A stretch of DNA of 37,970 nt from Saprospiraceae bacterium (GTDB lineage: Bacteria; Bacteroidota; Bacteroidia; Chitinophagales; Saprospiraceae). The stretch covers positions 1 through 37,970 of the forward strand of contig JALWKB010000195.1 of NCBI GenBank assembly GCA_026996805.1, in the 5' to 3' direction. The translations under genes and the position numbers were made by a program. How positions within the stretch are numbered: the first letter of the stretch is position 1; each line of letters starts with the position of its first letter. Under the pieces are notes generated by a model. That model made no database searches. It worked only from the letters and a program-made list of their open reading frames with translations, and was not told the origin of the DNA. Shown piece after piece: positions 1 to 37,970 of this stretch.

Positions 1-1
1 C

Positions 2-1228
2 GTTGTAGATGATGCGCAAAAGCGCCGTGTTGTGCATGATGAAATACGAGGAGTAGATGGCGTTGTCGTCTTGGGAAAATTGGCGTTTGTAGAGGATTTC
101 TGTCCAGTGAATGGTCCAGTCGGGATGGATCGACATAGCGATGACATCGTCGTAGTAATAATCGGTCCAACCGAAGTGCTCGCGCGACGGCAGGTCGATA
201 TGGCGCACAATATCGGTACGGCGCAGGTTTTTACGCCGCATTTCGCCAAAGATGACAAATCCGCCGTCGGTGCGATTGATGAGATGGGTGATGTGAATAG
301 CACTGCCGAGTTTGCGCTTTGTGCTCTGTATGAGCTTCTTGCGCACTTCGTCGGTAAAGGGATACAAGATAAGGGCCGTGTCGACGTGGGTAGGGTGCAC
401 AGTCACACTCCAATAACCTTCGGCCTGGTATCGCGCATTGGTGTACACACCGACGCAGTGTATTGAGTAGACATCGCGGCCGCGCTCGAGGAATGCATCG
501 GTAATATAATGGTCCTTCAAAGTCCATTTAAAACGCTCAAATGCATTGGTTGTATCACCGTAGATGAGGAGCAAAATGCGCTCGTCTTTGACGAGCCAGC
601 CCTCTGTCTGGACAAAGGCAAAGGCGAAGAAGCCGTGATCGGTAATTTTGGCCGATTGAAATTGTTGGCGCCATTGGCGCGTGTCGAAGTCAATGTCTAA
701 GGGGGGAAGACCGCGCAAAGCGGGTAGGTATATGCGCAGGCATCGCATCGTCTTGTCGTCGCTTTTGAAGAATATCAAACCCCACTTGCGGTTGTGGCTC
801 TCGGTCCACTTCATCTGCGACATGTCGTAGTGGGCTGTAAAGACATAGAGCTGTTGGCGGGAGATTTGCTCACCGCGTCGATCGTACAAAAACGCTTCTA
901 TGACTGAGTGATGACCTTGATGATACCCCAGTATCAGGCAGATGGCAGTGTCCAACCGCAACACGGCTATCACATGCGAAACACCGATGTCGAGCTGGAT
1001 GCGTTTTTTCCATAGTGTTTGTAATGTACTATCTAAGCCGTACATTTCGTAGTGAAAGAGCCTGTCTTGAAAGACGACGATTTCATCCGCTGGAAGGCCA
1101 CTCACGATTTCATACCCATAGGTATTGCGAATATTGAAATTTTGGCTGGTGTAAAATACCTGTCCATCGGCCGGTAATGCAATGCCTATGATGCTGAGCA
1201 GTATGAGGAGAAAATCTCTTTTAATCAT
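2..1228 (-). CDS. Secreted hypothetical protein, 3'-truncated by the window edge (409 codons visible, no stop in window)
   Basis: Manual reverse-complement translation from ATG at 1228: MIKRDFLLILLSIIGIALPADGQVFYTSQNFNIRNTYGYEIVSGLP... stays open to ...SSYFIMHNTALLRIIYN at the window start. It has an N-terminal signal peptide. The ORF track omits it because no stop lies inside the window. Confidence 0.85.
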   Translation of the reverse strand, partial: MIKRDFLLILLSIIGIALPADGQVFYTSQNFNIRNTYGYEIVSGLPADEIVVFQDRLFHYEMYGLDSTLQTLWKKRIQLDIGVSHVIAVLRLDTAICLILGYHQGHHSVIEAFLYDRRGEQISRQQLYVFTAHYDMSQMKWTESHNRKWGLIFFKSDDKTMRCLRIYLPALRGLPPLDIDFDTRQWRQQFQSAKITDHGFFAFAFVQTEGWLVKDERILLLIYGDTTNAFERFKWTLKDHYITDAFLERGRDVYSIHCVGVYTNARYQAEGYWSVTVHPTHVDTALILYPFTDEVRKKLIQSTKRKLGSAIHITHLINRTDGGFVIFGEMRRKNLRRTDIVRHIDLPSREHFGWTDYYYDDVIAMSIHPDWTIHWTEILYKRQFSQDDNAIYSSYFIMHNTALLRIIYN

Positions 1229-1278
1229 GGCATAGGGCACTGCAAAAATCCGTTACAATAATAACCCCAATAGTGCAA

Positions 1279-4200
1279 ATGAAATTGTATCGACACATAG
1301 TACATACGGTTGGTGTTGTCACGTGTGGCATGAGTATGGCCCTGGTGTTCGTGGTCGCCGGACATTTAAAGCTCATGGCGCAAAGCGATGATGCGCTCTT
1401 CGGGAAAAATCGCGTGCAGTACAGCGATGATTTTGATGCTCGGACCTTGTACTACACTGATCACTTTACGGTGTACTGGTATGGCAAGTCGAGGGTGGCA
1501 GCCACTAAGGTAATTGGTATGGTCGAGCAAGAGTACAAGCAGATGAAGGAGCTGCTCGAATTTCCCGTGTCGAAGCCCATCGATGTGCTCGTCTTTGCCG
1601 ATATCACGGATTTGAAGCAAACCAACATAGGGGTGGAGGAGTCCTTCGAGTGGAAGAGCAGTTTGACGCCCGTGGTGGACAACAAGGTGTTTGTCTACTA
1701 CACGGGACGAGCAGGGGATATGCGACGACAGCTGCGCCAGGGCATGGCCACCGTGATGTTTCGGTGGATGATGTACGGCGATTTTCTCAAGGAGGTATTG
1801 CAAAGCACTTACTTTATCTCCCTTCCCACATGGCTTGAAGAAGGGCTCATCAGCTTTTGTGGTGTGCATTGGGATGAAATCGTTGATGCACACGTCCAAA
1901 GAGCTTTTGAACGTGGCTGGCTCGAAGAGGATTTTTCGCAGTGGGCCAAGCGGGAGCCGCGGTGGGCAGGCCACGCCTTTTGGTTTTATCTGTACACCCA
2001 ATACGGAGCCCGCAGTATACCCGACATATTGTACTTGCTCCGAGTGGATAAGGACATCCATACGGCCCTGCTCTATTCGCTGGGCATGGACTGGGAGGGC
2101 TTTTACAACAACATGGCGGAGTACTACCGAAAGCGATACGAAAAACTGCTGGCTATTGCTCAAAAGCCGACATTGGAACCGCCTTTGTATACAACAAGCG
2201 TCGACGGCCCCTGGTCCGTAATCACCTCCTTTGCAGCTATCGACCACAGTGGAGCACTTCTGGTCGGCCTCAATCACAGGGGTAAGCGCACAGTATGGCT
2301 GATCACCAACAAACACAAAAAGCGCCTGTTTAAAAAGGGTTACAAAAACATCGTACAGCCCCCCGATTTGGCCTATCCTCAGGTCGTACGCATTGGGGAT
2401 AGCACGATAGCAATACTCAACGAGCAAAGAGATGTACTCTATCTGTATCTGTATAAAATCGATGGCCAATTACAGCAGCGCCACGTCGTACGTCCCGAAA
2501 TACAGCGCATCTACCACATGGTGTGGGTCGAGGAAATCGGCATGCTCCTCTTGACGGCCAACATGTACGGCGCTTCGGATGTGGTATTGTACGACCTTTG
2601 GCAGCGTCGATTCTATCCATTGACGGAAGATTACTGGGACGACTGGGATGCCAGCATATGCCGTTATAGGGGACGATTGGGCGTGTGTTTTGCTTCCAAT
2701 CGAGGCGACAGCCTCACACTGCGCAAACAGCGTACCCCACGCGTGTGGGCCCCTTCGATTGAAGCCGATGTGTATTTTTTAAGCTGGGACGAAGACTATC
2801 TTCCCGACAAGGAGGTCATCCGACTGACGCACGATGGTCGGATGAAATACATGCCCATGCTTCAAGGTGATACGCTCTATTATCTGGCCAACCACTTGGG
2901 CAAACGGAGCCTGTACCTCTACAATATGTCGGAGCAGACGCCACGACCTACGACAAAAGTCTTGTTTGCCGACCGGAATATATCGCGCATCAACCTCGAG
3001 AGCGGGACACTGCTATTGCAGGTAGAAAAGGCGGATGAGATTCAGATCTACAGCGCAAGGGCTTATCGCAATGGATATTCATTGCGTAAGGACGTGTCAA
3101 ATGTCAGTGATACAGCTAATGCGCAAGAAGGCGTGCCAAGCAGGGATGTGCGTGGACAAAACCGATATGATCCGTTTCATTTCTTCGATTCGGAATTTGC
3201 GATTTCGAATATTCCCGATTCGCTGCGAAAATTGTCCATCGATGAGGTCGAAGAGATATTGGAGTGGTTTTATCCCAAGGAAGAAGACCAAAGCCCCAAG
3301 CCGCAGGCATTTTCCTCTGTCAACGCCCTGGCGTATATTGATCGCTATTATTTTCGATCGCTTAAAATCCAGATGGACAATGACGATATCGTAGACAGCA
3401 AGTTGGCCTGGTGGGGAGGTGCAAATGCTTTAAACAACAGTATTTATCGACCGATGGGCTTGCACATTCAGCTGCCATTGGTGGAATTGTTCAATGACTA
3501 TTCCATTGCACTTGGAACGCGGCTGGCACCTTCATTGAATGGCTTGGAGGTCTATCTCAGAGGTGAAGATCGCCATGCACTGTGGGACAAGAGTGCAATC
3601 GTCTATGTCCAAAAGCGCAGGTATCCGCAATCCAGAGGTATCCACACGACATTGTACCAGACGCAGAGCATGCTATTGCAGTATGGAGTGAAATATCCCT
3701 TCAATGTCTTTGGCAGTGTGCGCATGCGCACCACGTTTCGAAACGATCGACAGTGGAGTTATGCGACGGATGAAGAGACATTGCATGCCCCAATTGTCGA
3801 TGCCCAGCGCCTTGGCGTACGCGTCGAATATGTCTTTGACAACACCTGGGATTTAGCGATGAATTTAAGGGGAGGGACCCGATTACATCTCGGTGTAGAG
3901 TGGTTGAAGCGCATGCAAATCGATAATCACCCGTGGAGTTTTAAGATATTGGGGCCTTGGACTTTGCTCTGGGATTGGGATATACGGCATTACTTTGTCT
4001 TGCCGTGGTCAAACGTCATCGCTCTCCGATGGGCCGGGGCCATGAATACGGGGTCGGAGCGCATTTTATATCTCCTTGGAGGCACTCTCAATGAGTTGTA
4101 CTATCGACTCAATGAAGATTTTTATCCTTCGGAAGACCAGCGTTTTAGCTATGTCATGGTCGAGACACCGCTGAGGGGGTTCCCGTACAATCAGCGCAAT

Positions 4201-4563
4201 GGCAACGCCTTTAGTCTTCTCAATGTGGAGTGGCGCGTACCGGTGGGGCAGTATCTGATGCGAGGGTGGCAGCGGTGGGCATTTCTTCGACATTTGCAGA
4301 TAGTGGGATTTGGCGACGCGGGAGTAGCATGGAATGGCGTGAGTCCCTTTGATGAGCGCAATTACAGCTATGTGCGCCATTACCAAAATCCAGCCGTCCG
4401 GCTACGCGTGCGGTATTATACCGAGCCATTTTTACTGGGATATGGATTTGGACTGCGCACGTATTTTCTCGGATATTTCGTGCGCTTGGATTACGCGTGG
4501 GGGGTGCAAGACCGTGTAATTCAGCGCCCCCGCTTACACCTCGGGTTGGGTTTGGATTTTTAA
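1279..4563 (+). CDS. Large envelope protein: peptidase-MA-like N-terminal region, TolB/PD40-like propeller, C-terminal surface-antigen (Omp85-like) beta-barrel
   Basis: 1096-aa ORF (GTG at 1273, ATG at 1279). Signal sequence, LPTWLEEGL motif, beta-propeller-like middle, barrel-like C-terminus (LRGFPYNQRNGNAFSLLNVEWRVPVG ... LHLGLGLDF). Confidence 0.75.
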   Translation: MKLYRHIVHTVGVVTCGMSMALVFVVAGHLKLMAQSDDALFGKNRVQYSDDFDARTLYYTDHFTVYWYGKSRVAATKVIGMVEQEYKQMKELLEFPVSKPIDVLVFADITDLKQTNIGVEESFEWKSSLTPVVDNKVFVYYTGRAGDMRRQLRQGMATVMFRWMMYGDFLKEVLQSTYFISLPTWLEEGLISFCGVHWDEIVDAHVQRAFERGWLEEDFSQWAKREPRWAGHAFWFYLYTQYGARSIPDILYLLRVDKDIHTALLYSLGMDWEGFYNNMAEYYRKRYEKLLAIAQKPTLEPPLYTTSVDGPWSVITSFAAIDHSGALLVGLNHRGKRTVWLITNKHKKRLFKKGYKNIVQPPDLAYPQVVRIGDSTIAILNEQRDVLYLYLYKIDGQLQQRHVVRPEIQRIYHMVWVEEIGMLLLTANMYGASDVVLYDLWQRRFYPLTEDYWDDWDASICRYRGRLGVCFASNRGDSLTLRKQRTPRVWAPSIEADVYFLSWDEDYLPDKEVIRLTHDGRMKYMPMLQGDTLYYLANHLGKRSLYLYNMSEQTPRPTTKVLFADRNISRINLESGTLLLQVEKADEIQIYSARAYRNGYSLRKDVSNVSDTANAQEGVPSRDVRGQNRYDPFHFFDSEFAISNIPDSLRKLSIDEVEEILEWFYPKEEDQSPKPQAFSSVNALAYIDRYYFRSLKIQMDNDDIVDSKLAWWGGANALNNSIYRPMGLHIQLPLVELFNDYSIALGTRLAPSLNGLEVYLRGEDRHALWDKSAIVYVQKRRYPQSRGIHTTLYQTQSMLLQYGVKYPFNVFGSVRMRTTFRNDRQWSYATDEETLHAPIVDAQRLGVRVEYVFDNTWDLAMNLRGGTRLHLGVEWLKRMQIDNHPWSFKILGPWTLLWDWDIRHYFVLPWSNVIALRWAGAMNTGSERILYLLGGTLNELYYRLNEDFYPSEDQRFSYVMVETPLRGFPYNQRNGNAFSLLNVEWRVPVGQYLMRGWQRWAFLRHLQIVGFGDAGVAWNGVSPFDERNYSYVRHYQNPAVRLRVRYYTEPFLLGYGFGLRTYFLGYFVRLDYAWGVQDRVIQRPRLHLGLGLDF

Positions 4564-4588
4564 AACGGTGGCATAACCAAAGGTCGTT

Positions 4589-6085
4589 GTGGGGATGAAG
4601 GGACTGTGGCGCAAGCGAATAGGTGTGGATGCTTTTTTATCGCTTCGGAAGATACTCTTTTATGCAGCCCCGGTATTGGCGGTATGGGCCATAGTGGTCA
4701 AGCCATTGGGGACGGAGTTACCCCAGCTCTCCTACATGCTGGCCGTCGTACTTTGGATGGTCATGTGGTGGATTTCGGAAGAAGTGCCTTTGGGTATCAC
4801 TTCCCTATTACCGATCGTGCTTTTTCCGCTTTTGGGCATTATGGATGGCAAGGCCGTGAGTGTACTGTATATCAATCAGGTAATCTTCCTCTTCATGGGG
4901 GGATTTATGGTGGCAATAGCGGTCCAGAAATGGGAGTTGCATCGGCGCATTGCCCTGTGGATACTGTTGACACTCGGGACGAGCACGTCGCGCATTCTCT
5001 TGGGGTTCATGCTGGCCACGGCCGTGCTGTCGATGTGGATATCCAATACGGCGACGACCATGATGATGATACCGATGGCGCTATCGGTACTGGGCATGGA
5101 GTCGCGGAGAGCATCACCCTTTGGTCGGGTCTTGTTATTGGGCATTGCGTACTCGGCATCGATTGGAGGCGTTGCGACGTTGGTGGGCACGCCTCCCAAT
5201 TTGTCGTTTACACGCATCTATGAAATCTACTATCCTCATGCGGAAGGTGTGAGCTTTGGGCAATGGATGGTGTGGGCTTTCCCACTCAGTATTGGGCTGT
5301 TGTTCGCGCTCTTTGTCTACTTGCGGTACATCGTCATGCGGGGTGTAGACGTACAAGTGATGGATGTAACGGGCTTGCGCCGGCAGCTCAAAGCCATGGG
5401 GGGCTTGAGTTATGAAGAACGAGCAGTGATGGCGGTCTTTGTCGTGTTGGCCTTGCTGTGGATCTTTCGCACGACATTGGATTTTGGCATCTTCCGCATT
5501 CCGGGGTGGTCGACGTGGTTGCCGTATGGTTCGTATTTGCACGATGGGACCGTGGCCATAGCAATGGCCGTGTTGCTCTTTGTGCTACCGGCAAAGCGTA
5601 CGGACGGATATTTGATGAGTTGGTCCGATATGCGGCAAATGCCGTGGGATTTGATTTTGTTGTTTGGAGGTGGTTTTGCACTTGCGGGGGGATTGAAAGA
5701 GTCGGGGCTTGCCGATTGGTTGGGTCAACATCTGCAGTGGATGCGGGTCATGCCGATATGGCTGAGCACGTGGCTTTTGGTGCTCATGGTGAGCTTTTTG
5801 ACCGAGATGACCTCCAATACGGCCACTGTGGAGTCGTTTTTACCTGTGTTGGCGGGACTGGCGGGCGCTTCGTCGGACGAAGCACTTTTGTGGATGGTCC
5901 CGGCGACGGTAGCCGCCTCGATGGCCTTTATGTTGCCCATAGCCACTCCGCCCAATGCCATCGTCTTCGGTACGGGGAAGATATCGATGGTAGAGATGAT
6001 GCGTGTGGGCTTTGTCTTCAATTTCGTGGCGGGCACACTGGTGGCGATCTATTTTTTTCTTCTTCTCAACCACGGGGTGTATTAG
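4589..6085 (+). CDS. SLC13/DASS family sodium:dicarboxylate (anion) symporter
   Basis: 498 aa with many hydrophobic segments; DASS motifs SNTATTMMMIP, GTPPNLSF, MTSNTATVESFLPVL and ATPPNAIVFGTG. Confidence 0.9.
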   Translation: MGMKGLWRKRIGVDAFLSLRKILFYAAPVLAVWAIVVKPLGTELPQLSYMLAVVLWMVMWWISEEVPLGITSLLPIVLFPLLGIMDGKAVSVLYINQVIFLFMGGFMVAIAVQKWELHRRIALWILLTLGTSTSRILLGFMLATAVLSMWISNTATTMMMIPMALSVLGMESRRASPFGRVLLLGIAYSASIGGVATLVGTPPNLSFTRIYEIYYPHAEGVSFGQWMVWAFPLSIGLLFALFVYLRYIVMRGVDVQVMDVTGLRRQLKAMGGLSYEERAVMAVFVVLALLWIFRTTLDFGIFRIPGWSTWLPYGSYLHDGTVAIAMAVLLFVLPAKRTDGYLMSWSDMRQMPWDLILLFGGGFALAGGLKESGLADWLGQHLQWMRVMPIWLSTWLLVLMVSFLTEMTSNTATVESFLPVLAGLAGASSDEALLWMVPATVAASMAFMLPIATPPNAIVFGTGKISMVEMMRVGFVFNFVAGTLVAIYFFLLLNHGVY

Positions 6086-6090
6086 GCTCC

Positions 6091-6867
6091 TCAAGAGGAT
6101 TTTCTGTTGAGGAGTCGTTCGACGAGTTGGTTTTTACAGGCTCGGGAGACGGGCAGTTGGGTGCCGTCGATGAGTTCGACATAGCCTTCGCGGTGGTAGC
6201 GCCGTATCATGGCAATGTTGACCAGATAGGATCGGTGGATGGTGAGAAAACCGTGGTTTTTGAGTAGGTCTTTCCAGATGCCGAGATTATAGGAACTCAA
6301 GACGGGATCTTGTCCCTGGATGTGGATGCGCGTATATCGCTGCCATCCTTCGATGTAGATGATGTTGTGCAGGTCGATGATTTCGATGGTTTTCGATGTG
6401 GGGATGGCGATTTTTCGGTCGTGAAATTGTGCGGGCTGCGCCTTGAGATTGTGCAGTAATATTTCATACTGCATCATGCGCTCCTGTTTTTTGATGCGCT
6501 TGATGGCCTTGTTTACGGCGCGGACGAGGTCTTCGTTGAGGATGGGTTTGAGGAGGTAATCTACGGCACTCATGCGGAGCGCTTGCAGACTGTATTCGTC
6601 GTAGCCGGTGACGAAGATGATTTGAAAGTCGATGTGCTCGAAGCGCTGGAGCATTTCAATGCCGGTTTCGCCGGGCATGGCGATGTCGAGAAATACGATT
6701 TGCGGGCGCATTTTGAGGATGGTTTCGTAGGCTTCTTGCGCGTTCGTGGCCTCGCCTATGATGCGTATTTCAGGACAGTACTCGTTGATTTTCATTTTGA
6801 GTACTTCGCGTGGCAGCGTTTCGTCATCGACGATTACTGCCGTGTATTGTGATCTTTGCTCATTCAT
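6091..6867 (-). CDS. LytTR-family response regulator
   Basis: REC domain (VIVDDETLPR..., IVFLDIAMPGETG) plus a LytTR DNA-binding domain (IIYIEGWQRYTRIH...FLTIHRSYLVN). ATGA overlap with the upstream kinase gene. Confidence 0.93.
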   Translation of the reverse strand: MNEQRSQYTAVIVDDETLPREVLKMKINEYCPEIRIIGEATNAQEAYETILKMRPQIVFLDIAMPGETGIEMLQRFEHIDFQIIFVTGYDEYSLQALRMSAVDYLLKPILNEDLVRAVNKAIKRIKKQERMMQYEILLHNLKAQPAQFHDRKIAIPTSKTIEIIDLHNIIYIEGWQRYTRIHIQGQDPVLSSYNLGIWKDLLKNHGFLTIHRSYLVNIAMIRRYHREGYVELIDGTQLPVSRACKNQLVERLLNRKSS

Positions 6868-9860
6868 GATGCGGAGTTTTTGATGAGGTAATGAATGGTA
6901 ATGACGACTTTAGTCCCAAGGGCTTTGCCTGTTTTGTCTTCTTTGTCGATGATTTCGAGGTGGATGTGCATGTCGGAGGCCTGATTGATGAGCTCGATGC
7001 GTTCTTGGACGAGCTGTAGGCCGCGCGGCTTGTGGGTTTTGCTGCGATGTCGCTGAGCTGCCTTGCGACCGATACCGTTGTCTTCGATGATGCACTGCAG
7101 CATATTGGAGCTCAACATGCAAAAGTGGAGGGAGATGAAACCCTTTCGATCTCTTAAGGGCGTGATGCCGTGGATAATGGCGTTTTCGACAAATGGCTGT
7201 ATAATCATCGAGGGGATGCGGATGTCTTCGGAGACACTTTCGCACGTGACGATTTCGAAGTCGATCTTTTCGCGGAAGCGCAGTTTTTCCAACATCAGGT
7301 AGAGTCGCAATATCTTGAGCTCGGTGGCTAAGGTGATTTCGTTGTCCTTTGAGCTATCTAAAATGAGCCGGGTGAGCAAGGCGAAATGCGTCAAGTAGTA
7401 ATCCGCCTTGTCAAAATTTTTCGAGTGTATGAAATATTGAATGGCGGTCAGCGAGTTGAAGATGAAATGTGGGTTCATGCGCGCGCGCAGGGCATTGAGC
7501 CTGAGCTCGGCTATTTTTCGGTGAAATTCCGTCTTTTGGATGGCGAGCTTTTTGTTGGTGCGGATGATGTAGCGGCTGATGAAAAAGGACAATAAGCCTA
7601 TGGCCAATCCACCCGCTGTGCCCCATACAAAGGGCATGTAATCTATGCGGTGTTGGAAGACGAACGCATCGGCATAGCCATTGGCCTGTACGGAAAGTCT
7701 ATGCGTACCCCACTCTTCGATGCGCAGGGCAATGGGATTGGTGGCGTCGTGATACCACTGTCGGTAGTAGGGAGCCTGTACCGTCAGGGTGGAGAAGTGG
7801 TGTTCGTAAGGGTAATGGTAATAGTCGGGACTGCGAAAGTACAGCGCAACGGAGTCCAAACTGTACAGGATCTGGCTATTGGGTGGAATAGGAGTGTTGC
7901 GTAGGCGCTTTTTTCGGATGATGGACAGCTTGTCAAAAGCTACGCCGTACGTTTTGGGTAGCTGGAGAAACGAATCGGCATGAAAGACCGTCAACCCATT
8001 GAGAGTGCCATAAAACATATAGCCGTCCGACGATTCGGCTACTGCTTTGGTATTCATTTCGCGGTGTGAGAGGCCATCGGAGTGGTAGAAGTTTTTGCGT
8101 ACGCGCAAGGTGGAGTCCAAGACCGTAATGCCGTTGTCAGTACCTACCCAGAGATTGTGATGCAAGTCAAGGTGGAGGCTGTAGATGACATTGCTGTTGA
8201 GGCCGCTCTCTGCGGAGAGATGTCGCTTTTTGTGCAGCGTTTTGCCATCGAGGATGACAATTCCGCCGAGTTCGCCACCGAGAGCAATATCCCCTGAGGG
8301 CAATTCCTGTACATCGCGGAGATTGTAAAAGAGCACTCCCCATGAGGAGAAGGGCAGGGTCGTGTCGAGGTGGAGATTGCTATCTAATACCACGATTCGA
8401 CTTTCTGCGCCTATCCAAAATTGGCCTCTCTGGGGTAGGGCGTGAATCGTCATTTCGTGGACGGCAAAGTCAACAGGGATGGTTTGCACTTCGTCATTGC
8501 TAAAATCGTAGGCCACGATTTTACCCTCATCCGATAGGAAAGAAGCTCGCCCGCCTACCAACACGCGCGTGGAGTCATACACAGCAATGTCGGAGGGATA
8601 GAAATCCAGAAGCTTCGTTTGTATACGCTGGTTGTGCGGTGTGTATCGATACAAAAAGGTGGTGTCGGTATTGAGTTGGACGGTGAGGATGTATAGGGCC
8701 TTGCTCTTGGGAGAAGATGCAATGCGATAATTGTTGGCATAGGGTTTTTGCGCGTTGGGGAGCTGGTCAAAGAGCGTGTCTACCATGCGATAAGGGGGCG
8801 AAATGCGGTAAAAGCCCTTGTCCTCACCAATAAAATAGATCACATCATCGAGGGATGTGAGCCCTATGATGATCTTGCCAAAGTTGATCATAGACGCAAT
8901 GGGGCGCTTGACAAGATGGCGCACATACGAAGGGCGAATGGTGATGTAATCGATGCCCGTATATCCGTAGAGGAAGAGCTTGTACCTTAAATCATCCGCA
9001 TAGACGCCGACGATGTTGGCGTTGATTTCGGCCAAAGTGGGTTGGTTGATGATGGTTTGGTCGGCCTCGAGTAAGTAATAGGCCGTAAAATGTCTGGGGC
9101 GGTCTTTACATCCGAACAGGCATTGCTCCCTTTTGTCGACAAAGATTATCTCGAGCACTTCATCCTTTGGGCATTGAAAGAGTGTGTGCCATTGCGCGTC
9201 GATGCGCTTTTGCAATTGGCGGTCTAAGCTGCGATACAGCGAGTCTCTTAAGCAGAAGAGTGTCCCGTCAATGTAAGTGTACAGGCGGGTGTCGTACCAC
9301 TTTTGTGCTTCGCGGTCATAAAAAAACCAAAAGCCCTGACAAAACAGTGCTTTCGATGGAATAAAATCGAGACAAGGCAGGTGAACGGCTCGATCGCCAT
9401 CAAGGGTATAAAAACATCCCTGTCCACCTGATGTGGAGTCATCTACGATTTTATACAGAAAAAGGGTATCGTTGATCAGTATGAAATGGTGCTGCGGGGG
9501 TGCTTTGGAGTATTCCGCATAGAGGCTGTTGTGCGGAATGCGAAAGAGGCCTTTCCCTTCGTCGGTCAATACGGCGATCTCATCGTTGTGGAGGACGACG
9601 GCCTCGAGCGGAAAGGGCAATTTGTCGTATAGGGGAATGTGGACCGTTTCGAAGGTATGACCGTCGTATCGCTGTACAAAATGCGGCATAAAGAGGTAAA
9701 AATATCCGCTCTTGTTGCGCACAATCTTGTATATGAAGCGGCTGTACAAGCCGTGCTCTTGCTCGATAATCTTGTGGTCTAAGATAGGTTGTGCGCGCAT
9801 TGCTAAAGGAGTCATTGTCAATGCCCACCCTATAGCTCCCAACACCAACGTACGAATCAT
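6864..9860 (-). CDS. Two-component sensor histidine kinase (LytS/His_kinase type) with periplasmic propeller repeats
   Basis: Signal peptide, Reg_prop-like repeat (GLNSNVIYSLHLDLHHNLWVGTDNGITVLD), one TM segment (FVWGTAGGLAIGLLSFFIS), H-box LRARMNPHFIFNSLTAIQ, N-box PFVENAIIHG. Confidence 0.92.
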   Translation of the reverse strand: MIRTLVLGAIGWALTMTPLAMRAQPILDHKIIEQEHGLYSRFIYKIVRNKSGYFYLFMPHFVQRYDGHTFETVHIPLYDKLPFPLEAVVLHNDEIAVLTDEGKGLFRIPHNSLYAEYSKAPPQHHFILINDTLFLYKIVDDSTSGGQGCFYTLDGDRAVHLPCLDFIPSKALFCQGFWFFYDREAQKWYDTRLYTYIDGTLFCLRDSLYRSLDRQLQKRIDAQWHTLFQCPKDEVLEIIFVDKREQCLFGCKDRPRHFTAYYLLEADQTIINQPTLAEINANIVGVYADDLRYKLFLYGYTGIDYITIRPSYVRHLVKRPIASMINFGKIIIGLTSLDDVIYFIGEDKGFYRISPPYRMVDTLFDQLPNAQKPYANNYRIASSPKSKALYILTVQLNTDTTFLYRYTPHNQRIQTKLLDFYPSDIAVYDSTRVLVGGRASFLSDEGKIVAYDFSNDEVQTIPVDFAVHEMTIHALPQRGQFWIGAESRIVVLDSNLHLDTTLPFSSWGVLFYNLRDVQELPSGDIALGGELGGIVILDGKTLHKKRHLSAESGLNSNVIYSLHLDLHHNLWVGTDNGITVLDSTLRVRKNFYHSDGLSHREMNTKAVAESSDGYMFYGTLNGLTVFHADSFLQLPKTYGVAFDKLSIIRKKRLRNTPIPPNSQILYSLDSVALYFRSPDYYHYPYEHHFSTLTVQAPYYRQWYHDATNPIALRIEEWGTHRLSVQANGYADAFVFQHRIDYMPFVWGTAGGLAIGLLSFFISRYIIRTNKKLAIQKTEFHRKIAELRLNALRARMNPHFIFNSLTAIQYFIHSKNFDKADYYLTHFALLTRLILDSSKDNEITLATELKILRLYLMLEKLRFREKIDFEIVTCESVSEDIRIPSMIIQPFVENAIIHGITPLRDRKGFISLHFCMLSSNMLQCIIEDNGIGRKAAQRHRSKTHKPRGLQLVQERIELINQASDMHIHLEIIDKEDKTGKALGTKVVITIHYLIKNSAS

Positions 9861-9974
9861 AGCGGTAAAGCTAAGGTTTGGTGACTTAGCATGGGGTGCA
9901 ATTCTGCATAAGTGGTATTGTTTTTCCTACCAAAGCCGCAATTTAATGCACGAACGGAAAAAAGTTTGTGTTTA

Positions 9975-11318
9975 TTAAAAATTGAGTTTTTCCGGTTGTG
10001 GGGTGTGGACGAGCGATCCCTGGACGAGCTCTTCACCGATCAGGTGTTCTAAGTAGATCGGCATGATGTGGTTGGTCATCGAAGGGGGTGCCTCGACCAA
10101 GACGCGGATGTAGTTTTCCGTAAATCCTTCGAGTTTGCCTTCGTGTGGCGATGGTTCGAGGAGAACGCGGTGGGTTTGTTGGAGGTTTTTTTCGTAAAAT
10201 GCTCTGCGCTTTCGCAGGGAGAGGGCACGAAGCAGCTGACTGCGCTGCCGGCGGATGTGCATGGGCACTTTGTCGGGCATGGAGGCTGCAGGTGTGCCGC
10301 TGCGCTCCGAATAGGTGAAGACGTGCAGATAGTTGACGTCGAGCTGTTGGATAAAGCGATAGCTGTCGCGGAAGTCCTCGTCCGTCTCTCCAGGAAAACC
10401 CACGATGACGTCTACACCTATACATGCGTCGGGTAAGAAGTGTCGTACAGCTCGAATGCGTTCGGCATAGAGCTCGCGCATATAGCGTCGGCGCATGCGC
10501 CGCAATATCTTGTTAGAACCCGACTGTAGGGGTATGTGAAAGTGCGGCATAAAGGCGCGGGAGTCGGCAATGAAGGCCAGGATTTCGTCGGTGAGGAGAT
10601 TGGGTTCAATCGACGAAATGCGATATCGCTCGATGCCTTCTACGCGGTCAAGGGCACGGATGAGGTCGATGAGGCGGTAGCTGTGTCTTTGCTCGGGGTC
10701 GAGCTTGCCGTAGTCTCCCACGTTGACACCCGTGAGTACGATTTCTTTGACGCCTTGGCTCGCCAGCTGATGTGCTTGTTCGATAAGGCTTTCCATCGGG
10801 GCGGATCGGCTCTTACCGCGCGCTTTGGGTATGGTGCAAAAAGAACACACGTAGTCGCAGCCGTCTTGGATTTTGAGAAAGCTGCGCAGCCGGTCACCAA
10901 ACGAATAGGCGTGGGAAAAACGCGCCTCGTCCACAGCCGAAACAGCTACGAGGGGTACGGCATGCGCACTGTCGAGCTGTTCGAGATAATCGAGCAGCTG
11001 AAATTTTTCGCGTGCGCCGAGTACCATGTGGACACCCTCGATGTCGGCGATTTCGTCGGGTTTGAGCTGTGCATAACACCCTGTGACGATGATTCGCGCT
11101 TGCGGATTATGCCGGCGTGCACGTCGGATGATCTTGCGACACTTGCGATCGGCAAAGTCCGTCACACTACAGGTGTTGATGATGTACAAGTCTGCCCCCT
11201 CTTCAAAGGGGATGAGCTCGTAACCGCGTGCACGGAGCATACGACCGAGCGTGGAGCTTTCGGAAAAGTTGAGCTTGCAGCCAAGGGTGTAGATGCTGAC
11301 AGTCTTCGGTGTGGACAT
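9975..11318 (-). CDS. mtaB: tRNA (N6-L-threonylcarbamoyladenosine(37)-C2)-methylthiotransferase MtaB
   Basis: UPF0004 cysteines (YTLGCKLN, INTCSVTD, VTGCYAQ), radical-SAM CDYVCSFCTIP and a C-terminal TRAM-like region. Confidence 0.92.
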   Translation of the reverse strand: MSTPKTVSIYTLGCKLNFSESSTLGRMLRARGYELIPFEEGADLYIINTCSVTDFADRKCRKIIRRARRHNPQARIIVTGCYAQLKPDEIADIEGVHMVLGAREKFQLLDYLEQLDSAHAVPLVAVSAVDEARFSHAYSFGDRLRSFLKIQDGCDYVCSFCTIPKARGKSRSAPMESLIEQAHQLASQGVKEIVLTGVNVGDYGKLDPEQRHSYRLIDLIRALDRVEGIERYRISSIEPNLLTDEILAFIADSRAFMPHFHIPLQSGSNKILRRMRRRYMRELYAERIRAVRHFLPDACIGVDVIVGFPGETDEDFRDSYRFIQQLDVNYLHVFTYSERSGTPAASMPDKVPMHIRRQRSQLLRALSLRKRRAFYEKNLQQTHRVLLEPSPHEGKLEGFTENYIRVLVEAPPSMTNHIMPIYLEHLIGEELVQGSLVHTPQPEKLNF

Positions 11319-11332
11319 CGAATGAGTGGGCT

Positions 11333-11764
11333 TTATTTTTCAAAAACTTCAATAATCTTGTTGCGCAAGACCAACTGAGTAAACTTGCCCTTAAAGCGCG
11401 TCGCCTTTACGATGTGGTTGTCGATCCAGTGGTAGTGTCCGCCTCTCGGCTTGCCCAGTAGGAGATAGTGGTATTTAAAACCGTGCAGGTCCAGCCAGTA
11501 TTCTGTGATCTTTCGGTGTTGTTCGGTGCGGGAGGAAAAAAAGGTGATGATGTGTCCGTCATCGTACCATTGATTGATGACTTCGAGTGCATCGGGGTAA
11601 GGGCGTGCGGTAACCATGCGCCAGGGTTCTTCATTGGGGATATCCTCACAAATAGTGCCGTCGATGTCGATGAGGAAGTTTTTGATGCCTTCTGGCAAAA
11701 TGGGGCTGATGGGACGGCCTTCGGCGTCGACGAGGGGCTTGAGCTGCAGCTTTCGTTTTTTCAT
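11333..11764 (-). CDS. HAD-like phosphatase
   Basis: DIDGTICED (DxDxT-type motif I) and FFSSRTEQHRKITEYWL; 143 aa. Confidence 0.75.
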   Translation of the reverse strand: MKKRKLQLKPLVDAEGRPISPILPEGIKNFLIDIDGTICEDIPNEEPWRMVTARPYPDALEVINQWYDDGHIITFFSSRTEQHRKITEYWLDLHGFKYHYLLLGKPRGGHYHWIDNHIVKATRFKGKFTQLVLRNKIIEVFEK

Positions 11765-11791
11765 AATTTTATGAAATTGTGCGCGTCAAAT

Positions 11792-12670
11792 TTACTGAAA
11801 ATTCATGTAGTGTTGCGGATTGACCGGTGTGCCGTCGATCCACAATTCGAAATGCAGGTGCGGACCACTGGTCAATATGCCAGAATTGCCGATGATAGCT
11901 ATTGCTTCGCCAGCTTGCACAAAATCGCCTATTTCTTTGAGCAATCGCGAATTGTGTTTATAAAAGCTCACGATGTTGTTGTCGTGCTGGATGCCGATGG
12001 TATATCCCGTCGTGGCGGTCCAATCAGCCACGATGACATGGCCGGGCAAAGTGGCGAGGACGGGGGTGTTTTTGGGAGCAATGATATCGATGCCGAAGTG
12101 ATCTTTTTCCACCATGAATGGAGCACTGATCTTTCCGCGAATGGGTGGGGTGAAGTGTACGACGGGGTGGCGGCGCGTCCCAACGGCTACAGGCATGGCC
12201 TTAGGCTTTTGTGCCGTCAATAGAGCTTCCATCTCCTGACGCAACAAGCTATCGTGCTTTGAGCGCGCCGCGATACCCCTCTTCTGGGGAAGCACCGGCA
12301 CCTGCCTTTTTAATACTTCTTGCGGGCTCTCAGCGCGATGCATCCACCGCTTTTTTAAGCCTTCGATGTACTGCTCGTGCTGCACCAGCTGGCGGTGTAT
12401 ATCGGCGAGCTTTTTTTCAAGGTCCAGGACTACGGTTTTATCAACCACATCTCCACCAGATAGCCATATATGCAAGGGAGTGAAAACCACAGCCGTGACG
12501 ATTATACCGATAAACAGTAGATGATACAACACGAGCCATAGAAACAACTGCCCCACGCGCAACTTGCGCGACCACAATTGGGAGTAATTGCCCTCACTAA
12601 AGAGGGTCAGGATAAATCCCTTCCGCCACAGCGATCGGATGCGCGGTAGTATATCACGAAGCGAATGCAT
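11792..12670 (-). CDS. M23-family peptidase (LytM domain) with N-terminal TM and coiled coil
   Basis: FGIDIIAPKNTPVLATLPGHVI ... GPHLHFELWIDGTPVNPQHYMNF. The ORF extends upstream to 12721 from TTG; ATG at 12670 (MHSLRDIL) is preferred. Confidence 0.88.
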   Translation of the reverse strand: MHSLRDILPRIRSLWRKGFILTLFSEGNYSQLWSRKLRVGQLFLWLVLYHLLFIGIIVTAVVFTPLHIWLSGGDVVDKTVVLDLEKKLADIHRQLVQHEQYIEGLKKRWMHRAESPQEVLKRQVPVLPQKRGIAARSKHDSLLRQEMEALLTAQKPKAMPVAVGTRRHPVVHFTPPIRGKISAPFMVEKDHFGIDIIAPKNTPVLATLPGHVIVADWTATTGYTIGIQHDNNIVSFYKHNSRLLKEIGDFVQAGEAIAIIGNSGILTSGPHLHFELWIDGTPVNPQHYMNFQ

Positions 12671-12790
12671 AGTCAAAGCGACAATCAGCTCATCAGGTCG
12701 ATGTAGTATACCGTACGACAATAATAATAAAAATAGGACATAAAATGTTTTGCCATCTCCTTCGTTTGTATTGGAAATTGTCCGTCGAGT

Positions 12791-15586
12791 ATGCCTACAT
12801 TGCTGACTCCCTCCTGGGATCGGTTGTTCGCCCTTTGGCTAAGTGGTGTGGTAGTGGTCGTATCATTGAGCGGATGCGCCACTAAGCGAAAGGCAAGCAC
12901 CTCCGAGATGTCGCCGTGGAAGCGACAGTATGAAAATGTCACGGCCTATTACAACGCCTACTTCAATGCCAATGAGATCTACCAAATCGTATTAGAAAAA
13001 CTGCATCAAGAACACCGCGAGAATTACCAGGAGTTACTGCCCATCTATCCGCTCGATGATGCCGATGTGCGCCCCCATGTGGAGGAGCTCGACAGGGCTA
13101 TCGGAAAGCTCTATAAAACCATCAACCGACATCCACAAAGCCATTGGACGGACGATGCGTATCTGATGGTGGGCAAAATTCAGGTCCTTAAAAAGGATTA
13201 TGAAACGGCGGAGGAGACAATGGAATTCTTCCGTCAGGCCTTTGATCCCTTGAAGGTCGGGAAGACCAAGAAAGTGAAAAAATCCAAAAAGAAGCGCTCA
13301 AAAGCCAAAAAGCGCAAGCGCAAAAAGAGGAAAAAGGACAAAACCGCGTATGTGGCGACACAGCCGAAGAAGAGCTACATGCCGTGGGAGCACAAACCCG
13401 TCTACGACGATGGGCTCTTGTTGCTCGCGCGGATATATACTTATCGCGGAAAGTACGCAGCGGCACGCCAAATGTTACGGCGCCTCCAGGAAAATCCAAA
13501 GACGAAACTGACGGATCCTGCACAGCTCGACCTCGCTTTGGCGCATCTTGCCATCACGGAACATAAGTACGACGATGCTATTAGCCATTTAGAGCAAGCA
13601 GTGAAAAAGCTGAAGTCCAAAGGCAAACGTGCGCGTTACTACTACATCATTGGTCAGCTGCATGAGGGCCTACATCAATGGGGTGAAGCAGTCAAGGCCT
13701 TTGCTCATGCGGAGAAAAATGCCAAGGACTTCGATCTCCAACTCCACGCCCAACTCCATCAATACATCGCCGAAGTCAAGAGCGGCAAACGATCTTCGAA
13801 TGTCATGCGCAAGTTGAAAAAACTATTGGATGAGGAAAAATTCGCCGAATATCGAGGCGATATTTACTACACCATGGGCTTAGTGGCTCTGGAGTCGCAA
13901 GATGCTGAAGGGGCGCACGCGTATTTTGCTAAAGCCTTAAAGGAAACTGCTCAACCACATCTCAAAAAGCGCATCTATCTCTATTTGGTGCAGTACTACA
14001 TGGATGAATCGCGCTACGATCGTGCTAAGCTCTACCTCGATTCGGCGCTGTATATCATGAACAACCGCGAACCCGATTTTGAAAAGTGGACGCGCGTCCG
14101 AGAATCCATCGCACAGATTGCCGAGCAGCTCCAAATCATCCACTTCAACGATAGCCTCTTGCGCGTCAGCTATATGGACGATAGGGAAAAACTGCGCCTT
14201 GCCCAAAGAATACGAGACAGAGAAAAACAACGTCAAAAGAAAAAGTTTGATCAGATTCAACAGTCTGTACAAGACCTCGCTCAAACCAATGCTTCCACCT
14301 TTCCTCCCATCCTAGATCGTCCTACGCGCTTTGTTCCGACAGGTGCAGCAGGCACTTCCTTTTTTGCCTATGATCCTTCGAAGGTCAAGCGAGGGAGACG
14401 GAAGTTCGAAAAGCTCTGGGGGCAGCGACCACTGGAAGATCACTGGCGTAGGAGCGAAAAATCGCACATACTGGAAATTGCTGAAGATACGCTGACCGAG
14501 CAAAACACTCAACAGGTCGAAGACCTGCAGGCCAACCGCGATTTAATACGAAAATACCTCTCCGGCATACCCTCAAATGAGGCACAGCGCCAAAAGGTGA
14601 AGGAGCGCATCCAAAAAGCCTATTTTGAGCTCGGCCGATTGTATCGACAAAAGCTCGACCGCTGTGATCTGTCCGTGGCTGCACTGGATACGCTGCTTCA
14701 GCGATTCCCAAAAACGCCGTACCGAGCAGGTGCGTACTACTACCTCTCCCTCTGTCATGCGGATCTTGGAAATGCTGCTAAAGCAGAGCGCTATCGCCAA
14801 CAACTACTGGATGAGTACCCCGATTCGCTTTATGCGAAGGTGCTATCCGATCCCGATTTTGTGCGCCGATGGTTAGAGGAAAAAAACCGCGCGCGTTACC
14901 TCTACGAACAGGCGTATGCGGCCTTCGAAAGGGGCCAATACGACCAGACAATCCAGTTGTACAATACCTTTCAACAACTCGAGGAAGACGAGCGAGCGCC
15001 CTATGAAGCGCAATTTGCTCTACTTAAAGCCATGGCCAGTGGCTCAAAGGGCAAAGAAGCCTACATCGAAGCCCTTAAAGATGTCATTGCGCGTCATCCC
15101 AACACACCACAAGCTATTCGAGCGCGTGAGATTAAGCGCTTTCTCGAAGGTAATGACGACCAAACAGGTCAGGAAAGTGCAGATTCACAATCCCCCTATC
15201 GCTATCTGCCGGATCAAGTACACTATGTCCTCATAGTCTTTCGCCAGCTCGGTGGCAACTCTATGCGCCAAATACAAGTAGACATCTCCGAATTTCACCG
15301 AAAGAATTTTCCGAAGCGCAACCTCAAGATGAGCTCGGCCAATCTGGATATCGAACGCGATATTCCCATACTCCTCATACGTCGCTTTGACGATGCATCC
15401 GATGCCATGGACTATTATAAAATCGTACAACGTCAGCGGAAAAAGTATATCCGAAAGGATGGGGTCGAATACGACATCTTTCCGATTGCCCGCGACAACT
15501 ACCACCGCCTCATCCGCGAAAAGAACACCGATTCGTACCAGCGATTTTTCAAGAAGTACTATAGCGGCGGCGATGGATCTCCTTAG
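12791..15586 (+). CDS. sprE: SprE/PorW-like type IX secretion TPR lipoprotein
   Basis: Lipobox LSGC followed by ENVTAYYNAYFNANEIY, multiple TPR-like helices, and a C-terminal domain VHYVLIVFRQLGGN...DAMDYYKIVQ...IARDNYHRLIREKNTDSYQRFFKKYY, typical of SprE/PorW. Confidence 0.75.
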   Translation: MPTLLTPSWDRLFALWLSGVVVVVSLSGCATKRKASTSEMSPWKRQYENVTAYYNAYFNANEIYQIVLEKLHQEHRENYQELLPIYPLDDADVRPHVEELDRAIGKLYKTINRHPQSHWTDDAYLMVGKIQVLKKDYETAEETMEFFRQAFDPLKVGKTKKVKKSKKKRSKAKKRKRKKRKKDKTAYVATQPKKSYMPWEHKPVYDDGLLLLARIYTYRGKYAAARQMLRRLQENPKTKLTDPAQLDLALAHLAITEHKYDDAISHLEQAVKKLKSKGKRARYYYIIGQLHEGLHQWGEAVKAFAHAEKNAKDFDLQLHAQLHQYIAEVKSGKRSSNVMRKLKKLLDEEKFAEYRGDIYYTMGLVALESQDAEGAHAYFAKALKETAQPHLKKRIYLYLVQYYMDESRYDRAKLYLDSALYIMNNREPDFEKWTRVRESIAQIAEQLQIIHFNDSLLRVSYMDDREKLRLAQRIRDREKQRQKKKFDQIQQSVQDLAQTNASTFPPILDRPTRFVPTGAAGTSFFAYDPSKVKRGRRKFEKLWGQRPLEDHWRRSEKSHILEIAEDTLTEQNTQQVEDLQANRDLIRKYLSGIPSNEAQRQKVKERIQKAYFELGRLYRQKLDRCDLSVAALDTLLQRFPKTPYRAGAYYYLSLCHADLGNAAKAERYRQQLLDEYPDSLYAKVLSDPDFVRRWLEEKNRARYLYEQAYAAFERGQYDQTIQLYNTFQQLEEDERAPYEAQFALLKAMASGSKGKEAYIEALKDVIARHPNTPQAIRAREIKRFLEGNDDQTGQESADSQSPYRYLPDQVHYVLIVFRQLGGNSMRQIQVDISEFHRKNFPKRNLKMSSANLDIERDIPILLIRRFDDASDAMDYYKIVQRQRKKYIRKDGVEYDIFPIARDNYHRLIREKNTDSYQRFFKKYYSGGDGSP

Positions 15587-16338
15587 AGGCTGTAGCGGAT
15601 TCCCATGGCGTATGGCAAGGCGAAGAAGGAGAGAGCCTTGCTACTTGATTTGGTAGGGTGGTAGCGCAGAGGGACCAGGTAGCGATCGAGTGCGATGGGG
15701 AGTATGATACCGAGACCTGCCCCAAACAGCACATCTCCTACCCAATGGCGATTGTGGATGACGCGGCCTATGGCTACGCTGCTGGCAAGTGCGAAAGATG
15801 CATAGCGAAGGATGGGATATTTGGGGTACACCAGTAGATAAAAGGCCGCGGCCGTGGCAAAGGCATGACTGGTATGACCGGAGGGAAAGGCGTACAGACC
15901 GCCGTTGGGGCGGCGAGTGCGAAAGGCAGCTTTCAATCCAGCTGTCACAAGCGCATTGGCCGCTGTGATGCTAAATAAGTACAAACCCTGCTTCACTATA
16001 CGGCGCGACGACACGCCTGCATCTATCCAAGTGACGACCCACAATAGATAGGCACTGTGTTGGACATAATCCTCCCAAGTGTATTGATCGGACAAAAACT
16101 CAGGAATCCACTGTTGTACAGGGCTGCGAATGTCCTCCTGGCTGGCAACCATTCCTCCTACCATAAGCACAATGGGAAGAGTCGGTGCTATCAGCTCGTG
16201 TGCTGGGGCAAAAGTATCACCATTCAATGACGTATGCACCTGCTGGGCATACTCGGATGGATGTGCTCCGAGGAGGAATAGTAAGTATAAAATCGCTGTT
16301 GTCAAGGGGGATTTAAGGCGTGGGCGAGGGGTTTTCAT
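15583..16338 (-). CDS. PAP2-superfamily phosphatase
   Basis: Motifs KAAFRTRRP, PSGH and GRVIHNRHWVGD. Confidence 0.88.
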   Translation of the reverse strand: MKTPRPRLKSPLTTAILYLLFLLGAHPSEYAQQVHTSLNGDTFAPAHELIAPTLPIVLMVGGMVASQEDIRSPVQQWIPEFLSDQYTWEDYVQHSAYLLWVVTWIDAGVSSRRIVKQGLYLFSITAANALVTAGLKAAFRTRRPNGGLYAFPSGHTSHAFATAAAFYLLVYPKYPILRYASFALASSVAIGRVIHNRHWVGDVLFGAGLGIILPIALDRYLVPLRYHPTKSSSKALSFFALPYAMGIRYSL

Positions 16339-17500
16339 GCGTAGGTGTTTGCGATGAGCTCGACAGAATTGATTGGTTTGCGATGGCTTTGCGCATCTTG
16401 AGGTAGAGCGGGAGGAAGGGCTTTAATTTGTAGAGACGGTACAGAATCGTATCGTCGACGATGCCGACGATATGGCCGTCGGAGGTCACTGCAGCGAAGA
16501 AATCGGATATGCCTGCTGCTTTTTCTGTGATTGCATTGACGGGAGTGTCTTGGTCGAAGGAAAACACCGCCGTTTGCATCCACTCACTGATGGGGCTATC
16601 CCATCGGCCACTCTGCAAGGCCTCGAAGAGCTCCTCACGGCGAATCACACCAGCAGGACGCCCATCGATGCCATCGGTGATGATATAACTGTGAGCTCCA
16701 CCGCGAAAATAGCGCTCGATGGGTGCGGAAATGGGATCCGAAGCCTTATAAGTGATAAAATCTCTGCGCATGATATCCTTGAGCGTCAAGCCGTGGTATC
16801 CCGTGATGCGGCGCACGATTTCATACTCCAATCCCGCCGTGTAGAAGATAAAAATCCCGATAAAGGTCAAAATGATGTTGTAGGTCATGACGGAGTAAAA
16901 GATAAACAGCATGGCCATGAACTGACCTACACGAGCTGCCCACAGCGTGGCTTGTTCGTATCCCATGCGCAGGGCGAGCAGGGCGCGCAAGATTCTCCCT
17001 CCGTCCATCGGAAAGGCGGGCAAGAGATTGAAGAGAAACAGGCTGAGATTCATGGCAAAAAACAAGAAGGGCAAGCCTTTAGGGTTGAGAAAACTGCCTA
17101 AGGCATCTTGGCCGGTGGCGCGAAACTCAAACTGTCCGTAGTACAGGGTGATCCAAAACACACCGGCCCAAAAGAGGTTGACGAGAGGCCCGGCAATGGC
17201 GATGGCGAATTCCTGCCACGGATTGCGCGGCATCTTTTCCAATCGCGCCACCCCACCGATGGGCAGCAGTATGATATCGCGCGTCTTGATGCCGAAGTGA
17301 CGCGCCGTGAGCGCATGGCCGTATTCGTGCATGACCACAAAGCCAAACATGCCCAGCACGGCAATGCCGAGATAGAGGGTCTCAGCTATGCTGAGCCCTC
17401 TGCTGATTCCGACGTAACCGATCCAAATAAAGATCAGCAAGAAGCTCCAATGGAGTTTGACAGCGATGCCTTGGAAGCGCAAAATGGGTAGAGTTTTCAT
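16313..17500 (-). CDS. Site-2 protease family (M50) metalloprotease with CBS domains
   Basis: VMHEYGHALTA (HExxH), NLLPAFPMDGGR (NxxPxxxxDG), then a tandem CBS-like region. Confidence 0.92.
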   Translation of the reverse strand: MKTLPILRFQGIAVKLHWSFLLIFIWIGYVGISRGLSIAETLYLGIAVLGMFGFVVMHEYGHALTARHFGIKTRDIILLPIGGVARLEKMPRNPWQEFAIAIAGPLVNLFWAGVFWITLYYGQFEFRATGQDALGSFLNPKGLPFLFFAMNLSLFLFNLLPAFPMDGGRILRALLALRMGYEQATLWAARVGQFMAMLFIFYSVMTYNIILTFIGIFIFYTAGLEYEIVRRITGYHGLTLKDIMRRDFITYKASDPISAPIERYFRGGAHSYIITDGIDGRPAGVIRREELFEALQSGRWDSPISEWMQTAVFSFDQDTPVNAITEKAAGISDFFAAVTSDGHIVGIVDDTILYRLYKLKPFLPLYLKMRKAIANQSILSSSSQTPTHENPSPTP

Positions 17501-17529
17501 GTCATGGCATTATAGGGGTATAAGATACG

Positions 17530-18306
17530 TCAAAATCGGAGATGTTTGATGGTCTCCTTTCGCTGGATGATCTGTTGGAGCGAGTCGATGCCGATGTTGA
17601 GGTGCAATTCGGTGAATTGTTCCGTCACTTTTTGGTCGGATTCGTTGGTCTTGACGCCTTCGGGCACCATGGGGACATCGGAGACGAGCAGGAGGGCCCC
17701 TGCGGGGATGCCGTTTTTAAAGGCCGTAATAAAAAGGGTCGCTGTTTCCATATCGATGGCCAGCGCGCGTATAGAGCGCAGGTACTCTTTGAAGTCTTCC
17801 TTGTACTCCCACAGACGGACGTTGGTGGTGTAGACGGTGCCCGTCCAATAGTCTCTTTGGTATTCGCGTATGGTGGTGGATACGGCTTTTTGAAGGGCGA
17901 AGGCCGGTAGAGATGGCACTTCGGGGGGGAAGTAGTCATTTGAAGTACCTTCGCCGCGAATGCCTGCAATGGGCAAGATGAGGTCGCCTACACGGAGTTT
18001 TTTCTTCAACCCGCCGCACTTACCTAAGAAGAGGATGGCCTTGGGTTCGATGGCCGACAGCAGGTCGACAATCGTAGCGGCATTGGGACTGCCCATGCCA
18101 AAGTTGATGATGGTGATATCGCCAGCGGTGGCACTGCGCATGGCTTTTTCCTGGCCATAGATGGGCACGTCAAATTTTTTGGCGAAGAGCTCTAAGTAGT
18201 TATTGAAATTGACCAGTAAGATGTATTTGCCGAATTTCTCCAAAGGCATACCCGTATAGCGCGGTAGCCAGTTGAGTGCGATTTCCTTTTTCGTATGCAT
18301 AGCCAT
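17530..18306 (-). CDS. amn: AMP nucleosidase (short Bacteroidota-type)
   Basis: Nucleoside phosphorylase-fold motifs (INFGMGSPNAATIVDLL, LFLGKCGGL, IDMETATLF) and overall similarity to bacteroidotal AMP nucleosidases. Confidence 0.82.
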   Translation of the reverse strand: MAMHTKKEIALNWLPRYTGMPLEKFGKYILLVNFNNYLELFAKKFDVPIYGQEKAMRSATAGDITIINFGMGSPNAATIVDLLSAIEPKAILFLGKCGGLKKKLRVGDLILPIAGIRGEGTSNDYFPPEVPSLPAFALQKAVSTTIREYQRDYWTGTVYTTNVRLWEYKEDFKEYLRSIRALAIDMETATLFITAFKNGIPAGALLLVSDVPMVPEGVKTNESDQKVTEQFTELHLNIGIDSLQQIIQRKETIKHLRF

Positions 18307-18321
18307 GTCGTTTTGTTTGCA

Positions 18322-18765
18322 TTATAAACGTTTGGATTGGAAAAAGTGCTTCAAGAGGGCTCGGCTTTCCTCCTGGCACAGTCCTGAGGAGATTTCCGTT
18401 GTGGGATGGAGCATGGCCTTACCGAAGTGCATAAACCCTCCTTTGGGGTCGTCGGTGGCGTAGACGATCCGATCGATTTGGGCCCAGCGCAAAGCACCGG
18501 CACACATCGGACAGGGTTCGAGAGTGACATAAAGCGTACAGCCATGGAGATATTTGGATCCCAAATAGTGGGAGGCTGCGGTGATGGCGAGCATCTCGGC
18601 ATGGGCAGTGACATCGCAGAGCTGTTCGACCTGATTGTGGGCCTTAGCAATGATCATACCCTCTGAGACGATGACCGCTCCAATGGGCACCTCATCGCGT
18701 TGGAAGGCCAGACGGGCCTGCTTGAGGGCTTCACGCATAAATAACTCGTCGGTTAATAAGGCCAT
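18322..18765 (-). CDS. tadA: tRNA-specific adenosine deaminase / nucleoside deaminase
   Basis: VTAHAEMLAI and TLEPCPMCAGALRWAQ zinc-deaminase motifs. Confidence 0.85.
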   Translation of the reverse strand: MALLTDELFMREALKQARLAFQRDEVPIGAVIVSEGMIIAKAHNQVEQLCDVTAHAEMLAITAASHYLGSKYLHGCTLYVTLEPCPMCAGALRWAQIDRIVYATDDPKGGFMHFGKAMLHPTTEISSGLCQEESRALLKHFFQSKRL

Positions 18766-18904
18766 GCACTTGCTTTGGGTTAAAAATATCGATCCACTTC
18801 AATCGTGCTTCGCCGCAATGTAGATCTTTTGAAAATCCCAGAGCTGCTAACTAAATAGATGACCGATTTGAAGCGTTGAAATTACGCATAATCGTTGACA
18901 ACGA

Positions 18905-20041
18905 ATGCAAGGGAATAATTCGATCTATCGACGCATCTTTGACAATGCACGCGAAGGAATGATCCTCACAGATGCAGAGGGACGCATCATACTCATCAAC
19001 CCCCGCGCGGTAGAGCTCTTTAAATACGACTCTGAAGACGAGCTCCTCCATAAAAAAATAGAAGTCTTGGTCCCTCCACACCTGCGCAAGACACACGAGC
19101 AGTACCGCGAGATGTATTATCGCTCTCCCCAAAACTACTCGATGAGCGAGCGCGGGGTGCTCGAAGGCTATTGCAAAGACGGCTCTACAGTTTATCTCGA
19201 AATTAGCCTGAGCTATTTTGAAGACGAAAGCGGCAAACCCAACGTGTTGTGTTTTTTAAGCGATGTGACGCCTCGCATACGTACCGAGCGCGCCCTTCAG
19301 CGCGAACGCGAATTGCACGAGCTCAAATCGCGCTTCGTATCGATGGTGTCCCATGAGTTGCGCACCCCCCTATCCAATATCTACACTTCGGCGACCCTTT
19401 TGTCGCGCTATCAAGACCGCTCGGATCAGGATAAAAGAGAGCGCCATATACAGAGGATTAAGCGGTCTGTAAAAAGCCTTATCGAACTACTCGAAGACAT
19501 CCTATCCTTTCAAAAATTTGAAAACATCGAAGAGCAGCTCCGATTGGAGCCCTTGCCTGTCCAAAGTCTCGTCCAAGAGGCCGTCGCCGAGCTCAACCTA
19601 TCGGCCGATGATGCCAAGCGATTGCAGATCAGGGTTGATCCGGCATTGCACTATGTGACGGATCGGATGATTTTTAAGACTATTGTAAAAAACCTCCTCA
19701 ACAACGCCTTAAAGTATTCGGCTGCGAAGCAAGGGCGAGTGTTGCTCGACATTGTGGAAGACGGCGATACCCTTCGCCTGCGTATCATGGATGAAGGAAT
19801 CGGCATACCGAAGGAGGAGTTGCCGAGTATTTTTGAGCGATTTTATCGGGCATCGAATGCCATGCACTTTCGGGGTACAGGCCTTGGTCTGACAATCGTG
19901 AAAAATCTGGTCGGCATTCTCGGGGGAAGCATTTCAGTAGATTCTGTCGAAAATCAATATACAGAATTTGTCGTCGAATTGCCACTCCAGCTGCATCAAC
20001 CTCTCATAGCGAGTGGCGAAAGCCAAAACTTCCGATCATGA
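18905..20041 (+). CDS. Soluble PAS-domain sensor histidine kinase
   Basis: PAS (IFDNAREGMILTDAEGRIILIN), H-box FVSMVSHELRTPLSN, N/G boxes NLLNNALKYS and GTGLGLTIVKNLV. No TM segment. Confidence 0.92.
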   Translation: MQGNNSIYRRIFDNAREGMILTDAEGRIILINPRAVELFKYDSEDELLHKKIEVLVPPHLRKTHEQYREMYYRSPQNYSMSERGVLEGYCKDGSTVYLEISLSYFEDESGKPNVLCFLSDVTPRIRTERALQRERELHELKSRFVSMVSHELRTPLSNIYTSATLLSRYQDRSDQDKRERHIQRIKRSVKSLIELLEDILSFQKFENIEEQLRLEPLPVQSLVQEAVAELNLSADDAKRLQIRVDPALHYVTDRMIFKTIVKNLLNNALKYSAAKQGRVLLDIVEDGDTLRLRIMDEGIGIPKEELPSIFERFYRASNAMHFRGTGLGLTIVKNLVGILGGSISVDSVENQYTEFVVELPLQLHQPLIASGESQNFRS

Positions 20042-21090
20042 AAAAGATATTGGTGATCGAGGACAACGTCGACATGTTACAAAACATTGCCGAAATTCTC
20101 GAACTGGCCAATTATGAAGTGCTTCAAGCAGCCGATGGAAAGCAGGGCATAACCATGGCACGGACCTATCAGCCGGATCTCATCTTATGCGACATCATGA
20201 TGCCCGGATTAGATGGATATGGGGTGCTCAAGGTGCTCTCTTCGGATGAAAAGACGCAGAAGATACCCTTTATCTTCCTCACAGCAAAGTCGACGCTGGA
20301 AGATATGCGTCGCGGCATGAATCTCGGTGCCGATGACTATATCACCAAGCCGTTCGACGAATCACAGCTGCTCAACGCCATTGAGACGCGCTTGGAGCGC
20401 TATCGCAAGATACGCGAAGAGGACACACCAGCGTCGGAGGAGCGACGCTCGTCGCCTTTGAGCTTGCTCTTCAACGAAAGGCGTGCCAAAGAGCTCTTGC
20501 TCGAACAGGAACTCGTCGGCGTCCCGCATCAATATCGACGAGGGGACTACATCTTTATCGAAGACTCCTATCCGCGCTATGTCTACTACGTCGTAGAGGG
20601 CATGGTCAAAATCTTCACTACCAATCAAGAGGGTAAGGATTTTGTCACGGGTCTAAAGAAGAAAGACGACTTTTTTGGGTACAAGGCCATGCTGGAAAAC
20701 GTCCCCTATATCGACTCTGCCGTAGCTCTGACAGATACCGAACTTTACCAGATTCCCAAAGATCGCTTCTTTGCTCTATTGACCCAGCAGCGCGATGTGG
20801 CTTTTTTCTTCCTCAAACTGTTGGCACACGATGTACAGCAGAGTAAGGTCCGGCTGTTGAGCCTCGCCTATGACTCTATACGGATGCGCGTAGCTCAAGC
20901 GCTATTGATGCTCATGGACAATACAGATAGGTCCATTCGGCTTTCGCGCGAGAGCCTGTCCCAAATCGTTGGTGCGGCACCAGAATCGGTCATCCGCACT
21001 CTCAGTGATTTTAAAGACGAGGGGCTCATACGCATCGAAGGGCGCGTCATCTATGTCGAAAACGAGGATAAGCTCAAGCGCATCCGCTAA
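20038..21090 (+). CDS. Response regulator fused to Crp/Fnr-type cNMP-binding and HTH domains
   Basis: REC (MKKILVIEDNVDM, LILCDIMMPGLDG), cNMP-binding-like fold (YRRGDYIFIEDSYPRYVYYVVEGMVKIF), Crp HTH (LSRESLSQIVGAAPESVIRTLSDFKDEGLI). ATGA overlap with the kinase gene. Confidence 0.92.
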   Translation: MKKILVIEDNVDMLQNIAEILELANYEVLQAADGKQGITMARTYQPDLILCDIMMPGLDGYGVLKVLSSDEKTQKIPFIFLTAKSTLEDMRRGMNLGADDYITKPFDESQLLNAIETRLERYRKIREEDTPASEERRSSPLSLLFNERRAKELLLEQELVGVPHQYRRGDYIFIEDSYPRYVYYVVEGMVKIFTTNQEGKDFVTGLKKKDDFFGYKAMLENVPYIDSAVALTDTELYQIPKDRFFALLTQQRDVAFFFLKLLAHDVQQSKVRLLSLAYDSIRMRVAQALLMLMDNTDRSIRLSRESLSQIVGAAPESVIRTLSDFKDEGLIRIEGRVIYVENEDKLKRIR

Positions 21091-21100
21091 GCTAAAAACC

Positions 21101-22246
21101 TCATAGGCCCTCTAGCGCCTGTTGGAGGTCTTCGATGAGGTCGGTCACATCTTCGATGCCCACGCTCAGGCGGATAAGTGTATCGCGCAATCCGGCTTGA
21201 CGCCTTTGCTCGGGTGGGATCGACGCATGGGTCATCGCGGCCGGAATGCTGATCAGTGACTCCACGCCTCCGAGTGATTCAGCCAGTTGGAAGTAGCGGG
21301 TCTTTTGGCAGAGCTGTACCGCATCGTCAAGGCGGTCGCTGTTGAGCTCAAAGGAAAGCATCGCGCCAAAATCGCGCATTTGACGTTTGGCTAGGTCGTG
21401 TTGCGGGTGCGAGGTCAAGCCCGGATAGTAGACTTTTGCCACAGCGGGATGCGAATGTAAAAACTGGGCAATGGCCATGGCATTGGCACATGCACGCTCC
21501 ATGCGTACGTGTAAGGTTTTAATACCTCGTAAGACGAGAAAACAGTCTTGCGGTCCCGGTACGGCTCCAGTGGCATTTTGTATAAAATAGAGCCGTTCGG
21601 CTAACTGTGGATCCCGAGTGACGAGCAATCCAAGCACCACATCCGAATGGCCACCTAAGTACTTCGTTGCTGAGTGCAACACGAGGTCTGCACCTGCGGA
21701 AAGCGGCGTTTGAAGGTACGGCGAGCAAAAGGTATTGTCGACACATACCCGTATGCCCCGCCGATGAGCAATGGCACTGATGGCTTCGATGTCGACGAGG
21801 CGTAGCAGGGGATTGCTCGGCGTCTCGACATATACCCATCGCGTGGCATCTGTCAGGTGGTCTTCCAATGCTGCGGGGTTGGTCAGATCGACAAAGCGGC
21901 TTCGGATGCCAAACTGCGCGTAAATCTGTTGGAAAAGCCGCACGGTCCCGCCGTACAGATCATCGTTGGCGATAATTTCGTCGCCCGGACGGAGGAGCTT
22001 GACAAGGGCATCTAAAGCTGCTAAGCCACTGCTATATGCAATAGCGTAGTCACCACCTTCGAGGGCAGCTACATTGGCCTGTAAGACGCTGCGCGTCGGA
22101 TTTTGTGTGCGCGAGTATTCGTATCCCTTATGCTGGCCCGGGGCCTCTTGCACATAGGTCGACGTCTGATAAATTGGAGTCATGATGGCTCCCGTTCCGC
22201 TATCGGGTTCGATGCCGGCGTGAATGACCTTCGTTCCAAATTTCAT
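21101..22246 (-). CDS. Trans-sulfuration PLP enzyme (cystathionine gamma-synthase/beta-lyase type)
   Basis: PLP-lysine motif SATKYLGGHSDVVLG, DDLYGGTVRLF, and C-terminal SLGGVESLISIPAAMTHAS. The ORF extends to 22279; MKFGTKVIHAG at 22246 is the canonical start. Confidence 0.9.
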   Translation of the reverse strand: MKFGTKVIHAGIEPDSGTGAIMTPIYQTSTYVQEAPGQHKGYEYSRTQNPTRSVLQANVAALEGGDYAIAYSSGLAALDALVKLLRPGDEIIANDDLYGGTVRLFQQIYAQFGIRSRFVDLTNPAALEDHLTDATRWVYVETPSNPLLRLVDIEAISAIAHRRGIRVCVDNTFCSPYLQTPLSAGADLVLHSATKYLGGHSDVVLGLLVTRDPQLAERLYFIQNATGAVPGPQDCFLVLRGIKTLHVRMERACANAMAIAQFLHSHPAVAKVYYPGLTSHPQHDLAKRQMRDFGAMLSFELNSDRLDDAVQLCQKTRYFQLAESLGGVESLISIPAAMTHASIPPEQRRQAGLRDTLIRLSVGIEDVTDLIEDLQQALEGL

Positions 22247-22327
22247 ACACCAGGTTTTCAAGCCACCGAGTCGTGGCATTTGCGGTCAAGTGTGCCCACA
22301 AAGGTAGGGGATTGCGCTGATATGGAC

Positions 22328-24895
22328 TCACCGATTGGATCCTGCTGGTGCTTCGCCGTTGTCTTCGCCGTTGAGGAGATCCTCGTTTTTGATGCGCGTG
22401 CGGTATTTTTTCGGGCCGTATTTGAGCTTGCCAAACTTGTAGCTAAACTGCAATCCCACCGAACGGAAGGGAATTTCGTTGGTGCTCACAAAGAAGAAGC
22501 CGGGATTTTCGAGTTTGGTGCGAAACACTTTACGCGCCCAGAATGGGTCGATGACGGATATGCCAAGGGTGGCTTTTTTGTTCCACAGGTATTTCTGTAG
22601 GGAGAAGGAAGTCATCCAAAACGAGGCTTCAAAGCCCTGCACGGTGACCCGTGGCGAACGGCCAAAGGCCATAATTTCGATCTTCAAATCGCGCGGCAAA
22701 TCCATCTGAAGGTTGCTAAATCCGCCGACTTGATAGCCGACATTGGTCAGCCCTCGAGCCTGACCCTGTTGGGCAATGATCTCCACGCGTCGGACATGGC
22801 CGTTGAGATTGAGCGAGAACCTCGGCCCCAAGCGAAGTCCGATAAACATGTTTAAGCCCAATTCGTTGCGCGCACCGAGATTGTAATAACTGCGGTGTGA
22901 GATGCCTACGGAATCCACAAAGGTATAAGGCCCTATTTCGTCGTTGGTACGTTGATAGAAGGCCTTTAACACCATCGAAGAGCCCATCATGAAGAGATTG
23001 TACGACAGCTCGCCACGGTGCGCGATGACGGGCTTGAGCTCGGGATTGCCATAGCGAATGTTGCGCTCGTCCGACACGTCGACAAAGGGGTTGATATGGG
23101 TCAGCGATGGCCGACGGATGCGCTTGTTGTAGCTGAGCTTAATGGTCTGTGCCCATCCAAACTTTCGAGCAATAGCTACATGCGGAATCCACACATCATA
23201 GCCGTGTTTAAAACTGCCCTCGAAATCGCGGAAATAACCCTCGATACCCGTGTTTTCCCATCGCAAGCCCGTGATGAGCGACCAGTCTTTCGACCATTTC
23301 CACGTACCGCTGAGATACGCCGCATAGACACTTTGCCGATAGTGAAATACATCCGACTGGTCTTCGAGGAGGATAAAATCATCGCCGGGGGTTTCCGCAT
23401 CGCGGTAGTGCGTGGTGAAATCACTGCGTATCATTCGCTGGATGGTCTTCACCCCTGTTTCGGCTTTGAGTTGCTCATTGAAGGGGTGGGTGTAGTCCGA
23501 TTGGAGAGTGATTTCTACGTTGTGCCCCAGATTATTCTGGAGCTTTTCGTATTGATAGGCCGGTGGATTGGGGGTCATATACTCCTTGGCCTTTTGGTTT
23601 AAATCGCTGGTATTGACATTTCGAATGTACTCCACTCCGACGGCTGCCGAAAACTGACGATCCTTCTGGTCGAAATTTTTGATATAGTCCAAAGTCCAAT
23701 TGTATCGCCCCCGTTCGTTGTAGCCATCTACGGTCCGCCAGAAGTTTTCGATTGTGTCGAGAGCGGGATTGGTGTAAAACACTTCAGTCTTCCGGTACAT
23801 GCTGTGGGTGTGTGCGCCCCAGCTCAGCGAGGTGCCCAAAGTCGAATAGCCATCGATTTCATAGATGCCCTCACCGCGTCCCCAGTATCCGAAGAAGTTG
23901 CCTTTAAAATCTCCTATCTGGTGGTAATACTCTTCTCGGCCTTGAAACTGTGTTATTCGCTCTGTACTTGTAGAGCCCCATCGAGGGATGGAATACACTG
24001 CCGAACCGACGAGATTGCCGCCCAGACGACCTTTGGCAGAGTTGAGGGTAAGCGAGAGGCGATTTTGGGGATACCCAGTTCTTGCATTGATGCGACCGCT
24101 AATGCCTTCGAGGCCTTTGCGCTTGGTGATGATATTGATGATGCCGCCAGTACCTTCGGCATCGTATTTGGCGCCCGGCGAGGTGATGACCTCGACGCGC
24201 TTGATTTGTTCGGCAGGTATCATCTTCAATGCATTGCCCGGATCATTGGAAAAGAGAGACGAAGGCTTGCCGTTGACGAGGATTAAGACGTTCGAAGCGC
24301 CTCCGAGGCTGACATTTCCGTTGTGATCGACCGCGACGAGAGGGACCTTGCGCAACACATCGACGCCATCGCCACCGATGAGGGTAGCATCTTTTTCGAC
24401 ATTGTACGATATCTTGTCCACGCTTTGTTCGATCAGCGATCGCTCGCCTTTGACTTTTACCTCTTTGAGTAGCAGTTGGGATGGGTTGAGTGGCACCCGC
24501 AGCTTGACGTCGGGGTCCTTGCGCGTGAGCTGTACTTCGATGATGGTATCGTTGTAACCCAGATAGCTGAAGAGTACGAGATAGTTGCCGACGGGAATTT
24601 CAGGCATTGAAAACTTGCCATGGGCGTCCGAGAGGGTGCCATTCACCTGCGTGGAATCAGCCTTGCGGGACACGACGATGCTGACATATTCCAGTGGTGC
24701 TCCCGTCTGGCGATCGATGACGGTGCCTTTGATGCTCCCCAAGACCGTCTTTGCGCCGTGTCTGCCCCCGTAATGCCCGTGGTGCCCGCGATGTTGGGCC
24801 CATCCCAGCACTGGCAGGAGCAAGAGCATCCCTAAAAGGCATGAAATCGTTGGCGCCGAAGCGCAAAACAACCGACTGGTGTACACTTTACCCAT
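22328..24895 (-). CDS. TonB-dependent receptor-like outer-membrane beta-barrel protein with carboxypeptidase-regulatory-like domain
   Basis: Signal peptide, GTVIDRQTGAPLEYVSIVV (CarboxypepD_reg-like), plug motif KRVEVITSPGAKYDAEGTGGIINIITKR, C-terminal barrel. Confidence 0.9.
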   Translation of the reverse strand: MGKVYTSRLFCASAPTISCLLGMLLLLPVLGWAQHRGHHGHYGGRHGAKTVLGSIKGTVIDRQTGAPLEYVSIVVSRKADSTQVNGTLSDAHGKFSMPEIPVGNYLVLFSYLGYNDTIIEVQLTRKDPDVKLRVPLNPSQLLLKEVKVKGERSLIEQSVDKISYNVEKDATLIGGDGVDVLRKVPLVAVDHNGNVSLGGASNVLILVNGKPSSLFSNDPGNALKMIPAEQIKRVEVITSPGAKYDAEGTGGIINIITKRKGLEGISGRINARTGYPQNRLSLTLNSAKGRLGGNLVGSAVYSIPRWGSTSTERITQFQGREEYYHQIGDFKGNFFGYWGRGEGIYEIDGYSTLGTSLSWGAHTHSMYRKTEVFYTNPALDTIENFWRTVDGYNERGRYNWTLDYIKNFDQKDRQFSAAVGVEYIRNVNTSDLNQKAKEYMTPNPPAYQYEKLQNNLGHNVEITLQSDYTHPFNEQLKAETGVKTIQRMIRSDFTTHYRDAETPGDDFILLEDQSDVFHYRQSVYAAYLSGTWKWSKDWSLITGLRWENTGIEGYFRDFEGSFKHGYDVWIPHVAIARKFGWAQTIKLSYNKRIRRPSLTHINPFVDVSDERNIRYGNPELKPVIAHRGELSYNLFMMGSSMVLKAFYQRTNDEIGPYTFVDSVGISHRSYYNLGARNELGLNMFIGLRLGPRFSLNLNGHVRRVEIIAQQGQARGLTNVGYQVGGFSNLQMDLPRDLKIEIMAFGRSPRVTVQGFEASFWMTSFSLQKYLWNKKATLGISVIDPFWARKVFRTKLENPGFFFVSTNEIPFRSVGLQFSYKFGKLKYGPKKYRTRIKNEDLLNGEDNGEAPAGSNR

Positions 24896-25104
24896 CGAAG
24901 TACAATTTTACATGCTAAACGCAGGAAGGGTATGAAATCGTTCAGTGCCTCAGACATCTATCGACAAACGTACCCATATTTTCGATTAAGCACTCCAAAT
25001 GGCATATCAATGCATGGGTTGGTATAAAATGGTTGTTCTACTGGGGTGTGGCTAAATATTCCCATCTTTGCTACGCATTAGACTAAACGATAAAGAGATC
25101 CATC

Positions 25105-26283
25105 ATGAAAGACAAGCACTCCCTACACTTTGAAAGTGCACAGGTACATAGCGGACAAAGGCGCGATGCTACTGGAAGTGTCGTAACGCCCATCTATCAG
25201 ACCTCGACATTTGCTTTCGAAAGAGCGGAAGACAGCGGTGATTGTTTTGCAGGCAAGGGCTATGTCTACACGCGATTGAGCAACCCGACGATAGAGGATC
25301 TGGAAGAGGCGATGGCCACTCTTGAACAGGGCACACATGCCTTGGCCACTTCTACGGGGATGAGCGCTTTAAATACGCTCTTTTTTACACTGTTAAAAAA
25401 AGGCGATCACGTCATCGTACAAAGAGGCATGTATGCACCCACGCTCCATTTGTTAGAGCGGTATCGCTCTCAATGGGGGCTTGTGATCGATTTGGTCGAT
25501 ATGTGCGACATCGAGGAGGTGAAGGCGCACCTGCGTTCCAACACGCGCTTGGTCGTGGTCGAAACCCCCTCCAATCCCATGTTGCAGCTCGTCGATTTGG
25601 AGGCAGTATGTGCAGTATGCCGTATGCACGGGGCGTATGTGGCGGTCGACAACACCTTTTGTAGCCCTTATTTACAACAGCCCATTCGATGGGGAGTCGA
25701 CTTTGTCGTACATTCGATGACTAAGTTTATCAATGGCCATTCCGATGTGGTGGCGGGGGTAGTCGTGTTGCGAGAGGATCGCTGGTATGAGGAGATGAAG
25801 AAGTCGCGCTCACTTTTGGGGAACAGTATGGATCCACATCAGGCTTTTTTGGTGCGACGCGGGCTGCGCACCCTCTCGCTGCGCGTCGAGCGGGCGCAGG
25901 AAAACGCCATGACTATAGCACGGTATCTCGACCAACATCCCAAAGTAGCACGTGTATGGTATCCGGGATTGCCGAGCCATCCGCAATACGCCCTTGCCAA
26001 AAAGCAAATGAAGGGTCCAGGAGCTATGGTGACGTTTGAGCTTAAAGGGGGCTACGACGCTGCCATACGCCTGTTGAACACGGTCAAGCTGGCCAGTCTG
26101 GCCGTCTCACTCGGAGGTGTCGAGACGCTGATCGAGCACCCATGGTCGATGACCCATCGCTTTATGTCGGAGGAAGAAAAGAAGTCGATGGGCCTGACTC
26201 CGGGCGTTATTCGCTATGCTGCGGGCATCGAACACGCGGAAGACTTGCAAGCAGATTTAGAGCAGGCGTTGGAAGGCCTATAA
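25105..26283 (+). CDS. Trans-sulfuration PLP enzyme (methionine gamma-lyase / cystathionine gamma-lyase-like)
   Basis: SMTKFINGHSDVVAG PLP-lysine motif, VVVETPSNPMLQLVD, SLGGVETLIEHPWSMTH. Confidence 0.88.
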   Translation: MKDKHSLHFESAQVHSGQRRDATGSVVTPIYQTSTFAFERAEDSGDCFAGKGYVYTRLSNPTIEDLEEAMATLEQGTHALATSTGMSALNTLFFTLLKKGDHVIVQRGMYAPTLHLLERYRSQWGLVIDLVDMCDIEEVKAHLRSNTRLVVVETPSNPMLQLVDLEAVCAVCRMHGAYVAVDNTFCSPYLQQPIRWGVDFVVHSMTKFINGHSDVVAGVVVLREDRWYEEMKKSRSLLGNSMDPHQAFLVRRGLRTLSLRVERAQENAMTIARYLDQHPKVARVWYPGLPSHPQYALAKKQMKGPGAMVTFELKGGYDAAIRLLNTVKLASLAVSLGGVETLIEHPWSMTHRFMSEEEKKSMGLTPGVIRYAAGIEHAEDLQADLEQALEGL

Positions 26284-26288
26284 AAAAG

Positions 26289-26316
26289 AAACCCCTCTTC
26301 GAGCGAAGAGGGGTTT
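26289..26316. terminator. Perfect 13-bp stem hairpin, likely bidirectional intrinsic terminator
   Basis: AAACCCCTCTTCG-AG-CGAAGAGGGGTTT, flanked by AAAAAAG on the left (a T6 tract for the minus strand) and TTTTGGG on the right. It lies between convergent CDSs ending at 26283 (+) and 26362 (-). Confidence 0.9.
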
Positions 26317-26361
26317 TGGGAGGGGAGGTATTAAATGAAGTTTATGGCTTAATGTAGGCAG

Positions 26362-26862
26362 TTACTTTCCGCACTTACCGCCACCGCATTTACCGCCGCC
26401 ACATTTGCCACCACCACATTTACCGCCGCCGCACTTGTGCTTTTTGGCATCGTCTTTTGCCTTTTTGGCATCTTTTTTAGCGTCTTTGGCGGCTTTGTCT
26501 ACGGCTTTTTTGGTGGTGTCTTGCACGGCTTTTTTGGCATCCTTGGCCTCTTTTTTGGCCTTATCGGCGCCACATTTGCCGCCGCCGCATTTGCCGCCGC
26601 CGCATTTACCTTGACCGCACTTGCCTTTACCGCACTTTCCGTTGCCGCATTTTTTGGCCTTTTGGGCATTTTTGCCGTCGCCACACTTGGCGAAGTGTTG
26701 GATATCCGACTTGTTGAAATCCACTTTAGCGGTGGCTACGGTCAGGTCGCCGGTAGCTTTGCAAGTGGATGGGCACAGTCCTTTTATGCCCATTCCGATA
26801 CCGAAGAGGAGGACGAGTGCTGCTACCAATCCGAGATTCCAAAAGTTGTTCTTCTTTTCCAT
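26362..26862 (-). CDS. Small membrane-anchored cysteine-rich KCGxG-array protein (candidate metal-binding or HvfA-like RiPP precursor)
   Basis: ATG at 26862 (ORF track uses GTG at 26868): MEKKNNFWNLGLVAALVLLFGIGMGIKGLCPSTC... then two KCGxG arrays separated by an Ala/Lys/Asp-rich helix. 14 Cys in total. Confidence 0.88.
   Translation of the reverse strand: MEKKNNFWNLGLVAALVLLFGIGMGIKGLCPSTCKATGDLTVATAKVDFNKSDIQHFAKCGDGKNAQKAKKCGNGKCGKGKCGQGKCGGGKCGGGKCGADKAKKEAKDAKKAVQDTTKKAVDKAAKDAKKDAKKAKDDAKKHKCGGGKCGGGKCGGGKCGGGKCGK
26365..26433 (-). repeat. C-terminal (CGGGK)n coding repeat, five Cys at exact 5-residue spacing
   Basis: CGGGKCGGGKCGGGKCGGGKCGK directly before the stop codon. Confidence 0.95.
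26569..26649 (-). repeat. Internal CGxGK coding repeat, six Cys at exact 5-residue spacing
   Basis: CGNGKCGKGKCGQGKCGGGKCGGGKCG. Confidence 0.95.
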
Positions 26863-26944
26863 ATGCACAAATTTTGAGATGAAGAGATTACTTGTAAATA
26901 GCCAACGTTGCTGCGATGGGTTGTATTGTAGATATGGTTAAACT

Positions 26945-27754
26945 TTATTTGTCTTCACGGCAGGTGGGGGCGATACCGAGTACGTACTGTCGAATGATCT
27001 GAAGGGTATCTACCACATTGTCGCCTACAAAGCCGCGAATATCTCTTTCAGATACACTATCGACATACCATTGGGTGCACCGTTGCGATAGGGGCATATA
27101 CGACCAGTGCCAACGCTCCTCTTCATAGCCGTAGGGTCGGGTGCTGTCCTTGGCAGTGTAGGGCTGGCAAAATCCGTAAGCGGCCGCGTGTGTGCGCAGC
27201 CAATGGTAGAGACGCTGCCCTTCACCACTTTCGAAATAGGCGTTGTCGAAGCTGTTGATATCGATTTCGGTGCCCCAATGGTGCCGTGAAGTGCCGGGCA
27301 TAGAGCTCCATCGCAGTATGGTACGAGCAATGGTCATGCTGTCTTCAAAGCTCAGGGAGTCTTTGGCGGGAAAGCGCTCTCGAACGAGCTCATACCATTT
27401 GCGCTCCCAGATGCGTCGCTGATAGTCGAAGTTGCGCGTAGCGGAGTGTACAGTAATCGTCAGCCCCTCTTCTTGGAGGTCTTTGACCATTTTGAGCAGG
27501 GCCTCGAGAGCTTCCCGACGCAACACGAGGTGTTCCTTGCTGCTCAGCCAGCTCGGCAAAGTGTCAAAGAGGGGGTGTGCATGGGGGTCAAACCTTCCCA
27601 TCAGATAGGATTTGCTGAGCCAGCTGGGTGGAGTCTCATGCTCTCGTGTGGAGACGTCTTGTGTCTCTCTACTCTCTTTACAACTGGAGATCCACGCGAG
27701 CGTCGACAAGCTGAGGATTGTAAAGAGGCCCCTTCGATGTCGAAACCATTTCAT
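26945..27754 (-). CDS. M15-family D-alanyl-D-alanine carboxypeptidase-like lipoprotein
   Basis: Lipobox-like ISSC, SRHHWGTEIDIN and EEERWHWSYMP zinc-site motifs. ATGA overlap with moeA. Confidence 0.88.
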   Translation of the reverse strand: MKWFRHRRGLFTILSLSTLAWISSCKESRETQDVSTREHETPPSWLSKSYLMGRFDPHAHPLFDTLPSWLSSKEHLVLRREALEALLKMVKDLQEEGLTITVHSATRNFDYQRRIWERKWYELVRERFPAKDSLSFEDSMTIARTILRWSSMPGTSRHHWGTEIDINSFDNAYFESGEGQRLYHWLRTHAAAYGFCQPYTAKDSTRPYGYEEERWHWSYMPLSQRCTQWYVDSVSERDIRGFVGDNVVDTLQIIRQYVLGIAPTCREDK

Positions 27755-28956
27755 GCGACAAAGGTATGAAATGGCCAGAAAGGATAGACTTCTCCAGGCT
27801 GGAAGTGGGTCCTATCAGCTGGTAGCTCGACAAAACCTTTTGTGTATGCAAGGCGCGTGAAGTCGCCTGAGCCATGACCGGGACGCGGAGCAGCGCGGCA
27901 GACACCACTGCTGTCGTGGTACAGCTCAGACTCGACAAAGCGCACCAGCGGAGGGTCAAAGCGAAAGGGTTCGGCCAGCTGTACGGATATCGAGTAATCC
28001 CATGGAAGTCCAAGACAGCTCCGCACCCAAGGCAATACGTAGCGCACCGTTCCGACAATGGAGGAGACGGGATTGCCGGGCAGGGCGAAGACTACGATTT
28101 CATCAGTGGCACCAAACCAAAAAGGCTTGCCGGGGCGCTGAGCTACGCGATGAAAGAGCTTACGCACTCCCAGTGCTTCCAACACCTGTGGCAAAAAGTC
28201 CTTCTTTCCCTTGGAGACCCCTCCGATGCATATCCACGCATCGACTTTTCCCATCAGGGCGCGTAATTGGTCATGCATGGCCTCGGGGTCGTCGGCGAGA
28301 TGGAGCATGATGCTCTGGACATGATACTGCCGCAAGAGGGCCTGGACGGCATAGACATTGGATCGGCGTATTTGATGGGGGAGGGGCTCCTGGTCGATGG
28401 GAACGAGCTCATCGCCGGTGGAAAGGATTGCAAAGCTGGGAGCTCTGCGCACGCGCACCTTCGCCTTTCCTTCAGTGGCCAGGAGCGCCAAGTCGGCTGG
28501 TTGGATCCAGTGGCCGGGGGCAAGCAGGGTAGCTCCCTTCTGTAAATCTACCCCCTGTGCATGGACATTTTGCCCTTGCACGACGCGATCGCTAACGATG
28601 TGGGCGACATTGTCCTCGATCGTTAGTGCTTCGTAGGGGATGACCGTATCCGCTCCCTTGGGTAAGGCGGCGCCGGTCATGATCTCCACGGCTTTGTGTG
28701 TGTCCGACAGTGTGCCGATGGGATCACCAGCAGCGATGCGCTTTTCAATCTCGAACTGGCGCTGCCCTGCAGCATAGGCCGCGTAGTCGATGGCAATGCC
28801 GTCCATGGCTACGCGGTCAAACGGCGGCATGTCGCGCGTGGCAACAATCGCCTCAGCAAGTACTCGGCCGACAGCATCTTCTATGGCGACGTATTCCTCT
28901 CCATACGGCCGGACGCTACCCAATACGAGCTCTGTAGCCTCAAAAACGGATATCAT
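27751..28956 (-). CDS. moeA: Molybdopterin molybdotransferase MoeA
   Basis: PPFDRVAMDGIAIDY, GAALPKGADTVIPYE, SFAILSTGDELV, GGVSKGKKDF, ALPGNPVSS. Confidence 0.95.
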   Translation of the reverse strand: MISVFEATELVLGSVRPYGEEYVAIEDAVGRVLAEAIVATRDMPPFDRVAMDGIAIDYAAYAAGQRQFEIEKRIAAGDPIGTLSDTHKAVEIMTGAALPKGADTVIPYEALTIEDNVAHIVSDRVVQGQNVHAQGVDLQKGATLLAPGHWIQPADLALLATEGKAKVRVRRAPSFAILSTGDELVPIDQEPLPHQIRRSNVYAVQALLRQYHVQSIMLHLADDPEAMHDQLRALMGKVDAWICIGGVSKGKKDFLPQVLEALGVRKLFHRVAQRPGKPFWFGATDEIVVFALPGNPVSSIVGTVRYVLPWVRSCLGLPWDYSISVQLAEPFRFDPPLVRFVESELYHDSSGVCRAAPRPGHGSGDFTRLAYTKGFVELPADRTHFQPGEVYPFWPFHTFVA

Positions 28957-28968
28957 CGAGCGACAATT

Positions 28969-29001
28969 TTTGCAAATTTAACCCATATCGTTATATCTTT
29001 G
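28969..29001 (+). promoter_or_regulatory. Bacteroidota-type promoter: TTTG (28969..28972), 21-nt spacer, TATCTTTG (28994..29001)
   Basis: Exact match to TAnnTTTG with an upstream TTTG at suitable spacing, in the 53-bp moeA/modE divergent intergenic region. Confidence 0.7.
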
Positions 29002-29009
29002 CGTATACA

Positions 29010-29360
29010 ATGGATGCAGACATGCGCGTGGGCATAAAATTGTGGATCGAGGCGGAGGATGGTCTATTACTCGGCAAGGGGCGCGTGCGACTGCTCAAGG
29101 CCATCGATCGCTTTGGCTCCATCCATCGGGCCTCGAAAGAGCTCGGCATTTCATACAAAAAAGCATGGCACCAAATAGAGGATCTCAATCGCCATGCGCC
29201 GAAGCCTGTCGTCGAGCGTAAGACAGGAGGCAAAAACGGAGGGGGTACGCGACTTACCCCTTACGGCAGAGCGGTCATTCGGTGGTACGAGCAGCTCGAA
29301 GGTGCTTGCCGACACTTTGCACAGCAAAAATGGGATGCCTATGTCGGAGAGGAGAGTTGA
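29010..29360 (+). CDS. ModE-like winged-helix regulator (DNA-binding domain only)
   Basis: GSIHRASKELGISYKKAWHQIEDLN, GGKNGGGTRLTPYGRAVI. About 116 aa with no TOBE/molbindin domain. Confidence 0.85.
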   Translation: MDADMRVGIKLWIEAEDGLLLGKGRVRLLKAIDRFGSIHRASKELGISYKKAWHQIEDLNRHAPKPVVERKTGGKNGGGTRLTPYGRAVIRWYEQLEGACRHFAQQKWDAYVGEES

Positions 29361-29601
29361 TCGTGAGTTGGTCATTCGATATTGGGGTATGCTCGAAGAT
29401 ATTGCGGGCAAGGATGCAGAGGCAGTGACGGTGCCTGCCCAGTGGAAAGTGCGGGATTTGCTCGATTGGGTGGGCAGTCGGTACCCAGCGATATCGGATG
29501 CGCTTTATCGCGTGGCGATAGATGGAGATATTGCTTCGGAAGACGATGTGCTCGACGGGGTGCGTGAGGTAGCGCTCATGCCTCCATTTTCTGGTGGATA
29601 G
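29341..29601 (+). CDS. moaD: Molybdopterin synthase small subunit MoaD (ThiS/MoaD ubiquitin-like)
   Basis: MSERRVDRELVIRYWGMLEDIAGKDAE...EVALMPPFSGG-stop; C-terminal GG. ATG at 29341 overlaps the modE-like CDS by 20 nt. The ORF track extends spuriously to 29194. Confidence 0.88.
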   Translation: MSERRVDRELVIRYWGMLEDIAGKDAEAVTVPAQWKVRDLLDWVGSRYPAISDALYRVAIDGDIASEDDVLDGVREVALMPPFSGG

Positions 29602-29619
29602 CAGTGATTGGCTCAGTAG

Positions 29620-30696
29620 ATGATGAACGATTTCATGCGATATCGCCGACAGATGTTGTTGCCCGAAATCGGGTGGGAAGGGCAGGAGCGGCTCGCACGG
29701 GGGCGCGTGCTGGTTGTGGGCTTAGGAGGTCTGGGTTGTCCCGTGGCGCAGTACTTGGTTGCTGCGGGTGTGGGAATGCTGCGCCTGGTCGACGGCGATG
29801 TGGTGCAAGAGGAAAATTTGCATCGCCAGATCTTGTTTGGAGCGGGCGATATCGGAAAGTCGAAGGCTGCCGTGGCATGTACACGCCTTCGCTGGCTCAA
29901 TCCGAAGGTCGTCATTGAGGAAGTCGATGCCTACTTTGACGAGGCCAATTTTGAAGCGCTCGCGCGAGATGTCGATGTCATTGTCGATTGTACGGATCGG
30001 TTTGACGCGCGCGTGCTCATTGATCATGCATGTCGCCTGTATGATCTGCCGCATGTGTATGGCGCTCTATATCGGTGGCAGGGGCAATGCAGTGTGTTTG
30101 GGTTGCGGGGTGGAGCGCGGTATGTCGATGTGTTTGGCCCACAGGTCTGTTCGGCGGAGGTGCCCACTTGTGCGGAGACGGGCATTATTGGTCCTCTGGC
30201 GGGTCTGGTGGCTGCGGTGCAGGCGGGAGAGGTGCTGCGACTGCTTGCCACGGGTAATAGTCCCTTAGCGGGGGTGTTGTGGATTTATGATCTGTGGAGG
30301 CATCGCACTTCTCAGATACGCTATGACAAGGGGCCGACTGATGACAATATTTCCCAAGTGGCAAAATCTATTCAAACAGATGGGGAGGGCGTGAGGCAGC
30401 TCACGGGTCATAGGCTTAAAGAGCTCCTGAGGGATGAGGGTGTGCTCTTATTGGATGTGCGTCGAGCCGACGAGGTGCCACGAATCGAGGGAAGCGGGGT
30501 ATTGACTATTCCGTTGGGCGAGCTTCCACACAAGCACCGTTTCATACCGAAGGATAAAAAAATCGTACCCGTTTGCCGGAAGGGGATTCGCGCAGTGTGG
30601 GCTGCGCGATGGCTGGCGGAGGCGGGATATGAGGTATTGGGGTATTATGCATTGGAAAGTGAAAATGTTTGGTCGGATGAGGCATCGATGGATTGA
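29620..30696 (+). CDS. moeB: MoeB/ThiF-type adenylyltransferase fused to C-terminal rhodanese domain
   Basis: VVGLGGLGCPVAQYL, ENLHRQILF, VIVDCTDRFDARVLI, and a rhodanese loop VCRKGIRA. Confidence 0.88.
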   Translation: MMNDFMRYRRQMLLPEIGWEGQERLARGRVLVVGLGGLGCPVAQYLVAAGVGMLRLVDGDVVQEENLHRQILFGAGDIGKSKAAVACTRLRWLNPKVVIEEVDAYFDEANFEALARDVDVIVDCTDRFDARVLIDHACRLYDLPHVYGALYRWQGQCSVFGLRGGARYVDVFGPQVCSAEVPTCAETGIIGPLAGLVAAVQAGEVLRLLATGNSPLAGVLWIYDLWRHRTSQIRYDKGPTDDNISQVAKSIQTDGEGVRQLTGHRLKELLRDEGVLLLDVRRADEVPRIEGSGVLTIPLGELPHKHRFIPKDKKIVPVCRKGIRAVWAARWLAEAGYEVLGYYALESENVWSDEASMD

Positions 30697-31117
30697 AGGG
30701 GCAATAGGTTGGTCGGAGGTTCAACGCCTGGTCGACGAGCTATCGGGTGGCGGCACGACCGGCGCTGTACAGCTCTTTGTGGGACAGGTACGCGCCGATG
30801 TGGTAGACGGTAAAGTGGTGCGGAGCATCGTCTACAGTTGTTATCGCGAGCTGGCCGACAGGGTCTTGGATCGCCTTATCGATGAGGCGCGATCGAGGTT
30901 TGGCCTACAGGCAGTGGGTGTGTTGCACAGTGTTGGAGAGGTGGAGGTGGGCCAATGGAGTGTAGCCGTGTGTTGTTGTGCCGCGCATCGAAAGTCGACC
31001 ATGGAAGCTGTACAGTGGATCATGGATAGATTGAAACGAGAAGTGCCCATATTTGGTCGAGAGGTATTTGTCGATGAGGGGTATCGCTGGAAGAAATCCG
31101 AAGTGCATACATCTTGA
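30647..31117 (+). CDS. moaE: Molybdopterin synthase catalytic subunit MoaE
   Basis: GAVQLFVGQVRADVVDGKVVRSIVYSCY, GVLHSVGEVEVGQWSVAVCCCAAHRKSTMEAVQWIMDRLKREVPIFGRE. Start uncertain (30629, 30647, 30665 or 30677); all overlap the moeB end. Confidence 0.88.
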   Translation: MHWKVKMFGRMRHRWIEGAIGWSEVQRLVDELSGGGTTGAVQLFVGQVRADVVDGKVVRSIVYSCYRELADRVLDRLIDEARSRFGLQAVGVLHSVGEVEVGQWSVAVCCCAAHRKSTMEAVQWIMDRLKREVPIFGREVFVDEGYRWKKSEVHTS

Positions 31118-31120
31118 GCC

Positions 31121-32023
31121 ATGCGGGAGATTACACATAAAACCTCTACATTGCGTCGGGCCATTGCGCATGCGGAAGTGCGGGTATCGCAGAGCGAGAC
31201 GATACAGCGCGTGCGCGACCGTGCTGTGCCCAAGGGGGATGTGCCTTCGATGGCGCGCGCGGCGGCACTTCTCGGAATCAAACACACCGCCCTTGTCGTC
31301 CCCGATTGCCACCCCTTGCCCGTGGAATACGCGCGTGTAGACGTCACGACGGGGGAGCGCGTGCTTTACATCGAGGTAGAGGTGAAGAGCATCTATCGCA
31401 CAGGGGTGGAGGTAGAGGCCATGTACGGTGCCGCGGTAGCTGCCGTGACGGTGTACGATATGCTCAAACCCATTGATCCTGATGTGGAAATCCACCGCAT
31501 TCACCTCGTGCACAAATCGGGGGGGAAATCGGATATCATTGCGCAAGTGCCCGATGATTTAGACATTGCCCTTATCGTCGTGTCCGATGCCATTGTGGAG
31601 GGGAAAAAGGCCGACAAGATACGCCCGACGGTTGAGGAGTTTTTCGATGCATACGGTTTGAAAGTGACGGCTAAGGGGCCCATTCCTGACGATGCAGAGG
31701 CCATTCGCCGAGCGGTAGAGGATTGCGTGGATTGTGATCTGGTATTGCTCACTGGTGGTACGGGTTTGACGGCTCGCGATAAGACGCCCGAAGTATTGAG
31801 TCAATTGCTTGATGTGGTCATACCGGGCATAGGCGAGGCCATTCGTCAGTACGGTTATGAGCGCACACCAAAGGCATCGGTATCGCGAGCGATGGGTGGC
31901 ATCTACGGGAGTACTTTGATCATTGCCTTGCCGGGCTCGTCGAGTGGGGTGCGCGAGGCCTTGCATGCCTTATTTCCCTACTGGCTGACCGTGGCGGCCA
32001 AGCTCAAAAAGCGCGGTTCATGA
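31121..32023 (+). CDS. moaCB: Bifunctional MoaC-MoaB/MogA fusion
   Basis: MoaC part: VPKGDVPSMARAAALLGIKHTALVVPDCHPLPVEY...VEVEAMYGAAVAAVTVYDMLK. MogA/MoaB part: LLTGGTGLTARDKTPE, ALPGSSSGVREAL. Confidence 0.93.
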   Translation: MREITHKTSTLRRAIAHAEVRVSQSETIQRVRDRAVPKGDVPSMARAAALLGIKHTALVVPDCHPLPVEYARVDVTTGERVLYIEVEVKSIYRTGVEVEAMYGAAVAAVTVYDMLKPIDPDVEIHRIHLVHKSGGKSDIIAQVPDDLDIALIVVSDAIVEGKKADKIRPTVEEFFDAYGLKVTAKGPIPDDAEAIRRAVEDCVDCDLVLLTGGTGLTARDKTPEVLSQLLDVVIPGIGEAIRQYGYERTPKASVSRAMGGIYGSTLIIALPGSSSGVREALHALFPYWLTVAAKLKKRGS

Positions 32024-33045
32024 GTAATGCGATGACCGATAGGGATACTGTACAGGCGCCTTTGGTCGACTCTTTTGGTCGCGTGCACGATTACTTGCGC
32101 ATATCGTTGACGGAGCGATGCAATTTGCGTTGCACCTATTGCATGCCGCCTGAGGGGGTAGTATTGAGCCCCAAGGAGCGCATTATGAGAGGGTATGAAA
32201 TCGTTGACATTGCCGGGATCTTTACCGAGCTCGGTATCAAGAAGATACGTCTGACGGGCGGAGAGCCGCTGGTGCGTAAAAATTTAGAGCGCATACTTCG
32301 AGGCTTGGCTGCCTTGCCCGTGACGCTGTCGCTCACGACCAATGGAGTGCTCTTAGACCGCTATTTGGAGCTACTGAAAGAGCTCGGCATACGTCATCTC
32401 AACATCAGCCTGGATCATTTGCATCGCGAACGGTTTTACAAGACCACTTTGCGGGATCAGTTTGAGCGCGTGATGCGCAATATTGCACTTGTGGAGGCGG
32501 ATTCGTTTTTTCGGGTGAAGATCAATGTCGTTTTGATCAAGGGGGTCAATGACGATGAAATAGTGGATTTTGTGCGATGGACGGAGGATCGGGATATCGA
32601 TGTGCGTTTTATCGAGTTTATGCCCTTTGCGGGCAATGGATGGGATGGCTCCAGGGTTGTCGGGTATTATCAGGTGTTGGAGCGCGTGCTTGAAGTCTTT
32701 GGTCGCGAGCGGTTGGAAGTGCTCGACAAGGAAGCGCACGCTACGGCGACTAATTTTAGGATTAAGGGCTTTCGCGGGCGCTTTGGCATCATCGCTACGG
32801 TGACAAAACCCTTTTGCGGTGATTGCAACCGTCTGCGACTAACGGCCAATGGTCATATCAGGAATTGCCTCTTTGCAAGAGAGGAGATCGATATCCTCAC
32901 GCCCTATCGCCAAGGGCTGGACATACGCCCGTTCATACAAATGGCCGTACAGGCCAAGCATGCGCAATGGGGAGGCTGGGACAAAGAGCGATTTTACACT
33001 CAAAGTGCTCAACACAATCGCAGCATGATTTTAATCGGTGGGTGA
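32020..33045 (+). CDS. moaA: GTP 3',8-cyclase MoaA
   Basis: LTERCNLRCTYCMPPEGV radical-SAM motif, FCGDCNRLRLTANGHIRNCLF second cluster, C-terminal GG. ATGA overlap with moaCB. Confidence 0.96.
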   Translation: MSNAMTDRDTVQAPLVDSFGRVHDYLRISLTERCNLRCTYCMPPEGVVLSPKERIMRGYEIVDIAGIFTELGIKKIRLTGGEPLVRKNLERILRGLAALPVTLSLTTNGVLLDRYLELLKELGIRHLNISLDHLHRERFYKTTLRDQFERVMRNIALVEADSFFRVKINVVLIKGVNDDEIVDFVRWTEDRDIDVRFIEFMPFAGNGWDGSRVVGYYQVLERVLEVFGRERLEVLDKEAHATATNFRIKGFRGRFGIIATVTKPFCGDCNRLRLTANGHIRNCLFAREEIDILTPYRQGLDIRPFIQMAVQAKHAQWGGWDKERFYTQSAQHNRSMILIGG

Positions 33046-33047
33046 GT

Positions 33048-33704
33048 TCAATAAATTGTGCACACCTCGTCGAATGACTTTTTACGGATGTCGGGCACTT
33101 GGGCGTCGTCGGCGGGGTACCCCGTAGGTATGAGCAAAAAGGCGCGTTCGTTGGGTGGGCGGTGTAGGATTTTTTCGAGAAAGCGCATGGGACTTGGCGT
33201 ATGGGTCAATGTGGCTAATCCCGATTCGTGCAGGGCGGCCAGTAGCATGCCACAGGCGATACCGACGGATTCGTTGACGTAATAGTTGGGGTGCTTTTCG
33301 CCGTCTACGATTTCATACACCCTCTTAAAGACGACGATGAGATAGGGTGCGATTTCCAGAAAGGGCTTATGCCAGTCGGTGCCCAGGGGTTGGAGGTCTT
33401 GAAGCCATTGGGGGCTCATGCGCTGGTGATAGTTGAGGTACTCTTCGCGTTCGGCTGCCTGGCGAATTTGGCGTTTGACAGTTGGATCGCGTACGATGCA
33501 GAAGCTCCACGGCTGTTTGTTGGCACCCGAGGGAGCTGTGGAGGCTGCTCGAATGGCGTATTCGATCACTTCAAGGGGGACAGGATCAGGGGAAAAGTGT
33601 CGCACCGATCGCCGTGTGCGCATCCTCTCGTAGAAGGAACGCGCACGTCTCAACATCTCTGGCTCGTCCAATCGCGTGAAGGCGAGCGGAATGTGTCGAT
33701 TCAT
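33048..33704 (-). CDS. Nitroreductase-fold flavoprotein, iodotyrosine deiodinase (IYD)-like
   Basis: RMRTRRSVRHFSPDPVPLEVIEYAIRAASTAPSGANKQPWSF, EEYLNYHQRMSPQWLQDLQPLGTDWHK, VNESVGIACGMLLAALHESGL. Confidence 0.87.
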   Translation of the reverse strand: MNRHIPLAFTRLDEPEMLRRARSFYERMRTRRSVRHFSPDPVPLEVIEYAIRAASTAPSGANKQPWSFCIVRDPTVKRQIRQAAEREEYLNYHQRMSPQWLQDLQPLGTDWHKPFLEIAPYLIVVFKRVYEIVDGEKHPNYYVNESVGIACGMLLAALHESGLATLTHTPSPMRFLEKILHRPPNERAFLLIPTGYPADDAQVPDIRKKSFDEVCTIY

Positions 33705-33741
33705 CTCGTATCGCTGTGTTTTAGGGTCTGTGTTGTTGAAC

Positions 33742-36700
33742 TCATTTGAGGATGGTCACATTGCCCTTTTTGACGAATTCTTCGCCACCGATGCAGCGTA
33801 CACGAAGATAATAGGCGTAGACATCGGGAGGAAGGGGTTTGTCTTTGAAACTGCCATCCCATGGTGTGTGGAGGTCATAAGTTTCGAATACCTTTTCGCC
33901 CCATCGGTCGTAAATGGCAAAGTAAATTTCGTCGATATTTTGGCCGCGCACATAGAGCAAATCGTTGACGCCATCGCCATTGGGGCTGAAGGCATTGGGG
34001 ACAAACACCGACGTGGGATCGCAGGGCGGTGGAAGGACGAACACCGTCACCTGTAGAGCAGTGGTACATCCGTTGGTGTCGACGATGAAAACGGTATAGG
34101 TGGTCGTCGTATCGGGAGAGGCTTCGGGATCCTTGCAGTTGGTGCAGCTCAGCGACTCCTCTGGTGACCATCTGAACGTACCTTCGCCATTGATCCAGAG
34201 TTGGGCCTTTCCGCCTTTGAAAATAGTCGTATCGGGTGCTATGGCATATGCTTGGCTATCGACGTTCAACACCTCGATATCGACTTGACTTGTCCCTGCA
34301 CACCCGTTGGTGTCGGTATAGGCTACATACCAACTGACATCACGCGTGGGATGGAGGGTGATACGTCGTTGGGCGATGGTATCGGCACCCTGGCTGTACC
34401 AACGCACATCGTGAAGACGCGGATCATCTACTGACAACACGATCGAATCTCCTACGCAGATTTGATGGGTATCGAAGTGCAGGCCATATTGGGGAAGATA
34501 GGTGATGTCGTATACGTATTGCCACTGGCAGTGGATGCTGTCAATGTGGTAGGCACTGTCATAGACGGTGAGGATATAGCGTTGTGTGAAGCTGGTGTCG
34601 TTGGCAAAGTTGTGGACGATCTTGATGGAGGGACAATTGGGACAGTCGATATTGGGCCCTGTCCATTCGAAGTATTGTTCATGTACGGGGTCGATCCCTA
34701 TGGTGAGGCTTTGGCCGGGGCAGAGCGTGTCGCGATAGTGTTGTAGCTGTTTGTTTAATACAAAAGGCGCGTATCTTGTATTGCAGAGGCAATTGCCCTC
34801 GCTTGGTAGTTCGAGATACAGATAGCAGTACAGGAAGGCATGTAAGAAGAAGTAGTCGTAGCAGAGGTAACCTGAATCACCACTTACCTCGACGGGGATG
34901 GGCCAGTCGCCCAGTGTCACGTCGTCGTCGGAGGGGCCGTCGCCCGTGCGATCGGCTTTGAGCAATACGCGCATCTTGTCGATCGGAATATTGTGCAGAC
35001 CGCTGATGCCGTGCAGGCGGAAGCAAAGTAGGGGCCCCTCCTCACGATCGAGGATGAATGAATCCCACACGATGCGCTCGATGCGCAGTTTTTCGACGAC
35101 GATAGGCAGCGTGGCAGAGCCAGTGATTACATCAATTGAGCAAGTGTCACCCGTGGCTTTACAGAGGGCGCTGTTGCGGTGCGTTGTAGCAAGGAAGATG
35201 TCGTACTGCTCACACGGTAGGGAGTCGATATCGACCGATAGAGCGATTCGAAACGCGATGTCGGTATGACCGATGGTCACCTCACGGGCGTTCCACTCCA
35301 GGAGGGTGCCACTGCCCGTAGCTGTTTGCTTCGGTTCGCGTGGGGTGAAATTTTGCAGTGCCCGCAGAGATCTCGGCACATACGTAAAGCCCCTGGGCAA
35401 GGTGAGCTGAATCTTATCGCCGTCGGCAAAGGGGGCGGAAGCATTGAGCTGAACGTGGACGGTGATGCGGTCCTTGCACCAAAGGGTGTCGGGGGTAACT
35501 CTACTGCTGTCAAAAGATACCCATTGATTCGGTGGGTCGGCAAGGCGTACGCGTATGGGAGGCGAGTTTCTACGGACGGTGTTGGTGGGTTTGAAGCAGT
35601 TGTTGCGCCCCTTTACTTTGAAGTACACAAAGCTGCCGGGCTGAAAATCGCAATTCAAATAGCCCACGAGGCGAATGGTGATTTTCGACAGCGGATGGCC
35701 AACACCTGGCCAGCCGTCTATGCGAAAGCTGTCGATCACCTCGGTGAGGTTCCATCGATAGATGCCCGAGCTAAGTTGCTGGGGCGAGGGGAGTGGCTGG
35801 ATAACTCCTATGCTGTCGAAGACATAGCTCAACTGGTCCTCCAATAGTCGAAAGCCCTTGGGCAAGAACAAATCGAGCTCTACCTCATAAGCTGCACCCC
35901 TGTTGGCGTTCCACAGGTGTAGTTCGATGTATCGGAGTGTATCGCACAAGTCCATTTCGTCGAAACTTGCCAGAACGTCCATTTCCAGCTCGGGGGGAAA
36001 ACTCTTGACGGAGAGGCGGAAAGTGTCGATGGCGCAAGCGCGTGTGAAGAAGTCACCTGTCGTATCGCAGGCCCAAGCGCTGATCAAGGTGAGGTATTGC
36101 CAGTCACATCCTTGGTTGTCGGCTACGATGGTGAGCGTTTGGATACTGTTTGTCAACGGATGGACAGTAATGATGTTGCCGCGTTGGTGGAAGACGCGAC
36201 CGGTATTGTCGATGATGCGCACGTTTTTTAATTGCGGGCTTTTATGGAGGATTTTAAATCGCACTTCGCCCAGCGCACTGTCCAGTGTCGTAATGATGCC
36301 TTTCCAAGATGCCCGGGCACTGGTGCTTCGAAGTTTCGTCTGAGGTATCTGCATTTTAAACTGCAGGTAGTCCAGCTCTTCGTCAAAGGTATAGCTATGG
36401 CTCCATTGATGGCGGACGAGCTCAGGCCTGTTAAAGCGATAAAAATACACTGCAGGCGGAACGTTGTTGGTGATGATGCGTATGCGCTGAACCGAATCTT
36501 GGAAACCACGGGCTAAATCGTGGCAATTCCGTAAAGTGATATAGGGCAAGATGAGCACATTGTAGGCCTCATCGAGTGCAAGAGGGCTGTAGGACTGCGG
36601 GAAGCTCCACTCCCGTGTAACAGGCGTAAAGGTTGGTAGGATGTGTTGCTTTTTGACAATGAAGGGATTGTAGTCAGTGGTGTCGTAATAAAACAGCAGG

Positions 36701-37970
36701 ACAAGACTGTCTAAGCTGATAGCTGGATCAATCGAATAGAAGATGTTGTCGACATACATTATCGGTCGAAACTCATAGGGGAAGAAATTTGCCATCTCTG
36801 GATTCATGCGGAGGAGGTAGTAATTGTTTGCATTGGAGGGGCTACAGGGTGTGATATCGGGGGGAGATCCGAGCTGTTGTACCGTAAAGGTCAATTTACC
36901 CAAGAGAATCGTATCGATGTATTCGCCACAATAAAATGGTTGGTGGTCGTACGCATCGGTAAAGAGATAGCAGCGCGATTTAAACTGTAAGAGCAGGCCG
37001 TGGGAATAACTCAAAATGGTGGAGACGACAAAGGTCAGAGTAATGTCGATGCTATCTCCGTCTTCGAAGTAGAGGTCATCGGGGAGTCCGCATCCCCTTG
37101 TCTTGAGATAATCGGGATGGAAGACGACCGATATTGCTGTCGATGATGAGGCATTTCTGACGCTTGTATTGCAAATGTTTAACTCTCCTTGGCCGGCGAT
37201 GTAATCGAGACTATCCGAACTGCATCGATACACAGCTCCCGTACTGCGGTCCACAATGCGGATGGATGCATGTTCGAAGGCGAAAAAGTCCGGATGTAAT
37301 CCGCTTTGTACGTACAGCCTTTGGTATTGGAGGGTTGGATCATCGCTAACGACACGTCCTTTAAAGTGCAGTTGTAAAGTGTCGTATTCGAGGTAGCGAT
37401 GGTGGTTGACGCTGTTGGGATTGGCTCGCACGAGGGGTGTATCGGCCAATCGGTCATTGTCTTCGTCGGCATAGCCGAGCGAAAGGCGTTCGATCTTGGC
37501 CGTAAAATCCACGTATCCCGGTGCGTATTGTACGAGGGTATCGCCCCCATGGCATGCAATTTCCGTCTCTAAGGAGGAGGATCTGCGCGTGTATCCGCAG
37601 ATGTCTTCTTCGTCCTCAATGGGGCAGGTGGAAAAGAATATTATAAAGCAGTGTTCGGTGACGACTTCTAATTCTTGGATAAGAGGGCCGCTCGGGCATG
37701 AGCTCTTAATGTGTAACAATTCGGTCAGCGAGTCTCGCTGAAGGCAGGGTGTGTCGCAGTTGAGCTGTACGGCGAGGTAACCGCGAAGCGTATCGCTATC
37801 AAACGGCAATCGATATACGGCAAAGACAATTTTATGCCCGGGTTCCCCTTCGACATCGATTCTATCGGGTACGCGGCCTCCAAGGAGAAATTGCTCGGGC
37901 AAGGGCTCAAAACCACAGGGGACATGGTAGACTATTCCCAACTGTCCGGAAGTATAACGCGTCAGCCCAC
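33742..37970 (-). CDS. Giant secreted/adhesin-like protein with T9SS type-B (gliding motility-associated) C-terminal sorting domain; N-terminus outside the window
   Basis: C-terminus VFVPNAFSPNGDGVNDLLYVRGQNIDEIYFAIYDRWGEKVFET...WDGSFKDKPLPPDVYAYYLRVRC..KGNVTILK. The frame stays open through 37970; the track's start at 37941 is a TTG preceded by open codons GLTRYTSGQ. Confidence 0.93.
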   Translation of the reverse strand, partial: GLTRYTSGQLGIVYHVPCGFEPLPEQFLLGGRVPDRIDVEGEPGHKIVFAVYRLPFDSDTLRGYLAVQLNCDTPCLQRDSLTELLHIKSSCPSGPLIQELEVVTEHCFIIFFSTCPIEDEEDICGYTRRSSSLETEIACHGGDTLVQYAPGYVDFTAKIERLSLGYADEDNDRLADTPLVRANPNSVNHHRYLEYDTLQLHFKGRVVSDDPTLQYQRLYVQSGLHPDFFAFEHASIRIVDRSTGAVYRCSSDSLDYIAGQGELNICNTSVRNASSSTAISVVFHPDYLKTRGCGLPDDLYFEDGDSIDITLTFVVSTILSYSHGLLLQFKSRCYLFTDAYDHQPFYCGEYIDTILLGKLTFTVQQLGSPPDITPCSPSNANNYYLLRMNPEMANFFPYEFRPIMYVDNIFYSIDPAISLDSLVLLFYYDTTDYNPFIVKKQHILPTFTPVTREWSFPQSYSPLALDEAYNVLILPYITLRNCHDLARGFQDSVQRIRIITNNVPPAVYFYRFNRPELVRHQWSHSYTFDEELDYLQFKMQIPQTKLRSTSARASWKGIITTLDSALGEVRFKILHKSPQLKNVRIIDNTGRVFHQRGNIITVHPLTNSIQTLTIVADNQGCDWQYLTLISAWACDTTGDFFTRACAIDTFRLSVKSFPPELEMDVLASFDEMDLCDTLRYIELHLWNANRGAAYEVELDLFLPKGFRLLEDQLSYVFDSIGVIQPLPSPQQLSSGIYRWNLTEVIDSFRIDGWPGVGHPLSKITIRLVGYLNCDFQPGSFVYFKVKGRNNCFKPTNTVRRNSPPIRVRLADPPNQWVSFDSSRVTPDTLWCKDRITVHVQLNASAPFADGDKIQLTLPRGFTYVPRSLRALQNFTPREPKQTATGSGTLLEWNAREVTIGHTDIAFRIALSVDIDSLPCEQYDIFLATTHRNSALCKATGDTCSIDVITGSATLPIVVEKLRIERIVWDSFILDREEGPLLCFRLHGISGLHNIPIDKMRVLLKADRTGDGPSDDDVTLGDWPIPVEVSGDSGYLCYDYFFLHAFLYCYLYLELPSEGNCLCNTRYAPFVLNKQLQHYRDTLCPGQSLTIGIDPVHEQYFEWTGPNIDCPNCPSIKIVHNFANDTSFTQRYILTVYDSAYHIDSIHCQWQYVYDITYLPQYGLHFDTHQICVGDSIVLSVDDPRLHDVRWYSQGADTIAQRRITLHPTRDVSWYVAYTDTNGCAGTSQVDIEVLNVDSQAYAIAPDTTIFKGGKAQLWINGEGTFRWSPEESLSCTNCKDPEASPDTTTTYTVFIVDTNGCTTALQVTVFVLPPPCDPTSVFVPNAFSPNGDGVNDLLYVRGQNIDEIYFAIYDRWGEKVFETYDLHTPWDGSFKDKPLPPDVYAYYLRVRCIGGEEFVKKGNVTILK

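Follow-up and report, generated by a model that had tools for sequence, protein, structure and literature searches.

The closest described systems are the captophorin RiPPs, comprising HvfA/oxazolin, fontiphorin and Buf_EGKCG (models NF050137 and NF050188), which are exported and in which a KCG motif recurs at a five-residue period. In the HvfA/oxazolin class, cysteines are converted to 5-thiooxazoles, a change of -4 Da per Cys, by an MNIO enzyme (DUF692) with a DUF2063 partner, and default annotation names KCG arrays modified RiPP metallophores. In a published survey, 67 of 2583 Buf_EGKCG genomes lacked MNIO genes, and a fusion type joining EGKCG repeats to EF-hands has also been described (PMC12452194). 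The window analysed here, a 37,970-nt stretch of a Saprospiraceae contig, encodes a protein that shares the KCG period of these RiPPs and, judging from its hydrophobic N-terminal segment, may be exported as well. It differs in that its genome carries neither DUF692 nor DUF2063, that Gly, Asn, Lys or Gln rather than Glu or Asp stands three residues before Cys, that it does not pass the domain model passed by related Saprospiraceae arrays, and that arrays in this system are also fused to the efflux adaptor CusB. The protein is best read as belonging to a known motif class, in a variant that does without MNIO.

Features of the array gene in the window (residues numbered from the ATG)
Feature	Coordinates	Strand	Details
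KCG-array protein gene	26362..26862	-	166 aa + stop, from in-frame ATG at 26862 (MEKKNNFW...)
Hydrophobic N-terminal anchor or signal (predicted from hydropathy)	26776..26829	-	residues 12-29; no clear lipobox
CPSTC	26761..26775	-	residues 30-34, immediately past the hydrophobic segment
Array 1	26569..26652	-	residues 71-98; six KCG, period 5
Lys/Ala/Asp linker	26437..26568	-	residues 99-142; predicted helix, pLDDT about 50-65
Array 2	26365..26436	-	residues 143-166; five KCG, period 5
Terminator-like hairpin with T run (consensus scan only)	26289..26316	-	downstream of the array gene and of the convergent PLP-enzyme gene

An alternative GTG start at 26868 (26362..26868, minus strand) would lengthen the product by two residues; the sister-species ortholog, starting from its own ATG, aligns across all 166 residues. 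An earlier note on this DNA had described a protein of about 166 residues with a hydrophobic anchor, CPSTC, and six plus five cysteines at a period of five, and this anatomy holds, with the earlier residue numbers running two ahead of those used here. The 14 cysteines lie at positions 30, 34, 60, 72, 77, 82, 87, 92, 97, 144, 149, 154, 159 and 164, Cys60 being isolated outside CPSTC and both arrays. The five-residue recurrence of KCG is exact; no shuffle out of 100,000 reached the longest period-5 cysteine run of six, and 31 reached five. At the N-terminus, the best 19-mer (residues 12-30) has a mean hydropathy of 2.19, and the AlphaFold model places a weak helix at residues 7-21. Overall, that model is of low confidence (mean pLDDT 43.5), with a weak helix in the linker as its only other element and no four-helix bundle. 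A Pfam search of the protein brought no family near its cut-off, including DUF2282 bufferin, bacterial metallothionein and Csp, and an Rfam scan around the gene gave no match. The protein thus shares with metallothioneins and with the exported copper storage protein Csp1 (PMC7558416) its many cysteines and the proposed unmodified thiolate binding, but differs from them in its regular period-5 arrays, its putative membrane anchor, and the lack of both a Pfam match and a predicted bundle.

Another MAG of the genus (L004, Saprospiraceae S141_43) encodes an ortholog that is 95% identical and keeps all 14 cysteines, so the five-residue period persists between species. The two genes differ by 34 synonymous and 8 non-synonymous codons (dN 0.033, dS 0.479). 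Array 1 accounts for 9 of the synonymous differences and 2 of the non-synonymous ones (a Q/G swap), array 2 for 6 and none. Repeat units within the window arrays also differ in synonymous codons, from which the earlier note had argued for selection on the protein rather than slippage. Because synonymous changes dominate and every cysteine is kept, the KCG array is under purifying selection and is not a fresh slippage product. The N-terminal 73 residues have no homologs beyond the genus, remaining matches having E>0.02, and the standalone window-type protein with this N-terminus occurs in two genomes of one genus. The array gene lies 82 nt from its upstream neighbour, and the sister species keeps the surrounding genes for a VanY carboxypeptidase, MoeA, a Cys/Met PLP enzyme and a TonB-dependent receptor; no recognised metal-resistance or RiPP gene is present among the neighbours. 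Two Cys/Met-metabolism PLP enzymes (PF01053; window 21101-22279, minus strand, and 25105-26283, plus strand) flank the TonB-dependent receptor-like gene, the second converging on the array gene.

Searching the genome with the window protein revealed a second KCG array on another contig (C57), where it forms the C-terminus of a 496-aa CusB adaptor that also contains HMBD and CusB barrel-sandwich domains. The adaptor gene follows those for an RND pump and an outer-membrane factor (order CusA-OMF-CusB); the window gene itself lies outside this operon. The best solved relative of the pump is E. coli CusA, and Met is aligned at all three positions of the established CusA triad. With a CusA-like pump bearing this triad, an outer-membrane factor and an HMBD adaptor, the operon is of the Cus type for Cu(I)/Ag(I) efflux. 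The adaptor tail holds 11 KCG in this genome and 7 in the sister species, and its repeat number therefore evolves. Upstream of cusA lies an ORF of 170 aa, rich in Cys and His (G000:C57; L048:4306-4818); it has no Pfam match and may be a further metal-binding component of the operon.

In other Saprospiraceae, CusB terminates in some 140-190 aa that include DUF3347 (Pfam match shown for two), on whose function no literature was found, and a CPMA...YFGxxM motif occurs in the C-terminal region in 26/26 non-array genomes. Among the CusB loci returned as best matches, KCG-tailed adaptors were found in six of the seven array genomes and in none of the 26 others (Fisher p=6e-6), or, counted by genus, in 3/4 versus 0/26 (p about 0.001, our own count). 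The fusion thus co-occurs with standalone arrays. The DUF3347 region is missing, with KCG repeats in its position, in the window's genome (G000) and in G071, G043, G144, G079 (two copies) and G168; in the seventh array genome, G027, CusB keeps DUF3347. The adaptor-core tree does not settle whether the tail has a single or a double origin. DUF3347-bearing CusB (L109-L135) often end in YFGxxM[ML]KCG, and the repeats of KCG-tailed CusB of other genera begin with MKCG; judging by these termini, the tail might have grown from such an end. A comparable arrangement is known from SilB (PMC4446572): this Cus-type adaptor carries at its C-terminus a CusF-like metallochaperone domain, which is also found as a separate protein. 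By analogy, the KCG array would likewise be a metal-binding module occurring both alone and at an adaptor C-terminus, although CusF is a folded beta-barrel and the array is a low-complexity cysteine repeat without a Pfam match.

The reading that we favour, and consider reasonably probable, is that of an exported, unmodified polythiol scavenger of Cu(I)/Ag(I) working with the KCG-tailed Cus pump. Binding by plain cysteines is probable because the genome lacks the modifying enzymes and carries the same repeat as a fusion to its copper pump. The unmodified thiol sponge, which the earlier note had offered as its second choice, is thereby favoured on sequence grounds and gains a likely partner in the CusB of the same genome. 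It is unlikely, but deserves some weight, that the unmodified thiols instead form a scaffold that binds Zn/Cd or takes part in redox buffering and disulfide exchange, with no functional link to Cus. Many soft metals are bound by cysteine arrays, the CPSTC that follows the anchor might be redox active, and a thioredoxin-like protein adjoins the arrays of L057 and L059; however, this reading is opposed by the same array being borne by the CusB of a Cu/Ag pump of the CusA type and tracking it across genera.

The earlier note had preferred an HvfA/bufferin-like RiPP. In the window's genome (95.1% complete), DUF692 (MNIO, PF05114) was absent even at E<=10, and DUF2063 (PF09836) was absent as well. 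Arrays with the three-copy pattern KCGxGKCGxGKCG occur in 7/199 Saprospiraceae genomes, few in number, from four genera and all draft MAGs. None of the seven (94-100% complete) has DUF692 or DUF2063, lax thresholds yielding at best <=16 bits for DUF692 against a 25-bit cut-off, and nothing in G000. DUF692 exceeds its cut-off in 36/199 Saprospiraceae genomes, and within this family alone the anti-association between arrays and MNIO is not significant (0/7 vs 36/192, p=0.35); the contrast is drawn against other Bacteroidota. In a 398-genome sample of the phylum, eight genomes outside Saprospiraceae carried KCGEGKCG, and all eight carried DUF692, in seven within about 1 kb, indicating that the search recovers RiPP organisation where present. 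Counted by genus, DUF692 accompanies arrays in 0/4 Saprospiraceae and 6/6 other Bacteroidota. In the DUF692-adjacent loci that were read, the next genes resemble those for DUF2063 and DoxX proteins, as judged by size and appearance rather than by profile. At phylum level, the looser two-copy pattern KCGxGKCG hit mostly one family (f18), at single KCG[V/L/I]GKCG sites, which were put aside as a presumably unrelated motif. The window protein itself scored 6.9 bits against the HvfA model NF050137 (cut-off 19.5) and 6.7 against NF038108, the model of the Cys-every-fifth RiPP CefA (cut-off 30), and gave no listed match to NF050188.

The residue three positions before Cys points in the same direction. 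It is acidic (Glu/Asp) at 41/41 xxKCG sites of seven array proteins from DUF692-bearing genomes; 14 of these sites read EGKCG, a number biased by genome selection, and the remaining 27 are acidic as well. The proportion is roughly two thirds in other Saprospiraceae standalone arrays from genomes without DUF692, 9/39 in CusB tails, and 0/12 in the window protein, where Gly, Asn, Lys and Gln occur, as the earlier note had observed. The relaxed position thus agrees, at the level of sequence, with the missing MNIO enzyme. The motif alone is no proof of non-modification, since FonBC fully accepts DGKCG and the described set contained no Gly, Asn, Lys or Gln version (PMC13097082). We regard as quite improbable an HvfA/oxazolin-type RiPP whose DUF692 and DUF2063 enzymes either escaped assembly or have diverged beyond recognition. 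In its favour are the shared KCG period with an export-like N-terminal segment, the other Saprospiraceae arrays that pass NF050137, and DoxX-like genes beside some of them, as in hvf loci. It is opposed by the lack of both enzymes in all seven array genomes, the non-acidic position, the failed HvfA model, and the occurrence of the array on a large exported adaptor. Absence of DUF692 together with loss of the array in orthologs had been named as what would overturn the RiPP reading; the first was found, but the array is conserved in the ortholog.

Array proteins of other architectures occur in Saprospiraceae without DUF692, including lipoprotein-like proteins with a long helical repeat and a terminal KCG run (L052, L055, L058), EF-hand proteins with arrays on their flanks (L053, L054, L056), and plain EGKCG proteins (L051, L057, L059). 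An apparent kinship of the window linker with the helical lipoproteins probably reflects shared composition: E is about 1e-7 uncorrected but 0.02 once composition is corrected for. Seven of these proteins (L051, L053, L054, L056, L057, L058 and L059) pass NF050137, a model whose family name implies oxazolone/thioamide modification, and in their DUF692-free genomes this naming is probably an over-annotation. DoxX-like genes adjoin the arrays of L051, L053 and L056 (Pfam tested for L051), suggesting that these arrays descend from hvf-like loci that lost their enzymes. A thioredoxin-like protein precedes the EGKCG array gene in both genomes of genus g44 (L057:329-1324 and L059:4666-5658; 64% identical). 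A pair encoding a GMC oxidoreductase and a gluconate-dehydrogenase subunit-3-like protein adjoins array genes at L051:1031-3969 (G027) and L054:3657-5985 (G168), in two genera without DUF692, the two proteins being 67% and 34% identical between loci. Modification by some other, non-MNIO enzyme such as this pair is very improbable, for its adjacency to arrays in two genera is set against its presence at two loci only, its absence near the window gene and near the CusB gene of the same genome, and the chance that it is an unrelated redox system. If true, it would provide a second route to Cys-derived metallophores, reaching the tail of an efflux adaptor.

For the favoured copper/silver scavenger, we infer a topology in which the array protein would be exported and anchored to the inner membrane, its Lys- and Cys-rich portion facing the periplasm. 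The unmodified cysteines of its two arrays, joined by the helical linker and presumably kept reduced, would coordinate Cu(I)/Ag(I) through their thiolate groups, letting the protein capture or buffer metal at the membrane. The CusB tail would present the same ligand at the pump in place of DUF3347 and hand metal to CusA for export. Thiols left free in the periplasm may become oxidised, and the position of the window gene away from the cus operon, among neighbours with no recognised metal function, counts against the link.

The label 'oxazolone/thioamide-modified' is unsafe for array proteins of genomes in which neither MNIO nor DUF2063 is detected. Neither CusB nor efflux comes up in the body of the MNIO landscape paper, in a search of mostly open literature. 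A group of genomes keeps KCG arrays with no MNIO or DUF2063 detected and bears them on CusB at the DUF3347 site, which shows a modular swap of C-terminal modules, DUF3347 against KCG, on the Cus adaptor. With this system, the bare array with a cysteine at every fifth residue becomes directly testable as a working copper ligand.
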